Source of the DNA: an uncultured Parasphingopyxis sp.
GTDB lineage: Bacteria; Pseudomonadota; Alphaproteobacteria; Sphingomonadales; Sphingomonadaceae
Length of the DNA: 64,000 nt
Direction of reading: 5' to 3'
NCBI RefSeq assembly: GCF_937129435.1
Contig: NZ_CAKZNF010000024.1
Coordinates: 45,178-109,177 of the forward strand
The notes beneath the pieces were generated by a model. That model saw only the letters and a list, made by a program, of their open reading frames with translations, did not search any database and was not told where the DNA came from. A program made the position numbers and the translations under genes. Of the stretch, positions 1 through 64,000 are shown piece by piece (the first letter of the stretch is position 1; each line of letters starts with the position of its first letter).

Positions 1-2
1 CG

Positions 3-797
3 CTCGGCCAGCAACTCGCGCCGCATTTGCCTTTGCTCCGCAGGTTCGCGCGCGCCCTGACCGGCAGTCAGCACCATGGCGACACGTTCGTCCGGGCGAC
101 GCTGGAATCGATCGTTGCGGCACCCGACGAATTTCCCCGCGACGTCGATCCGCGTCTCGGCCTATATGCAAGTTTCCTGAAAATCTGGAGTTCGGCAGAA
201 TTGTCGGACGATCTGGCGGACACGCTGGCGGGCACCGGTGATCGCGCCGATGTCGCCTCGGCGCGCCTTGCGATGATCGACAAGCGGTCGCGGCAGGCGC
301 TGCTGCTGACCGAAGTGGAGGGATTCTCCCGCGAAGACGTCGCCTATCTGCTCGAGGCCGATCTCGACGAGGTGTCCGGTCTGGTCGAAACGGCGCGCGA
401 GGAAATCGACAATCAGCTGCGTACGCAGGTTCTGATCATCGAAGACGAACCGATCATCGCGATGGACCTGGAGGGGATCGTTCGCGATCTCGGCCATGAC
501 GTGGTCGGCATCGCCGTGACGCATCGCGAGGCCGTCGATCAGGCCAAGGGCGAAACGCCGGGTCTCGTGCTCGCCGATATTCAGCTCGCCGACGACAGTT
601 CAGGGATCGAGGCGGTGCAGGAAATCCTGACCGACATCGATATTCCCGTCATCTTCATCACCGCTTTCCCCGAACGATTGCTGACGGGCGAACGCCCCGA
701 ACCGGCCTTCCTGATTACGAAGCCGTTCCAGCATGCTACGATCAAGGCGGCCATCGCGCAGGCATTGTTCTTCAACAAGACCACATTGCCGGCCTAG
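3..797 (+). CDS. phyR: PhyR-type stress response regulator (sigma-like domain + receiver domain), 5' end outside window
   Basis: Frame open from the window edge (LGQQLAPHLPLLRRFARALTGSQ...); C-terminal receiver motifs IIEDEPIIAMDLE, LADIQL, FITAFPE, ITKPF. Confidence 0.9.
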   Translation, partial: LGQQLAPHLPLLRRFARALTGSQHHGDTFVRATLESIVAAPDEFPRDVDPRLGLYASFLKIWSSAELSDDLADTLAGTGDRADVASARLAMIDKRSRQALLLTEVEGFSREDVAYLLEADLDEVSGLVETAREEIDNQLRTQVLIIEDEPIIAMDLEGIVRDLGHDVVGIAVTHREAVDQAKGETPGLVLADIQLADDSSGIEAVQEILTDIDIPVIFITAFPERLLTGERPEPAFLITKPFQHATIKAAIAQALFFNKTTLPA

Positions 798-845
798 CGG
801 CGGGCGACAGCCACGCCTAAGTCAGAACGAGAAAAGGACGCCACC

Positions 846-986
846 ATGACCGAAGAAGATCCGCATCTTTCGAAAACGGAGGCGCGCGCAGGCGCGACCC
901 CGCATATGACGCGCGTGATCCTCGCCTTCTCGCTCATTCTGATCGTGGGAATTTTCGTGCTGCTTTACCTGTTCTGGAAAAACTAG
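846..986 (+). CDS. 46-aa single-TM small membrane protein between phyR and the sigma factor gene
   Basis: ATG with upstream AAAAGGA; translation MTEEDPHLSKTEARAGATPHMTRVILAFSLILIVGIFVLLYLFWKN. Confidence 0.6.
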   Translation: MTEEDPHLSKTEARAGATPHMTRVILAFSLILIVGIFVLLYLFWKN

Positions 987-996
987 ATTTTTCCAG
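974..996 (+). terminator. Perfect 9-bp hairpin overlapping the small ORF stop codon
   Basis: CTGGAAAAA-CTAGA-TTTTTCCAG. Confidence 0.45.
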
Positions 997-1086
997 TAAA
1001 TACAATGCACTGGGCTTTGTCATCGCTTGGGTTTATGACAAAGGGAACGCGCGCCGAATCGGCAAGCGCTAGGCGGGGCTGACGAA

Positions 1087-1722
1087 TTGGCGAAAAATTC
1101 CAACACAGCCGATAAGGGCGGCGAGGCAAAGGAAAAGCCGACGCCGTTGCCCGATGACGAGTTCAAGGTCCAGCTGGGCCAGGTGATCCCGCATCTTCGC
1201 GCCTTCGGCCGGTCGCTTTCGGGCAACCGCGAGACCGCCGACGATCTGGTGCAGGAGACGCTGCTCAAGGCATGGGCGGCGCGCGAGCGTTTCCAGGCCG
1301 GCACCAATATGCGCGCCTGGACGTTCATCATCCTGCGCAACCTGTTCCTCTCCCAGATGCGGCGCGCCCGGTTCAAGGGCGAATGGGACGAAATGGCCGC
1401 CGACAAGCTGCTCGCGGCGCCGGCGAGCCAGGACCGTCATATCGAATTGAACGACATGCAGCGCGCGCTGCTGAAGCTGCCCGAACCCCAGCGCGAAGCG
1501 CTGATCCTCGTCGGTGCGGGCGGTTTTGCCTATGAAGAGGCGGCGGAAATCTGCGGCTGCGCGGTCGGCACGATCAAGAGCCGCGTGGCCCGGGGCCGGT
1601 CCGCGCTCGAAGCGTTGCTGGAAGAGGGCGATCTCAATCCCCGATCCGAAACCACCGGAAAATCCGATTTGAGCGCGCTTCAGGAAATCATGGACGAGGT
1701 CGACGAACTCAGCAACCGCTGA
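1087..1722 (+). CDS. ecfG: EcfG-type extracytoplasmic function sigma factor (TTG start)
   Basis: Sigma-70 region 2/4 motifs (ETADDLVQETLLKAWAARERFQAGTNMRAWTFIILRNLF; GAGGFAYEEAAEICGCAVGTIKSRVARGR); adjacent to phyR. Confidence 0.85.
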   Translation: MAKNSNTADKGGEAKEKPTPLPDDEFKVQLGQVIPHLRAFGRSLSGNRETADDLVQETLLKAWAARERFQAGTNMRAWTFIILRNLFLSQMRRARFKGEWDEMAADKLLAAPASQDRHIELNDMQRALLKLPEPQREALILVGAGGFAYEEAAEICGCAVGTIKSRVARGRSALEALLEEGDLNPRSETTGKSDLSALQEIMDEVDELSNR

Positions 1723-1728
1723 GCCGGC

Positions 1729-1902
1729 CTAGGTGATCAGGCCGAGCAGGCGGTCGAATTCCTGGGCGTTTTCGTCCTTGTTGTGCTGCTCGCCAAAGGC
1801 CTTGCGCAGCACTTCGCCTACCCGGTTCGTCGGTTTCGCTTCGAACCGGATATGGCGCGGGTTTTCGCGCCCGGATTCAGATCGGGATGGCTTTTCACGC
1901 AT
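1729..1902 (-). CDS. nepR: NepR-like anti-sigma factor (57 aa), convergent with the sigma factor gene
   Basis: Translation MREKPSRSESGRENPRHIRFEAKPTNRVGEVLRKAFGEQHNKDENAQEFDRLLGLIT resembles the NepR core (G..LR..F......eF..LL); an in-frame ATG at 1911 would add MFS. Confidence 0.6.
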   Translation of the reverse strand: MREKPSRSESGRENPRHIRFEAKPTNRVGEVLRKAFGEQHNKDENAQEFDRLLGLIT

Positions 1903-1912
1903 AGAGAACATT

Positions 1913-1941
1913 GGAACGCACAAATGGCGGTGAAGGTTTCC
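1913..1941. promoter_or_regulatory. Candidate bidirectional EcfG-type promoter between nepR-like and glnE
   Basis: + strand GGAAC-N17-GGTT; - strand GAAAC-N17-CGTT; consensus GGAAC-N16/17-CGTT. Confidence 0.4.
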
Positions 1942-1965
1942 ACTTTGCATGTTTGACCGGAACTG

Positions 1966-4689
1966 ATGCACAAAAGCGACATGGAAACGAACGGCGATCC
2001 GCCCGATTTCGGTTCGGTCTGGGACAGGGCCCGGGCCCATGCGCCGTTCCTCGCGCGCCTCGGCGAACGCAACCCCGACATGCTCGAACGCGCGCGGGCC
2101 GGTGAGTGGGTGCCGGAATGGACGGACGCGGGCGATACGCCGGATCGCGTCGCCGAAACTCTGCGGCGCGACAAGCAGCGGCTCGCGCTCGGCGTGGCGC
2201 TCGGCGACCTTGCGGGCGCGCTCCCGTTCGAACGTGTCGTCCATGCGCTCAGCGACTTCGCCGATCATGCGACAGCGGCGGCGATCGCGGCGGCGATGCA
2301 CGAGGTGACGGGTGCGGACGGTGTCGAGGGGATGAGCGTGCTCGCGCTCGGCAAGCATGGCAGCCGCGAACTCAACTATTCGTCGGACATCGATCTCGTC
2401 CTGCTGCTCGATCCCGATCGCCTTGCTTCGCCCAAGGGCGATCCGCGCGACACCGCCGTGCGGATCGGCCGCAAATTCGTGGGGCTGCTGCAGGACCGGA
2501 CGCAGGACGGCTATGTCTTTCGCGTCGATCTGCGGCTGCGGCCCTCGCCCGAGGTGACGCCGATCGCGCTGCCGGTGAATGCGGCGATTTCGCATTACGA
2601 AACGATCGCGGAAGCCTGGGAGCGTGCGGCCTTTATCCGTGCACGGCATGTCGGCGGCGACGCGTCGATCTCGGCCTATTTTCTCGATGCGCTGCGGCCC
2701 TTCGTCTGGCGCAGCGCGCTCGATTTCGGCACGATCAGCGAGATACGCGGTATCTCCAAGCGCATCCGCGATCATCATTCGCGCGGCCAGACTTTCGGTC
2801 CGGGCTTCGATCTGAAGCGCGGCCGTGGCGGCATCCGGGAAATCGAATTTTTCGCGCAGATCCACCAGCTCATCCATGGCGGCCGCGATCCGTCGCTTCG
2901 CGAGCCGGCAACGCTCGATGCGCTGGCGGCGCTCGCCGATGCGGGCTGGATCGGCAATGGGGAGGCGGAAACGCTGTCCGCGCATTACCGATTGTTCCGG
3001 ACGATCGAACACCGGCTGCAGATGGTGGAGGACCAGCAGACGCACAGGCTGCCCACCGACGGGGCCGCGCTCGACAATGTCGCCCGGCTCCATGGGCTTG
3101 CCGATGGTGACACGCTGATCGCATTGCTTGCCGACAAGGTGGCCTGGGTTGGCGATGCCTATGACCGGTTCGACGAAACGGACGAACCCCAGGACGCGAT
3201 GCCCCGCGATCCGGCGGAGCTGGAAAGATGGCTGGCCGACACGGGTTTTTCCGACTCGGAAGGCGCCGTCCGCCGGATCGAGCGCTGGCGCACCGGCAGT
3301 GTCGGGGCGACCCGGTCGAAGGCCTCGCGCGAGGCGCTAGAGGCAATCCTGCCGCAGCTCATCTCCGATCTCGGCGCTTCGCCGGCGCCGATCACCGCGC
3401 TCAATCGCCTCGACAGCCTGCTCGATCGCCTGCCGAGCGCACTCAACCTGTTCCGGCTGCTCGAGGCGCGCCCGGGCCTGGGGGCTTTGCTGACCGACAT
3501 TCTGGCGCATGCGCCCGCGCTCGCCGACGAACTGGCGCGGCGGGCGGAGCTGTTCGACGGCCTGATCGACGCGACCGCGCTCGACCCGCCCGAACCGGTC
3601 GGCGAGCTCGTGGAGATCTTTCGCGAGCGGACCGCCGGTCTCGACTATCAGGAGGTGCTCGACCGGATGCGGCAGCTCGTCGGCGAGGAACGGTTCGCGC
3701 TCGGCGTGCAGCTGGTCGAAGCCGCGAGCGATCCGCTCGATGTGGCAGCGGGTTATGCGCGCGTTGCCGAAGCCTCGATCGAGCTTCTCGCCGGCGACAC
3801 CGTTGACGCGTTTCGCGAGGAACATGGCGAGGTGCCCGGCAGCGAGTTTGTGATCCTGGCGCTCGGCAGGCTCGGCGGCGGCGCGCTGACCCACGCCTCC
3901 GACCTCGACCTCGTCTATCTGTTCACCGGCGACCATGGCGCCGAATCGGACGGCGAACGCCCGCTCGGCGCGACGCGCTATTATCAACGGGTGGCCCAGC
4001 GGGTCACCGCCGCGCTGAGCGTCCCGACGGCCGCTGGCCCGCTCTACGAGGTCGACACCAGGCTGCGGCCCTCGGGCGGCCAGGGGCTGATCGCCGTGTC
4101 GCTCGACAGTTTCGAGGGCTATCAGCGGCAGAGCGCCTGGACCTGGGAGCATATGGCGCTCGCCCGCGCCCGGCCGGTCTACGGTTCGCCCGAAGCGCGC
4201 GAAAAGCTCAGCGGGATTATCCGCGAAACGCTCATTCGGCCGCGCGATCCGGAAAAGCTTCTGGCTGATGCCCGCAATATGCGCGCCGAGATCACCGCGG
4301 CAAAGCCGCCCGCCGGTGCGCTCGACGTCAAGCTCGTACCGGGCGGGCTCGTCGATCTCGAATTCTGCACCCATGTGGCGCAATTGCGCGAGGGCAAGGG
4401 GCTTTCGCCCTATCTGCCCGAGGCGATTGGTGCCCTGATCGAAGCGGGCGTGCTCGATCCGGGCATGGCCGCCGCGCATGATCTGCTGACGCGGATGCTC
4501 GTGACGCTCCGGCTCGTCTCGCCCGATTCGACCGAGGTTTCGCCGGCCAGTCGCTCGCTCGTCGCCAAGGCCTGCCATGTCAAGGATTGGGACGCGCTGG
4601 TTGAAGCCTATGACAAAGCCCGGCATTGCGTGCGCGAACAGTTCGAGGCGCTCGGCCTCGCCAGCGATGAGGAAGGACAGACCCGATGA
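1966..4689 (+). CDS. glnE: Bifunctional glutamine synthetase adenylyltransferase/deadenylyltransferase
   Basis: Two nucleotidyltransferase modules (GKHGSRELNYSSDIDLVLL; LGRLGGGALTHASDLDLVYLF), 907 aa. Confidence 0.95.
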   Translation: MHKSDMETNGDPPDFGSVWDRARAHAPFLARLGERNPDMLERARAGEWVPEWTDAGDTPDRVAETLRRDKQRLALGVALGDLAGALPFERVVHALSDFADHATAAAIAAAMHEVTGADGVEGMSVLALGKHGSRELNYSSDIDLVLLLDPDRLASPKGDPRDTAVRIGRKFVGLLQDRTQDGYVFRVDLRLRPSPEVTPIALPVNAAISHYETIAEAWERAAFIRARHVGGDASISAYFLDALRPFVWRSALDFGTISEIRGISKRIRDHHSRGQTFGPGFDLKRGRGGIREIEFFAQIHQLIHGGRDPSLREPATLDALAALADAGWIGNGEAETLSAHYRLFRTIEHRLQMVEDQQTHRLPTDGAALDNVARLHGLADGDTLIALLADKVAWVGDAYDRFDETDEPQDAMPRDPAELERWLADTGFSDSEGAVRRIERWRTGSVGATRSKASREALEAILPQLISDLGASPAPITALNRLDSLLDRLPSALNLFRLLEARPGLGALLTDILAHAPALADELARRAELFDGLIDATALDPPEPVGELVEIFRERTAGLDYQEVLDRMRQLVGEERFALGVQLVEAASDPLDVAAGYARVAEASIELLAGDTVDAFREEHGEVPGSEFVILALGRLGGGALTHASDLDLVYLFTGDHGAESDGERPLGATRYYQRVAQRVTAALSVPTAAGPLYEVDTRLRPSGGQGLIAVSLDSFEGYQRQSAWTWEHMALARARPVYGSPEAREKLSGIIRETLIRPRDPEKLLADARNMRAEITAAKPPAGALDVKLVPGGLVDLEFCTHVAQLREGKGLSPYLPEAIGALIEAGVLDPGMAAAHDLLTRMLVTLRLVSPDSTEVSPASRSLVAKACHVKDWDALVEAYDKARHCVREQFEALGLASDEEGQTR

Positions 4690-5153
4690 TCGAAGCCGGA
4701 GACAAGGCCCCCGACGTCACCCTGCAGATGACCGACGAGAGCGAAGCCAAACTGTCGAGTTTCAAGGGCAAGCCGCTCGTCCTCTATTTCTATCCGAAGG
4801 ACGATACGCCCGGCTGCACCAAGGAAGCGCTGCAGTTCACCGAGCTTGCCAAGGAGTTCGACAAGGCCGGGGTGAAGGTGATCGGCGTTTCGAAGGACCC
4901 GCCGGCCAAGCACGAGAAGTTCATCGCCAAGCACGATCTCGCCATCGATCTCGCGACCGACGCCGATGGCAGCGTGACCGAGGCGTTCGGCGTCTGGGTC
5001 GAGAAGAATATGTACGGCCGCAAATATATGGGCATCCAGCGCGCGACCTTCCTGATCGATGCCAAGGGCAAGGTCGTAAAGGTCTGGCCCAAGGTGAAGG
5101 TCGCCGGCCATGCAGAGGATGTGCTGGCCGAAGCGAAGGCGCTCGACGCCTAG
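4686..5153 (+). CDS. bcp: Thioredoxin-dependent thiol peroxidase (peroxiredoxin Bcp)
   Basis: VLYFYPKDDTPGCTKEA motif; ATGA overlap with glnE. Confidence 0.95.
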   Translation: MIEAGDKAPDVTLQMTDESEAKLSSFKGKPLVLYFYPKDDTPGCTKEALQFTELAKEFDKAGVKVIGVSKDPPAKHEKFIAKHDLAIDLATDADGSVTEAFGVWVEKNMYGRKYMGIQRATFLIDAKGKVVKVWPKVKVAGHAEDVLAEAKALDA

Positions 5154-5167
5154 AAACGTTTTCCACC

Positions 5168-5971
5168 ATGGAATCGATTGCCAGCGCGGCCCGTTCGGTC
5201 CTTCTGAGCGCGGCGCCGAACGAAAAGGTGATGCGCGCGCGGCAGGTGGCGCGCGCATGGCGGGGCGGTTTGCTGGCGCACCGTTTCGATGTCCCGATGC
5301 CCGACGAACCGGCGCGGCCCGAGGCGCCCGCGCTGCTGCCGCCCAATCGGATGCCCCGGCGGGGGAAGATCGGGTCGGAGCGCGGCCGTGTGGCGATGCT
5401 CCACGCGCTCGCCCATATCGAATTCGTCGCGATCGATCTGGCGTTCGACCTGATCGGCCGTTTCGGCGGTGAATTCCCGCGCGATTTCGTCGACGACTGG
5501 ATCCGCGTCGGGGCGGAAGAGGCGATGCATTTCGCGCTGCTCGACCGGCGACTGAAGTCTCTGGGGAGCGGCTATGGCGCGCTGCCCGCCCATGGCGGCC
5601 TGTGGGAATCGGCGCAGGATACAGCGCATGACAGGGTGGCGCGGCTTGCCGTGGTGCCGATGGTGCTCGAAGCACGCGGGCTGGACGTCACCCCCGCAAC
5701 GGTCGACCGCTTCCGCGCCGCAGGCGACAAGAGGTCGGCAGAGATCCTCGAACGCATCGCCCGCGACGAAATCAGGCATGTGCATTTTGGCGTGAAATGG
5801 TTCGAATCGTGCTGCGCGGAGCAAGATTTGCTCCCTGAGGCGCACTGGCAATTGCTCGTAAAACGGTACTTTAACGGCCGGCTGAAGCCTCCGTTCAACG
5901 CTTCGGCGCGTCGACAAGCCGGTTTGTCCCGCGAATACTATCTTCCGCTTGCTTCGGTGGAACCTTGTTAA
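5168..5971 (+). CDS. DUF455 family ferritin-like protein
   Basis: Starts MESIASAARSVLLSAAP; HALAHIEFVAIDLAFDLI, EEAMHF, DEIRHVHFG metal-ligand-type motifs. Confidence 0.85.
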   Translation: MESIASAARSVLLSAAPNEKVMRARQVARAWRGGLLAHRFDVPMPDEPARPEAPALLPPNRMPRRGKIGSERGRVAMLHALAHIEFVAIDLAFDLIGRFGGEFPRDFVDDWIRVGAEEAMHFALLDRRLKSLGSGYGALPAHGGLWESAQDTAHDRVARLAVVPMVLEARGLDVTPATVDRFRAAGDKRSAEILERIARDEIRHVHFGVKWFESCCAEQDLLPEAHWQLLVKRYFNGRLKPPFNASARRQAGLSREYYLPLASVEPC

Positions 5972-6084
5972 CAAACAGGCTCCAGACCGGTTGCGGGGAG
6001 GGCATTGCCGCCTCCGGAATACAAGGTTTCACAAAGGCGTAGACGGTTAATTAACCATCTTCGCCAAGTACGAACGGGTTGCGC

Positions 6085-6750
6085 ATGATGAACATTACTC
6101 GCCTTTTCCATTTCACGCGCCAGTCGCTGGCGCAGCCAATCTTCGCCGCGGCGGCATTCGTGTCCGCCGCGTTTTTTATGGCTGCCGCTCCGGCACAGGC
6201 ACAGACGCAGGGCAATAACAGCGAAGTTCGCGCGCTGTTCGCCAACTGGCAGCAGGACGCGCGTCAGCGTCAGGGCGTCATGGCGATCCCCTCGGGACGC
6301 CCCGTCGAAAATTACCGCCTCACCAGCAGCTTCGGCACACGCAGCGATCCGTTCGGCGCCGGCCGCCGCCGGCATAACGGCCTCGACATGGCAGGTCCGA
6401 TCGGCACCCCGATCTATGCCACCGCCGACGGCATCGTCGGCCGTGCGCAGTGGGTCGGTGGCTATGGCAATTATGTCGAAATCAATCATGGCGGCGACAT
6501 GCAGACGCGCTACGGCCATATGTCGCGCATCCTGGTCGAGCCGGGCGCCCGCGTCACCCGCGGCCAGATGATCGGCCATATGGGCTCGACCGGCCGTTCG
6601 ACAGGCAGCCATCTCCATTACGAGGTCCGCATCGCGGGACGCCCGATCAATCCGGTGCCGTTTCTGACCTCAAACGAATATCTCGCCTCGCTGCCGAACA
6701 CGCCCAATGCGGTCGAAGGCACGCAGGTCGCGCTCGGCGCCAGCCAGTAG
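6085..6750 (+). CDS. M23 family metallopeptidase (LytM-type)
   Basis: Signal peptide; RRRHNGLDMAGPIGTPIYA and HLHYEVR motifs. Confidence 0.9.
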   Translation: MMNITRLFHFTRQSLAQPIFAAAAFVSAAFFMAAAPAQAQTQGNNSEVRALFANWQQDARQRQGVMAIPSGRPVENYRLTSSFGTRSDPFGAGRRRHNGLDMAGPIGTPIYATADGIVGRAQWVGGYGNYVEINHGGDMQTRYGHMSRILVEPGARVTRGQMIGHMGSTGRSTGSHLHYEVRIAGRPINPVPFLTSNEYLASLPNTPNAVEGTQVALGASQ

Positions 6751-6785
6751 CGCCTAACCGCTACGCTTGTACTCCCAAGCGCTAG

Positions 6786-6820
6786 AACGGGTCGCCCGCT
6801 TGTCGCGAGCGGCCCGTTTT
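6786..6820 (+). terminator. Rho-independent-like terminator
   Basis: CGGGTCGCCCGC ttgtc GCGAGCGGCCCGTTTT stem. Confidence 0.55.
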
Positions 6821-6834
6821 CCTATCTAGGGTCT

Positions 6835-7182
6835 ATGAGCGAGGTTCAGCCCATCGAAAAGGATATCGGCCTGTCCGAAGCGGCGGCGAAACGCGTGGCC
6901 GCGATCGCCGAGCGTCAGGGCAAGCCCGCGATCCTTCGCCTTGCCGTCGATGGCGGCGGCTGTGCGGGCTTCCAGTACCGTTTCGAAATGGCCGAAAGCG
7001 TCGAGGATGACGATGTCACCGCGGAAACCGGCGGCGTGACGCTGGTCGTCGACACGATCAGCCTCGATCTGGTGCGCGGCAGCGAAGTCGATTTCGTCGA
7101 AAATCTCGGCGGCGCGATGTTCCAGGTCAACAACCCCAACGCCCAGTCAGGTTGCGGCTGTGGAACCAGTTTTTCGATCTAG
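6835..7182 (+). CDS. erpA: HesB/IscA-family iron-sulfur insertion protein
   Basis: GGGCAGFQY and C-terminal SGCGCGTSFSI. Confidence 0.9.
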   Translation: MSEVQPIEKDIGLSEAAAKRVAAIAERQGKPAILRLAVDGGGCAGFQYRFEMAESVEDDDVTAETGGVTLVVDTISLDLVRGSEVDFVENLGGAMFQVNNPNAQSGCGCGTSFSI

Positions 7183-7252
7183 CGGCGACGCGTCTCCATA
7201 TGAGCGGTTTATAGTTGGTGAGGCGGCCACGCCTCGATCGAGCGCTTAACGC

Positions 7253-8500
7253 ATGCGAAAGACAGCCAATCGATTTCTGACCCTTGCGGCGGCCCCCTTA
7301 CTGGCCTGCGCGGCACCTCTCGACGCGCAAACAGGGAATATCGGGGCCTTGATGAACGCGCCGATCGCCATAGAGCGCGCGGCGCCCGTAACGTCGGTTC
7401 CGCTTGAACAGCGGGACGGCAAGTATTTTCTGGTCGCCTCTGTCGATGGCATAGAGCGCGAATTCGTGTTCGATACCGGCTCGCCGACGATCCTCTCGCG
7501 CGAATTGGCCGAGGCGCTGGAGCTCGAAATATTGGGGCAGAATACCGGAACGGACGCGCACGGTGCGGCCGTTACGATGGATATCGCTCGCACCGGGACG
7601 ATCGCACTCGGCGATATCGTGTTTCGCGATGTTCCCGTATTCGTTTACGATTTCGGCGCAATGCCCCTCGGCCGCTGCTTTTTCGATGGTGGCGTGCTGG
7701 GTTCGGAAATCTTTGCCGGCAGCGCCTGGCGGATCGACGCCGAAAACGGGCGGCTGGAGATCGCCGAGTCGACCGATGCCATCTCCATAGCCGATGATGC
7801 GTTGACGGCGCGGCTCCACGATATCGGATATCCGCATGCGCCGGTTGTCGACTATGCCATCGGTAGCCAGCACGACCGGGCGCTGTTCGACACGGGAAGT
7901 GAGGTGCCGCTGTCGCTCTATGCGCCGCTGTTGACGAATCCGGCGGTGGAAGATCGCCTGCACGCAGTCCAGCGCGGGCGGGGCTCGGAAGGCGTTTCGG
8001 CGGGCGGCCGCGGCGCGGTCGTGGATCTTGCGCGATTTCGTCTTTCTCGTATCGCGCTAGGCGATTCCGGGATTTCGAATATCGGCGGAATCTCGCGGAG
8101 CGTTCCGCCCACATTGCTGGGTGCCGGTTTGCTCGATCGTTTCGTTGTCACGCTCGATTATCCGGGCGAGCGCTTCGTACTCGAATCCAGAGCCGTGCCT
8201 GCCAATACCCGTCCCGAACCCGGCTATCGGCTGGCCCTTGTGGACGATCGCGTCGAGGTTGTGCAGCTGTTCGAAGGTTCGGCGGCCGATGACGCCGGTC
8301 TGCGTCTCGAAGATCGCATTATCGGGATCGACGGCCGGGTCGTGGATGTTGCCGGGGAGCAGGATCTGTGTGCCCTTGTGCGTTTCGTTTCCGGCCGGCC
8401 TTTCGAAGCGCGTGCCCTGTCACTGGAAATCGATCGCGACGGAAGCACCGTGTCGCTCAGAATTCCGGCGCCGGAGAGCCCTGCCGGCGCTGCGCGGTGA
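7253..8500 (+). CDS. Retropepsin-like aspartic protease with two DTG motifs and a PDZ domain
   Basis: FVFDTGSPT and ALFDTGSEV; C-terminal PDZ-like GYRLALVDDRVEVVQLFEGSAADDAGLRLEDRIIGIDG. Confidence 0.8.
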   Translation: MRKTANRFLTLAAAPLLACAAPLDAQTGNIGALMNAPIAIERAAPVTSVPLEQRDGKYFLVASVDGIEREFVFDTGSPTILSRELAEALELEILGQNTGTDAHGAAVTMDIARTGTIALGDIVFRDVPVFVYDFGAMPLGRCFFDGGVLGSEIFAGSAWRIDAENGRLEIAESTDAISIADDALTARLHDIGYPHAPVVDYAIGSQHDRALFDTGSEVPLSLYAPLLTNPAVEDRLHAVQRGRGSEGVSAGGRGAVVDLARFRLSRIALGDSGISNIGGISRSVPPTLLGAGLLDRFVVTLDYPGERFVLESRAVPANTRPEPGYRLALVDDRVEVVQLFEGSAADDAGLRLEDRIIGIDGRVVDVAGEQDLCALVRFVSGRPFEARALSLEIDRDGSTVSLRIPAPESPAGAAR

Positions 8501-8536
8501 TGGCCGGAACATGATCGGCGGCGAGCACCTGACGGA

Positions 8537-9031
8537 CTAGAGCCGTAGGATCATGGCGATCCGCCGCGCCATGTCGAACCCGTCGGCTTCCTCATCGGCC
8601 AGTTCCGCCAGGATCGCGGCTTCGGGCTTATCCCATTCGACGAAGCCCAGAGTGGCATAGAAGGGCGCGTTCCACGGCAAGGTCCGGTCCGTGATGAGTG
8701 AAACCGCCGAGAAACCGTGCCGCGCCTCTGCGATCGCCGTCTCCATCAGGCGGCGGCCGATGCCGTGCCCCTGAAAGTCCGCGCCGACCGCAAGCTCGTC
8801 GATATAGAGCGATTTCTGCATTGCATGGGCGCAGCATAAACCCGCGATGGCATCGCCTTGCTCCTCGACCCAGTGCGCCCCTTCTGCAATGGCGCGCGCA
8901 TGCTTGTCGGGGTGCAGCGTCTCGCCGCCGATGGCGCTTTCGAAATGCGTGCCGAGAAACAGCTCCGCCGCCGACCGTTCCACCGCGGCGAGCGCCTCGA
9001 TATCCCCCATCCCCGTCTTTCGGATCGTCAC
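8537..9031 (-). CDS. GNAT family N-acetyltransferase (GTG start)
   Basis: VTIRKTGMGDIEALAAVERSA...LAVGADFQGHGIGRRLMETAI. Confidence 0.85.
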   Translation of the reverse strand: MTIRKTGMGDIEALAAVERSAAELFLGTHFESAIGGETLHPDKHARAIAEGAHWVEEQGDAIAGLCCAHAMQKSLYIDELAVGADFQGHGIGRRLMETAIAEARHGFSAVSLITDRTLPWNAPFYATLGFVEWDKPEAAILAELADEEADGFDMARRIAMILRL

Positions 9032-9083
9032 GCGGCAAACTCCCGTCTGGCCGTGGCGGCCGGTTCGCGGCATAACGCCGCCC

Positions 9084-9857
9084 ATGAAAATCGCCACCTA
9101 TAACGTGAACGGGATCAACGCCCGGCTTCCCCGGCTGCTCGAATGGCTCGACGAGCAGAAGCCCGATGTCGTCTGCCTGCAGGAACTGAAGGCCGACGAC
9201 GACAAGATCCCCAAGGCGAAGATCGAGGAAGCCGGTTACGGCGCGGTCTGGCACGGGCAGAAGGGGTTTAACGGCGTCGCCATCCTCGCCCGCGATGCCG
9301 AGCCGAAAGAGCATCAGGTCCGCCTGCCCGGCAACGAGGAGGACGAACAGAGCCGTTATGTCGAGGCGGAAATCGGCGATGTCATCGTCGCCTCGATCTA
9401 CCTGCCCAACGGCAATCCGGTGCCGGGGCCGAAATTCGATTACAAGCTCGGCTGGATCGACCGGCTTCATGCGCGCGCAGACTATCTGCTCGGCCTGGAA
9501 AAGCCGGTGGTGCTGGCGGGCGATTACAATGTCATCCCGACCGACGAGGACGTCTATTCGGTCAAGGCGATGCAGGACGACGCGTTGATGCAGCCCGAAA
9601 GCCGCGCCGCCTTCCGCCGTCTGCTCTACCAGGGCTGGACCGATGCGATCCGGGCGCGGATCCCGACCGGACCCGTCTGGACCTTCTGGGACTATCAGCG
9701 CGGCGCCTGGCAGCGCGACGCGGGCTTCCGGATCGATCACCTCCTGCTGTCACCGGTGGCGGCAGACCGCCTTCGCGCGGCAGGCGTCGACAAGGAATAT
9801 CGCGGGCGGGAAAAGGCGTCGGACCACACGCCGGTCTGGATCGAACTGGCGGACTAG
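9084..9857 (+). CDS. xth: Exodeoxyribonuclease III
   Basis: MKIATYNVNGINARLPRLLEWL, LQELK, GDYNVIP, SDHTPVW motifs. Confidence 0.93.
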   Translation: MKIATYNVNGINARLPRLLEWLDEQKPDVVCLQELKADDDKIPKAKIEEAGYGAVWHGQKGFNGVAILARDAEPKEHQVRLPGNEEDEQSRYVEAEIGDVIVASIYLPNGNPVPGPKFDYKLGWIDRLHARADYLLGLEKPVVLAGDYNVIPTDEDVYSVKAMQDDALMQPESRAAFRRLLYQGWTDAIRARIPTGPVWTFWDYQRGAWQRDAGFRIDHLLLSPVAADRLRAAGVDKEYRGREKASDHTPVWIELAD

Positions 9858-11323
9858 CTCGCGGTATCCTTTTCGGGCGGCATCGCGTCGATCGTGCGGG
9901 AAAAGGCGTCGACCATCTGTTTGAGGACCGGCGGCAAGCGCTTCATGTCGAGTGCGCCGGCGAGCGGGTCGTAGCGTTCGGGTGCGAAGCCGAAACCGAT
10001 CATCAGGTCGATCCAGCTCTGGTGGTCGAACATTTCGCGATCGAAGGTGACGAAGCGGCCGCGGCTGCGGAACTGGTCGAGCCGCAGCTGGAGCGTATCG
10101 GGTGCAGGGGCGTCGGCAATGGTTGTCCACACCGCCTCGTCCCTGCCGTTGAGCACGAACGGCAGCAGCGCGAAATCGCGGAGCTGCCGGACGATTTGGT
10201 GGTGCTTGGCGTTGAAGGTGCGCGCCTCGACGGTCATGGCGGGGCCTGCGGGGAGCAAAGCGACGAGATCGAGCGCCTGTTCCTGAAGCAGGATCGCATC
10301 GGCCGAATGAAATGGGCCGAGCCGGGCCGATGCGGGGCCAAGCCGGACGCAGTTCCCCGTCCAGGGTGTGCCGCAATGGATGTAAGCGAAGGGTGCTATG
10401 TCGAATGGCGCGCCCATCGTTTCTGCCACGGCTTTGGCTTCGTCGGCGCCGGAGCCGTGCCAATATTCGCGGACCAGTCCACCGCCGACCGGCGTTTCGA
10501 CGAGCACGCCGCCGGGCAGGGCTTTCGCGATCGTACAGCCATGGCCTGCCCTGGTACCGCCTTCGATAAATGCGCATGCGATTCGATCGAATGGCGGGAA
10601 TCCGTTCAGCGGTGAGGATTCGGGGCGACCATCGCCCGGCATCAGGGCGGAGAGCGTTCCCGAGACATCGATATAGAGATCGGCCGCGACGGCATCGCCG
10701 CTCTCGAGCGTGACGGTTGAGATCGCGCCCTCCGGCTCGCAATCGACGCTTGCCGGTGTCGACCGAAGGCGCTCGGCGTCTCGCACGAAGGCTTCGAAAA
10801 AGTCCCCATAACGCGCCCGGTCGACCTGAATCGTCGGGCCGAGCAGCTGCAGCGGCGATTCGCGATCGTCCGGTGGAAAGGCGAATTTACCGGCCATCGC
10901 GGCGCGCGCGGCGAAGCGGAAGGGGCGGAGGAGATAGGCGAGCGATTCCGGCTCGCCGCGCTCTATCGCCGCGCGCAGCATGATGTGGTGCAGTTCGATA
11001 TCGTTGATCTTCGGCAGCGTACCCGAGGGCGCGGCGAAGAACTGGCTGTCCTCGCCCTGCCAGCCCTGCAGGTCGATGCCGAGGCCGAACCGGGCCCCGG
11101 CGGCGCCCGCCAGGGCCTCGACATCGATATTCAGGCGCTGGTGAAACGCGCTGTTGCAGGGGAGCGTCAGCGCACACGGTCCGTCGTCGCGGGCAGGCTG
11201 CTCGACAAGCGTCAGCGCGGCATGCGGCGGCAGATTGGCCCACAGCGCGGCGGCCACCGGCCAGAGCGCATGCGCTTCGCCGAAGACCGCAATGCGCAGC
11301 GAAGGGCGGTCTGCGTTCGTCAT
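9854..11323 (-). CDS. Tryptophan-halogenase-family protein, apparently degenerate (no GxGxxG, no WxWxIP)
   Basis: N-terminus IAVFGEAHALWPVAAAL; FGLGIDLQGW aligns with the halogenase Lys region of the upstream gene; 4-bp overlap with that gene. Confidence 0.7.
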   Translation of the reverse strand: MTNADRPSLRIAVFGEAHALWPVAAALWANLPPHAALTLVEQPARDDGPCALTLPCNSAFHQRLNIDVEALAGAAGARFGLGIDLQGWQGEDSQFFAAPSGTLPKINDIELHHIMLRAAIERGEPESLAYLLRPFRFAARAAMAGKFAFPPDDRESPLQLLGPTIQVDRARYGDFFEAFVRDAERLRSTPASVDCEPEGAISTVTLESGDAVAADLYIDVSGTLSALMPGDGRPESSPLNGFPPFDRIACAFIEGGTRAGHGCTIAKALPGGVLVETPVGGGLVREYWHGSGADEAKAVAETMGAPFDIAPFAYIHCGTPWTGNCVRLGPASARLGPFHSADAILLQEQALDLVALLPAGPAMTVEARTFNAKHHQIVRQLRDFALLPFVLNGRDEAVWTTIADAPAPDTLQLRLDQFRSRGRFVTFDREMFDHQSWIDLMIGFGFAPERYDPLAGALDMKRLPPVLKQMVDAFSRTIDAMPPEKDTAS

Positions 11324-12882
11324 GCGGTATCCGCCAGTTCGATCGACGCGCCATATTCGCAGATGAAATCGAGATGCGCCGGCGTCTGCTCGACATGGGC
11401 GTCGATCGACCGGCGCATCGTAGTGAACGCCTCGTCCAGCTCGGCCTCACTCATTCGGTCGGCGCGGGGATCGTATCGCTCGGGGATCACATTCTGCCCG
11501 ATAAAGACCGACAGCCAGCTCGGCGGCTGAAACAGCCCGCTTTCATATTCGGGCACGAGACCGCGCCGTTCGAACGCCTCGATCTTCTCCGCCAGGCTGT
11601 CGGGCAGATCCTGATTGCGCATGTCGCGCCAGAAGGGGGCGTCGTCGCGCTGGTTGGCAACATAATGGAGCATGAGGAAATCGCGGATCCGGCTGAATTC
11701 CAGATCCATCAGCCGGTTATACTCGGCGGCGTCGGCCTCGGCGCAATCGCGCTCCGGGAACAGCGCGATCAGGTTCAATATGCCGCTCTGGATCAGGTCG
11801 ATGCTCGTCGATTCGAGCGGCTCAAGGAAGCCGCCCGAAAGGCCGATGGCGACGCAATTCCGGTTCCACAATTTGCGTCGCTTGCCGGTCTTGAAGAACA
11901 GCCTGTTGGGCTCGGCCAGCGGCTCGCCCTCCAGAGTCGTCATCAGCTGGTCGAGCGCCTCGTCGTCGCTCAGATAGGCGTCGCAATAGACATGGCCGTT
12001 GCCGATCCGGTGCTGCAGCGGAATGCGCCATTGCCAGCCGCCCGTCCGCGCGGTGGCACGGGTGAAGGGGCCGGTGGGCCCGTTGATCGCGCAGGGAATG
12101 GCGATGGCGCGGTTGCACGGCAGGTAGCGGCTCCAGTCGTCATAGCCGGTCTGAAGCTCCTGCTCGATCAGCAACCCGCGAAAACCCGAGCAATCGACGA
12201 ACAGGTCGCCTGCGATCTCTTCGCCCGATTCCAGCATGACCGATTCGATGAAATCCGTTTCGCCGTTGGAGGAAGCGCCCACGATCTTGCCCTCGACCCG
12301 CTTCGCGCCTTTCCTCGTAGCGAAATCGGCGAGGAAGGCGCCATAGCGGCTCGCATCGAACTGGAAGGCATAGGAAAAGGCGGAAAGGCCCGATGCCACC
12401 GCTTCGTCGGGCAGCGCGAACCTGTCGCGCCGTGCGGCGACGATCGGGTAGCAATAGCTGCCGAACTCGTCCGCCTTGCCGCGCTGGTGCTGGCGGACCC
12501 AATAGTGATGGAAATCGGCGGGGCCGATCCGCTGACCGAACGCGCCGAAAGGATGGGTGTAGCGGTCGCCGATCGCACCCCAGTCGCAAAATTCGATGCC
12601 GAGTTTGATCGTCGCGCTGGTGCGCCTCATCATCTCGGCCTCGTCGATGCCGAGCGCGCGGTTGAAATCGCGAATCTGCGGCAGCGTCGCCTCGCCGACG
12701 CCGACGGTGCCGATGGCGGCGGATTCGATCAGGGTGATCTGGACACCGATGGGACCGAGCTTGTGCGCCAGCGCGGCGGCGGTCATCCAGCCTGCCGTGC
12801 CGCCGCCGACGATCACGACATCGCGGATGCGCCGATCCGGATTGTCGTTCACATCGTCTCTCCCGCGGTACTGTCCTGCCAT
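11320..12882 (-). CDS. Flavin-dependent tryptophan halogenase family protein
   Basis: VVIVGGGTAGWMTAAAL, GVGEATLPQIRDF, ATIKLGIEF (catalytic Lys position), GGWQWRIPLQHR (WxWxIP). Confidence 0.93.
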   Translation of the reverse strand: MAGQYRGRDDVNDNPDRRIRDVVIVGGGTAGWMTAAALAHKLGPIGVQITLIESAAIGTVGVGEATLPQIRDFNRALGIDEAEMMRRTSATIKLGIEFCDWGAIGDRYTHPFGAFGQRIGPADFHHYWVRQHQRGKADEFGSYCYPIVAARRDRFALPDEAVASGLSAFSYAFQFDASRYGAFLADFATRKGAKRVEGKIVGASSNGETDFIESVMLESGEEIAGDLFVDCSGFRGLLIEQELQTGYDDWSRYLPCNRAIAIPCAINGPTGPFTRATARTGGWQWRIPLQHRIGNGHVYCDAYLSDDEALDQLMTTLEGEPLAEPNRLFFKTGKRRKLWNRNCVAIGLSGGFLEPLESTSIDLIQSGILNLIALFPERDCAEADAAEYNRLMDLEFSRIRDFLMLHYVANQRDDAPFWRDMRNQDLPDSLAEKIEAFERRGLVPEYESGLFQPPSWLSVFIGQNVIPERYDPRADRMSEAELDEAFTTMRRSIDAHVEQTPAHLDFICEYGASIELADTA

Positions 12883-12918
12883 ACCCCGAATGGAGGGCAG
12901 GCGCCGCCGATCCTGTTG

Positions 12919-14076
12919 CTACAGACCCGCCTTCTCGTAAACCGCGTAGATTCGATTGGGATCGCCTTCGATCGCATCGGCAATCGCATTCATTCCCTGA
13001 TTGTCGTCGAGAATCCAGCCGACTTCGGCGCGCGTCGCGTGCATCGTCCCCACGCCCCAGCGGCGGATATATTCGATCATCATGAAGGCGAGCTGGCTCG
13101 CCAACCGGCTGTTCTGGTGCTCGGGCAGGACCCCCATCAGCGGCACGCGCCCGCCATTCCAGTCCTTGCGTTTCAGCTTCCAGAGCAGCTTCGCCCAGCC
13201 AAAGGGCAACAGCGAGCCCTTCATGCCGATCAGCGCCTCGTTGATATCGGGCAGCGCGAGCATGAAGGCGGCGGGCTTTCCGTCATATTCCGCGATCAGG
13301 TTGATCGGCGGATAGATGACGGGTTTCAGCTTCTTCTTGATGTACTGGACTTCGGTATCGGTGATCGGGACGAAGCCCCAATTCTTGCTCCAGGCCTGGT
13401 TGAGGATGGAGAGGATGAGGCTCGCTTCCTCGTCATAGCGGTCCATGTCGATCGGCCGGATGGTGATCCTGTCATTGCGTTCGCCGGAGGCGACGATGCG
13501 ATCGATCAGCTTCGGGAAACCGTCGACGATGGGAATGTCATAGGTGAAGAGCTGCTTGGCTTGGCTATAGCCTGCGCCCTCGATCCAGCCCCGATAGGCG
13601 GCCTTGTGATGCCCCATCATGATCATCGGCGCGTGGTCGTGACCTTTGATGAGCAGGCCCGGCTCGTCCCAGACGGACAGGCTGAGCGGACCGAGCGCCC
13701 GCGTCATGCCCTGTTCGCGCAGCCATTGTTCGGCCGCCGCGATCAGCGCGTGCATGACGGCTTCGTCCTCGGCCTCCATCAAGCCCCAATTGCCGGTGCC
13801 GGGGCCCATGCCCTGCTCGACGGGCTGTTCGAGCGCCAGATGATCGAGATGCGCCGAAATCCGTCCGACGACGCGGCCATCGCGTTCGGCCAGGAAGAGC
13901 TGGACCGTGGCATGCTCGAAGAACGGATTCTTTGCCGCGTCCAGCAGCTCGTACACGTCGGATTTGAGCGGCGGCACCCAGTGCGGCGTATCGGCGTTCA
14001 GCCGGTAGGCGAGTTCGACAAAGGCCTTGAGATCCGCCCGGCCATCGACCGGGCGGATGGTGATCGCGTCCGCCAT
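12919..14076 (-). CDS. GNAT-like acyltransferase, candidate bacterial ceramide synthase
   Basis: GNAT-type fold sequence (FLAERDGRVVGRISAHLD; GVLPEHQNSRLASQLAFMMIEYI); sphingolipid gene neighbourhood. Confidence 0.6.
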   Translation of the reverse strand: MADAITIRPVDGRADLKAFVELAYRLNADTPHWVPPLKSDVYELLDAAKNPFFEHATVQLFLAERDGRVVGRISAHLDHLALEQPVEQGMGPGTGNWGLMEAEDEAVMHALIAAAEQWLREQGMTRALGPLSLSVWDEPGLLIKGHDHAPMIMMGHHKAAYRGWIEGAGYSQAKQLFTYDIPIVDGFPKLIDRIVASGERNDRITIRPIDMDRYDEEASLILSILNQAWSKNWGFVPITDTEVQYIKKKLKPVIYPPINLIAEYDGKPAAFMLALPDINEALIGMKGSLLPFGWAKLLWKLKRKDWNGGRVPLMGVLPEHQNSRLASQLAFMMIEYIRRWGVGTMHATRAEVGWILDDNQGMNAIADAIEGDPNRIYAVYEKAGL

Positions 14077-14086
14077 CGGTCCGTGG

Positions 14087-14869
14087 CTAGCTTTTCATCC
14101 GTTCGACGGGATGGCCCGTGGCGACACCGCCCGACAGGTCGGCAACCCAGGGATAGCGCTTCGCCACTTCGGGCGTGTAGCCGAGGTTGAAGACGGTCTC
14201 GCTCTTCTCCTTGCGATCCTGCCGCTCGTAAAAGGTGCCGAGCAACCTGTCCCAGAAGAAGTTGGTGATGCCGTAATTGCCCTGCTCGTCATGGAAATGG
14301 TGCGCCATGTGACGGGCCTTCATCCGGGCGAGCCACTTGTTCTTCGGCTTGTACTTCAGGTGCTGCACGCAGTGGCAGAACTCGTAGAAACAGGTCGTCA
14401 GCAGGCCGGCGCCGATCGCCATCGCCATGCCGCCGATGCCGCCGATCAGCCAGCCGATCGGTGCGAGAATGACGATAATCGTCGGCAGCGTCGTATAGAG
14501 CGCGCCGAACAGCACCTCGAGATGATTGGGGTCCTGGTGGTGGTCGTAATGGATACGCTTCCAGACCGAGGCGAGCGACTTGTGCTTGAACATCCAGCGG
14601 CCGTGCAGCACCCAGCGGTGCAGCGCATACCAGGCGAGCGGATAGGCGGCGACGGCAATCGCTGCGGCCGCCAGCGACGGCAGCAGCGGCGCCGGATTGT
14701 AATAGAAAACCACGCCGCAGATCAGCGTCAACGCCAGATAGGCGATGATGGCCGGATACTGGAAATAGGCGACGACCAGTTCCCTGAGCGTCATCTTGTC
14801 GAGATAATGCGACCGGTTCCAGATCCCCGGACGCGCCATTGTTGCGGCTTTCACGTCAAAAATCCTCAA
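14087..14869 (-). CDS. Fatty acid hydroxylase / sterol desaturase superfamily protein
   Basis: His motifs WYALHRWVLHGR, HYDHHQDP, HMAHHFHDEQGNYG. Confidence 0.85.
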   Translation of the reverse strand: MRIFDVKAATMARPGIWNRSHYLDKMTLRELVVAYFQYPAIIAYLALTLICGVVFYYNPAPLLPSLAAAAIAVAAYPLAWYALHRWVLHGRWMFKHKSLASVWKRIHYDHHQDPNHLEVLFGALYTTLPTIIVILAPIGWLIGGIGGMAMAIGAGLLTTCFYEFCHCVQHLKYKPKNKWLARMKARHMAHHFHDEQGNYGITNFFWDRLLGTFYERQDRKEKSETVFNLGYTPEVAKRYPWVADLSGGVATGHPVERMKS

Positions 14870-14995
14870 AAAATTGTTCTGCGGGAAGCGCGCTGCAAGC
14901 GCCCCGACCCGCCGCTCTAAGTGGATGGATATGAACGTGCAATGAGGCAGCTTTGCGACGAGAATCGCGCGCGCAGAAGGGGATTCGTCGCGGAT

Positions 14996-16516
14996 TCAGA
15001 CCAGTTTGGCGGTGCGGGCGGGTCTGCCCAGCGCCTCGCGATCCTCTCGATCGAGGCCAAGCCGTAGCGTCACCCAGCAAAGCGGCAAAAAAGTGACGAT
15101 CAATATGGCGGCACGAATCGGCGCGCCCAGCGGTTCCACGGCCCATCCGATCGCAGCCAGTGCGGCGAATCCCGCCAGGCCCGCGGCGAGCCCGCGCAGG
15201 AAGAGGCCGTCGAACGGGTGCAGCCGCTCGGCGAACCAGAGCTCGCATACGGCTGCCCAGGCGACCGCCACCGCGCCGACGGCAACCGCGATGGCCATGC
15301 CTTCGCCGCCCATGGACGGGGTGAGCAAGATGGCGAGAAGCGCCCAGCTGCCGATACCGATCAGGCTGTTGACGAGCGGCCAGCCGCGATGGCCGGTCAT
15401 CTCGACGATCGGCGTCGCCGGTCCGATCACCGCCTCGCCCATCCGCGCGGCGACGAGGATCGTCAGCATCATGATCGCCGCGCCGGCGCCGGGTGCGAAC
15501 AGGCTCAAGATTTCGCTCCCGAGCAGGATCAGCAGCCCGCCGATCGGAATGACGAGCGCGGCCGAGATGCGCGAGGCGAAGGCGTAGAGCGGCGCGATGC
15601 GTTTGCGGTCGCGCGCGGCCTGCGCCGAGCTGAGCGGTGCGAGCACGTAGAGGAAGGCCTGGCGCACGATCAGCGGGATCGAAGCGACCTTGCGCGCAAT
15701 GCCGAACAGCCCGGCCGCCGTCGCGCCCTGCGCGCCCGGCAGCATGACGTTGAGGAGCACGGGCGGGAGGTCGTTGAGCGTGCGGCGGGTGACCGCGCTG
15801 GGAAGCAACGCGACGCCGGACCCCAGCAGGTTGCCGCGCAGCGCGCCGGTCGTTGGCGCGGTGAGCAGCAGGCGAAGGTCGTAATAGCGGCCGAGCAGGC
15901 GGACCGCGAGGATGGCAACCAGCGCGAGCGAGAGGAGGTGTGCGACGAGCAGGCCGATGCTCGTCATCCCGGCGAAGAAAAGGGCCACCGCCAGCGCCAA
16001 CCGCACCAGCTGTTCCCAGAAGATCCGCAACCGGATTTCCGGCCCGAAGGCGCGGCGTGCGCGGGCCGCCGCGGTTGCCACCTCGATAAACGTCCAGAGC
16101 GGCAGCGCCCAGGCGAACAGCGCGATGATGAAGGGCAGGCGGGGCGCGTCTTCGGGCGCGACCGAGAGCAGCCCGGCGATCGCTTCGGCATTGAGCGAGA
16201 CGGCAAGCGCGATCAAGGTGGCGGGAATCACCGTCACCGTCAGCGCGAAGCGCACCGCCGCATGCGCGGCGTCCTCTTGCTGTGTCGGCACGACGCGCTG
16301 CAGGGCTTCGGTCAACGACAGGTCGACAATCTTTTCCGCCATGTTCACCGCCGACCAGAGCACGATGTAGATGCCGTAGGTCGCGATGCCGAAGAGCCAG
16401 GTGTAGATCGGCTGCGCGACGACCTCGATCACTGCGCCGAGCCGCGCAAGCGCCGCCATGCCCGCCCCCTGGGCAACGTCGCGGCGTTCGATATCTGTGT
16501 CCTGCCCCCCGGGCAC
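14996..16516 (-). CDS. Oligosaccharide flippase (MATE/Wzx-like) family membrane protein
   Basis: About 12-14 hydrophobic segments; polysaccharide transporter-like sequence. Confidence 0.65.
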   Translation of the reverse strand: MPGGQDTDIERRDVAQGAGMAALARLGAVIEVVAQPIYTWLFGIATYGIYIVLWSAVNMAEKIVDLSLTEALQRVVPTQQEDAAHAAVRFALTVTVIPATLIALAVSLNAEAIAGLLSVAPEDAPRLPFIIALFAWALPLWTFIEVATAAARARRAFGPEIRLRIFWEQLVRLALAVALFFAGMTSIGLLVAHLLSLALVAILAVRLLGRYYDLRLLLTAPTTGALRGNLLGSGVALLPSAVTRRTLNDLPPVLLNVMLPGAQGATAAGLFGIARKVASIPLIVRQAFLYVLAPLSSAQAARDRKRIAPLYAFASRISAALVIPIGGLLILLGSEILSLFAPGAGAAIMMLTILVAARMGEAVIGPATPIVEMTGHRGWPLVNSLIGIGSWALLAILLTPSMGGEGMAIAVAVGAVAVAWAAVCELWFAERLHPFDGLFLRGLAAGLAGFAALAAIGWAVEPLGAPIRAAILIVTFLPLCWVTLRLGLDREDREALGRPARTAKLV

Positions 16517-16520
16517 TTAC

Positions 16521-17621
16521 CTATTCCTCGGTTCGGATCAGCACGGCCTCGCCGATCAGCAGGAACAGGAAGAACGGCGCCCAGGCTGCGAGCATTGGCG
16601 GATAGGCGCCGATATTGCCCATGGCGAGCGCGAAATTGTCGGCGACGAAATAGGTGAAGCCGAGCGCCATGCCGATGATCGCGCGGATGAAGAGCTGCCC
16701 CGACCGTGCCAGCCCGAAGCCCGCGATCGCACCGAGGAGCGGCATCAATATCGTCGAAAGCGGGCCGGAAATCTTGTGCCAGAGCCCTGCCTCCAGTCCC
16801 ACGGTTGGCCGGCCCGCCGCCTGCAGGTCGGCAATCGCCTCCTGCAATTGCGGGAAATTGAGCGCGCGCGCCTCGACATTCGACAGCGTGAACTGATCCG
16901 GCGTCACGCCTTCGGCCACGGTGATCGTGCCGAGTTCCTCGCGCTCCACGCCGTCGACCTCGAAGCGCGTCGCGTTCTCCAACCGCCAGGCCTCGCCGTC
17001 GCGCCGCGCGATATCGCCATGGACGATCGTGTGCAGCGTGCCGTCGCGACGGTCGTAAATCGTCACGTCGCGCAGCACCGTGCCGTCGCGGCGCCCGCTG
17101 GCCGATGCCGCGTTGATCAGGTCGTCGCCGTCGCGCACCCAGACATTGGTGGAACTGCTGCTGTCCGGGATCGGGCCGTATTCGACCGCCTCCCAGGCGC
17201 TCAGCGTCGCATAGGCGGGCGCGGTGACGCGCTCGTTGAAGACGAAGAGCAGCCCGGCGATGACGAGGCTCGACAGGATCAGCGGCGCCAGGATCTGGTG
17301 CGCCGATGCGCCCGCCGCCTTCATCGAGATGACCTCGCTATTCGCGTTGAGGGTCGAGAGGGCGATCAACGAGCCCAATAGCGCTGAAAAAGGCAGGAAA
17401 CGCTCAATCAGTTGCGGTACGCGCAGCGAGACATAGAGCCACAGTTCGGCTTCGCCATTGCCGGGCTGGGCAAGAATCGCCCCCGATTCGCCGAGCAGGT
17501 CGAGCGCCATCAGGATGACGACGAGCCCGGCAAGCACAGCGAAGACGCGCGTCACGAAAACGCGCGCCATATACCAGGCGATCGTCCGCGACGGGAAGAA
17601 TTGAAGCGAGACGGCGGCCAT
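16521..17621 (-). CDS. lptG: LPS export ABC permease LptG-like (glycolipid export)
   Basis: YjgP/YjgQ-type: IAWYMARVFVTRVFAVLAGLVVILMALDLLGE; adjacent to lptF. Confidence 0.88.
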   Translation of the reverse strand: MAAVSLQFFPSRTIAWYMARVFVTRVFAVLAGLVVILMALDLLGESGAILAQPGNGEAELWLYVSLRVPQLIERFLPFSALLGSLIALSTLNANSEVISMKAAGASAHQILAPLILSSLVIAGLLFVFNERVTAPAYATLSAWEAVEYGPIPDSSSSTNVWVRDGDDLINAASASGRRDGTVLRDVTIYDRRDGTLHTIVHGDIARRDGEAWRLENATRFEVDGVEREELGTITVAEGVTPDQFTLSNVEARALNFPQLQEAIADLQAAGRPTVGLEAGLWHKISGPLSTILMPLLGAIAGFGLARSGQLFIRAIIGMALGFTYFVADNFALAMGNIGAYPPMLAAWAPFFLFLLIGEAVLIRTEE

Positions 17622-17624
17622 CGA

Positions 17625-18830
17625 CTAGTCGGCTGCCACGGTGCGGCGTCGCCGGAAGAGCGATTTCACTGCGCTGAACGTTTTCGAGAAGGCGCGTTCG
17701 AGTGCGCCAATCGGCTGGCCGCCGGGCACATAGGCGATCTGATAGTACATCCAGGCGATCATCGCACTGAACACGACGAACGGTACCCATAGCGAAATCC
17801 AGGGGCTGACAAGGCCCAGCGCCGCCGCATCTTCGCCATATTGGCAGATCTTGTGATAGGTCACGACGATCACGATCGACAGGAACACGCCGAGCGCCGA
17901 ACTCGATCGCTTGGGCGGCACGGCGAGCGCCACCGCCAGCAACGGCAGCAGGAACATCATCGCCACCTCGGCGAGGCGGTAATGGAAATTCGCCCGGCTC
18001 GCCATGCGCAGGTCCGGGGGCGCGCGTGGATCGTCTCCGACGCGAACGAGTTCGGGCAGGGTCAGCTCGCGATGAATGCCGCCGCGGCCGCGAAAGGCGT
18101 CGACCCGGGGCAGGTTGATGGGCAGGTCGTGGCTTTCGAAGCTCAGCACGCGGGGGCGGCTGAAATCGGCCTCGTCATGGACGAGGCGGCCATTGGTCAG
18201 GCGCAAGAGGATCGTGTCGGGATCGTCGGTGCCCATGAACGTGCCCTGCTCGGCGGCGACGGCGAGGTCGCGGCCCTCGTCGGTCGTCGTGCGGACGAAG
18301 ATGCCATAGAGATCGGTGCCTTCATTCTCGCTGCGTTCGACGCGCAATGTCATGCCGCTGCCCAGCCGGTTGAACTCGCCGACCTTGATCGAGGCGCCGA
18401 GCGCGCCCTGGCGCAGCTCGAACTGGAGATTCTCGTACGAGTATCGCGCCATCGGCTGAAGATAGCCGACGATGACGAGGTTCAGCAGCACGAAGCCGAT
18501 GGTGAAAAGATAGGGGACGAAGAGCAGCCGCCGATAGCCGAGGCCGACGGCGCGAAAGACGTCGAGCTCGGACGAAAGGGCGAGCTTGCGGAAGGCGAGC
18601 AGGATGCCGAGCAGCAGGCCGACCGGGATCGCCATCGACAGATATTCGGGAACGAGATTGGCCAGCATCTGCCAGACGACGCTGACCGGGCCGCCCTCCT
18701 TCGCCACGAAATCGAACAATCGCAGCATCTTGTCGAGCACCAGCAGCATGGCGGCAATGACCAGCGTTCCCACCAGCGGCAGGATGATGAGCCGGAACAT
18801 ATACCGGTCGGTGGCGGTAAAAAGTTGCAA
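17625..18830 (-). CDS. lptF: LPS export ABC permease LptF-like
   Basis: TDRYMFRLIILPLVGTLVIAAMLLVLDKMLRLFDFV...VPEYLSMAIPVGLLLGILLAFRKLALSSELDVFRAVG. Confidence 0.9.
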   Translation of the reverse strand: MQLFTATDRYMFRLIILPLVGTLVIAAMLLVLDKMLRLFDFVAKEGGPVSVVWQMLANLVPEYLSMAIPVGLLLGILLAFRKLALSSELDVFRAVGLGYRRLLFVPYLFTIGFVLLNLVIVGYLQPMARYSYENLQFELRQGALGASIKVGEFNRLGSGMTLRVERSENEGTDLYGIFVRTTTDEGRDLAVAAEQGTFMGTDDPDTILLRLTNGRLVHDEADFSRPRVLSFESHDLPINLPRVDAFRGRGGIHRELTLPELVRVGDDPRAPPDLRMASRANFHYRLAEVAMMFLLPLLAVALAVPPKRSSSALGVFLSIVIVVTYHKICQYGEDAAALGLVSPWISLWVPFVVFSAMIAWMYYQIAYVPGGQPIGALERAFSKTFSAVKSLFRRRRTVAAD

Positions 18831-18963
18831 CTTTCAGTCGTTCCATGACCACAATTTGGCCGCAAGGCTCGGCGATAGAAGGCAGAAATAGGGGAATAGC
18901 CTGTGTTTTGCCATGGCCGATATTGGGCGATCGGGCCGAGGCGCGTAATTTTTGGAGTTATTG

Positions 18964-19479
18964 ATGCTGAAAAGCAAAATCGTCCCGATCCTTGCCGCGA
19001 CCGCACTGACCGCTCTTTCGAGCGGCGCCAATGCGGGCACGCGTGTGCCGAACGACCTGTCCAACTGCCGCTCCGGCGCTTCGGGCACGGCGGTGCTCGT
19101 CAACGTCCAGGGCTTTCGCCAGGGCACCGGCCGCGTCCGCGTGCAATCCTATAGCGGCGCGAACAACTGGCTGGAACGCGGCCAGTGGCTGCACCGCGTC
19201 GACATTCCCGTACGGCTGCAGGGCAATGACATGACCGTCTGCCTGCCGCTTCCTGGTCCCGGTTCCTACGGCATCGCCGTGCGGCATGATCTCAACAATA
19301 ACGGCCGGTCGGACCGGCGCGACGGCGGCGGGTTCTCGCGCAATCCCAACATCTCCTTTCCGTTCAACATGGAGCCGAACTATTCGGAGGTTTCGTTCCG
19401 CGCCAATGCGGGCGTGAACCGCCTGAATATCGTCCTGAACTATCTTCAGGGCGCGTCCGTGGAGCCGATCCAGTTCTAG
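18964..19479 (+). CDS. DUF2141 domain secreted protein
   Basis: Signal peptide; VNVQGFRQGTGRVRVQSYSG; YGIAVRHDLNNNGRSD; SFPFNMEPNYSEVSFRA. Confidence 0.8.
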   Translation: MLKSKIVPILAATALTALSSGANAGTRVPNDLSNCRSGASGTAVLVNVQGFRQGTGRVRVQSYSGANNWLERGQWLHRVDIPVRLQGNDMTVCLPLPGPGSYGIAVRHDLNNNGRSDRRDGGGFSRNPNISFPFNMEPNYSEVSFRANAGVNRLNIVLNYLQGASVEPIQF

Positions 19480-19482
19480 CCG

Positions 19483-20457
19483 ATGGTGTGCGTCGCCCTC
19501 CTCTCCAATCCGCGATCGACCGGAAATGTGGCCATGCTGCCGCGGATCCGGAAATATTGCGCGGAGAGGGCCGACATCTTCCATTATGAAGTGGAGGATG
19601 TCGACCAGATCGGGGCGGCGCTCGCGACCATCGCGCGGGTGAAACCGCAGATCCTGGCGATCAACGGCGGCGACGGCACGGTGCAGGCGGCGATGACCGA
19701 ACTGCACCATGGCGCGCATTTCGGCGATACGCCGCCGCCGGTCGCGGTCCTGCCCAACGGCAAGACGAACCTGATCGCGCTCGATCTGGGTGCCGAGGGC
19801 GATCCGATCGCCGCGCTCGACAAGATCATGGAAATCGCGCGCACGGGCCTCGACGGTCACATCGTCGGGCGCGAGCTGATCTCGCTGTCGGGCGGAACGG
19901 CGAACGGGCGGCCGGTGATCGGCATGTTCGTGGGCGGGGCCGGGCTGTCGGACACGATCCTCTATTGCCGGCACAAAATCTATCCGCTCGGCCTGCCGAA
20001 CGGGATCAGCCATGTGCTCACCGCCATTGCGCTGATCTTCGCCTCGTTCTTGCGGATCAAGGCGCGCTTCCTGCCGCCGCCGGCCCGGCCGGTCAGCATT
20101 TCGATCATGCAGCAGGGGGAATATCAGGGGAAATATGCCCTGTTGATCATCACCACGCTCGAACGGCTGCTGCTGAAGACGCAGACCAATCATGACGACG
20201 GCACCACCGGCCCGCTGAAGCTGATGGCGGTCGAACAGCGCCCGCTCGCGATGATGCGCGCGCTCTGGGCCAGCCTGATGGGCAAGCTCGGCCGGTCGAA
20301 AATGTCGGGCGTGCACCTGTCGCGCGGCACCGAAATCCGCATCGAAGGCGCCCATTCCAGCGTGATCTTCGACGGCGAACTGTTCGAGACCAATAACGAC
20401 CGGCCGATCGTCCTGACGCCGACACGGCCTGTACCGTTCGTCTCGCTGGCGGCGTGA
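19483..20457 (+). CDS. Diacylglycerol kinase-family lipid kinase (candidate ceramide kinase)
   Basis: ALLSNPRSTGN, INGGDGTVQAAM, VLPNGKTNLIALDLG motifs. Confidence 0.8.
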   Translation: MVCVALLSNPRSTGNVAMLPRIRKYCAERADIFHYEVEDVDQIGAALATIARVKPQILAINGGDGTVQAAMTELHHGAHFGDTPPPVAVLPNGKTNLIALDLGAEGDPIAALDKIMEIARTGLDGHIVGRELISLSGGTANGRPVIGMFVGGAGLSDTILYCRHKIYPLGLPNGISHVLTAIALIFASFLRIKARFLPPPARPVSISIMQQGEYQGKYALLIITTLERLLLKTQTNHDDGTTGPLKLMAVEQRPLAMMRALWASLMGKLGRSKMSGVHLSRGTEIRIEGAHSSVIFDGELFETNNDRPIVLTPTRPVPFVSLAA

Positions 20458-21344
20458 CCTCGCTTCCCGAACTGGTCGCGGCCGAGCTCGGCGAGCCGGT
20501 CGATCCGCGCGTATCGGCCTTCGCCGCGCACATCGCCGGCGAATATGGCGAGGCTGCGCGCGCCGTGCTGTTCTACGGCTCTTGCCTTCGCAGCGAGCAG
20601 CTCGATGGCGAGATGCTCGATTTCTACCTGATCGTTTCCGATTATCGCGCCGCCTATGCCAAGCGCTGGCTGGCGACCGCGAACCGCCTGATCCCGCCCA
20701 ACGTCTTTCCGGCGAACTATGACGGGTTGCAGGCGAAGATCGCCGTGCTCAGCGAAGCCGATTTTCTGCGCGAGATGGGCGATGATGCGCGCAGCGTATC
20801 GGTCTGGGCGCGCTTCGCCCAGCCTTCGCGGCTGGTCTGGGCGGCCGACGAAGCGGCGCGGCGGGATGCGATCGAAACCGTCGCGCAGGCTGCGCCAACG
20901 CTCTTCCGGCACACATTGCCCATGATGGACGAGGCCGATGCGGCCGATGCGCTGGCGATATGGCGCCGCGGCTTCGCGCTGACCTATTCCGCCGAACTGC
21001 GCGCCGAACGCAAGACGCGGTCGGGTTCGATCGTCGATGCGACGCCCGATCGCTATGCGCGTTTCGGCGAGGCGGCGCTGGCGGCGATCGGAGACGAGGC
21101 GGCGAAAAACCCGAAGCGGATGGCGCGCTGGTGGCGGTCGACCCGCCGCAAAGGCAAGGCGTTGACCCTGCTACGCCTCACCAAGGCAAGCGCGACCTAT
21201 GCCGGCGGCGTCGATTATCTCGCCTGGAAGATCAACCGGCATGCCGGCACCGATATCCGCGTCAAACCCTGGCAACGGCGATGGCCGCTGCTCGGCGCGG
21301 TCGTGCTGCTGCCGCGACTCCTGATTAGGGGCGCCGTCCGCTAG
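20454..21344 (+). CDS. Nucleotidyltransferase-like protein coupled to the lipid kinase (GTG start)
   Basis: GTGA overlap with the kinase; ARAVLFYGSCLRSEQLDGEMLDFYLIV resembles an NT GS...D.D core. Confidence 0.6.
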   Translation: MTSLPELVAAELGEPVDPRVSAFAAHIAGEYGEAARAVLFYGSCLRSEQLDGEMLDFYLIVSDYRAAYAKRWLATANRLIPPNVFPANYDGLQAKIAVLSEADFLREMGDDARSVSVWARFAQPSRLVWAADEAARRDAIETVAQAAPTLFRHTLPMMDEADAADALAIWRRGFALTYSAELRAERKTRSGSIVDATPDRYARFGEAALAAIGDEAAKNPKRMARWWRSTRRKGKALTLLRLTKASATYAGGVDYLAWKINRHAGTDIRVKPWQRRWPLLGAVVLLPRLLIRGAVR

Positions 21345-21363
21345 GCGCCGGTGCGGTTCGCCC

Positions 21364-23337
21364 CTATTCCGCCGCGATCTGTGCCCGGGTCCGCTCGCGA
21401 AGCGCGGTGCGGATCGCTTCGGCAAGTTCGGCCATGGTGAACGGCTTTCGCAGCACCATCCGGTTTTCGAGCTGATCGAGTTCGCCGCCCTCGCCGACAT
21501 AGCCGGTCACGAAAACGACAGGCAGATCGGGATGATCGGGGGCGATATGGGCGACGAGTTCGGGCCCGGTCATATCCGGCATCACGACATCGGTGAGCAA
21601 CAGGTCGATCGGCTGCGACCCGCTGAGAGCAGCAAGCGCGGCTTGCGCACCGTCGCACGGAATGACGGCGCATTGCAGCTCCTCAAGCGCCTCGGACGTC
21701 GCGCGAAGCACCCTCGGATCGTCCTCGACGACGAGGATTGTGTGGCCGGCAATGTGCCGCTCGCCTGCTTCGGGACCGAGCGAACCGGCATCGGCCGACG
21801 CCTTTTGCACCGCGCCGCCATGGCGCGGGAGATAGATCGAAACCGTCGTTCCCTCGCCGACGGTGCTGTCGATCCCGACATCGCCGCCCGATTGCCGGGC
21901 GAAACCGAAAATCTGGCTCATCCCGAGGCCGGTACCCTTGCCGACCTCCTTGGTCGTGAAAAAGGGTTCGAACACGCGCTCGATCACCTCGGGTCCCATA
22001 CCGCAGCCATCGTCGCTGACGGCGATGCGGACATAGTCGCCCGCCGGCAGCTCGTTGATCTGCCGATCGTCGAGCGGGCAATTGGCGACGGCGATCCGCA
22101 TGGCGCCGGTGCCGTCCATCGCGTCGCGGCCGTTGACGGCGAGGTTGACGATGGCGCTTTCCAGCTGGCGCGGATCGACCCAGACCGGCCAGCAATCGGT
22201 TTCGCAATCGATCGACACCTCGATCCGCTCGCCGATCGTCCGTTCGATCAGCCCGGCCATCTGATCGACAAGCTCGGCCGGATCGGTCGCCGCGGGCAAT
22301 AACGGTTCGGACCGGGCAAAGGCGAGCAGGCGTCGCGTCAGCGCGGCGGCCCTGTCGGCGCCGTCCGCCGCATTGTCCAAATGCCGCCGGATCGCATCGT
22401 CGTCATCGTCCAGCTTGCGCCGGGCGAGATCGATTCCGCCGACCACGACCGACAGCATATTGTTGAAATCGTGCGCGATGCCGCCGGTCAGCCGGCCGAC
22501 GGCTTCCAGTTTCTGCGCCTGGCGGAGCTTCTGTTCGGCGGCGACGCGCTCGGTCACCTCGGCGCGCAATTCGGCGTTGAGCGTTTCGAGTTCGGCGGTG
22601 CGCTGGCTGACCGCTTCTTCCAGTTCATCGGCACGCTGGTCGGCGCGGTGGCGGTCGCGAAATGCCCGTACCGTGGCCCATGCAAGGGCCAGCGCGACGA
22701 TCCCGAGGATCACGCCCGCAATCGTCAACAGTGTCGCGAGCAGGTTCGACTTTTCGGTGGTCTCGATCCGTGCTGCCGACAGCTCGGCGAGCCGGGCACG
22801 CTCATTGTCGGCGATCCGGTCGAGCGTACTGGTGATGCCCGCTCCCGCACTGCTGACGGCGGTCTCGTTATGCAACGACAGAGCCTCCCAATTGCGCCGG
22901 GCATTGGCGTAGCTGGCCGTCCGTGAAAGCTCCCGGCCATATTGATCGTAGAGCAGACCGACCTGACGCGTCAGTTCGAGTTGCTCGGGCCGGTCGTCGA
23001 GCAATTGTTCGAGCCGGCCGATCTGGCGGCCCGCAATGCGCCATTCGTCGCGATAGATTGTGCCGAGCCGACGGTCGCTGTTGATGACGAACCGGCCGAG
23101 CGCCGCTTCCGAGCGCGATCGCGCGCCCTCGATGGCGCGGGTCAGCATGATGATCTCGTAGCTGCGGCGTTCGCGATCCGCCGCCGCGTCGCGCTCGCTG
23201 TTCGACTGGGCGACGAGATAGAGCAGCCCGGCCATCATCAGCGCGAGCAGCAGTGCCCCTGCGCTCAGCAGGCCGCGACGCCAGGCCTGGCGGGAACTAT
23301 TCTCCCCGCCGCCGAAAAGCCAGTTTTCTTCCACCAT
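21364..23337 (-). CDS. Hybrid sensor histidine kinase with receiver domain
   Basis: TGGIAHDFNNMLSVVVGG H-box, N/G boxes (NLAVNGRDAM, VSDDGCGMG, GKGTGLGMSQ), REC domain (VVEDD, LLTDVVMP, LRKPF). Confidence 0.92.
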   Translation of the reverse strand: MVEENWLFGGGENSSRQAWRRGLLSAGALLLALMMAGLLYLVAQSNSERDAAADRERRSYEIIMLTRAIEGARSRSEAALGRFVINSDRRLGTIYRDEWRIAGRQIGRLEQLLDDRPEQLELTRQVGLLYDQYGRELSRTASYANARRNWEALSLHNETAVSSAGAGITSTLDRIADNERARLAELSAARIETTEKSNLLATLLTIAGVILGIVALALAWATVRAFRDRHRADQRADELEEAVSQRTAELETLNAELRAEVTERVAAEQKLRQAQKLEAVGRLTGGIAHDFNNMLSVVVGGIDLARRKLDDDDDAIRRHLDNAADGADRAAALTRRLLAFARSEPLLPAATDPAELVDQMAGLIERTIGERIEVSIDCETDCWPVWVDPRQLESAIVNLAVNGRDAMDGTGAMRIAVANCPLDDRQINELPAGDYVRIAVSDDGCGMGPEVIERVFEPFFTTKEVGKGTGLGMSQIFGFARQSGGDVGIDSTVGEGTTVSIYLPRHGGAVQKASADAGSLGPEAGERHIAGHTILVVEDDPRVLRATSEALEELQCAVIPCDGAQAALAALSGSQPIDLLLTDVVMPDMTGPELVAHIAPDHPDLPVVFVTGYVGEGGELDQLENRMVLRKPFTMAELAEAIRTALRERTRAQIAAE

Positions 23338-23451
23338 TTAAGCGCCCCTTATAGGGGCTGATCGCCGATCGGGGTAGTTATGCGGAGCTTAACGCGCCTG
23401 CGCCCGGTCCATTGACCGCAGCGGCAGCGCGCTCTGCCGCGCGACACGCGG

Positions 23452-24711
23452 TCAGCCGATCGCGCCGGTCGCCTTGCCCGCGGATTCGAACATGCCGAGG
23501 ATCTGTTCGACCTGTTCGGCCGAATGCTCCGCACATAGCGAACAGCGCAGCAGGTAGATGCCCGCAGGCGTCGCAGGCGGCCGCGCCATGTTCACATACA
23601 GCCCTTCTTCGAGCAGCGCCTGCCACATCCGCACGGCCTGTTCCTGGTCGTCGAGCAGCACGGCGAGGATCGCGCTTTCGGGTTCCTCTGTCGCGAGCCG
23701 GAAACCGAGATCGCGCAACCCCTTGTGCAGCCGCTTCGAATTTTCCCACAGATGCGCGCGCTTGTTCCCGGCGTGCATCAGCTTGCGGATCGAGGTCGCG
23801 GCGGTGGCGACCACCGATGGCGGCAGCGAGGCCGTGAAGGTGTAGGGACGGCAGACGAGCCGGAGAAATTCGGTCTTGGGATGGTTGGACACGCAGAAAC
23901 CGCCGACGGTGCCGACGCTTTTGGAGAAGGTCCCGATCACGAAATCGACCTGGTCGAGCACCCCCTGCGCTTCGGCGACGCCGCGGCCATGTTCGCCGAA
24001 AAAGCCCATCGAATGCGCTTCGTCGACCAGCACCATCGCGCCGAACTTCTTGGCCACCGTCACCATCTTGTCGAGCGGCGCGATATCACCGAGCATCGAA
24101 TAGACGCCCTCGAGCACGACGAGTTTGCCGGCCTCGGGCGGCAGGCGGCCGAGACGCTTTTCGAGGTCTTCGACATTGTTGTGGCGGAAGCGGACGATAT
24201 CGGCATTGCCGAGAAAGCAGCCGTCATAGATGGAGGCATGGCTGTCGGCGTCGAGGATGACATAATCGCCCTTGCCGGCGAGCGTGGAAACGATGCCGAG
24301 ATTGGCCTGGTAGCCGGTCGAAAAGACCATGGCATGGCCCATGCCGTAGAATTCGCACAGCGCCGCCTCGACATCCTTGTGCCCGACATAGGTGCCGTTA
24401 AGCACCCGGCTGCCCGTCGTGCCCGATCCGAATTCCTTGAGCGCGTCGACACCGGCCTGGATGACATCGGGATCGAAGGTCATGCCCATATAGTTGTAGG
24501 TGCCGAGCAGGATCGTGTCCTTGCCCTGGATCACCGCTTCGGTCGGCGATTTCACCTCGTCCATGACGATGGCGAAGGGGTCGCGCACGCCCGTTCCGAG
24601 CAGCCGGTCGCGTTCCTGGATCAGCGGTTCGAATTTTTCGAACAGGTCGCGCGATTGTGGTCCATCCGCGGCCAGCACATCGGCTGCGGTCTGGCTTCCG
24701 GCCATACTCAT
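23452..24711 (-). CDS. spt: Serine palmitoyltransferase
   Basis: Alpha-oxoamine synthase motifs: GTTGSRVLNGTYVGHKDVEAAL, DADSHASIYDG, VDEAHSMGFFGEHGRGV, GTFSKSVGTVGGF; ACP partner adjacent. Confidence 0.9.
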   Translation of the reverse strand: MSMAGSQTAADVLAADGPQSRDLFEKFEPLIQERDRLLGTGVRDPFAIVMDEVKSPTEAVIQGKDTILLGTYNYMGMTFDPDVIQAGVDALKEFGSGTTGSRVLNGTYVGHKDVEAALCEFYGMGHAMVFSTGYQANLGIVSTLAGKGDYVILDADSHASIYDGCFLGNADIVRFRHNNVEDLEKRLGRLPPEAGKLVVLEGVYSMLGDIAPLDKMVTVAKKFGAMVLVDEAHSMGFFGEHGRGVAEAQGVLDQVDFVIGTFSKSVGTVGGFCVSNHPKTEFLRLVCRPYTFTASLPPSVVATAATSIRKLMHAGNKRAHLWENSKRLHKGLRDLGFRLATEEPESAILAVLLDDQEQAVRMWQALLEEGLYVNMARPPATPAGIYLLRCSLCAEHSAEQVEQILGMFESAGKATGAIG

Positions 24712-24950
24712 TGCTGCAACTCTCCCACGGCGTCGACCAGCTGGCCCACCGTCTCGATTTCCGCCTGCTGGTTCATCGTGATGATGATATCGAATTCGTC
24801 CTCGACCGAGGCGACGAAGTCCATCACGGTCAGGCTGTCCCATTCGAGGTCGCCGACGAAGGTGGTTTCTTCCTTGAGGTCGACGCCCTTTTCATTGAAC
24901 GGCTCGATCAAGCCCTTCACCTTTTCGAACGTCGCGGTGCGATCTGTCAT
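24708..24950 (-). CDS. Acyl carrier protein (sphingolipid-dedicated)
   Basis: DLEWDSLTVMDFVASVEDEFDIII (4'-PP Ser in DS); ATGA overlap with spt. Confidence 0.9.
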   Translation of the reverse strand: MTDRTATFEKVKGLIEPFNEKGVDLKEETTFVGDLEWDSLTVMDFVASVEDEFDIIITMNQQAEIETVGQLVDAVGELQQ

Positions 24951-25049
24951 ATTGCGTCCCTAAAAGCCAAGATTCGGGCTTGGCAAGAGAATTGGGCGGC
25001 AAAGCGGCGAAGGCTTGTTGATTTGAGCGCGCCGTGGCAGATCGCCGCG

Positions 25050-25574
25050 ATGACGCAAACGCCCGAAAATGCCGAGGATGCGTGGCCCGAGGCGATGAAC
25101 TACCTGCTTCGCACCGCGCAGCAGAACCACGTGCATTGGAGCCTGATTGCCGACCAGAAGGCGAGTGTGCTCGTCGGCGCGAGCTTCGTCGTGTTCACAC
25201 TGGCGCTGCGGGAGGGGATGGGCGCGTCGCCGAGCATCGCCTCGTTCATTCTGGCCGCCGCATCCTTCCTTTCCGCCGTGCTCGCCGTGATGGCGATCAT
25301 TCCTTCGACGAAAAAGGCGCCCGGCACGCCCAATCTGCTGTTTTTCGGCGGTTTCGCGGGGATCGGCGAGGATGAATATATCACCGACATGCTGGAAAGG
25401 ACGAAGGACCGCGAGGAGATCTACCGTCTCATGCTGCGCGACATCCACCAGAATGGCAGCGTGCTTCACCGGAAGAAATACCGCTTTCTCGCCTATGCGT
25501 TTCGGGCCTTTCTTGTCGGCCTGGTGCTCTCCTTCGGCGCCTATATCGCCGAACTCGTGCTGCGCGCGGGCTAG
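25050..25574 (+). CDS. DUF5706 / Pycsar-effector-like transmembrane protein
   Basis: QQNHVHWSLIADQKASVLVGASFVVFTLAL plus further hydrophobic segments (FILAAASFLSAVLAVMAII; FLVGLVLSFGAYIAELVL); ADxKAS signature. Confidence 0.7.
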   Translation: MTQTPENAEDAWPEAMNYLLRTAQQNHVHWSLIADQKASVLVGASFVVFTLALREGMGASPSIASFILAAASFLSAVLAVMAIIPSTKKAPGTPNLLFFGGFAGIGEDEYITDMLERTKDREEIYRLMLRDIHQNGSVLHRKKYRFLAYAFRAFLVGLVLSFGAYIAELVLRAG

Positions 25575-26479
25575 AGCCAGCCCTTTTCGCGATACCAGTT
25601 TGCGGTCTGGGCCAGTCCGTCGTCGTCCCGATAGCGCGGCGCCCATAGATCGGCTGGCGGCGCGCGATCGGGATCGACCGCCCAGTCCGGATGGCAGAAA
25701 TAACGGGCGCGGTCCGGCGTCAGCTTCGCATTCTTTCCCCGATACAGCCGGTCCGACCGGGCGGCGAGACGGACGAGCCAGGCGGGCATCGAATAGGTAC
25801 GCACCTTTCGCCCGACGGCGCGGCCCAGCGCTTCGCCGAATTCGCGGTGCGTCAGCCCGCCCTCGCGCCGGTCGTCGGGTTCGTAAAGAGCGCCGATCGT
25901 ACCCGCCGCGTTGACGATAGCGGCGATGAGCTCACACAGGTCCGCGACATGGATGAGCGAGATCCGGCCCGGGGGCGGGAGAATGATTCTGCCCTTCGCC
26001 GCCATCTTGAACAGCTCCAGCGTTTCGCGGTCGCCGGGGCCGTAGACGGCGGGCGGGCGGATGATCGTCCAGTCGAGCCCGCTCTCGCGCACCCGCTCTT
26101 CGCTCCCCGCCTTCGACCAGCCATAGAGCGAAAGGTCGGGCTCACGCGCGGCGAGCGAGGAGATATGGACGAAGCGCCGCACGCCCTTCGCCTGCGCCGC
26201 CGCGATCATGCGTTCGGTGCCGGCGATATTCGCCTCGGCAAAGCCCTCGCGATCGGGCGCGGAGATGGCGCCGGCGATATGGACCACCGCACCCGCGCCC
26301 TCGCAGAGCTTTTCGAGGGCCGGGGTGTCGCCGAGATCGCCTTCGATCCAGCAAACGCCGTCGCGCGGCTCCTGCGGACGGCGCGTCAGGGCGCGGAGCG
26401 TGTGGCCGCTGCCGAGCGCCAGGTCGAGAAAGTGCCGGCCGACGAAACCGGTGCCGCCCGTAACGGCGATAACGCTCAC
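25571..26479 (-). CDS. NAD(P)-dependent epimerase/dehydratase, candidate CerR ceramide reductase
   Basis: VTGGTGFVGRHFL Rossmann motif, YGWSKA; near spt and ACP; GTGA coupling to proB. Confidence 0.8.
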   Translation of the reverse strand: MSVIAVTGGTGFVGRHFLDLALGSGHTLRALTRRPQEPRDGVCWIEGDLGDTPALEKLCEGAGAVVHIAGAISAPDREGFAEANIAGTERMIAAAQAKGVRRFVHISSLAAREPDLSLYGWSKAGSEERVRESGLDWTIIRPPAVYGPGDRETLELFKMAAKGRIILPPPGRISLIHVADLCELIAAIVNAAGTIGALYEPDDRREGGLTHREFGEALGRAVGRKVRTYSMPAWLVRLAARSDRLYRGKNAKLTPDRARYFCHPDWAVDPDRAPPADLWAPRYRDDDGLAQTANWYREKGWL

Positions 26480-27591
26480 AGCAGCACCATATGGTCGCGG
26501 TGGACGAGCGCGGCGCGCGGGGCGTAGCCGAGCAGGTCTCCCAGTTCGTCCGAGCGGTGGCCGACGATGCGCGCCGCCGTGTCCGCATCATATTCGGCGA
26601 GGCCATGGGCGATCTTCGCGCCGTCCGGCCCTGCGATCTCGACGACATCGCCCCGCGCGAACGCGCCCGTGACACCGGTCGCGCCCGCCGGCAGCAGGCT
26701 CTTGCCCGACCGCAGCGCATCCACAGCACCGGCATCGATGGTGATGCAGCCATGCACGGTCAGCCGCCCGGCGAGCCAGGTCTTGCGGGCATTCGCGCCG
26801 GCCTCGGCCGTGAACACCGTGCCGCGCCTGGTTTCGGCGAAGCGCGCCAGCGGATGGTCTTCGATGCCCGAGATGATCGCGAGCGGGATTCCTGCCGTGG
26901 TCGCGATCCGGGCGGCCTCGACTTTCGATGCCATGCCGCCCGACCCAAGACCCGATCCCGATGACGAACCGGCCATGGCCGTAATATCGCCGTCGATCGC
27001 GTCCACCGTTTCGATCAGCCGCGCATCGGCGTCGCTCGCCGGATCGGCGGTGAAAAGGCCCTCGACATCGGAGAGCAGGATCACGCCGTCCGCGCGTGCG
27101 GCCTGGCCGATCCGCGCGGCGAGCCGGTCATTGTCGCCGAAGCGGATTTCCTCGGTCGCGACGCTGTCATTCTCGTTGACGATGGGGATGGCGCCAAGGC
27201 CGATCAGCCGGTCGAGCGTCGCCGCCGCGTTCAGGTAGCGCCGCCTGTCCTCGAGATCGCCGAGCGTTACGAGGATCTGCGCCGCCGCGATATCGTGTGC
27301 ACCGAGCAGCTCGGCCCAGCATTGCGACAACGCGATCTGGCCGGCCGCCGCCGCCGCCTGCGCATCGTCGAGGCTCCGCCGCCCGCCATGCGACAGCCCG
27401 AGCCGCCGCGCGCCGAGGGCAATGGCGCCCGAGCAGACGATGACGATCTGCTGCCCGGCGCTGCGCCGCTCGACCAGGTCGGCGACCAGCGTCTCCAGCC
27501 ACTCCCGCCGCACCGCGCCTTCGTCGCCGACAAGCAGCGACGAGCCGATCTTGACGACAAGGCGGGGGCAGGCGGTGGGGGTGAAGGTCAT
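26476..27591 (-). CDS. proB: Glutamate 5-kinase
   Basis: PRLVVKIGSSLLV, VCSGAIALG, INENDSVATEEIRFGDNDRLAA-type region (IVNENDSVATEEIRFGDNDRLAARI), C-terminal PUA. Confidence 0.95.
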   Translation of the reverse strand: MTFTPTACPRLVVKIGSSLLVGDEGAVRREWLETLVADLVERRSAGQQIVIVCSGAIALGARRLGLSHGGRRSLDDAQAAAAAGQIALSQCWAELLGAHDIAAAQILVTLGDLEDRRRYLNAAATLDRLIGLGAIPIVNENDSVATEEIRFGDNDRLAARIGQAARADGVILLSDVEGLFTADPASDADARLIETVDAIDGDITAMAGSSSGSGLGSGGMASKVEAARIATTAGIPLAIISGIEDHPLARFAETRRGTVFTAEAGANARKTWLAGRLTVHGCITIDAGAVDALRSGKSLLPAGATGVTGAFARGDVVEIAGPDGAKIAHGLAEYDADTAARIVGHRSDELGDLLGYAPRAALVHRDHMVLL

Positions 27592-27596
27592 TATAA

Positions 27597-27732
27597 TCCT
27601 CCCCGGTACGGGGAGGGGGACCGGCGAAGCCGGTGGAGGGGCGCTTTCCTCTTCAGCGAAAGGCTATGGGAGGGTGCCCCTCCACCCCGCCGCTTCGCGT
27701 CGCGGTCCCCCTCCCCGTACCGGGGAGGACCT
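27597..27732. repeat. Long inverted-repeat intergenic element (REP/MITE-like)
   Basis: CTCCCCGGTACGGGGAGGGGGACC ... GGTCCCCCTCCCCGTACCGGGGAGGA. Confidence 0.7.
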
Positions 27733-27739
27733 TCCGCCC

Positions 27740-29323
<1,584 letters not shown>

Positions 29324-29342
29324 CTAGGGCGCGACACGCTTC

Positions 29343-29520
29343 ATCGCCACCGTACGGCCCGCCGAACGCGATAGACTTTTCCCGCCGGAAGCCGACCGCC
29401 CCCGGCCCGCCCGTGCCGGACTTCAGGACAATCCTGACCTGATCGAGAAAATGCTTGGCCGCGATGTAGGCGAGGGCGTGGGAGTGGCGAGGGGTGCGTA
29501 TCCCTTTGGTCCAGCCATCG
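29343..29520 (-). pseudogene. Degraded duplicate of the 5' end and upstream region of obgE
   Basis: CCGCCGGAAGCCGACCGCCCCCGGCCCGCCCGTGCCGGACTTCAGGACAATCCTGACCTGATCGAGAAAATGCTTGGCCGCGATGTAGGCGAGG matches about 28661-28840 with scattered mismatches; start codon CAT changed to CTT. Confidence 0.8.
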
Positions 29521-29621
29521 CCAAGTTTGAGCTTCTAGGGTGCGAGTTCGGGAATTCGGTCGCTGGACAGCATAAGTGGAGAAATGGGTGTCCGATATTG
29601 GGTGGAAAGCGGACTTTTGCT

Positions 29622-30053
29622 TCAGTTCATGCGATGCCCGTTCGGAGGCAATTCAAGGCTTTTACGGAAGGCTTGTGCATCATCCGTGGACTGTTTCATC
29701 GCCTTGCGAAAAAGCTTTGTAAGTTCGGCTCGAAGATCATCCTTGCCGTGCCAGTCCTCCTCATCCAGATGAACCAGCGCGGAAAGAACATCACCGGGAT
29801 AATAATCACCTTCAATCAGAGGATCGAGCCGAAGCCGTTCGATTGCTAGCTCCAACAAGTAGGGCAAGCTGACCTTTTGACCGATTGCAAGGCGCACCTC
29901 TCCATCTGAAAGAGTGTGGAGAGGTTTGCGGCGAAGAGCCAGGACACGCCCAATCATTGGCGTTTCTGCCGTTTCTGGATCACCCCAATCTTCCCCTTCT
30001 AACTCTTGAAGGGTTTTGAATCGGTCGATGTGATTCGAAGTGGACACGGCCAA
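29622..30053 (-). CDS. CdiI-like contact-dependent inhibition immunity protein (orphan)
   Basis: TLQELEGEDWGDP...RRKPLHTLSDGEVRLAIGQKVSLPYLLELAIERLRLDPLIEGDYYPGDVLSALV resembles CdiI_2-type family. Confidence 0.7.
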   Translation of the reverse strand: MAVSTSNHIDRFKTLQELEGEDWGDPETAETPMIGRVLALRRKPLHTLSDGEVRLAIGQKVSLPYLLELAIERLRLDPLIEGDYYPGDVLSALVHLDEEDWHGKDDLRAELTKLFRKAMKQSTDDAQAFRKSLELPPNGHRMN

Positions 30054-30204
30054 ATACCTACAACAGTGGTGAACGACCGCAATTGGGTCGTTAGCAGACT
30101 GTCCGATTTGATGACGAATGCAGATTGCGGTCTCGGCGCCGGGATTTGGCTCCGGTTCGGAAAATTTCTGTCCTACACCACCAAATTCTGTTTCATCCTA
30201 TTGG

Positions 30205-30714
30205 ATGAAGCACACTCCCTCTCCCACAAACCCACCCGCTCCCCATCCGCGCACGGCCGCCGCGCAACCGCACCGCGTCCGTAGCATCCCCGCCTTCGCG
30301 CCCGTGCCGGTTCGCGCGCGGACCGATGGGTGGACGGGGGCGCGGCAGGCGACGTTTATCGGCTGGCTGGCGGAGACGCGGTGTGTGGCGACAGCGGCGG
30401 CGCGGGCCGGGATGAGCCGGGAGAGCGCCTATCGGCTGCGGCGGCATGAGGGGGCCGAGGGGTTTCGGCTGGCATGGGACGCGGCGCTCGGCGATATAGA
30501 GGCGGCGGCCGCGCTCCGGCGGAAGGTCACACTCGACGAGGCGTTTTCGCGGGTCCGGACGGGCGTTTGGCGGCCGGTGATGCGTGCCGGGCGCTTCTCC
30601 CATGCCGTGCACGAAGCCGACAAATCCGCGCTTTTTCGCGCCCTGTCGCATATCGATCGGGTCGCCGAGGGGCGGTTGCGCGCCGGCAATCCGTTGCGGG
30701 GTTTCGGGGCGTGA
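30205..30714 (+). CDS. HTH-containing hypothetical protein
   Basis: FIGWLAETRCVATAAARAGMSRESAYRLRRHEGAEGFRLAWDAAL. Confidence 0.55.
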   Translation: MKHTPSPTNPPAPHPRTAAAQPHRVRSIPAFAPVPVRARTDGWTGARQATFIGWLAETRCVATAAARAGMSRESAYRLRRHEGAEGFRLAWDAALGDIEAAAALRRKVTLDEAFSRVRTGVWRPVMRAGRFSHAVHEADKSALFRALSHIDRVAEGRLRAGNPLRGFGA

Positions 30715-30767
30715 AAAAGGGCGTTCGGTGTCAAGCGGGCGGCACGTTGTGCGGGCGAGCCAGCGAT

Positions 30768-30916
30768 CCTCCCCTGAGAGGGGAGGTGGCGCGCGTAGCG
30801 CGACGGAGAGGTGTCACTACAGGCGAAGCGTGAAACCTCAACGCCGATACCCCTCCACCGGCTTCGCCGGTCCCGCTGTTGCTGCGCAACGCCTTCGGCT
30901 CCCCCTGCAGGGGTGG
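30768..30916. repeat. Intergenic inverted-repeat element
   Basis: TCCTCCCCTGAGAGGGGAGGTGGCGCGCGTAGCGCGACGGAGAGGTGTC ... CCCCTCCACCGGCTTCGCCGG ... CCCCTGCAGGGGTGG. Confidence 0.5.
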
Positions 30917-30987
30917 AATTACCGCGCAGCTCGCACGCGTGGAGGCGGGACTTGTGCGACTTCTGGTGGCTTCGGTCCTACCGCCTC

Positions 30988-31101
30988 GTCATTGCGAGGA
31001 GCCGAAGGCGACGCGGCAATCCAGAGCCGCGCGTGCTGCCCCGCGTGGCTCTGGATTAGTTGACCTTCGGTCGCCTTCGGCCCGCTTTGCTCGCAATGAC
31101 C
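30988..31101. repeat. REP-type palindromic element
   Basis: GTCATTGCGAGGAGCCGAAGGCGACGCGGCAATCCAGAGCC ... GGCTCTGGATTAGTTGACCTTCGGTCGCCTTCGGCCCGCTTTGCTCGCAATGAC. Confidence 0.8.
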
Positions 31102-31122
31102 TGTTGCTCAGGGCGTCGCGCC

Positions 31123-31467
31123 TCAGCCGCCGTTCCGCACCTCAAGCGATTGCGCCAGCCGCCGCTCGGCCAAATCCCGCGCCGTGCCGCGTTTCAACCC
31201 GAGCGAACCCGCCAGCTGCCGCCCCATCAGCGCGTCGCCCAGCGCCAGCAGGACGAGTTCGAACGTGTTCTCATGGATCGCGGCATCGGCATGGCCTTCC
31301 TCGCCCAGATCGTCGACCAGCTCGTGGATCGTCTCGACGATCGGGTCGAGCGCGTCCTCGTTTCCCGACACGAGCATCCAGCTGGCGAGCGCGCCGGCGC
31401 CCTCCTTGTTGAACGCGTCGAAGGTCAGGTCGACGATGTCGCGCGGGCGGCCTTTGCCGTCGCACAG
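31123..31467 (-). pseudogene. Truncated copy (C-terminal about 110 aa) of the TetR gene at 50477-51064
   Basis: RDIVDLTFDAFNKEGAGALASWMLVSGNEDALDPIVETIHELVDDLGEEGHADAAIHENTFELVLLALGDALMGRQLAGSLGLKRGTARDLAERRLAQSLEVRNGG nearly identical to the intact copy. Confidence 0.9.
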
Positions 31468-31840
31468 GGCATGGAGCTTGGAGTTCAGCCCGCCCCTGGT
31501 GCGCCCGATACGTCGAGGAAGACCACCCTTTTAGAAGGCTCGCCGCCGTGCGGTGTGCCTTGGGTGGCATCGATCATGATCGCATCGGGCTCCCCTGCCT
31601 CGCCCGCCAGTTCGGCGAAGATGCGGTTGAACACGCCCATTTTGCTCCAACAGATGAGCCGGTCGTAGATGGTCTTGTGCGGCCCGTAACCCTTGGTGCA
31701 TCGCGCCACATCAGGCCGTGCTTGTGACGTAGACCATCTCCGATACGATCCGCCGGTCGTCGACCCTCGGGATGCCATGCGACAACGGGAACAACGGCTC
31801 GATCCGGCGCATCTGCGCACGGCTCAGCATAAACGGAACA
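31468..31840 (-). pseudogene. IS5-family transposase remnant, frameshifted and 3'-truncated
   Basis: AQMRRIEPLFPLSHGIPRVDDRRIVSEMVYV / YGPHKTIYDRLICWSKMGVFNRIFAELAGEAGEPDAIMIDAT / KAHRTAASLL / GGLNSKLHALCDGKGRP in shifted frames. Confidence 0.85.
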
Positions 31841-32226
31841 TGCATCGGTAGCGCTTCTTCGACACCGTCCTTGGATCAACCTATCCTCTATCATGCAAGC
31901 TAATTAATAGGTCCTGAGCCTAGGACTTTTGCCGAATTTCGGAAAGGCTGGCGGAGAGGGTGTCCGCCATACTGGCGGCTCAAAGCTGGGATAGCGGGCG
32001 CGAACATACGTCGACCCCTGATCTAACCCCCCGAAAAACAATTGGGTACGAACTCAGCGAACCACTCTTGCCAACATTGAGGCCGACGCTCATACGAGCA
32101 GAGTTGTGCAGTCGGAAGCGTTAGGAGGCAACCGCAGGGACTGCTTAAAAAACTGAAATGTCTCCGATGCTGGCCTTATGCGTGGTTTTCGGCTCATCAA
32201 GAGGTCCGCGCACGATAGAGGAGGAT

Positions 32227-32355
32227 ATGCTTATGCATTTCACCTTTTCCATCGAAGCCGGCCAGTCCAGCGGCACATCGTTCCGCTTGGCCTTGGGAAT
32301 TTCGGTTCCCGTTGGTCTGGTATGGGCGGTGTGCAGTTTTTTTGGACTGTCCTGA
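32227..32355 (+). CDS. 42-aa predicted single-TM peptide
   Basis: GAGGAGG just upstream of ATG; MLMHFTFSIEAGQSSGTSFRLALGISVPVGLVWAVCSFFGLS; followed by a terminator. Confidence 0.5.
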   Translation: MLMHFTFSIEAGQSSGTSFRLALGISVPVGLVWAVCSFFGLS

Positions 32356-32360
32356 TGATT

Positions 32361-32391
32361 GGGGCGTCTCGGCAACGAGACGTCCCTTTTT
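32361..32391 (+). terminator. Rho-independent terminator
   Basis: GGGGCGTCTCG-GCAA-CGAGACGTCCC-TTTTT. Confidence 0.85.
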
Positions 32392-32680
32392 ATGTGGCCT
32401 GTCGTTGCGATCCTAACAATTTTTCGTAGCCCTTCTGATCTAGGGTGCAATCGACAAGCTCCAAAAATTTCTTTTTTGGAAGCTTGATCTGCCGAGCCAT
32501 TACGGTGAGCAAAGAATCATCGATATCCTTGTGCTGCGTGCCATGACTGAGCTTCGTCCTCTTAGTCGTTTTTCGCCCGCTAAGATCATGGTATATATAG
32601 TAGGAATGATCGTTCTCGCTCTTTTTGAATCCCTTTTTTTGTAGCGCCTTATCAATGTCTCTTCTCTTACGCTGCGCCAT
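32390..32680 (-). CDS. HicA-like mRNA interferase-type toxin candidate
   Basis: MAQRKRRDIDKALQKKGFKKSENDHSYYIYHDLSGRKTTKRTKLSHGTQHKDIDDSLLTVMARQIKL. Confidence 0.55.
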   Translation of the reverse strand: MAQRKRRDIDKALQKKGFKKSENDHSYYIYHDLSGRKTTKRTKLSHGTQHKDIDDSLLTVMARQIKLPKKKFLELVDCTLDQKGYEKLLGSQRQAT

Positions 32681-33728
32681 TTCCCCTCCCTAGGCGATTT
32701 AGCAATTTCTTCTTAAGACCGATGGCGTCCTTATCGAGCGCTTCATCTTCCGCCATGGCGTATTCAAGCCACAAGATTTTAAGGTCCGACAATATCTCGT
32801 CGCGAATTTTTTCGTATGAGCTTGATATCACATCAATACCAAGCTCTTCGTCCGAGTATACAAATATTCTATTTTGCCAATCAAACTCTACCGGAATTGA
32901 AAGAGGTTTATTAAAAAATATCTCCTCTTTATCAATATAAAACGATTTTATAGCGGGCAATGAAGGCTCAATTTCGCCGAGCAATTTAATATCAGAGAAT
33001 GAAGTGATATCACCCTTTTGGTCATAATTCGGATCGCCTACGACGCGCACACGCTTACGCACATTCGCCTGCAACCACGCCTCAATCTTCATGGGGTAAT
33101 CGAAGCGGACGGCGCGGTTTGCTCCCGGCTTAACGGTAATAATCGTCCGCTGATAATCGATAGTGTGGAGCTTTCCGACCAGTTCGTGCTCTTCGCTCTC
33201 CGGAAATTTCCCCTCGCGCAATCGCTCAATGATAACGCGCGCTCTGTCAGCCCTGAAACTAAATGGGCCGCGTTTGCCCGGCCTAATTGAGATCGTAAGC
33301 TCTTCATCATCAGGGGGAAGCAGCCCCTTGGCGGCATCGGCCATGAACCAACGCTCCCGCGCGTTGGGCAACATAGCGATCACACGTTCTTCTTCACCGC
33401 TGTCGAACGCTTTCAGCGTCTTCAGCAGCTCCTCACGCGCAACCAGTGTCTGGGTCGAAATATCACCTGTGTGCGAACACACACTTACGGGTTGAACATG
33501 GCTCCCTTTTTCCGGCTCTCGGCAGACAACGGAGTATTCGCGCCGAACTTTCGCGGTCGGTCGTATACGCTGACCCAGTGCTCGGCCCTCTTTGCGCATT
33601 CCAATGATATGAACCATGCGTTGAAGGGCCCAAAGCGAGCTAATTACGGCTTCCGCTGGCGCGCCATCAAGGTTCCGGACTAGCTTTCCGGAAAACTTTA
33701 CCTGAATGTCGTTTGGATATTCTTCCAC
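32667..33728 (-). CDS. Uncharacterised 353-aa protein overlapping the HicA-like gene
   Basis: Intact ORF, 14-bp overlap with downstream gene; AT-rich 3' half; no family recognised. Confidence 0.75.
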   Translation of the reverse strand: MEEYPNDIQVKFSGKLVRNLDGAPAEAVISSLWALQRMVHIIGMRKEGRALGQRIRPTAKVRREYSVVCREPEKGSHVQPVSVCSHTGDISTQTLVAREELLKTLKAFDSGEEERVIAMLPNARERWFMADAAKGLLPPDDEELTISIRPGKRGPFSFRADRARVIIERLREGKFPESEEHELVGKLHTIDYQRTIITVKPGANRAVRFDYPMKIEAWLQANVRKRVRVVGDPNYDQKGDITSFSDIKLLGEIEPSLPAIKSFYIDKEEIFFNKPLSIPVEFDWQNRIFVYSDEELGIDVISSSYEKIRDEILSDLKILWLEYAMAEDEALDKDAIGLKKKLLNRLGRGNGAA

Positions 33729-33813
33729 GATTTGCCCGGTGCCTAGCCCCTCGAAAAGCGGCTATCGCAAGAAAGTATTAAAATGTCTATTGACGCGCCA
33801 TGCGACGCGTCAC

Positions 33814-34242
33814 CTAGCCCTGCGGCGCGACGCGCGGCGATCCCTTCACTGCCACGGCCGCAATCGGCGTCCCCGTTCCGTGGGCGCCGGAGAAATCGGC
33901 GAGCAGCTGTAGGTAGCGGAGATTGCCCTTGTAGCCGAAGCGATAGCTCGCCGGATCGGCGTGTTCTTCGTTCAGCGTCATGATGATGCCGTCCGCGATG
34001 CCCTCCATGCCGATCATGTCGGCGTCGGTGACGGCCTCATAGGCCTGCCCGTCTTCGGAGTGCGTCAGAACGAACTCAATCTTGTTCGCGCCGTCGAAGA
34101 CAATGCCGCCTTCGCCGATGGCGAGGATGATTTCCGCCGCCTTGAAGCCCGATAGGTCCACGGCGACCGGCACGTTGTCCGCATCCAGCGTGGCGTTGCC
34201 GATGAGCGTTTCGACGGCGATGTTCGAGTGCAAATCCTTCAT
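33814..34242 (-). CDS. Phage head-associated protein (decoration-like), uncertain
   Basis: Immediately downstream of the capsid gene on the same strand; IVFDGANKIEFVLTHSEDGQAYEAV. Confidence 0.5.
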   Translation of the reverse strand: MKDLHSNIAVETLIGNATLDADNVPVAVDLSGFKAAEIILAIGEGGIVFDGANKIEFVLTHSEDGQAYEAVTDADMIGMEGIADGIIMTLNEEHADPASYRFGYKGNLRYLQLLADFSGAHGTGTPIAAVAVKGSPRVAPQG

Positions 34243-34266
34243 GGGGATATCCTTTCGGTGTCGCCG

Positions 34267-35472
34267 TTACGCGGCGGAGAATTTCAGGAACTTGATGGCG
34301 TTCGTGTCCAGTGGAGCGCCGCCCGTGCGCTTCGAGAAATAGAACTTGGTCCAGCCCTTCTTCGTGACGTTGTCGCGAATGAGGGACATGCCGGGCCGGT
34401 CCACGATGGCGTAGCCGCGCTTCCAGTTGCCGAAGGCGATGGCGAGAGCGCCCGCCTCGATATCGGGCATGCTCTCGTCGATCCCGACCGGATAGCCGAG
34501 CAGCCGCGCAGGTTCGCGGGCGTCGAGAGCCTCTCTCCACAGCAGCCTTCCGTCACCATCTCTAAACTTCATTACGATGCTCGCGGTCAGTGAGTTCATA
34601 AGCCAGCCTACACCTTGACCCGATCGGTAGGGCGCGGGCAGCGAGAAGATGAGGTCGATCAGGTTGTTCTGGAAACCGCCGTCGCCATCGGCGAGGAAAT
34701 CGCCGTCCACGCCCGAAACGACATGCTGATAGGTGCCGAAGGCGCGAACCGCATCCGCCTCGTCAGTGGTGGCGCGATGCACCAGGCCGAGCGGCTTCTT
34801 CACGCCGTCGCCGCCGATGAACGCTTCGTTCTCGGCCAACACGAACTCCGCCGCCACATCTTCGTCGAGAAAGGCTTTGAGGTCGAAGCTGCTGTCGTCG
34901 AGAATAAAATTCGTGATTTCTGGGATGGCATATACTTCGCTGGGCGTAATTTCGACTGCTCCCAGAACGGGCGTGTCGGTGTCTTCGCGGGTCTCCAATT
35001 CGTGAGCCCATCGGGACGATCCGCCCGTGCGCTTGACGATTTTACGCCAGCTTCCCGATCCTTTGCCGAGCGTGACCACGGTGGCCATGCTGCGTAGAGG
35101 AGAGCGGTCTCGCAGAAGCGACATGATCGCTCCGTCCACCTGCGTCGGGACGGTGAAGCCGCCATCGGGATCGGAGCCGATCTCCATCGCCGCCTGCGGC
35201 GCGCCACGGAGCGCCGAAACGAACTGGGAGCGGACCTCGCCGGTGAGGGGATCGAAACCGGACGGGCCGTTGCTTTGGTTTGCGAGCCGATCAGAAAAAT
35301 TGTTGAGCGCCGTTTCGGCGTTGTCCATCGCCGTTTCGATTTCCGTGATCCGGCGCGCGTGATCGGTGCGAATTTCTTCGACCGCGGCGTTGATGCGCTG
35401 GACGAGAGCCTTGGGATCGACCTCGGCGTGGACGGTGCCGATCAGGGCGCGGGGGACATTGGGGTGAAGCAC
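34267..35472 (-). CDS. HK97-type phage major capsid protein
   Basis: N-terminal coiled coil; GGFTVPTQVDGAIMSLLRDRSPLRSMATVVTL; WLMNSLTASIVMKFRDGDGRLLW; FGNWKRGYAIVDRPGMSLIRD. Confidence 0.92.
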   Translation of the reverse strand: MLHPNVPRALIGTVHAEVDPKALVQRINAAVEEIRTDHARRITEIETAMDNAETALNNFSDRLANQSNGPSGFDPLTGEVRSQFVSALRGAPQAAMEIGSDPDGGFTVPTQVDGAIMSLLRDRSPLRSMATVVTLGKGSGSWRKIVKRTGGSSRWAHELETREDTDTPVLGAVEITPSEVYAIPEITNFILDDSSFDLKAFLDEDVAAEFVLAENEAFIGGDGVKKPLGLVHRATTDEADAVRAFGTYQHVVSGVDGDFLADGDGGFQNNLIDLIFSLPAPYRSGQGVGWLMNSLTASIVMKFRDGDGRLLWREALDAREPARLLGYPVGIDESMPDIEAGALAIAFGNWKRGYAIVDRPGMSLIRDNVTKKGWTKFYFSKRTGGAPLDTNAIKFLKFSAA

Positions 35473-35566
35473 GGATCAACTCCTCGGATTGGTTTCGAGG
35501 AGGGTCGTCCATCGCTTTTGGCGAAAATTGCATTTCTGCCAGCGATAGTAATAAAAACCGATAACC

Positions 35567-36151
35567 ATGTTCGACGGTGAAAATTCTGGTCAATACCCGC
35601 GAAGGGTCAAATCTCTGAGAGGGAAGGCTCGTTGGTTGGCGAGCGATGGGCATAGCTACAAATCAAAGACTGATGCCAAACGCGCTTCCAAAGGCACTCT
35701 AAAGAGAAGCTATGAGCAGTGGAATTCACGCCCAGAGGACAAAATTGCGCGTCCCGGTATGCTATCAATCGCATTGTCGTGTTTGGGGTCTGCGCTGTTG
35801 GCATTTGCAATCTATGCAATCGCCAACGGCACAATCTCGTCCAATTCGTGGATTCAATTGATCGGGATAATCACGTTTTCGATCTTGCTTCTCTATTGCA
35901 TCGCTATATTCGTTGTCTCAGTCCAAGCGATCTCGGCAGGCAAGGCTAGCGAGACCGATCTAGATCAAGAGTCAGAAAGCTTGGCTTGGGCTATCGGTTG
36001 CTTCAGTGTGATCGCTGTCATCGGTGTTGCTGGCCTCGCCAAGTTACCAGACCTATTTGAAGGCGTTTCCAGAGGCCAAACAATCATAGCGGTGCTTCTA
36101 TTCGCCATCCTCATGGCGCTCATCGCGTTGCTCGGAAAACACCGAACCTAG
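35567..36151 (+). CDS. Four-TM hypothetical protein encoded opposite to the satellite genes
   Basis: Intact 194-aa ORF with hydrophobic pairs SIALSCLGSALLAFAIYAIA / WIQLIGIITFSILLLYCIAIFVV / AIGCFSVIAVIGVAGLA / IIAVLLFAILMALIALL. Confidence 0.65.
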   Translation: MFDGENSGQYPRRVKSLRGKARWLASDGHSYKSKTDAKRASKGTLKRSYEQWNSRPEDKIARPGMLSIALSCLGSALLAFAIYAIANGTISSNSWIQLIGIITFSILLLYCIAIFVVSVQAISAGKASETDLDQESESLAWAIGCFSVIAVIGVAGLAKLPDLFEGVSRGQTIIAVLLFAILMALIALLGKHRT

Positions 36152-36591
36152 GCCCGTAACTGTCGAATGTAGCGCTGCGATAGTCGCCGCTCTATTCGGT
36201 CAAGGATCGCTGCCAGTTCCACGCATTGGCCTTCCGGGGAGAGATACTGGCCAGAACGGGCTTCGAGGCGTTCGCGGCGCATCTTCATATAGTCGCCGTG
36301 GACATCGATCTCAGGACACGTCGCGAGCGTCACGAAGGGAGACGGAGCCACGTTGCGCTCAAGCTCCGTGAGCGCAGCGCTCAGGCGGTCGTCGGGATCG
36401 CTCGCCAAGTCGCGGCGCAATTCTTCGACTACGCGGCGGGCAATCTCTGTGCCGAGCGCGTGTGCCTTTGATTTGTCGGTTTCCATTTCGACGATCACCG
36501 CCGCCTCGCGAAGTGCGACTAGCTCCGCAGCGGGGCGTGCGGGCCGGGCCATCGCCATCACGGGGCTACGAAGGGCGCGAGGCGGGGTCAT
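36148..36591 (-). CDS. Hypothetical element-1 protein
   Basis: Intact ORF in satellite gene run. Confidence 0.5.
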   Translation of the reverse strand: MTPPRALRSPVMAMARPARPAAELVALREAAVIVEMETDKSKAHALGTEIARRVVEELRRDLASDPDDRLSAALTELERNVAPSPFVTLATCPEIDVHGDYMKMRRERLEARSGQYLSPEGQCVELAAILDRIERRLSQRYIRQLRA

Positions 36592-36794
36592 TGATCCGGC
36601 ACCAAGGCAATCACATTGAAGCCTTTCAGGCTCTTGGTCATCTCGCGGGCCTTGGTCCGGGTGAACCCAGCGTCCATGAATGCGCGGTCCAGATCGCGAG
36701 GGCTCATGGGGCGGCTCACCTCGTCCAAAAGCTCAATTGCCAAGGCCCGGCTGTCACTTGGTGCGTTCACGAGTCTTTGAATTCCAGATTGCAT
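36588..36794 (-). CDS. Hypothetical small protein
   Basis: Intact ORF, 4-bp overlap with the next gene. Confidence 0.5.
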   Translation of the reverse strand: MQSGIQRLVNAPSDSRALAIELLDEVSRPMSPRDLDRAFMDAGFTRTKAREMTKSLKGFNVIALVPDQ

Positions 36795-36861
36795 GGTGAT
36801 GTCCTTACGCGCGCGGGCGCGCGAGTTGGTTTGCCGTTAATGGTGTTTGCATTTTTCATCC

Positions 36862-37191
36862 TCACCGCCGTCCGGTCGGGGAAGCCGGAAGCGTAAACTT
36901 TCGAGGCCCCCGGTCGTCAGGCTCCAGCCCGCATCCTTCCGGCACGGCCCAAGTGAAGCTCCGCATCACTGGATCCCAGCGCAGAGCCGGATCGCGTTTA
37001 AGTGAGCGGATCGTGCGCGAGGGGAGATGAGCGACTGCCCCGCGAAGCGCCCGGTGGCGTTGAGCGTTCTTTCGCCCGGCTCCCACAAGCCGCTTGTAGT
37101 CTACGCGAGGAGGATGGGTGCGCGGACAAAAGCCCTCGTGGATTGGGACGCCGTGCTTGGCGGCCCATGCGCGAAACTCACTGTATGTCAT
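36862..37191 (-). CDS. Hypothetical protein
   Basis: Intact ORF in satellite gene run. Confidence 0.45.
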   Translation of the reverse strand: MTYSEFRAWAAKHGVPIHEGFCPRTHPPRVDYKRLVGAGRKNAQRHRALRGAVAHLPSRTIRSLKRDPALRWDPVMRSFTWAVPEGCGLEPDDRGPRKFTLPASPTGRR

Positions 37192-37206
37192 CGGTGCCTC
37201 CTATCG

Positions 37207-37460
37207 AAGCGCGAACCTCCCTCGCTCCGGGGAGGGGGTTCGGAAGAAAGTGTGGTGTCTCGGTGACTTAGCTGGTGCCGAACCCCCCGAACCTCCCGAA
37301 CCGGGTTAACCCGAGAGAGGAGCTCGCCGCCTCTCCTGCTTCTCTCGCTATCGGCTTCTTTTAGAGAAAGAGGGGGTTCGGGGGGTTCGGAAGGCGAAAG
37401 ATCCAGCTTTTCCGGGCAAAAGCGCGAACCCCCTTGGCGGGGTTCGGAGGGGGTTCGACG
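37207..37460. repeat. Iteron-like array of GGTTCGG heptamers in both orientations (candidate replication origin)
   Basis: GGTTCGG at about 37237, 37375, 37384, 37441 (GGTTCGA at 37452); CCGAACC at 37278, 37287, 37296 (9-bp period). Confidence 0.6.
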
Positions 37461-37474
37461 GGGGCGCGGAAGGA

Positions 37475-39505
37475 TCACATCGGCCTCCCATTGTCGCCTT
37501 GATCTGTTTGGCCCAGCACAACACGACGCGGCACTTCCTCGAAGGCCGATACCGACGCTCCCTCATCGCCCTTGACCCATGCGTGCTGCGGCGGTCCACC
37601 GAAGCGGAGTTTTGATTTCGGTCGTCGCCAGCCGATCTTTTGCATCGCTGAGCTGAGACGGACATTATGATCCTGGGTCCGCTTGCCGGCGTCCCCAAGG
37701 CCGACAGCCTCCCATATATCGCTCGCACGTATCTTACCCTCTAGGCCGTCGAGCCGCTCGCTAAGAAGCTCGTGCCACGGCTCTCGCACCTCACGCTGGC
37801 TTTGCTGAAGGCCAGCCGCTGACCATAAATTTTCAGGCAATCGGATCGGCTCACCATCAGCCTCGCGCATCGCCGCCTCGGCCCACAGTTGGTCGCGATC
37901 AGCCCGCAGCCTCTTGATGTCGAATTGAGAAACCTTCACCGGCCAAAAGCGGCGATTGCCGGTCATGTCGCGCAGATATTCATGATCGTTGGTCGTGCCG
38001 ATGAAGATCGATTGTCTCGGCTGTTCGGTCGTCATGCGGCCATAAGCCAAGCGAGCCTTATCGATGCGTCGGCTCAGCATGGATTTGACGTGCTCGATTT
38101 CGCCCCGCTTCATGCCTTTCAATTCTGCTAACTCAGCAAGCCAGCACCCGGCGATGCGTTCCATGAGCACCTTACTATCGGCGTCCAACGGCACGTCATC
38201 CGTGAACCAATCGTCCCGCACCGCCAGAACTCCGAGCGCGGTGCTTTTGTTCGTTCCTTGCGAGCTTTCGAGGACAAGCATCTCGTCATACTTGCATCCC
38301 GGCTTCCGCACCCGGCGCACCGCCGCGATCAGACAGATCGCGCCGACACTTCGCACATACTCGCTGTCTTCCGCGCCGCCATATTCGTGCAGCCAGCGGT
38401 CCAGTCGCTCGATGCCGTCCCATGTCAGCCCGTCCAGATACTCGCAGACCGGGTGACAAGAATTATCCCGTGCATGGTCGAGAACAATGTCGCAAAAGCG
38501 TTCCTTTGCGAACGCCAACAGAAACCGTTCCTCAATTGAGAGCCGCAGCCTCGTAAGCGCGGCGTCGTCGAGCGCCGGGCCGAAGCCCTCAAGCCCCGAC
38601 AAGAGATACCGATTGGCAAAAGTGTCATAGCTCACCGACACGCCGAGCATTTGCAAAGCACGACGCGCATTAGGTGGCGATCGATAGGGAATGTCGTTTT
38701 GATCGCGGTTGAAATCGTCGGCTTCCGATATCCAAGTGCCGCCGGTGACCGGCGGCGACTCCTCCACGATGGCCAAAAGGTCACCTTTGGTATTTCCTGC
38801 TTCGAGCCAATCGGTCACGTCGCCGTGTTCCGGGAGGCCGGGCAGCTCGATCACCTTTATCGAGCGCGCGACTGGGGCGAGGGCAGCGTAGATCGTGCGC
38901 GCCCGCTGCCGACCGCGATCATCGTTATCGACCATGATGACGACATCGCGGTCCGCGAAATATGAATTGAATTCGTCTTTCCAGTTGAGCGCACCGTTGG
39001 GATTGGTTGTCGCGTTCAGGCCTAGCGCGATCAGCGTGTCGGCATCTTTCTCACCCTCGACGATGAACACCGACCCATCGTCCGCAGCCGTCGCGGCGGT
39101 GAGCTTGTCGAGCGCGTAAAGCAGGTCGGGCGCGTCGCCCTTTCCCTTCAAAATGAGTGTCAGGCCGGGATAATTGTAGAAGGCACGTGGATCTTCGGCC
39201 TTCGCAATTTGAAGGTCGTTCGAGTTGTCGATCCGCCGCCCGATTACGAAGACCTTTTCACCATCAGGGCGTTGCCCCTTGAACACGAAGTAGGCATCGC
39301 GGCCATTGGCGTCGCAGTAGCGAAATTTGGCCTCTATGGTCGTGGCGCTATCCCACAAGGGCCTATCTGGATCGTCGTGCGAATAGGAGCCGGAAGGGGC
39401 TTTATTCTGAATTGTCGTTGGCGGAGAAGGATCGCGAGGGTTTTCATCGTCCCCTTCGGCGGCCCCGGATTCATCGTCCGGGGCCGTTTCCGTATCTCTA
39501 GACAT
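37475..39505 (-). CDS. TOPRIM primase / VapE-like helicase replication protein
   Basis: TOPRIM-like FIVEGEKDADTLIALGL...VVIMVDNDDRGRQRA; VapE region LDGLTWDGIERLDRWLHEYGG, LVLESSQGTNKSTALGVLA, IFIGTTNDHEYLRDMTGNRRFWPVKV. Confidence 0.9.
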   Translation of the reverse strand: MSRDTETAPDDESGAAEGDDENPRDPSPPTTIQNKAPSGSYSHDDPDRPLWDSATTIEAKFRYCDANGRDAYFVFKGQRPDGEKVFVIGRRIDNSNDLQIAKAEDPRAFYNYPGLTLILKGKGDAPDLLYALDKLTAATAADDGSVFIVEGEKDADTLIALGLNATTNPNGALNWKDEFNSYFADRDVVIMVDNDDRGRQRARTIYAALAPVARSIKVIELPGLPEHGDVTDWLEAGNTKGDLLAIVEESPPVTGGTWISEADDFNRDQNDIPYRSPPNARRALQMLGVSVSYDTFANRYLLSGLEGFGPALDDAALTRLRLSIEERFLLAFAKERFCDIVLDHARDNSCHPVCEYLDGLTWDGIERLDRWLHEYGGAEDSEYVRSVGAICLIAAVRRVRKPGCKYDEMLVLESSQGTNKSTALGVLAVRDDWFTDDVPLDADSKVLMERIAGCWLAELAELKGMKRGEIEHVKSMLSRRIDKARLAYGRMTTEQPRQSIFIGTTNDHEYLRDMTGNRRFWPVKVSQFDIKRLRADRDQLWAEAAMREADGEPIRLPENLWSAAGLQQSQREVREPWHELLSERLDGLEGKIRASDIWEAVGLGDAGKRTQDHNVRLSSAMQKIGWRRPKSKLRFGGPPQHAWVKGDEGASVSAFEEVPRRVVLGQTDQGDNGRPM

Positions 39506-39968
39506 TGGCGACCGCCCGGCGCTGGCCCGCCTTTTCGAGGGCGGTATCTACGCGAGCGGCGAGGTTGCGAACGTCGATCATCATCGTAAACGACACGAGG
39601 CCGCCATTGATGAATCCGCTATCGAAATTGAGGCCGTCGGTCGGCTGGATTGAAATCGCGCCGCTCTGAATTACGGTCATGGTGAGTTGGGGCGCGTCGG
39701 GATATTCGCGGACGGCGATCATGAACCGTTCGGCGATCCGAAGCGCGAGCGGCGATTTCATCCCGAAGTGCATCAGGTCATCGACCAGCATCATCATTCC
39801 CGCCTGCCTCGGCGAGAGGCAGCGGGCCTTTCCGAGTTGGGCCTTGTCGCCGCACACGGGACTGCCGGGGTTTTGCTCGAAGATGCCCTGTTTCTGGGGC
39901 CTCGTCATACGCAGCGCGTCGTCCATGACGCGCGGCAGGACTTCCGGGTGGGATTCAAAAATGGACAT
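39498..39968 (-). CDS. Hypothetical satellite protein
   Basis: Intact ORF overlapping the primase start. Confidence 0.5.
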   Translation of the reverse strand: MSIFESHPEVLPRVMDDALRMTRPQKQGIFEQNPGSPVCGDKAQLGKARCLSPRQAGMMMLVDDLMHFGMKSPLALRIAERFMIAVREYPDAPQLTMTVIQSGAISIQPTDGLNFDSGFINGGLVSFTMMIDVRNLAARVDTALEKAGQRRAVANV

Positions 39969-40079
39969 AAGACTTCTCCTTCCGAAGGCGGCTCTCGGCT
40001 GCGGCTATTTCAAAGCCGACAAGAAAAGCCGGTCGGTTTTTCAGATTGGGAGAGACGCTACGAGCGGATCGCCGACGCC

Positions 40080-40334
40080 TCACAGGGCGCAGGGGCGCTC
40101 CGGGCGTTCACGTTCAATGCGTTCGGCGGCTCTCTGGTCAAGCCAAGCGTGCACTTCCGCAGCCAGCCATCCCTTGGATCGGGAGGACAACTTGATGGGG
40201 TGCGGTAGACCTTCAGCTTCCATGAGGCGTTCTATTGCGTTGCGCGAAAGCCCCAAGAGTTGCTGTAATTCCTTTTGCCGGTAGATCAGCCGCGACGGGG
40301 GCGGCTCCATTTCGGCGGTGTCGAGATCGGACAT
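40080..40334 (-). CDS. AlpA-family transcriptional regulator
   Basis: LIYRQKELQQLLGLSRNAIERLMEAEGLPHPIKLSSRSKGWLAAEVHAWLDQRA. Confidence 0.9.
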   Translation of the reverse strand: MSDLDTAEMEPPPSRLIYRQKELQQLLGLSRNAIERLMEAEGLPHPIKLSSRSKGWLAAEVHAWLDQRAAERIERERPERPCAL

Positions 40335-40488
40335 GGCTGCATTCCTTCATTAAGGGGTGCCGAGGCACCAGGAAGGCGCTCGAAAGCGCGCAGCCCTTCA
40401 AGAATACCGAGCCTATTACAGTGTAAAGTGTTTTCTTTTCTGCATAATATCAGTGAGTTAGTGAAGAAGATTGCGAACTCGCTCCGAA

Positions 40489-41721
40489 TCACCCCGCAGT
40501 TCGGATCGGTTCGACGTTTTCGGCACGCGGCTCGATCACCTCGCAATAAGCCGCCCAGTCATCCATCAGCCGCCGCCGCTTCTCGAAAAGATCACCCCGG
40601 CGATAAGCCGCTTCGACAGCGTCGCTGATCGCATGGGCCAGCGCCATCTCGGCCACTGAATCGGGATAGCTGGTCCGCTCCGCCGCCCAATCGCGGAATG
40701 TCGAACGGAAACCGTGAGCGGTGATATCGGTCCGGTCCATCCTGCGAAGCACGGCCAAGAACGACATATTGCTGAGCGGCTTTCCCTTCGACTTGGGACT
40801 GATGAAGACGAAATCATTGCCGTCTTCGCGCGGAAGCTCCGACAGGATTTGGACGGCTCGCGCCGAAAGTGGGATGCGGTGTTCACGCCGTGCCTTCATC
40901 CGCTCTGCCGGAATCGTCCAAGTCCGCTGTTGCAGATCGATCTCACTCCAAGTCGCGCCGATAGTCTCACTAGTGCGGGCGGCGGTCAGAATAGTGAACT
41001 CGAATGCGCGGGCAGCCACACCCTCTCGCGCCCGTAGATCGTGCAGGAACATAGCTACATCGTCGAAAGGTAGGGCGGCGTGGTTCTTTACTCGCTTCAC
41101 CTTCGAGAGGGGCGCTAGCAGATGGTCGAGATTGCCCTTCAGTCGCGCCGGGTTTTCACCGGTGCGCAGCTTTCGAGCCTTTGCCCGATCCAGCACTTTT
41201 TCGATCCGCGACCGAACGCGCCCGGCTGTTTCAGACTTCGTGGTCCAGATCGGCTCTAGGACCGCATACACATCGTCGGTCGATATGTCGGCGACGCTCA
41301 TATCTCCGATTTTCGGAAATGCGTGCATCTCCAGCGAGGATCGCCACTGCTTCTCGCTCTTGTCGTTCGTCCAGCTGGGAGCGAGCGCCTTGATGCAATC
41401 TTCGGCCATCTCGCGAAACGTGGTTTGCTTCTTGCGACGCTTCGCTTGATTGCCTTTCCGCTCTTCGATTGGATCCACGCCCTCGCGCACGAGCTTGCGA
41501 AGAAGGACGGCTTGATCCCTCGCTTCGTCCAGCGTCACCAAGTCGAGCGGACCAATGCCCATCTCGCGCGGCTTCCCGTCGAACGAATATCGGAACTCCC
41601 ATCGCTTCGCCCCGGTCGGCGAAACGATCAGCCACAGGTTGCGGCCGTCGCCGTGTTTGCCCGGTTTGGCCTTGTCGATCCTCGTTTTAGTCAGCTTCAT
41701 TTGAACCGCCCTCCAGAGCAA
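40489..41721 (-). CDS. int: Tyrosine-type site-specific integrase (element 1)
   Basis: N-terminal DUF4102-type arm domain, TAARTSETIGATWSEID, HGFRSTFRDWA, C-terminal AYRRGDLFEKRRRLMDDWA. Confidence 0.95.
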   Translation of the reverse strand: MLWRAVQMKLTKTRIDKAKPGKHGDGRNLWLIVSPTGAKRWEFRYSFDGKPREMGIGPLDLVTLDEARDQAVLLRKLVREGVDPIEERKGNQAKRRKKQTTFREMAEDCIKALAPSWTNDKSEKQWRSSLEMHAFPKIGDMSVADISTDDVYAVLEPIWTTKSETAGRVRSRIEKVLDRAKARKLRTGENPARLKGNLDHLLAPLSKVKRVKNHAALPFDDVAMFLHDLRAREGVAARAFEFTILTAARTSETIGATWSEIDLQQRTWTIPAERMKARREHRIPLSARAVQILSELPREDGNDFVFISPKSKGKPLSNMSFLAVLRRMDRTDITAHGFRSTFRDWAAERTSYPDSVAEMALAHAISDAVEAAYRRGDLFEKRRRLMDDWAAYCEVIEPRAENVEPIRTAG

Positions 41722-41880
41722 GCCTGTGATCTACCGACCCCTGATATAACCCCTGATTTGTTCGGTAGTCTACAGGTAATTCGAGGGCGCTAGAGGCACA
41801 AGGCACACCGCAAATGGTTCAAAAAATCTCGGAAAACCGTGATCTAGAGGTCTGTTCGAGGATAGGAGCTATCGGGCAGG

Positions 41881-41969
<89 letters not shown>

Positions 41970-42095
41970 GCAAGACTTGAGGGGCAACCCGGCGATGCCG
42001 GGCGGGCCGTTCAGGGCGCGCGCATTAGCCGATGCCAACACGCTTGCCAAGCCGGTGCTTGTCTCTCCGGGGCCCCACGCCTACATTCCTGGGCA

Positions 42096-42479
42096 ATGAA
42101 TAGCGAAACGCCCTCCCTCCCCGGCCGCGCCGCGCTTGGCGCCGATGCGCCGCCCGTGGCGCATGCGAAGTTCAATATCGGCGATGTGCTGAAGCACCGC
42201 CTGTTCGAATTTCGCGGCGTCGTGTTCGATATCGATCCCGTCTTCGCCAATAGCGAGGAATGGTATGAGGCGATCCCCGAACATGTCCGCCCGGCCAAGG
42301 ACCAGCCCTTTTATCACCTGCTCGCCGAAAACGAGGATTCGAGCTACGTCGCCTATGTGAGCCAGCAGAACCTGCTCCATGACGACAGCGACGAGCCGAT
42401 CGACCATCCCGCGATCGGCGGTATCTTCGACAGCTATGGCAGCGGCCGATACACGCTGCGCCCCGAACACAAGCATTGA
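42096..42479 (+). CDS. hspQ: Heat shock protein HspQ
   Basis: AKFNIGDVLKHRLFEFRGVVFDIDPVFANSEEWYEAIPEHVRPAKDQPFYHLLAENE. Confidence 0.93.
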   Translation: MNSETPSLPGRAALGADAPPVAHAKFNIGDVLKHRLFEFRGVVFDIDPVFANSEEWYEAIPEHVRPAKDQPFYHLLAENEDSSYVAYVSQQNLLHDDSDEPIDHPAIGGIFDSYGSGRYTLRPEHKH

Positions 42480-42544
42480 TCCTGCCGTGACGCGGTACGA
42501 CGGGACGAAACGACAAGAGCCGCGACACGGGTAGGAGAGACAAT

Positions 42545-43345
42545 TTGGCAACCGCTGCACAACCGGCACCGCGTGAGGTGTCCCGACCATCGCGCCTGCT
42601 GACCTTTTCGGAGCTGCACCGCGCGATGTTCGAACTCGGCACGCTGCCGCTGGCATCGCCGCTGCTTTATTCGGCGCCGCGGGGCGACGGGCATCCGGTG
42701 CTCGTCTTGCCCGGCTTCATGACGAGCGACCGTTCGACGCGGATCCTGCGGCGCTATCTTCGCCGCCTCGGCTATGACGTGCATCGCTGGGAGCTGGGGC
42801 GCAATCTCGGCCCCCGCGCGGTGGGCGAGAATGGCGAGCTGCTGCACGAGCGGCTGCACGAAATCATGGACAATTGCAGCGGACAGAAGGTCAGCCTTGT
42901 CGGCTGGAGCCTTGGCGGCGCGATGGCGCGGCAGCTTGGCCAGCGCTTTCCCGATACGGTGCGCCAAGTGATTACGCTGGGTTCGCCGCTGCAGGGCAGC
43001 CCGCGATCGACGACGGTGTGGCGCGTCTATGAGGCGGCGACCGGCGAAAAGGTGACGAGCGACAAGGTGCGTGAGCAGATGGCGGAGATCGCCGCGCCGC
43101 CGCCCGTTCCGACCACCGCGATCTTCAGCAAAGGCGATGGCGTCGTCCCTTGGCAGAATTGCTGCGTCGCAGAGGGCGAGCAGAGCGAGAATGTCGAGGT
43201 CTATGGCAGCCATTGCGGGCTCGGCGTCAACGGCACGGTGCTTTACGTCGTCGCCGACCGGCTCGCGCAGCCCGAAGGCGAGTGGTCCAAGTTCGACAAT
43301 TCGGGATTGCGCCGCCTGATCTATCCGTCGGGTGCCATGCACTAA
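42545..43345 (+). CDS. Alpha/beta hydrolase (lipase-like)
   Basis: PVLVLPGFMTSDRSTRILRRYLRRLGYDVH, LVGWSLGGAMAR. Confidence 0.85.
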   Translation: MATAAQPAPREVSRPSRLLTFSELHRAMFELGTLPLASPLLYSAPRGDGHPVLVLPGFMTSDRSTRILRRYLRRLGYDVHRWELGRNLGPRAVGENGELLHERLHEIMDNCSGQKVSLVGWSLGGAMARQLGQRFPDTVRQVITLGSPLQGSPRSTTVWRVYEAATGEKVTSDKVREQMAEIAAPPPVPTTAIFSKGDGVVPWQNCCVAEGEQSENVEVYGSHCGLGVNGTVLYVVADRLAQPEGEWSKFDNSGLRRLIYPSGAMH

Positions 43346-43368
43346 ATCCTCCCCGGAACGGGGAGGAA

Positions 43369-44847
43369 TTAGCCCGCAGCCGCCTTCTTCCGGCTCGCCG
43401 TCTTCTTCGAGGATGACTTACGCTTGGGCTTCGGCAGCGCCGCCGCCTTCAACTCCTCGAACGCTTCGCGCAGGCAATCGGCATAGCGCTCCGGATCGTT
43501 CACCGTATCGCGATCGGCGGTGAACGAGACGCAGATCGTGCCGTTATAGCTGTACACCGGGTGGATCAGGCCCATGCCGTCGAAGATCGGGCCGGTGCCG
43601 TATTGCTCGATCAGCTGCGCGCCGGCGAAATAGAGCGGGACGGGCGGGCCCGGCACGTTGGTGACGACGCAGTTGAAGGCGGGGTCGTGGGCATTGGCGA
43701 GACCCGCACGCGAATAGAGCCGCGCGCCGAGCCCCATCAGCCCGCCGGGCGAAACCTCGCTGAACTGGGCGAGGTTGCGCGCGCCGATGGCGTTGGTGAG
43801 CGCCTTCGCGCCCTTCGACTTGTCGTGCACCAGCCGCAGCCGCTCCACCGGTTCCTCGACGCTCGTGCCGAGATTGACGAGCATGCCGGAAACCTGGTTG
43901 CCGAGCGCGCTTTTCTCTTCCTCGGTCCGCACGGAGATCGGCGCAAAGGCGATCAGGTCCTTCTTCGGCAGGTCCTCATGATGCGTCAGATATTTGCGCA
44001 AGGCCCCGCCGACGACCGACAGGATAACGTCGTTCACCGTCGCGCCTTCGACGGCGTTCTTGATCGCCTTCACCTCGTCGAGATCGAACCGCACGCCATC
44101 GACGACGCGGTGCGAGGAGACCGTCCGGTTGAACAGCGTCTTCGGCGCGCTTCCCGTCGTAGGCAGGTTGAGGTCGCGCGACAAAAGCCCCGTCGACGCC
44201 TTGGCCATGCCGGGGATCGAGCGAGCGATGATGTCGGCGACTTTCAGCGGCTGCCGCACGGCGTTGACCTGTGCGCGGATCAGCAGTTCGGCATCGCTCG
44301 GCTTGGTGTCCGCCTTCCAGCTGACGTCGAACTTGCGCTCCGGCACGTCGGGCGTGAGATCGTGGATCGCCGTCGTCATCTCGACGCCCGACATGCCGTC
44401 GATCGCGGCATGGTGCACCTTGGAAAGGATGGCGATGGAGCCCTTGGGCAGCCCGTCGATATTGTCGAGGCCTTCGATGATCGTGAATTCCCAGAGCGGC
44501 TTGTTGAGATCGAGCGGCCGGGCATGGAGCCGGGCGGCGAGGATGCAGAGTTGCCGCCAGTCGCCGGGCTCGGGCAGCGCGATATGGCGGACATGATATT
44601 CGAGATCGAAATCGGGGTCTTCGATCCAATAGGGATGATCGAGATCGAACGGCACGCGCACCAGCCGCCGCCGGAACGCCCAGGCGCCGTCGAGCCGGCT
44701 CTCCACAAAGGCAAGCACCTCCTTGAAGCGCAGCCTGCCATTGGGCGAAGTCGACGGATCGTAGATGGCGAGGCTGCCGATATGCATCGGCGTGTTCGGC
44801 GTTTCGAGATAGACGAAGCTCGCATCGAGCCCGGTCAGTTGCTGCAT
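43369..44847 (-). CDS. Wax ester synthase / diacylglycerol acyltransferase (WS/DGAT)
   Basis: MQQLTGLDASFVYLETPNTPMHIG; HHAAIDGMSG (HHxxxDG). Confidence 0.95.
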   Translation of the reverse strand: MQQLTGLDASFVYLETPNTPMHIGSLAIYDPSTSPNGRLRFKEVLAFVESRLDGAWAFRRRLVRVPFDLDHPYWIEDPDFDLEYHVRHIALPEPGDWRQLCILAARLHARPLDLNKPLWEFTIIEGLDNIDGLPKGSIAILSKVHHAAIDGMSGVEMTTAIHDLTPDVPERKFDVSWKADTKPSDAELLIRAQVNAVRQPLKVADIIARSIPGMAKASTGLLSRDLNLPTTGSAPKTLFNRTVSSHRVVDGVRFDLDEVKAIKNAVEGATVNDVILSVVGGALRKYLTHHEDLPKKDLIAFAPISVRTEEEKSALGNQVSGMLVNLGTSVEEPVERLRLVHDKSKGAKALTNAIGARNLAQFSEVSPGGLMGLGARLYSRAGLANAHDPAFNCVVTNVPGPPVPLYFAGAQLIEQYGTGPIFDGMGLIHPVYSYNGTICVSFTADRDTVNDPERYADCLREAFEELKAAALPKPKRKSSSKKTASRKKAAAG

Positions 44848-45025
44848 GTCACCTCTCCCCGCCGACTCGTTTTGGGTGCGGTCGGCTTTGTTCGCCAACG
44901 GCTAGCATGGACGGCAGCGATCCCCAAAAGCACGGCCGCCGCAAAATGGGACGTCCGCAAGCGCAATCCGCATTTGACATGGCCCGGCTTTCCGTCGAAT
45001 CTTGCCCGCTGAGAGAGGAGACATC

Positions 45026-46717
45026 ATGGCAACCAGGGGTCCGGATATCGGAGAGGAAGCCGCGCAATCGACCATGGCGCTCGGCCCGCTAGTCGGGCTG
45101 GCGCGCGAGGATTTCGTCGGCGCGATCGCGCTGATGCTGCGGCAGACGGCGGCCGATCCGGCGACGACCTTCAAGCATATGCGCGGTTTTTCCGACGATG
45201 TCGTCCAGATCATGACGGGCAAGTCGGAGCTTGCGCCCGAGCCGCGCGACAAACGCTTCAAGGACCCCGCCTTTCAGTACAACCCCTTCATGAAGGCGGG
45301 GATGCAGTATTTCCTTGCCGTGCAGAAGGGCATGAAGAACTGGATCGACGAGCTCGAGCTCGATGCGATCGAGCGCGACCGGGCAAGCTTCATCTCGCAG
45401 ATCATCATCGACGCCTTGTCGCCGACCAACACGCTCGCCGGCAATCCGATGGCGCAGAAACGGCTGATCGACAGCGGCGGAATGTCGCTGATCAAGGGCC
45501 TCAAAAACGCCTATGAGGACATCACCCAGAATGAGGGGATGGTCAGCCAGGTCGACAAGAAGCCGTTCAAGCTCGGCGAGAATGTCGCCACGTCGGAAGG
45601 CGCCGTCGTCTACCGCAACGAGATGATGGAGCTGATCCAGTATGCGCCGCAGACCGACACGGTCCATGCGATCCCGCAGCTCACCATCCCGCCGCAGATC
45701 AACAAGATGTACATCAACGACCTGTCGCCCGACAAAAGTGTGGTGAAGTGGCAGGTCGACAACGGCATCCAGACCTTCGTCATCTCGTGGCGCAACCCGC
45801 AGCCCGAGCACGGGGACTGGGGCATGGACGAATATATCGAAAGCTGTATCGAGGCGCTCGACGCGATCCAGGAGATTACGGGGTCGGACACGATCAACCT
45901 GTCGGGCGGCTGTTCGGGGGGGCAGACGCTGTCGGTGCTGCTGTCCAAACTCGCGGCAGACGGCGACAAGCGCGCCGGTGCGGCGACGATCATGGTCTGC
46001 GTGCTTGAACCCAAGCCCGGCGATACCGAGGCCGCCTCGCTGGTTTCCAAGAACAGCCTCGAAATCGCCAAGCGGCGCGCCGCCAAGGGCGATGTCATTC
46101 CGGGCAGCGATCTCGCGCGCGGTTTCGCCTGGCTGCGTCCCAACGACCTGATCTGGAACTATGTCATCAACAATTACCTGATGGGAGGCGATCCGCCGGC
46201 CTTCGACGTGTTGTTCTGGAACGCCGACGCGACCAATCTCTCGGCGACGCTGATGGGCGATTTCCTGAAAATCTACGAAAGCAACGGCTTTGCCGAACCC
46301 GGCGCGCTGCATATCGCCGGTCACGATCTCGACCTGACCAGGGTGAAGAGCGACCTCTTCATCCTGGGCGGCGTCACCGATCATATCACGCCCTGGCGCG
46401 CCTGCTATCGTTCGACGCAACTCTTCGGATCGAAGAGCGTCGAATTCGTGCTGTCGCAATCGGGGCATATGCAGGCGATCCTCAACCCGCCCGGCAATCC
46501 CAAGGCGAAATATTTCAAGGCGGGAAAGAAGGGCCAGCCGCCGGCATCGGTCGACAAGTGGCTCGAGGGCGCCGCCGAAGTCGGCGAAAGCTGGTGGCCC
46601 TATTGGATGGAATGGCTGCAGACGCGATCGGGCGACAAGGTGGACGCACCCAAATCGCTCGGCAGCAAGAAGCACAAGCCGATGGAGCCCGCGCCGGGGA
46701 CATATGTCTTTGACTGA
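45026..46717 (+). CDS. phaC: Class I poly(R)-hydroxyalkanoate synthase
   Basis: INLSGGCSGGQTLSVL (GxCxGG), LFILGGVTDHITPW, QSGHMQAILNPPGN. Confidence 0.93.
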   Translation: MATRGPDIGEEAAQSTMALGPLVGLAREDFVGAIALMLRQTAADPATTFKHMRGFSDDVVQIMTGKSELAPEPRDKRFKDPAFQYNPFMKAGMQYFLAVQKGMKNWIDELELDAIERDRASFISQIIIDALSPTNTLAGNPMAQKRLIDSGGMSLIKGLKNAYEDITQNEGMVSQVDKKPFKLGENVATSEGAVVYRNEMMELIQYAPQTDTVHAIPQLTIPPQINKMYINDLSPDKSVVKWQVDNGIQTFVISWRNPQPEHGDWGMDEYIESCIEALDAIQEITGSDTINLSGGCSGGQTLSVLLSKLAADGDKRAGAATIMVCVLEPKPGDTEAASLVSKNSLEIAKRRAAKGDVIPGSDLARGFAWLRPNDLIWNYVINNYLMGGDPPAFDVLFWNADATNLSATLMGDFLKIYESNGFAEPGALHIAGHDLDLTRVKSDLFILGGVTDHITPWRACYRSTQLFGSKSVEFVLSQSGHMQAILNPPGNPKAKYFKAGKKGQPPASVDKWLEGAAEVGESWWPYWMEWLQTRSGDKVDAPKSLGSKKHKPMEPAPGTYVFD

Positions 46718-46745
46718 AGTAGAAGACCCGCAGCTGGACACGACC

Positions 46746-46858
46746 TTCTCCCCTCCCGCTTGCGGGAGGGGCCGGGGGTGGGTCCTGTCTAAAGCGACAT
46801 ACCCGTCTACGACCGGCACACCCACCCCTAACCCCTCCCGCAAGCGGGAGGGGAATTG
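46746..46858. repeat. Inverted-repeat intergenic element
   Basis: CCCCTCCCGCTTGCGGGAGGGGCCGGGGGTGGG ... CACCCCTAACCCCTCCCGCAAGCGGGAGGGG. Confidence 0.75.
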
Positions 46859-46878
46859 AAATTTTCAACGGAGACCCA

Positions 46879-47724
46879 ATGCCCAAATCGCACATGGCCG
46901 CGCCGGAATGCCGGCTCGAAAAGGTCGACGGCAAGACGCTGAACGTGGCGCATTGGCGCTATACGGGGCCGGAGAACGGCAAGTTGCCGATCCTGTTCTT
47001 CAACGGCATCGGCGCCAATACCGAAGTCGTCGCGCCGCTGCCCGACATGCTCGGCGACCGGGACTTCATCACCTTCGACATGCCCGGTATCGGCGATTCC
47101 CCCGATCCGGTCATCCCCTACACTCCGATCTGGATGGCGCGGATCGCGGCGCTGATTCTCGATCGATACGAGATGGAAGCCGTCGATGTGATGGGCGTCA
47201 GCTGGGGCGGCGGGCTGGCCCAGCAATTCGCGCTCCAGCATCCCGAGCGCACCTACCGGCTCATCCTCGTCGCGACGACGGCGGGAATGGTGATGGTGCC
47301 GGGCAAATGGGAGGCACTGTCGAAAATGGCCGACCCGCGCCGCTATATCGACCCGAAGTTCATGGAGACGCATTTCGAAACGCTCTACGGGGACCGGCGC
47401 AAGGATTCGCAAGGCCATACGCTCCGGATCAAGCCACCGTCGAAGCGCGGCTATTTCTATCAGCTACTCGCCATGGCGGGCTGGACGAGCGCGCCCTTCC
47501 TGCCCTTCCTGAAGGCGCCGACGCTGGTGATGACCGGAGATCGCGACCCGATCGTGCGCCCGATCAACGGCCAGATCCTGCATACGTTGATCCCCGACAG
47601 CCAGCTCGAGATCATTCCCGATGGCGGCCATCTGTTCATGCTCAGCCATGCCGAAGAATTCGTCGCCCATGTCCGGCGTTTCCTCGATGCAGAGGCTTCG
47701 GAAAAGGCGGCGCAAGCGGCCTGA
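46879..47724 (+). CDS. phaZ: Poly(3-hydroxyalkanoate) depolymerase-like alpha/beta hydrolase
   Basis: ILFFNGIGANTEVVAPL, VDVMGVSWGGGLAQQFALQHPERTYRLILVATTAGMVMVPGK resembles mcl-PHA depolymerases; follows phaC. Confidence 0.8.
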   Translation: MPKSHMAAPECRLEKVDGKTLNVAHWRYTGPENGKLPILFFNGIGANTEVVAPLPDMLGDRDFITFDMPGIGDSPDPVIPYTPIWMARIAALILDRYEMEAVDVMGVSWGGGLAQQFALQHPERTYRLILVATTAGMVMVPGKWEALSKMADPRRYIDPKFMETHFETLYGDRRKDSQGHTLRIKPPSKRGYFYQLLAMAGWTSAPFLPFLKAPTLVMTGDRDPIVRPINGQILHTLIPDSQLEIIPDGGHLFMLSHAEEFVAHVRRFLDAEASEKAAQAA

Positions 47725-47847
47725 TTTATCGCGCCGCGTCGGTTGACATCGGCGGCACCTTCCCATATTTGGCGCGCTTTCCCGCGCGGGGGATGGGCCG
47801 TGGCCGATTCTGCGCGCGATATCAAAATTGAAGAGAAGACCAGGACC

Positions 47848-48366
47848 ATGTTCGCAGTCGTGCGCACGGGCGGCAAGCAGTATCGCGTCGCCGAAGGAGA
47901 TATGATCACCGTCGAGAAGATCGCCGGGGAAGCGGGTGATTCCGTTTCGCTGGGCGACGTCCTGATGGCGGGCGATGGCGGCGATCTGAAGGACGTCAAG
48001 GACCTGACCGTGGCGGCCGAGATCGTCGAGCAGGGCAAGGGCGACAAGGTTCTCGTCTTCAAGAAGAAGCGCCGGCACAATTATCGCCGCAAGAACGGCC
48101 ATCGCCAGCAACTGACGACGCTGAAGATCACCTCGATCGGCGGCGCCGCGAAGAAGGCCGCGCCGAAAAAGACCGCTGCTGCGAAGGATGAGGGCGACAC
48201 GGCCGAGACGGCCAAGGCCGCCCCCGCCAAGAAGGCCCCGGCAAAGAAGGCTTCGACTGCGAAGGCCGACGAAGCCGCTGCAACGAACGACGCCAAAAAG
48301 GCTCCGGCCAAAAAGGCACCCGCCAAGAAAACGGCGGCGAAGAAGACCGAAGATAAGGACGCGTAA
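47848..48366 (+). CDS. rplU: 50S ribosomal protein L21 with Lys/Ala/Pro-rich C-terminal extension
   Basis: [25 protein letters not shown] ... [23 protein letters not shown] plus AKKAP-repeat tail. Confidence 0.97.
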
Positions 48367-48368
48367 CC

Positions 48369-48635
48369 ATGGCACATAAAAAAGCTGGCGGTTCGTCGCG
48401 CAACGGCCGCGATTCCAACCCGAAATATCTGGGCGTCAAGAAGTTCGGCGGCGAAGTCGTCGCGGCGGGCAACATTATCGTGCGCCAGCGCGGGACCAAA
48501 TGGATTCCCGCGGACAATGTCGGTCTCGGTCGCGATCATACCATTTTTGCGCTCGTAGACGGCACGGTCCGCTTCAAGAAAGGCCGCAACAGCCGAACCT
48601 ATGTCGGCGTGGAAATGGCCGAAGCAGCCGAATAG
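48369..48635 (+). CDS. rpmA: 50S ribosomal protein L27
   Basis: [45 protein letters not shown]. Confidence 0.98.
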
Positions 48636-48700
48636 GGACCTGCCGATAAAGGGCGGTCCCATGGAGGGGCAGCCCGAAAGGTTCTGAAAACAGGATCAAA

Positions 48701-48734
48701 AGAGGGAGACGGGGCTGCCCGATCTCCCTTTTTT
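48701..48734 (+). terminator. Rho-independent terminator after rpmA
   Basis: AGAGGGAGA ... TCTCCCTTTTTT stem with U-tract. Confidence 0.75.
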
Positions 48735-48800
48735 GTGGTCTCCCTCACAGAAACGTCATCGGATGTCCTTAAGGCTCCGGCGCGTGAAGGAGTGAGAGAG

Positions 48801-49364
48801 ATGTTCGCGGTTACGAAGCGGTTGTTGCTGAGACCCGGCTGGGTCGAAGATGCCCCCGAACTGGCGGCGGCGATCGGCCATAAGGCGGTCGTGCGCAACC
48901 TGGCGCGCGCGCCCTGGCCCTATCGGCTGGAGGACGCCGAGGGTTTCCTCGCGTCGGACCGCGATGCCCGCTTCCCGAATTTCCAGATCGTCGACCGGAA
49001 GAGCGATCCCGTGCGCATGATCGGCGGCGTCGGCTTCCAGCCCGACGAAAATGGCGACATTGAATTCGGCTACTGGATCGAGCCCGGCAGCTGGGGCAAG
49101 GGCTATGCGACCGAAGCGGGCCGCGCGGCGCTCGATGCGGCGCGCAGCTGGCTCGGCTATGGCCGCATCGTCGCCGGCCATTTCATCGACAACCCTGCAT
49201 CGGGCAAGGTTCTCCGCAAGCTCGGCTTCCGGCCGACGGGGCGGATCGTGCCGCGCTACAGCCGCGCGCGCGGCGAAGAGGCCGATTGCATCCTGTTCGC
49301 GCAGGAACCGGACGACAGCGACGATGCGATGCCATCGGCCGACCAACCGGCGCTTGCGGCATAG
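48801..49364 (+). CDS. GNAT family N-acetyltransferase (RimJ/RimL-like)
   Basis: TKRLLLRPGWVEDAPELAAAI; FGYWIEPGSWGKGYATEAGRAAL; NPASGKVLRKLGF. Confidence 0.88.
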   Translation: MFAVTKRLLLRPGWVEDAPELAAAIGHKAVVRNLARAPWPYRLEDAEGFLASDRDARFPNFQIVDRKSDPVRMIGGVGFQPDENGDIEFGYWIEPGSWGKGYATEAGRAALDAARSWLGYGRIVAGHFIDNPASGKVLRKLGFRPTGRIVPRYSRARGEEADCILFAQEPDDSDDAMPSADQPALAA

Positions 49365-49369
49365 CTGAT

Positions 49370-49526
49370 CCTCCCCAGCGCGCAGCGCGTTAGGGGGAGG
49401 TGGCACGAATGTGCCGGAGGGGTGGCGGCGGGACATCAGCGGTTAGCAATGACGCTGGCGTCATGCCCCACCCCTCCGCCGCGTTCGCGGCACCTCCCCC
49501 AACGGCCCTTCGGGCCTGGGGAGGAT
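49370..49526. repeat. Inverted-repeat intergenic element
   Basis: CTCCCCAGCGCG...GGGGGAGGTGGCACGAATGTGCCGGAGGGGTGG ... CCACCCCTCCGCCGCGTTCGCGGCACCTCCCCCAACGGCCCTTCGGGCCTGGGGAG. Confidence 0.7.
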
Positions 49527-49531
49527 CGTTC

Positions 49532-50413
49532 CTAAGCGGCGAGCGCCTCTCGGCGCCCTTCGCTCTCGCCCTGCGGCATCCGCGCGTCCTCATACTCGCT
49601 GTCGACGAGCTGGATCAGCTGCCGGTCGTCGCGGTTCCACGGGTGGAAGCCGGGGAGGAAATAGGAGAGCCAGCCGGGGATCGCCTTGCGCAAGATGCCG
49701 GGCGAGATCAGCAGCCGCTTGAACAGCCCCCAACCCGCGCGCCAGCCGGTGATGCCGTCCTGCTTCAGCAGGTAGAGCATCCCCGAAATCCGCCGCTTCC
49801 AGAAGATCACCGTGATGATCGCCATCACCCGCGATTTCACGCTCCACCGCTTCCAGCGCGACCAGTCCTTCGTCGCGTGCAGCCAGGTGTCATAGGCGAC
49901 GCCCTTATGCTCGATCTCCTCGATCGCGTGCCAGCGCCACAGATCGACCCACTCCTTGTCCGCGCCCTCGAACCATTCGGGGTTCTTCAGAATGCCCTCG
50001 GCGAGCAGCGCAGTATAATGTTCGAGCGCCATGGTGACGCACAGGTCGATGATCGGCGCGCGGCCCTTCACCTGCTCCATCGAATCGATGACCGCCTGCT
50101 CGAGCGGCTGGATGTCATAGCCCGTCTCGGCAACCTTGCGGTTGAAGACGACATGTTCGCGGCTGTGCATCACCTCCTGCTGCACAAAGGCGCGGATCTC
50201 GCGCTCCAGCTTGGGCGGCACGCCGTCGCGGAACGCCTTCACCGATTCGACGAAATAGGCCTCGCCGCGCGGAAAGGTCACCGACAGCGCATTCAGGAAC
50301 GCCGTCTTGAACGGATCGCCGGCGAACCACCAGCGATCCTGCTTCGCATCGCGCCCGAAGCGCCGATCGCGCGGCGTAATCGTCAGGTCGACAGGGGTCT
50401 TGTCTTTGGCCAT
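49532..50413 (-). CDS. Metal-dependent hydrolase family protein
   Basis: FVQQEVMHSREHVVFNRK; ALEHYTALLAE; WRWHAIEEIEHKGVAYDTW. Confidence 0.8.
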   Translation of the reverse strand: MAKDKTPVDLTITPRDRRFGRDAKQDRWWFAGDPFKTAFLNALSVTFPRGEAYFVESVKAFRDGVPPKLEREIRAFVQQEVMHSREHVVFNRKVAETGYDIQPLEQAVIDSMEQVKGRAPIIDLCVTMALEHYTALLAEGILKNPEWFEGADKEWVDLWRWHAIEEIEHKGVAYDTWLHATKDWSRWKRWSVKSRVMAIITVIFWKRRISGMLYLLKQDGITGWRAGWGLFKRLLISPGILRKAIPGWLSYFLPGFHPWNRDDRQLIQLVDSEYEDARMPQGESEGRREALAA

Positions 50414-50476
50414 GGTGCGACTCCAAGGAAAAATCATGTTCCGAACTTTTCTGTGATCTGGATCTTACTTACATAA

Positions 50477-51064
50477 ATGTCAATAGCACGTAAACGCCTG
50501 AGCCCCGAAGAAAGCCGCCTTGCTGCGCTGCAGGCCGCGCGCGAGCTTCTGATCGAGACCGGCCCGCAATCGGTGACGCTGAAGGCCGTTGCGACGCGGA
50601 TCGGGCGCACCCATGCCAATCTGCTCCACCATTTCGGCTCCGCATCGGGCCTGCAAAAGGCGCTTGCCGGCTATCTCGCCGAAACAATCTGCGACACCAT
50701 CGCCCAGGCGGTGATGAAATCGCGCGCCGGCGAAGGCAGCCCGCGCGACATCGTCGACCTGACCTTCGACGCGTTCAACAAGGAAGGCGCCGGCGCGCTC
50801 GCCAGCTGGATGCTGGTGTCGGGCAACGAGGACGCGCTCGACCCGATCGTCGAGACGATCCACGAGCTGGTCGACGATCTGGGCGAGGAAGGCCATGCCG
50901 ATGCCGGGCTGCATGAAGACACGTTCGAACTCGTTCTGCTGGCGCTGGGCGACGCGCTGATGGGGCGGCAGCTGGCGGGATCGCTTGGACTGAAGCGCGA
51001 CACGGCGCGCGATTTGGCCGAGCGGCGCTTGGCGCAATCGCTGGAGGCGCGAAACGGCGGCTGA
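50477..51064 (+). CDS. TetR/AcrR family transcriptional regulator
   Basis: N-terminal HTH (TLKAVATRIGRTHANLLHHFGSASGLQKALAGYL); divergent from the hydrolase gene. Confidence 0.9.
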   Translation: MSIARKRLSPEESRLAALQAARELLIETGPQSVTLKAVATRIGRTHANLLHHFGSASGLQKALAGYLAETICDTIAQAVMKSRAGEGSPRDIVDLTFDAFNKEGAGALASWMLVSGNEDALDPIVETIHELVDDLGEEGHADAGLHEDTFELVLLALGDALMGRQLAGSLGLKRDTARDLAERRLAQSLEARNGG

Positions 51065-51614
51065 GGCGCTCCGCGCCGCCACAAGTCGCACAGATCCCGT
51101 CTCTCGCGCGCGGATCGGCACGGGAGCCAACGCCACTGCGATATCGCCAAGACCGATGCCGATGTAACTCACGCGCCGGCGGAACAAGATCGAGATGGTC
51201 TTCGTCCACCCAAACACATTGGCCAGTGCGGGCATCATCCCCGGTGTCGACCGGCAGTCGATCGACCAAATCTGTTACTCAAGCGACATGGCGGCTAGCC
51301 GCCCTGTCGGCCTGTCCAACCTGACGCCGGACGGACGAGCGATCAGCGATCATTTTGGTCTGCACGCTAAAATCAGCACGCACGATGACGAAGAGTGGGT
51401 TGAACGCCTAAATGGGGAAACGCCACATTGACGGCGTTGGTATGCGCAGCAGCGTCGCCACCGAAGCTGTCAAACCAGTCCGCACAGCTAGCATGGGCTT
51501 ACCCGACACATATTAAGCGTCGAATTTTGACAGTGACTAAGCCTCAATGTGCTTACTATGTGATTACATTTCTGAAGCGGCTAACCTACTGATCGCCCTA
51601 AGCTATTGAGAATA

Positions 51615-51664
51615 TGGCGCACCCGACAGGATTCGAACCTGTGGCCTCTGCCTTCGGAGGGCAG
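51615..51664 (-). repeat. att-site duplication of the 3' part of tRNA-Arg (not a functional tRNA)
   Basis: Identical to 62638-62687; 5' half of the tRNA absent. Confidence 0.95.
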
Positions 51665-51801
51665 GGATTGCCGATAATCTCAGACAAGCCCGGACGCTAG
51701 GAAGCGCACAAAACCGCTGCTTTCTGTCTTGGCATGTCCGGCCGCATCCGGTAATGTTTTCCGTACGCATTCCATACGTACATAACGAAGGGCGGCCGGG
51801 C

Positions 51802-52983
51802 ATGGCGTTGGACCTCAGCAAGATTGGCGAGCGGGAGCGGTTGAAGGCGCGGCGGGAGCCGCATTGGCAGCGGTTGCGCGCGGGCTGCTTTCTCGGCTTC
51901 CGGCCGTCGAAGCGCGGCGGCAAGGGAACGTGGATTGCTCGCGTCTATGACGAGGATAATCGGAAGTACCGGCTCAAATCGCTTGGCGACTTCGGCGCAC
52001 TGAAGGGAAATGAGATATTCACGGCTGCGCGGAAGGAAGCAGAGGCGCTTGCCGAACTGGTCGAGAGCGGCGGGGAGGTGCGGGCCAAGGTTGAAACCGT
52101 GGCCGATGCCTGCCGCGAATATGCGAAAACGAAGAGCAGGCATGGGAATTTGCGAACAGAAGCCGAACCCCGTTTCAAGCGCTATGTTTACTACGATCCT
52201 GTTGCCAAGGTGAAGCTGACGAAGTTGCGTAAGCGCCATCTGAAGGAGTGGCGAAAGCGACTGGAGGCACGGCCTGCCCTTGTGAGCCGAAACAAGACTG
52301 GTGAACAGAAGATGCGCGAGCGTGCGCCATCTACAATAAACCGCGATATGACGGCTCTACGGGCAGCACTGATGGAGTTTGTTGCGCCCGGTACACCTAA
52401 GACGGAAGGGGCCTGGCAAGAAGCGCTCACGCCCATTCCGAATGCAGACCGGCGGCGCAGTGTCTATCTAAATCGCGATCAACGACGGTCATTGCTTGAG
52501 CATATCGAAACCGAAGCAGAACCATTCGCGCGGGCGCTTTGCCTTTTGCCGCTCCGGCCGGGTGCGCTGGCGGGATTGACCGTAGGCGACTTTGATCGGC
52601 GCACCTCCGAACTGACGATTGGCAAGGACAAGACCGGGAAGCCGCGCCGCATCCAACTTCCGGCCGAAGCGGCGGGCTTGCTCGCCGAACAGGCAGCGGA
52701 CAAGCTACCGAGCGCGCCGTTAATCATGCGAGCGAACGGTAAGCCGTGGGACAAGGAAACTTGGAAGCGACCCATTGCCGCTGCCGTCGCTGCCGCAAAA
52801 CTGCCGGGTGAGGCGACAGCTTACACCTTGCGGCACAGCACGATAACCGACCTTGTGAGTGCCGGACTACCCTTGCTCACCATAGCTCAAATCTCCGGCA
52901 CCAGTGCCGAAATGATCGAAAGGCATTACGGGCACCTTGCGAGCGATGCGGCGGTGACAGCACTTGGAAAGCTTGCGTTGTGA
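51802..52983 (+). CDS. int: Tyrosine-type site-specific integrase (element 2)
   Basis: LCLLPLRPGALAGLTVGDFD, YTLRHSTITDLVSAG, MIERHYGHL catalytic motifs. Confidence 0.93.
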   Translation: MALDLSKIGERERLKARREPHWQRLRAGCFLGFRPSKRGGKGTWIARVYDEDNRKYRLKSLGDFGALKGNEIFTAARKEAEALAELVESGGEVRAKVETVADACREYAKTKSRHGNLRTEAEPRFKRYVYYDPVAKVKLTKLRKRHLKEWRKRLEARPALVSRNKTGEQKMRERAPSTINRDMTALRAALMEFVAPGTPKTEGAWQEALTPIPNADRRRSVYLNRDQRRSLLEHIETEAEPFARALCLLPLRPGALAGLTVGDFDRRTSELTIGKDKTGKPRRIQLPAEAAGLLAEQAADKLPSAPLIMRANGKPWDKETWKRPIAAAVAAAKLPGEATAYTLRHSTITDLVSAGLPLLTIAQISGTSAEMIERHYGHLASDAAVTALGKLAL

Positions 52984-53690
52984 AAAAGGTGCTACTGCCA
53001 AGATCGGCACCAAATTACTTCATCGATTCTCAAGCCGGTGTTTATCGCATCCGGCCAAGGGAAAAGTTGCTAGAGACAATTGAGCCGACAGAAAGTCGCA
53101 TCGTGGCTTTCAACCGGCTGCATGAAGGCCTTGCTGTAGCAACCGAGCTTTTCCAACATCATGGTGATAGCGGACGCACCGGTGTATATCGCGCTATGGG
53201 CTACGTGATGGAGTACCTCACGAGCAGAGGTATCCCGCCCGCGACATTGCGACCTATCGAAGCGGTAATTTCCGCCATTGTCGACGCGAAGCGCGGAACG
53301 TCTAGTCCGATCTTTGAGCCAACACGGGTGGGCAAGGCAGGTGCGCCGCCAAAGCCAATTTCTCAACTCGAATTTGAAGGGCTTGTGGCGGTCGTGGTCG
53401 AGTGTTGCGTGCGCCATTGCCGCGAAGAAGGGCAGCGTCCTTACGTAAAACCGGGTGTTCAACTCGCAGCGCGCTTGATCAATGAATCCGATTGGCCGGT
53501 TCAGGTTACAGGCCGCGAAATGGAAGAACTCAGAGAGCGAGTGCGCCAACGTAAAAATCGCCGATCTCCGGATCGTATCGCGCTAGACAACATGCTTGCA
53601 AGCCATGTGGCTCAAGAGCGACCCCTAGACTGGGCAAGACTTTTGCTGGTTCACCAGTGGGTTAATCCGCCACCCAAAAATTCCAGCTAA
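52980..53690 (+). CDS. Hypothetical protein coupled to the integrase
   Basis: Intact 236-aa ORF, 4-bp overlap with int. Confidence 0.7.
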   Translation: MKKVLLPRSAPNYFIDSQAGVYRIRPREKLLETIEPTESRIVAFNRLHEGLAVATELFQHHGDSGRTGVYRAMGYVMEYLTSRGIPPATLRPIEAVISAIVDAKRGTSSPIFEPTRVGKAGAPPKPISQLEFEGLVAVVVECCVRHCREEGQRPYVKPGVQLAARLINESDWPVQVTGREMEELRERVRQRKNRRSPDRIALDNMLASHVAQERPLDWARLLLVHQWVNPPPKNSS

Positions 53691-53776
53691 ACCCTGCTTT
53701 TATTCGGAATGACAGTCAGGCTTCACCGTCCCGCAACGCCGTCCACAATCCCGTGCGGTGTTGCGGGAGACAGAAA

Positions 53777-53965
53777 ATGGAAGCACCTCTGGCGGTCACC
53801 ATTCCGGACGCCGTACGAACCACCGGACTTTCACGCAGCGCAATCTATTTGGCCTTGCAACGAGGCGAACTGAACGCCCGAAAGGCGGGGCGGCGCACGC
53901 TAATCCCCTTCGCCGAATTGGAAGCCTATCTCGCCAACCTCCCGACCTATCAGAGGGAGGCATGA
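53777..53965 (+). CDS. Excisionase/MerR-like HTH protein
   Basis: LAVTIPDAVRTTGLSRSAIYLALQRGELNARKAGRRTLIPFAELEAYLANLP. Confidence 0.85.
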   Translation: MEAPLAVTIPDAVRTTGLSRSAIYLALQRGELNARKAGRRTLIPFAELEAYLANLPTYQREA

Positions 53966-53968
53966 ACC

Positions 53969-54157
53969 ATGACGCCACATATGCAAAACCCCGGCGTGCA
54001 GGCCGGGGTCTCGCGCGATCAACTTGGCTGCTGTTCGCGCGTTTCATTTACCGCGCCCGACTGGCGCTGGCAACATATTGCGGAGCGCTATCACCTGCCG
54101 CCATCGATGGCGCAGCAAGTCGTTTTGCAATGTTTTGGGGAGGCAAGCGATGACTAA
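53969..54157 (+). CDS. Hypothetical small protein
   Basis: Operon position between overlapping ORFs. Confidence 0.5.
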   Translation: MTPHMQNPGVQAGVSRDQLGCCSRVSFTAPDWRWQHIAERYHLPPSMAQQVVLQCFGEASDD

Positions 54158-54350
54158 GCATGCCTATCCCGACCACCGCCGCGCGGCGCTCGCCTTGCTT
54201 GGCGAAAAACCGGATCTGAAGCACAAGGAAGCCGGATTCCTGGGCCATGTCTGCGTAGCGGCTGATTTGACTCCGAAGCAACGCGATTGGCTGGTGAAGC
54301 TGTTGGAACGGCATGGCCTGCCACCGGTAGCAACGGGAGGCGCAAAATGA
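54150..54350 (+). CDS. Hypothetical small protein
   Basis: Overlaps preceding ORF and ATGA-coupled to the next. Confidence 0.55.
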   Translation: MTKHAYPDHRRAALALLGEKPDLKHKEAGFLGHVCVAADLTPKQRDWLVKLLERHGLPPVATGGAK

Positions 54351-54637
54351 GCACCTATCCCAACGCGCCGGGGCATCGGCGTGTCGATACATCGGTTGCC
54401 GCTGCCGAAGCAATTGCTCCCAAACTGGGACGGCTACAGCGTATGGCGCAATGCGCGATCGACGCGGCGGGCGAGCAAGGGCTGACGGCGGATGAATTGG
54501 CGGCGCGGCTCACGCTCGATCGCTATTCGATCCAGCCGCGCACAAGCGAGTTGAAGCGCAGGGGTTTGATCCGCGACAGTGGACGGCGAAGGCCCAATGC
54601 GAGCGGAAAGCAAGCTATCGTCCGGATTGCCAGCTGA
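54347..54637 (+). CDS. Small winged-HTH-like protein
   Basis: GLTADELAARLTLDRYSIQPRTSELKRRGLIRDSGRRRPNASGKQAIV. Confidence 0.6.
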   Translation: MSTYPNAPGHRRVDTSVAAAEAIAPKLGRLQRMAQCAIDAAGEQGLTADELAARLTLDRYSIQPRTSELKRRGLIRDSGRRRPNASGKQAIVRIAS

Positions 54638-55446
54638 TGGCCTGCACCCTATCGACCCTTGCAAGCAATCGCGGGATCGATGCTTTTGAAACTTCACCGG
54701 TCTGCGGATTCGGTGAAGTTTCAATGCTCCCGCCACCCTTCGATAGCGGCGAAAAACGGGCGCTTGGCGAAGCTGGCGCGGACCTTGCACTTAATTACCC
54801 TAGGATAGGTGTTGCACCAGATTTGCCTTGCAGTACCGGCCGGGGAGGTGCGCGCAACCGTGCCGACCGGGAAAGCCATGCACTGACACTGGCGCAGATT
54901 GCCAATCTGACGGCCGCTGAGCGCCATGCAGAGGCGATCGGGCTTCCCTTTACCCGTTTCACCACAATCCATTGGGAAGGCGCTGGCGTGCCTCTGAGCG
55001 GCATGGTGCGGGCAACCGGCCGGTATATCGATTTGCTGACTAAAGCACTGGCGCGGCGCAGCTGCCGGACGGCATGGATTTGGGTGCTTGAAAACGGCGA
55101 GGGCAAGGGCGGGCATTGCCATCTGCTGGTGCATATCCCGGCCGGTCTAGTTGGCGACGTGACAGCCCTTCAACGGCGTTGGCTTCGGTCCATCACCGGC
55201 AACGCATATCGCAGTGGCGTCATTCGCAGCGTTCCGATTGGAGGCCGGTTGGGATTGGAGGCGAGCCATCCCGAATTGCACGCAGTCAATCGGGAGGCGG
55301 CGCTCGCCTATCTGCTGAAGGGAGCAGATGCGGAGGCGGCAAAACGATTCGGCCTGGAGCGATTGGAGCCGGGCGGCCGGATCATCGGGCGGCGTTGCAG
55401 CACATCACAGAATATCGGCGCGAAGGCGCGCGGGGAAAGGAACTGA
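54637..55446 (+). CDS. Candidate HUH-type replication initiator
   Basis: GKGGHCHLLVHIP (HxH flanked by hydrophobics), downstream AALAYLLKGAD (YxxK-like), N-terminal FTRFTTIHWE strand. Confidence 0.6.
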   Translation: MACTLSTLASNRGIDAFETSPVCGFGEVSMLPPPFDSGEKRALGEAGADLALNYPRIGVAPDLPCSTGRGGARNRADRESHALTLAQIANLTAAERHAEAIGLPFTRFTTIHWEGAGVPLSGMVRATGRYIDLLTKALARRSCRTAWIWVLENGEGKGGHCHLLVHIPAGLVGDVTALQRRWLRSITGNAYRSGVIRSVPIGGRLGLEASHPELHAVNREAALAYLLKGADAEAAKRFGLERLEPGGRIIGRRCSTSQNIGAKARGERN

Positions 55447-55448
55447 GC

Positions 55449-56279
55449 ATGGCCAAGGCGAAAAAGAACACGGTGCAACCAGAGGAGCAAACGGTGACAA
55501 TTCCGTACCCCGACACGGACAGCGAGCATGAGGCGAAAGCCATTCTGGCGAAGCAAATTCCGGGCTGGGCTAGTCTGGCCAAGGACGAGCAAGCGGAACT
55601 GTTGCAGCTCATTCGTGCGCTTCGAGCACGTGGCGCTCCCGCCAAGGTGAAACTGACGCGGAAACCCGACGGCGGCTTGAGCATCGAACCGGCCGGAGAC
55701 AGCGAGGTGCTGGGGCTGCTGAAGCTGTATGACGCCTTCGCCGCCAATTCGATCGATCCGGTGAACGCCCGCGCGCAGGAGTTGCTCAAATATCTGGGAT
55801 CGGTCGGTGCTGATACCGAAAACCGCTACAATGCGGCGCTGTCATTTATCGAGAGCATGAAGCCACGGGATCAGGCGGAAGCGCTTTTGCTGGTTCAAAT
55901 GTACGTCACCCATGACGCCGCCATAAGGGCGCTAAGCCAGCTGGGATCGGCGGAATGGGTGCCAACGGCGCAAACGTTCGGAAACCTCGCGACAAAGCTG
56001 CTGCGGACCTCTCAGGCACAGATGGAAACGCTGGCCAAGATGCGGCGCGGCGGCGAGCAGGTTATTCGGCACGTGCATGTCGATAACCGGGGCGGGCAAG
56101 CCGTCATTGCGGAAAATGTACAGACGGGGGGAGGGAAAGCGAAAAATGACAAACAATCTCATGCAACCGGCTCAACTGGCCAAAGCGCCGCGATGCTTGG
56201 CCATGACCCGCAAGGGAACGGCGTGCCAGTCCCCGGCCGTGAAAGGCAAGCGGCGATGCAGGATGCACGGCGGGACTAA
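55449..56279 (+). CDS. Hypothetical protein
   Basis: Intact ORF in the replication operon. Confidence 0.65.
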   Translation: MAKAKKNTVQPEEQTVTIPYPDTDSEHEAKAILAKQIPGWASLAKDEQAELLQLIRALRARGAPAKVKLTRKPDGGLSIEPAGDSEVLGLLKLYDAFAANSIDPVNARAQELLKYLGSVGADTENRYNAALSFIESMKPRDQAEALLLVQMYVTHDAAIRALSQLGSAEWVPTAQTFGNLATKLLRTSQAQMETLAKMRRGGEQVIRHVHVDNRGGQAVIAENVQTGGGKAKNDKQSHATGSTGQSAAMLGHDPQGNGVPVPGRERQAAMQDARRD

Positions 56280-56400
56280 TCCGGGCGCGCCGATCGGCAA
56301 TCGACATGCGTGGAAGCATGGCGGCCGGTCGGCTGAAGTCGTTTCCGCAGCACAATATCTGAGGCAAATCGCGAAACTAGTGGGAGAGCTTGACCGCTAG
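56146..56400 (+). CDS. HGG-motif Cys/His-rich small protein common in mobile elements
   Basis: CLAMTRKGTACQSPAVKGKRRCRMHGGTNPGAPIGNRHAWKHG. Confidence 0.75.
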   Translation: MTNNLMQPAQLAKAPRCLAMTRKGTACQSPAVKGKRRCRMHGGTNPGAPIGNRHAWKHGGRSAEVVSAAQYLRQIAKLVGELDR

Positions 56401-56555
56401 CGTCCGCTTCGCGGAGTTTCCTCTCCCGGTGTCATTTGACCGTTTTTGGGTGGATTGCGGATATGTGAGGCTACCAATGGGCCGATGGCAAGCGAACTGC
56501 TTACGCATTACCGTGAGATAGTGACACCAACCACAAACTGAAATAATCTCTTCGT

Positions 56556-58115
56556 ATGCCAATCACCGAACTGGATTCCGCGACAGCGATTGACACTATG
56601 AAGGCGAACGGCGCGGCGACGTGGCCAAAGCGTGGTTCGCCAAACCGGCTTTCCCCCATCGCAAAGCCCCGATTACAATCGAGATTCGAGCTTGAAGGGG
56701 GTGAATCGGTCTTCACCATCGGCTCATGTTTTGCGCGCAACGTCGAACGGGAGCTTGCGGCTCGGGGATTTGTGCTTCCGGCGAATGATGCGATTAAGGA
56801 CGATCCTGATCTTGTTGCGATGGGAACGGGAGTGCTCAACAATTACGGCACTCCCTCAATCTATAACGAGATATATTGGGCGCTGGAGCGCGATTACCGG
56901 GATGAGGAGTGTTTTTACCCGGTCGGATCGAAATGGGTGGATATGCACCTTCTCCAGAAATTGCGGCCGACCGACCTTGATACCTGCAGGTTGCGACGGA
57001 GAGCCATCACCGAAGCCTATCGCGAGATCCCGAATAGCCGGGTGATTGTCATTACACTAGGCCTTTCGGAAGTCTGGCTCGACACGAAAACAGGGGTGTA
57101 TCTCAACAACCCGCCCCGCCGGGGAATGCTCCGCGACGATCCCGATCGTTTCAAGCTGCATGTCTTGACCTTCGACGAGGCGATGGGATTCATGCGCGGC
57201 GCGATGGAACTGATCGCCAAACACGGCAGGCCGGACGTACGGGTGATGATGACGGTCTCGCCGGTCCCGCTGTCGGCGACGCATCGCGACATGGATGTCA
57301 TGGAGGCCAACGCATACTCGAAGGCTGTTCTTCGTGTCGTTGCAGAGCACATCCGGTCAGAGTTCGATTTTGTCGATTACTATCCGAGCTTCGAAAGCGT
57401 CACACTTTCCGAACGTCATGTGGCCTGGCAAGACGATGAGGTGCATGTCACGCCCGATATTGTCTCTGTAAATATCGGGCGAATGGTCAATGCTTACACA
57501 GCAACGACGAAGCTGACGTTGGATGAGCTAAAAGACCGTGTGCGGTCGGAAAAGCCAGCCGAGCGCTGGAGGTTGATCGAAGAAAACAGCGAGCACCTAT
57601 CGGACCGGGAAATTGTCTCGGCATATGTCGATTCGGCCATCCGAACGAACAGATTTGCGGAAGCCGAAAAGTATCTCGACTTGGCCGACGATCCTCTAGG
57701 TCTGCACCACGCGGCCATTGCGTATCGTAAGGATGATTTTCAGGCATGTCTCGACAGCCTCAAACCAACCGATCGTCCGACAGTGGCGTGGTTTCGTTAC
57801 AAACTGCGCAGTTACATTGGGCTGGGAGAGATCGAAAACGCAAAAAAGGTGCTCCGGGAATGGTCGGCAAGGACGCCGCAGTCGTTCGACGGCCATATTT
57901 ATATTGCCCATGGCATTGACGATTTCTGCGAGGCCGCTCCGTACTACGAAAAAGCCATCGAGATTTCGGGAAATGCGCCAAAGCCGAATGTCGAATATGC
58001 CGAACGGCTGCTTCGCGAGGGTAAGGTCGCGGAGGCAAAGCGGCAGATAGAAGGCGTCGTTCCCGACACCTCGCCACTTCGCGACCGGATCGAGAGAATC
58101 ATCGCCGCTATCTGA
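56556..58115 (+). CDS. GSCFA-domain protein with C-terminal TPR-like region
   Basis: VFTIGSCFARNVERELAARGF; VIVITLGLSEVWLDTKTG; TPR-like C-terminal third. Confidence 0.85.
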   Translation: MPITELDSATAIDTMKANGAATWPKRGSPNRLSPIAKPRLQSRFELEGGESVFTIGSCFARNVERELAARGFVLPANDAIKDDPDLVAMGTGVLNNYGTPSIYNEIYWALERDYRDEECFYPVGSKWVDMHLLQKLRPTDLDTCRLRRRAITEAYREIPNSRVIVITLGLSEVWLDTKTGVYLNNPPRRGMLRDDPDRFKLHVLTFDEAMGFMRGAMELIAKHGRPDVRVMMTVSPVPLSATHRDMDVMEANAYSKAVLRVVAEHIRSEFDFVDYYPSFESVTLSERHVAWQDDEVHVTPDIVSVNIGRMVNAYTATTKLTLDELKDRVRSEKPAERWRLIEENSEHLSDREIVSAYVDSAIRTNRFAEAEKYLDLADDPLGLHHAAIAYRKDDFQACLDSLKPTDRPTVAWFRYKLRSYIGLGEIENAKKVLREWSARTPQSFDGHIYIAHGIDDFCEAAPYYEKAIEISGNAPKPNVEYAERLLREGKVAEAKRQIEGVVPDTSPLRDRIERIIAAI

Positions 58116-58406
58116 CGGCGTAGTTCCAGTAACGAGTAGTTTGCAGCGCGGGGGCGCCTCCGTCAGAGAATGTCGTCGTGCTGGCGGCGACAACGCCCTC
58201 AACATCAAGTTGAGACGTGGCAGCATGGTCAGCGCCGCATTTCGCTGAGCTAGTATCCTTGCCGATGAGAAATAGCATCCCGTTATGGGTCGATAGCTGA
58301 CCGGCCGGTTGCGGTTCCAGATTCCATAAAACTGCCCGTCCTGCCCGGCATAGCGACTGAGCGCGGCTATCTTGCCAAGTCGTTCCCACTTTGTTCACTT
58401 GGGCGC

Positions 58407-58730
58407 ATGGCGCGATTCACCACCCGGCAATTAGAAGCGAAGGCGCTCGACATTCTCGAAACTGCGCTGCGCGAAGGCGTGGAACATTGCTTCCGGCCGT
58501 TGGGAACTGCGTTTGCGCTAGCCTATCTCGCAAACGAAAAAGAGGATCGGCGGCTGTTCGATCAGTTCTGGCGTGCGCTCACGCTCGACAGTCGGCAGGA
58601 GCGGGTCAAGCGTGCCAGCTATTCCCTAGAAGCGATCTACATTCTGACAGGCCATCAGCGGCCGGAATCGCGGCGACGAAATTTCTACCAATGCCTGAAC
58701 TGGTATGAGCGGCAGCTGGTCGATCGATGA
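58407..58730 (+). CDS. Hypothetical protein
   Basis: Intact 107-aa ORF. Confidence 0.55.
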   Translation: MARFTTRQLEAKALDILETALREGVEHCFRPLGTAFALAYLANEKEDRRLFDQFWRALTLDSRQERVKRASYSLEAIYILTGHQRPESRRRNFYQCLNWYERQLVDR

Positions 58731-58809
58731 TCTGCGATGACACTTGCGATGTTTCGTGTCAGACAGCTGTAATAACAGCCTGCAGCGATACGGGAGAGGG
58801 AGACCGAAG

Positions 58810-59328
58810 ATGGCATTTTGGAATCGCAAGACTCCGGCGGAGCCATCCGCGCTTGCGCAGGTGCCACTTCCAGACGAACTGCGTGAAAGACATCCCAATA
58901 TCGCGGCTTGGCAGGAAGGTCTCCGAGCTTGGCAGGACAACCTTGAGAAACGCAGAGACGAGTTGGACGCGCGAAAGGAGCGCCAAGATGCCCGCGTCGC
59001 CGAAATTGCAGAAATGTCTGAAGCGCTAGAACGGCAAAAGACCGAAGCTAAGAGCACGATAAAGGCGCTTGAAGCCGAAATTGACATGCTGTCGGAGCGC
59101 AAGCGCGCACTGGCGAAAGGCGTGCCGATGGACGAGGCGTTGGCGGGGCACTCTAATGTCATTCCGGTACGCCGAACTGGCCCGAAGTCCTACGAGTTTG
59201 AACTGCTGCGCTTTCAACAAGGAGTCTGGGACGACAGCTTTCGATACATTGTCGACGTTGACGAGGAGGGAGAGGTTTCCAGTCGCTATGAGAAAATCGA
59301 ACCGGAGGATTCAGCAACACTCAATTAG
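58810..59328 (+). CDS. Coiled-coil hypothetical protein
   Basis: MAFWNRKTPAEPSALAQ ... long charged heptad-like segment. Confidence 0.6.
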   Translation: MAFWNRKTPAEPSALAQVPLPDELRERHPNIAAWQEGLRAWQDNLEKRRDELDARKERQDARVAEIAEMSEALERQKTEAKSTIKALEAEIDMLSERKRALAKGVPMDEALAGHSNVIPVRRTGPKSYEFELLRFQQGVWDDSFRYIVDVDEEGEVSSRYEKIEPEDSATLN

Positions 59329-59529
59329 CGCCCGTCCTGACTGAGCGGAGGCAATAAAGTTTCCTATCATGGAGAGTTCATCGTCGAGCGGACAGATGCG
59401 CCTTGGGCGCAGCGACAGTTCGCAGACGCGGGCTATATGATAGCCGCTCGGAAAAACTCCTGAATTGATTTGCGTTTTCAGAGTTATTGGGGAATCGTTC
59501 TTTCGGGGATTCCTTACGGGGGCATTAAA

Positions 59530-60264
59530 ATGAAAATAATCTGTGCAGCATCCGCTGCAGTTTTGCTTTGTGCGTCACCTTCACTCGCGCAAGAGCCTGT
59601 TCCTGCTTCGGTGCCAGTGCCGGTCCAAGCGGTTGCGGCGCAACAACATCAGCACGTCCTTCCGGCCAATACCGAGATCGTTCTCAGCATGAACGAGGAG
59701 ATCACGACACGCCGGAATGAGGAAGGCGACACGTTCAATCTATCGGTCGTGCACAACGTGATGTTGGGTGATTACGTCGTCATTCCAGCCGGGACGCGTG
59801 CCGTTGGCGAGATCACCTGGATGACCGGCAGAGGGATGTTCGGCAAGTCCGGCAAGATGGATGTCGAGCTGCGCTATATCGACCTGAATGGCCGCCGCAT
59901 CGACATTGAAGGATCCTACCGTCAGGAAGGCGAGGGAAACACGGTTGCGACTGTGGCCGGGGTTGTCCTGATCCCAGTGGCGGGCCTGTTCATCACGGGC
60001 CGTAGCGGCGTCATCCCGGAAGGGCGGGAATTGACGGCGCGTCTTTCAAGCAATCTACCGGTGGCCTTGCCTGCCGGTGCCGTTATTCGGGAGAATGCAG
60101 CAGTTGTGGCCCAGCCTGTGAGCGCCGTTGCTCCGGCCGCTGTTGCCGCACAGCCTGCTGTCGTGACAAACGCGCCCGCGCCACAAGCGCAGCCGGAAAC
60201 GCCGCAACCCAATTTTCCGGGGTTGGAAGACGTGGACATGAGTGTCGAGCGCGACGAGCAATAG
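59530..60264 (+). CDS. Secreted/periplasmic protein with Pro/Ala-rich tail
   Basis: Signal peptide MKIICAASAAVLLCASPSLAQ; NTEIVLSMNEEITTRRNEEGDTFNLSV. Confidence 0.65.
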   Translation: MKIICAASAAVLLCASPSLAQEPVPASVPVPVQAVAAQQHQHVLPANTEIVLSMNEEITTRRNEEGDTFNLSVVHNVMLGDYVVIPAGTRAVGEITWMTGRGMFGKSGKMDVELRYIDLNGRRIDIEGSYRQEGEGNTVATVAGVVLIPVAGLFITGRSGVIPEGRELTARLSSNLPVALPAGAVIRENAAVVAQPVSAVAPAAVAAQPAVVTNAPAPQAQPETPQPNFPGLEDVDMSVERDEQ

Positions 60265-60391
60265 GCTGCTGTGTCGCGGTGGCCCGATCTCGACGAACCA
60301 CACGAAGGCGAAGCGTGGCTGACGTTTGAGTTTGTGGGTATCGCGCTGGCGATTACGTTCGTGGGCGGTTGGGCGCTTTGGAGCTGGCTGG

Positions 60392-60583
60392 CTAGTTGAG
60401 CTTGCGGCCAGCGAACCATTCCCGCGTCATCCGCATTTCCGAAACGGCATCACGCAATTCCTCGCTCACGTCGTCACCCGCGATATGTTTGGCGAGAATT
60501 TCGAGCGTCTGTTCCGTAATGACGCGGCATCGCTCTAACCCGTCTTTCACTGCTTCCAATTCGAGATAGGGATTTGTGGACAT
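60392..60583 (-). CDS. Hypothetical 63-aa protein
   Basis: MSTNPYLELEAVKDGLERCRVITEQTLEILAKHIAGDDVSEELRDAVSEMRMTREWFAGRKLN. Confidence 0.5.
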   Translation of the reverse strand: MSTNPYLELEAVKDGLERCRVITEQTLEILAKHIAGDDVSEELRDAVSEMRMTREWFAGRKLN

Positions 60584-60619
60584 TGCGCGTTGCTCCTGCT
60601 GGCGTGCTATTGATCTACC

Positions 60620-61054
60620 ATGCTTGCTGAGATTGTCGCCGCCGGTCTGACATTCGCCTGCACGCCCATCAGCGTCTGGGATGGCGACGGGCCGATCCGG
60701 TGTGCTGAGGGCTATGATGTGAGGCTGTGGGCTATCAGCGCGCGCGAGAGAGACGAAACGTGCCGTGAGGGCCATCCATGCCCCGAAGCCGGGGGAATGG
60801 ATGCAGCGCGCCATCTGGCGGAACTAACGGGGGAGATCGTAGGCGAAGGCCCACACGGCCATTTTCTCGTCGATGGTCCGGCGATTTGGTGTGAGTCGAA
60901 AGGCCAGAGTTATGGCCGCATCGTTGCTCGCTGCGAATCATTGGAGCACGGTGATCTGGGATGCCGCATGGTGATAGATGGCTTTGCGCTAGAGTGGCGG
61001 CGATACGGGCGCGTATGCGTATTTTCCATGCCTGGCATCGGCAATCCTCAGTGA
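60620..61054 (+). CDS. Thermonuclease-like (SNase-like) protein
   Basis: VWDGDGPIRCAEGYDVRLWAISARERDETCREGHPCPEAGGMDAARHL. Confidence 0.6.
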   Translation: MLAEIVAAGLTFACTPISVWDGDGPIRCAEGYDVRLWAISARERDETCREGHPCPEAGGMDAARHLAELTGEIVGEGPHGHFLVDGPAIWCESKGQSYGRIVARCESLEHGDLGCRMVIDGFALEWRRYGRVCVFSMPGIGNPQ

Positions 61055-61168
61055 GGTCTGTTCCGGTCAGCTAGCCGATCTCAAACGGGAGCAGGTGTTG
61101 CAGGGCGCAACAAACCCGGGCGAGCCTGTTGGGCACCACAATGTCAGAAAGCATGACTGGCGTTGACG

Positions 61169-62515
61169 TCAGATTGTCGCCCCTTCAGCCGGTTCATCAT
61201 CATCGTCATCCTGCTTTAAGCGGGGAGCAGGAGCCTGCCATGCCCTAATCCTGCTCAGAACTTGCTCATAAAACGCTAACGCGATCTCCTCTAGTTCCGC
61301 GATAAATGTATTTCGGCCTCCGAACTTTCGTCCATCCTCCAAGCGCATGGCGACCGTGAAGGTGTGTGGGAGCATGTCTTTGCCAGAATGAGAATGGATT
61401 CCGGGATCGCTTCTCGCCTCGTTCAATGAACTCTCGATTACGGCTGCCCGTCCGGGCCAATGCGATTGTATCCGAACCGCTTCGCCATCTGCGTCGTTGA
61501 GTTGCCTTACCAGCCAGCTCAAGCGTGAAGATGGCCTAACTTTGTCAAGGGGAGCAGGCAGTTGCGAAAAGATACGCAAGGTTCTGCTCGATAGGTCTGC
61601 TTCGATCTCAATGGCTGTTGCTGCATTCGGCACAACGAGGGCAGCTTGCAAAAGCTTTTCCTCGGACACCAATCTACAGTCCATATCTACGCGGGCCTGC
61701 GCGTCGTTCCGTAACTTTGGCGACAACTTTAGGTCCACTATAGCGCCAGTGCGTCTGCTCAACAGAAGGCAAAGGTCGCTAATTTCGGAATGCCAACTAG
61801 ACACCACGTCCGATACCTCTTCGCTGGATTTGGAAAGCCCCAATCCGCCCCGAATACGGTCTAAAACTGCCGTCCAAGCGGGAGACATCTGCGTAAAACG
61901 TTGCAGGCCCGCGCTCGGATGCAACAGGAAGCGCTCAAGCTCGGTCAGAACAAACCGATGATCCCGGTCTTCAACTGTTCCGGCGCTCTCTAGCAATCTA
62001 ATTGCAGTGAGAAACGAAAACCAAGATAGGTGAAAAAGCTCGGTCTTGCGCAACAGGCGCTTGTCCACGTTAATGGGATGCTTACCGGGCATAAGGGTGA
62101 AGTCGTTCGAGATTGTGATAAGTGCGTCCGCTCCAACTTCCCGAGCAATTCCGAGATATTTTTCCACCTGATCTGCGCGTAGTTTGCCATTGCCAACCTT
62201 GGCCTCAATCAAGGCGCGCCAAACCGTCTTGCCGGTTTTGACGACCAGGAGACCATCAGGGCGGCAATGCGGGTCGCTGCATGTCTCAAAACTTACTTCT
62301 GAAAAAGCTTCCACCACAGTCCGCGAACCGACAGGGCGTCCGAGTGGCCTCAAGACCGCATCTGCAAATTCGGTAACGTGAGACATCGTGGCTAGCAGTA
62401 TTGAAAGTGTACGACCCTCTTTTGAACTGTCGGCCAACACAGGGAATAGCCTTGCTGACTCGCCTTTGCCCTTCAATTCCGTCAAGCTCTCGAAATTCAT
62501 TTTCCCCGCCCCCAA
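61169..62515 (-). CDS. PD-(D/E)xK nuclease-fold candidate protein
   Basis: ARLFPVLADSSKEGRTLSILLATMSHV; RPDGLLVVKTGKTVWRALIEAKVGNGKLRADQVEKYL (PD...ExK). Confidence 0.65.
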   Translation of the reverse strand: MGAGKMNFESLTELKGKGESARLFPVLADSSKEGRTLSILLATMSHVTEFADAVLRPLGRPVGSRTVVEAFSEVSFETCSDPHCRPDGLLVVKTGKTVWRALIEAKVGNGKLRADQVEKYLGIAREVGADALITISNDFTLMPGKHPINVDKRLLRKTELFHLSWFSFLTAIRLLESAGTVEDRDHRFVLTELERFLLHPSAGLQRFTQMSPAWTAVLDRIRGGLGLSKSSEEVSDVVSSWHSEISDLCLLLSRRTGAIVDLKLSPKLRNDAQARVDMDCRLVSEEKLLQAALVVPNAATAIEIEADLSSRTLRIFSQLPAPLDKVRPSSRLSWLVRQLNDADGEAVRIQSHWPGRAAVIESSLNEARSDPGIHSHSGKDMLPHTFTVAMRLEDGRKFGGRNTFIAELEEIALAFYEQVLSRIRAWQAPAPRLKQDDDDDEPAEGATI

Positions 62516-62637
62516 ACTGCTTCAATAGTTTGGAGTTATGGAGAACGTCGAACTTCCCGAAAAGAGGAATCCGAACCTAACTTTCCCGTACGGATTCCGT
62601 ACTGAGCTGGAATGGGTTCTGTAAGCCATTGAAAATG

Positions 62638-62714
<77 letters not shown>

Positions 62715-62797
62715 GTGCACGCTGTGCGAGGGCGCCGCTTAGCAAAGGGCGGGGCGGGTCGCCAGCCCTGAATTGCCGGCGGCCCGCCATGGCCGGC

Positions 62798-63205
62798 TCA
62801 GCCTTCCGGGATCTCGATCGGCACGAACTGGCCGAGGCCGCAGCGCGCGCCGGGAATGCCGCTGCTGACCGGTTGGGGCAGCACGGTGATGATGTCGGTC
62901 GAGCACAGCCGGCTCAGGCTCGTCGAATAGGAGATCGCGTCCGATCGGCTCATCCCGCCGCACGGGTGCGACAGCGTGTTGCGATAGGTCCGATTGCCGG
63001 TCATTTCGAAATCGATCGTCTGGTGGTCGCGGATCCGCGTTTGGCGGATCTGCACCAACGGCACGCAGCTTTCGGGCTCCCCGGTGACGCGGGCCTGTTG
63101 CCAGGGCGCGAGTTCGTCTTCGGCGGCGGAACTGGCCGGCAGCGATAGCGCGGCAACGCCGGCCGCAGCGGCAATGGCGGTCAGGGAATAGAGGGAATTG
63201 CGCAT
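62798..63205 (-). CDS. Hypothetical secreted protein
   Basis: Signal peptide MRNSLYSLTAIAAAAGVAALSLPASSAA; four Cys. Confidence 0.65.
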   Translation of the reverse strand: MRNSLYSLTAIAAAAGVAALSLPASSAAEDELAPWQQARVTGEPESCVPLVQIRQTRIRDHQTIDFEMTGNRTYRNTLSHPCGGMSRSDAISYSTSLSRLCSTDIITVLPQPVSSGIPGARCGLGQFVPIEIPEG

Positions 63206-63256
63206 GATCCTTCTCCTTGAGTCACCGACGATGCCCCGATCCGCCTGAACGCAGCT

Positions 63257-63922
63257 TTAAGCCTTCGCCTTGCCCTTCTTTTTCGGCGCCTCGGTCTTGG
63301 GCTTGTAGCGGCAGAATTCGGCCACCGCGCATCGCCAGCATTCGGGCGTCCGCGCCTTGCAGACATAGCGGCCGTGGAGGATCAGCCAGTGATGTGCGCC
63401 GAGGCGGAAGTCCTCGGGCGTCACCTTTTCCAGCTTCTTTTCGACCGCTAGCGGCGTCTTGCCCGACGCGAGGCCGGTGCGGTTCGACACGCGAAAAATA
63501 TGGGTGTCGACCGCGATCGTCGGATGGCCGAACGCCTCGTTCATGACGACGTTCGCGGTCTTGCGGCCGACCCCGGGAAGCGCCTCGAGCGCTTCGCGAT
63601 CCGCCGGCACCTCGCCGCCATGCTCATCGACCAGGATCTGCGCCGCCCTGATGACGTTCTTCGCCTTGGTGTTGAACAGCCCGACCGTCTTGATGTGCTC
63701 CTTCAGCGCTTCTTCGCCGAGATCGAGCATCTGTTGCGGGGTCTGCACCTTTTCGAACAGCGCGCGCGTCGCCTTGTTCACGCCGACATCGGTCGCCTGC
63801 GCCGAAAGCGCGACGGCGACGACGAGGGTATAGGGGTTGGTGTAGTTCAGCTCGGTCTTCGGTTCGGGCCGTTCCTCGGCGAGCCGGGCGTAGAATTCAT
63901 AGCGATCGGCAGCTTTGACCAT
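63257..63922 (-). CDS. nth: Endonuclease III
   Basis: ALSAQATDVGVNKATRALF, LPGVGRKTANVVMNEAFG HhH, C-terminal CX6CX2CX5C cluster. Confidence 0.96.
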   Translation of the reverse strand: MVKAADRYEFYARLAEERPEPKTELNYTNPYTLVVAVALSAQATDVGVNKATRALFEKVQTPQQMLDLGEEALKEHIKTVGLFNTKAKNVIRAAQILVDEHGGEVPADREALEALPGVGRKTANVVMNEAFGHPTIAVDTHIFRVSNRTGLASGKTPLAVEKKLEKVTPEDFRLGAHHWLILHGRYVCKARTPECWRCAVAEFCRYKPKTEAPKKKGKAKA

Positions 63923-64000
63923 GTTTGTCAGACCTCGCCTACGGCTCGGCGCCGCACCAGCCCTCTCCCCCACCCGGCCTCCCATTCAGGATACTCACGT

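Follow-up and report, generated by a model that had tools for sequence, protein, structure and literature searches.

The described system closest to the pair of genes considered here is Class 8 hicBA, which was defined by Gerdes (2024, mBio, PMC10865869) as an arrangement in which hicB lies upstream of hicA and the two genes are close together or overlap. In that description, Class 8 HicB has about 331–356 residues and no recognised DNA-binding domain, and consists of an N-terminal domain of unknown kind, a middle domain resembling lysyl-tRNA synthetase (LysRS) and a C-terminal domain of HicB fold, and Class 8 HicA has about 95 residues with two extra C-terminal helices. The class has been described from computation only, and according to the same paper the regulation of its synthesis is an open question; our literature search, which covered few subscription papers, has found no experimental study of it.

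The window, i.e. the whole 64,000-nt stretch of DNA analysed, carries on its minus strand a 353-aa gene (hicB, 32667–33728, GTG start) followed by a 96-aa gene (hicA, 32390–32680, ATG start), and the GTG start is consistent with the N-termini of close relatives. The two genes overlap by 14 bp (32667–32680, minus strand), the hicA ATG lying inside the end of hicB, and a Shine-Dalgarno-like sequence, GGGAGGGG, can be read ahead of this ATG and within hicB (32682–32691, minus strand). These coordinates, the strand, both lengths and the overlap reproduce what the original prediction had given, and its remark that the pair is more AT-rich than the surroundings also holds, GC being 46–48% at 32001–33500 versus about 56–65% around it and about 60% elsewhere in the mobile element described below. 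The pair is very probably a Class 8 hicBA toxin–antitoxin module carried as cargo by a phage-satellite-like element integrated at a tRNA-Ser gene.

As in Class 8, hicB comes first and overlaps hicA, HicB has 353 residues, HicA has 96 residues with a predicted alpha-beta-beta-beta-alpha core followed by two C-terminal helices, and the middle domain of HicB is predicted to be an OB fold with LysRS among its structural matches (E > 0.01). For the HicB-fold C-terminus, the strands and long helix of the AlphaFold2 (AF2) model fit the description, whereas the comparison with canonical HicB profiles is not significant. Because the testable features of the published description are found here, the HicB fold of the C-terminus excepted, we have filed the pair as Class 8. 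It shares with canonical hicAB (Classes 3 and 4 of PMC10865869) the dsRBD fold of HicA, a candidate catalytic His and a small basic toxin adjoining the antitoxin, but differs from it in the reversed gene order, in the length of the antitoxin, which lacks a recognised helix-turn-helix (HTH) or ribbon-helix-helix (RHH) domain, and in the two additional helices of HicA. The large protein had been regarded as a non-canonical partner of no recognisable family; the former point stands, and the latter has been superseded, since the description of Class 8 HicB (PMC10865869) applies to the 353-aa protein and the arrangement, rare and non-canonical as it is, has thus already been described.

Assignment of the small protein to the HicA family is based on profile and fold. 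Pfam HicA_toxin (PF07927) is matched by 26 of 33 family members (best E 4e-6), and hhalign of the family against 17 canonical HicAs gives a probability of 92.5% (P 4.7e-7), all control comparisons remaining below 1%. The AF2 model, built from a 33-sequence alignment (pLDDT 84), shows the dsRBD-like HicA fold that the original prediction would lead one to expect, with helices at residues 6–15, 55–64, 69–76 and 82–94 and strands at 18–22, 26–31 and 37–44. Its best PDB match is 1whz, which we take to be a Thermus HicA structure (Foldseek probability 0.98, TM 0.70 by target); Foldseek E-values against PDB are above 0.001 for the models of both proteins. The HicA-like call had been made from a KLSHG motif, and here the identity is upheld but the diagnostic residue is another one: in the hhalign alignment the His of the canonical GSH motif corresponds to His25 of (G/N)DH (NDH in the window), which 40 of 41 sequences retain, the sole exception being the HicA beside a Sel1-repeat form, while the His of KLSHG is present in 33 of 41, several relatives having Met, Phe or Arg in its place. 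We therefore regard His25, and not the KLSHG His, as the candidate catalytic residue. The window HicA alone scores 14.2 bits with Pfam, below the gathering score of 27 bits, and this could be read as a sign that the pair is decayed or consists of chance reading frames without function. Such a reading is very improbable and is largely contradicted by conservation, both frames being intact, conserved and co-inherited; a chance pair is excluded because dozens of genomes conserve both frames at full length and with their order unchanged.

For HicB, AF2 modelling with 31 sequences (mean pLDDT 89) gives three predicted domains, whose relative placement is uncertain because pTM is 0.59. Residues 1–172 (33213–33728, minus strand) form an alpha/beta domain, and weak similarity to DUF7946 (PF25678), a family itself without known function, is detected in the N-terminal domains of 6 of 31 long HicBs (best E 0.0007) and not in the window HicB itself. 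The literature search found no paper mentioning DUF7946, and among 190 genomes of the class its one stand-alone gene adjoins a transposase, a context that gives no functional clue. Residues 181–252 (32973–33188, minus strand) form an OB fold of nucleic-acid-binding type, for which the top PDB matches by Foldseek are OB folds of RPA, IF1 and LysRS (1bbw and 8ylw for LysRS), and one relative (locus L046) matches Pfam tRNA_anti-codon in this part (E 0.011). Residues 256–348 (32685–32963, minus strand), the predicted antitoxin domain, show strands followed by helices including one long helix. Comparison of this domain with canonical HicB profiles (PF15919-type) yields a non-significant probability of 0.3%, so the identification as HicB is based on predicted topology, on the place of the gene and on what has been published about Class 8. 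The 353-aa protein has no meaningful match in Pfam, NCBIfam, PHROGs or PADLOC, and the sequence-profile search of PDB gave only matches at chance level. Among the viral fold matches of the HicB model, one of which is from Leptospira phage LE1, are phage proteins of comparable length that are uncharacterised.

The original prediction implied that the two genes should also be found together in other genomes. When one genome of each species was scanned with a profile, 39 hicA loci were obtained, 36 of them with upstream DNA. In all 36, which are distributed over several bacterial phyla, hicA is directly preceded by a HicB-like gene, and such a gene also stands directly before it in three viral contigs and one cyanobacterial plasmid. 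With locus L042 left out of the spacing figures, hicB and hicA mostly overlap by 1–26 bp and are otherwise at most 5 bp apart. The closest relatives have 57–61% identity to the window pair in the small protein and 50–52% in the large one. HicA and HicB distances are correlated (Mantel r 0.74, p 0.0005, 29 loci), a value that also reflects shared species history. The relatives were reached through the small protein and then the family alignment, and the 353-aa protein used alone found nothing in the genome collection, the viral collection, phages or plasmids; the alignment of long HicBs proved too diverse for scanning viral contigs. A match in genome G153 (L003), which lies in overlapping coding frames, was set aside as chance. 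Pairs of this type are rare on known mobile records: the small-protein search matched one plasmid of 72,556, from Geminocystis, and one virus (two records) of 50,697, the archaeal virus MFTV1, with genes of 356 or 333 aa immediately upstream. In this Methanocaldococcus fervens tailed virus 1 the Class 8-like hicBA (L008, 1977–3285) is annotated as hypothetical proteins.

The upstream HicBs are of two sizes, 30 of 36 being long (350–393 aa) and six short (132–197 aa), and viral contig L057 has a short form of 123 aa. A profile made from the C-terminal 100 residues of the long HicBs finds all short forms as well as a Sel1-repeat protein (L006), with E-values of 1e-13 to 1e-35, whereas a profile covering the N-terminal and OB regions recovers just L044, which may be a long form that has been broken, and L046, both by their OB region. 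We therefore regard the C-domain as the constant partner of HicA: the front end of HicB can be missing or replaced, for example by Sel1 repeats, and the C-domain alone is constant. In this respect the wider family, with its short HicBs and a Sel1-fused form sharing the same C-domain, goes beyond the Class 8 of the main text of PMC10865869. The conservation of the N-terminal and OB parts over 250 residues in long forms could suggest that the large protein is the active component, for example as an OB-fold nucleic-acid-binding effector, with the HicA-like protein as no more than a partner or regulator of it. We consider this improbable, as the short forms have only the C-terminal domain and yet retain HicA with His25, and no nuclease motif or family has been found in the large protein.

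Several individual loci may be mentioned here. At L006 (439–1970) the 416-aa Sel1-repeat protein ends in the HicB C-domain and precedes a divergent HicA-like protein in which His25 is absent. L009 (1791–3725; genome G437, assigned to Candidatus Symbiobacter because it matches L027) carries a tandem array of genes for short HicB (147–159 aa) and for HicA (95 aa); the HicA C-termini are identical, as if duplicated recently. The short HicB at L049 (3982–4410) has a weakly DUF2281-like N-terminus (E 0.016), hinting at front-end exchange.

A difference from the described Class 8 systems is the setting of the window copy, in a capsid-gene-carrying, tRNA-integrated satellite-like element. A tRNA-Ser gene is located at 41881–41969, and its 3' end (41881–41894) carries a 14-bp sequence, TGGCGGAGAGGGTG, whose exact direct repeat at 31949–31962 forms the distal att site, so that the two copies bracket an element of about 9.9 kb (31949–41894). 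In same-genus genomes the similarity to the window begins exactly at 41881, and this position is therefore taken as the integrase-side end; the left boundary is placed by the repeat only, because same-genus relatives are not syntenic on that side. The element encodes an integrase, AlpA, a VapE-like primase/helicase, an HK97 major capsid protein and a PHROG 5707 protein, and then hicBA; no terminase or portal was found among its scanned proteins. As had been stated from the sequence, the pair thus occupies the distal end of the satellite, opposite the integrase, the att repeats bracketing both. Transposase-like remnants with broken frames are seen by eye in ORF translations at 31123–31894, just beyond the distal repeat. 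Facing hicA on the plus strand is an ORF for a small hydrophobic protein of 65 aa (32158–32355), which has an alternative inner ATG start (about 42 aa) with a strong GAGGAGG Shine-Dalgarno sequence and is followed by a strong terminator-like hairpin (32361–32386); no relatives of it were found in the fetched loci beyond the window's own genome.

A toxin–antitoxin function of the pair is well supported by what is known of the family, and its predicted working would be as follows. HicB would be translated first, and the 14-bp overlap would couple the translation of HicA to it. HicA would be a small dsRBD-fold ribonuclease, with the conserved His25, that HicB would neutralise and that when free would cut RNA and halt protein synthesis. 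In HicB, the N-terminal and OB-fold domains would be exchangeable accessory parts, and since this front end is dispensable, a regulatory or sensing role is pointed to, most likely through the binding of nucleic acid in autoregulation or in sensing, so that HicA would be set free when an incoming phage removes or distracts HicB. No operator palindrome was found to be conserved upstream of hicB: the relatives share none, and a 7-bp inverted repeat in the window (TGACGCG...CGCGTCA) is no better than shuffles (p 0.165).

The interpretation as Class 8 cargo leaves the role of the module unspecified, and one version of it is anti-phage or anti-competitor defence, in which the N-terminal and OB domains would let HicB sense a phage, either an infecting one or a helper, and release HicA in abortive infection. 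This is a serious possibility, just short of what we would call probable. The location in a satellite adjoining capsid genes and the related pair in virus MFTV1 are consistent with it, such a role has been proposed for HicA modules (PMC10865869), and type I restriction-modification proteins make up 3–4 of 107 neighbour proteins of the relatives, a weak hint for which there is no control set; PADLOC models, however, match neither protein.

The module could instead have as its chief task the retention of the satellite in the chromosome, loss of the element leading to loss of the antitoxin and to harm by leftover HicA, without any need for action on phages. Stabilisation of plasmids and conjugative elements is a classical role of toxin–antitoxin modules, and the pair here lies inside an att-bounded element, with related pairs on a plasmid and beside conjugation-type genes (L019). 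Nevertheless, many related pairs are found among ordinary chromosomal genes, and a 250-aa extension of the antitoxin would be superfluous for addiction alone; we therefore see addiction as conceivable but rather unlikely to be the main role.

Returning to the Class 8 cargo interpretation, what is new here is the presence of Class 8 as cargo in a capsid-gene-carrying satellite and in an archaeal virus, and the modularity of HicB. More speculatively, and with little confidence, we suggest that Class 8 HicB may be a modular sensor-antitoxin, in which a constant HicA-neutralising C-domain is combined with interchangeable front ends (DUF7946-like/OB, Sel1 or short N-termini) that would provide distinct triggers for HicA; in the satellite, nucleic acid or protein of a phage or helper would be sensed and HicA fired. 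The satellite copy is compact and intact, making the role of the large HicB front end directly testable, and the C-domain shared across differing front ends offers a natural construct series for separating neutralisation from sensing.
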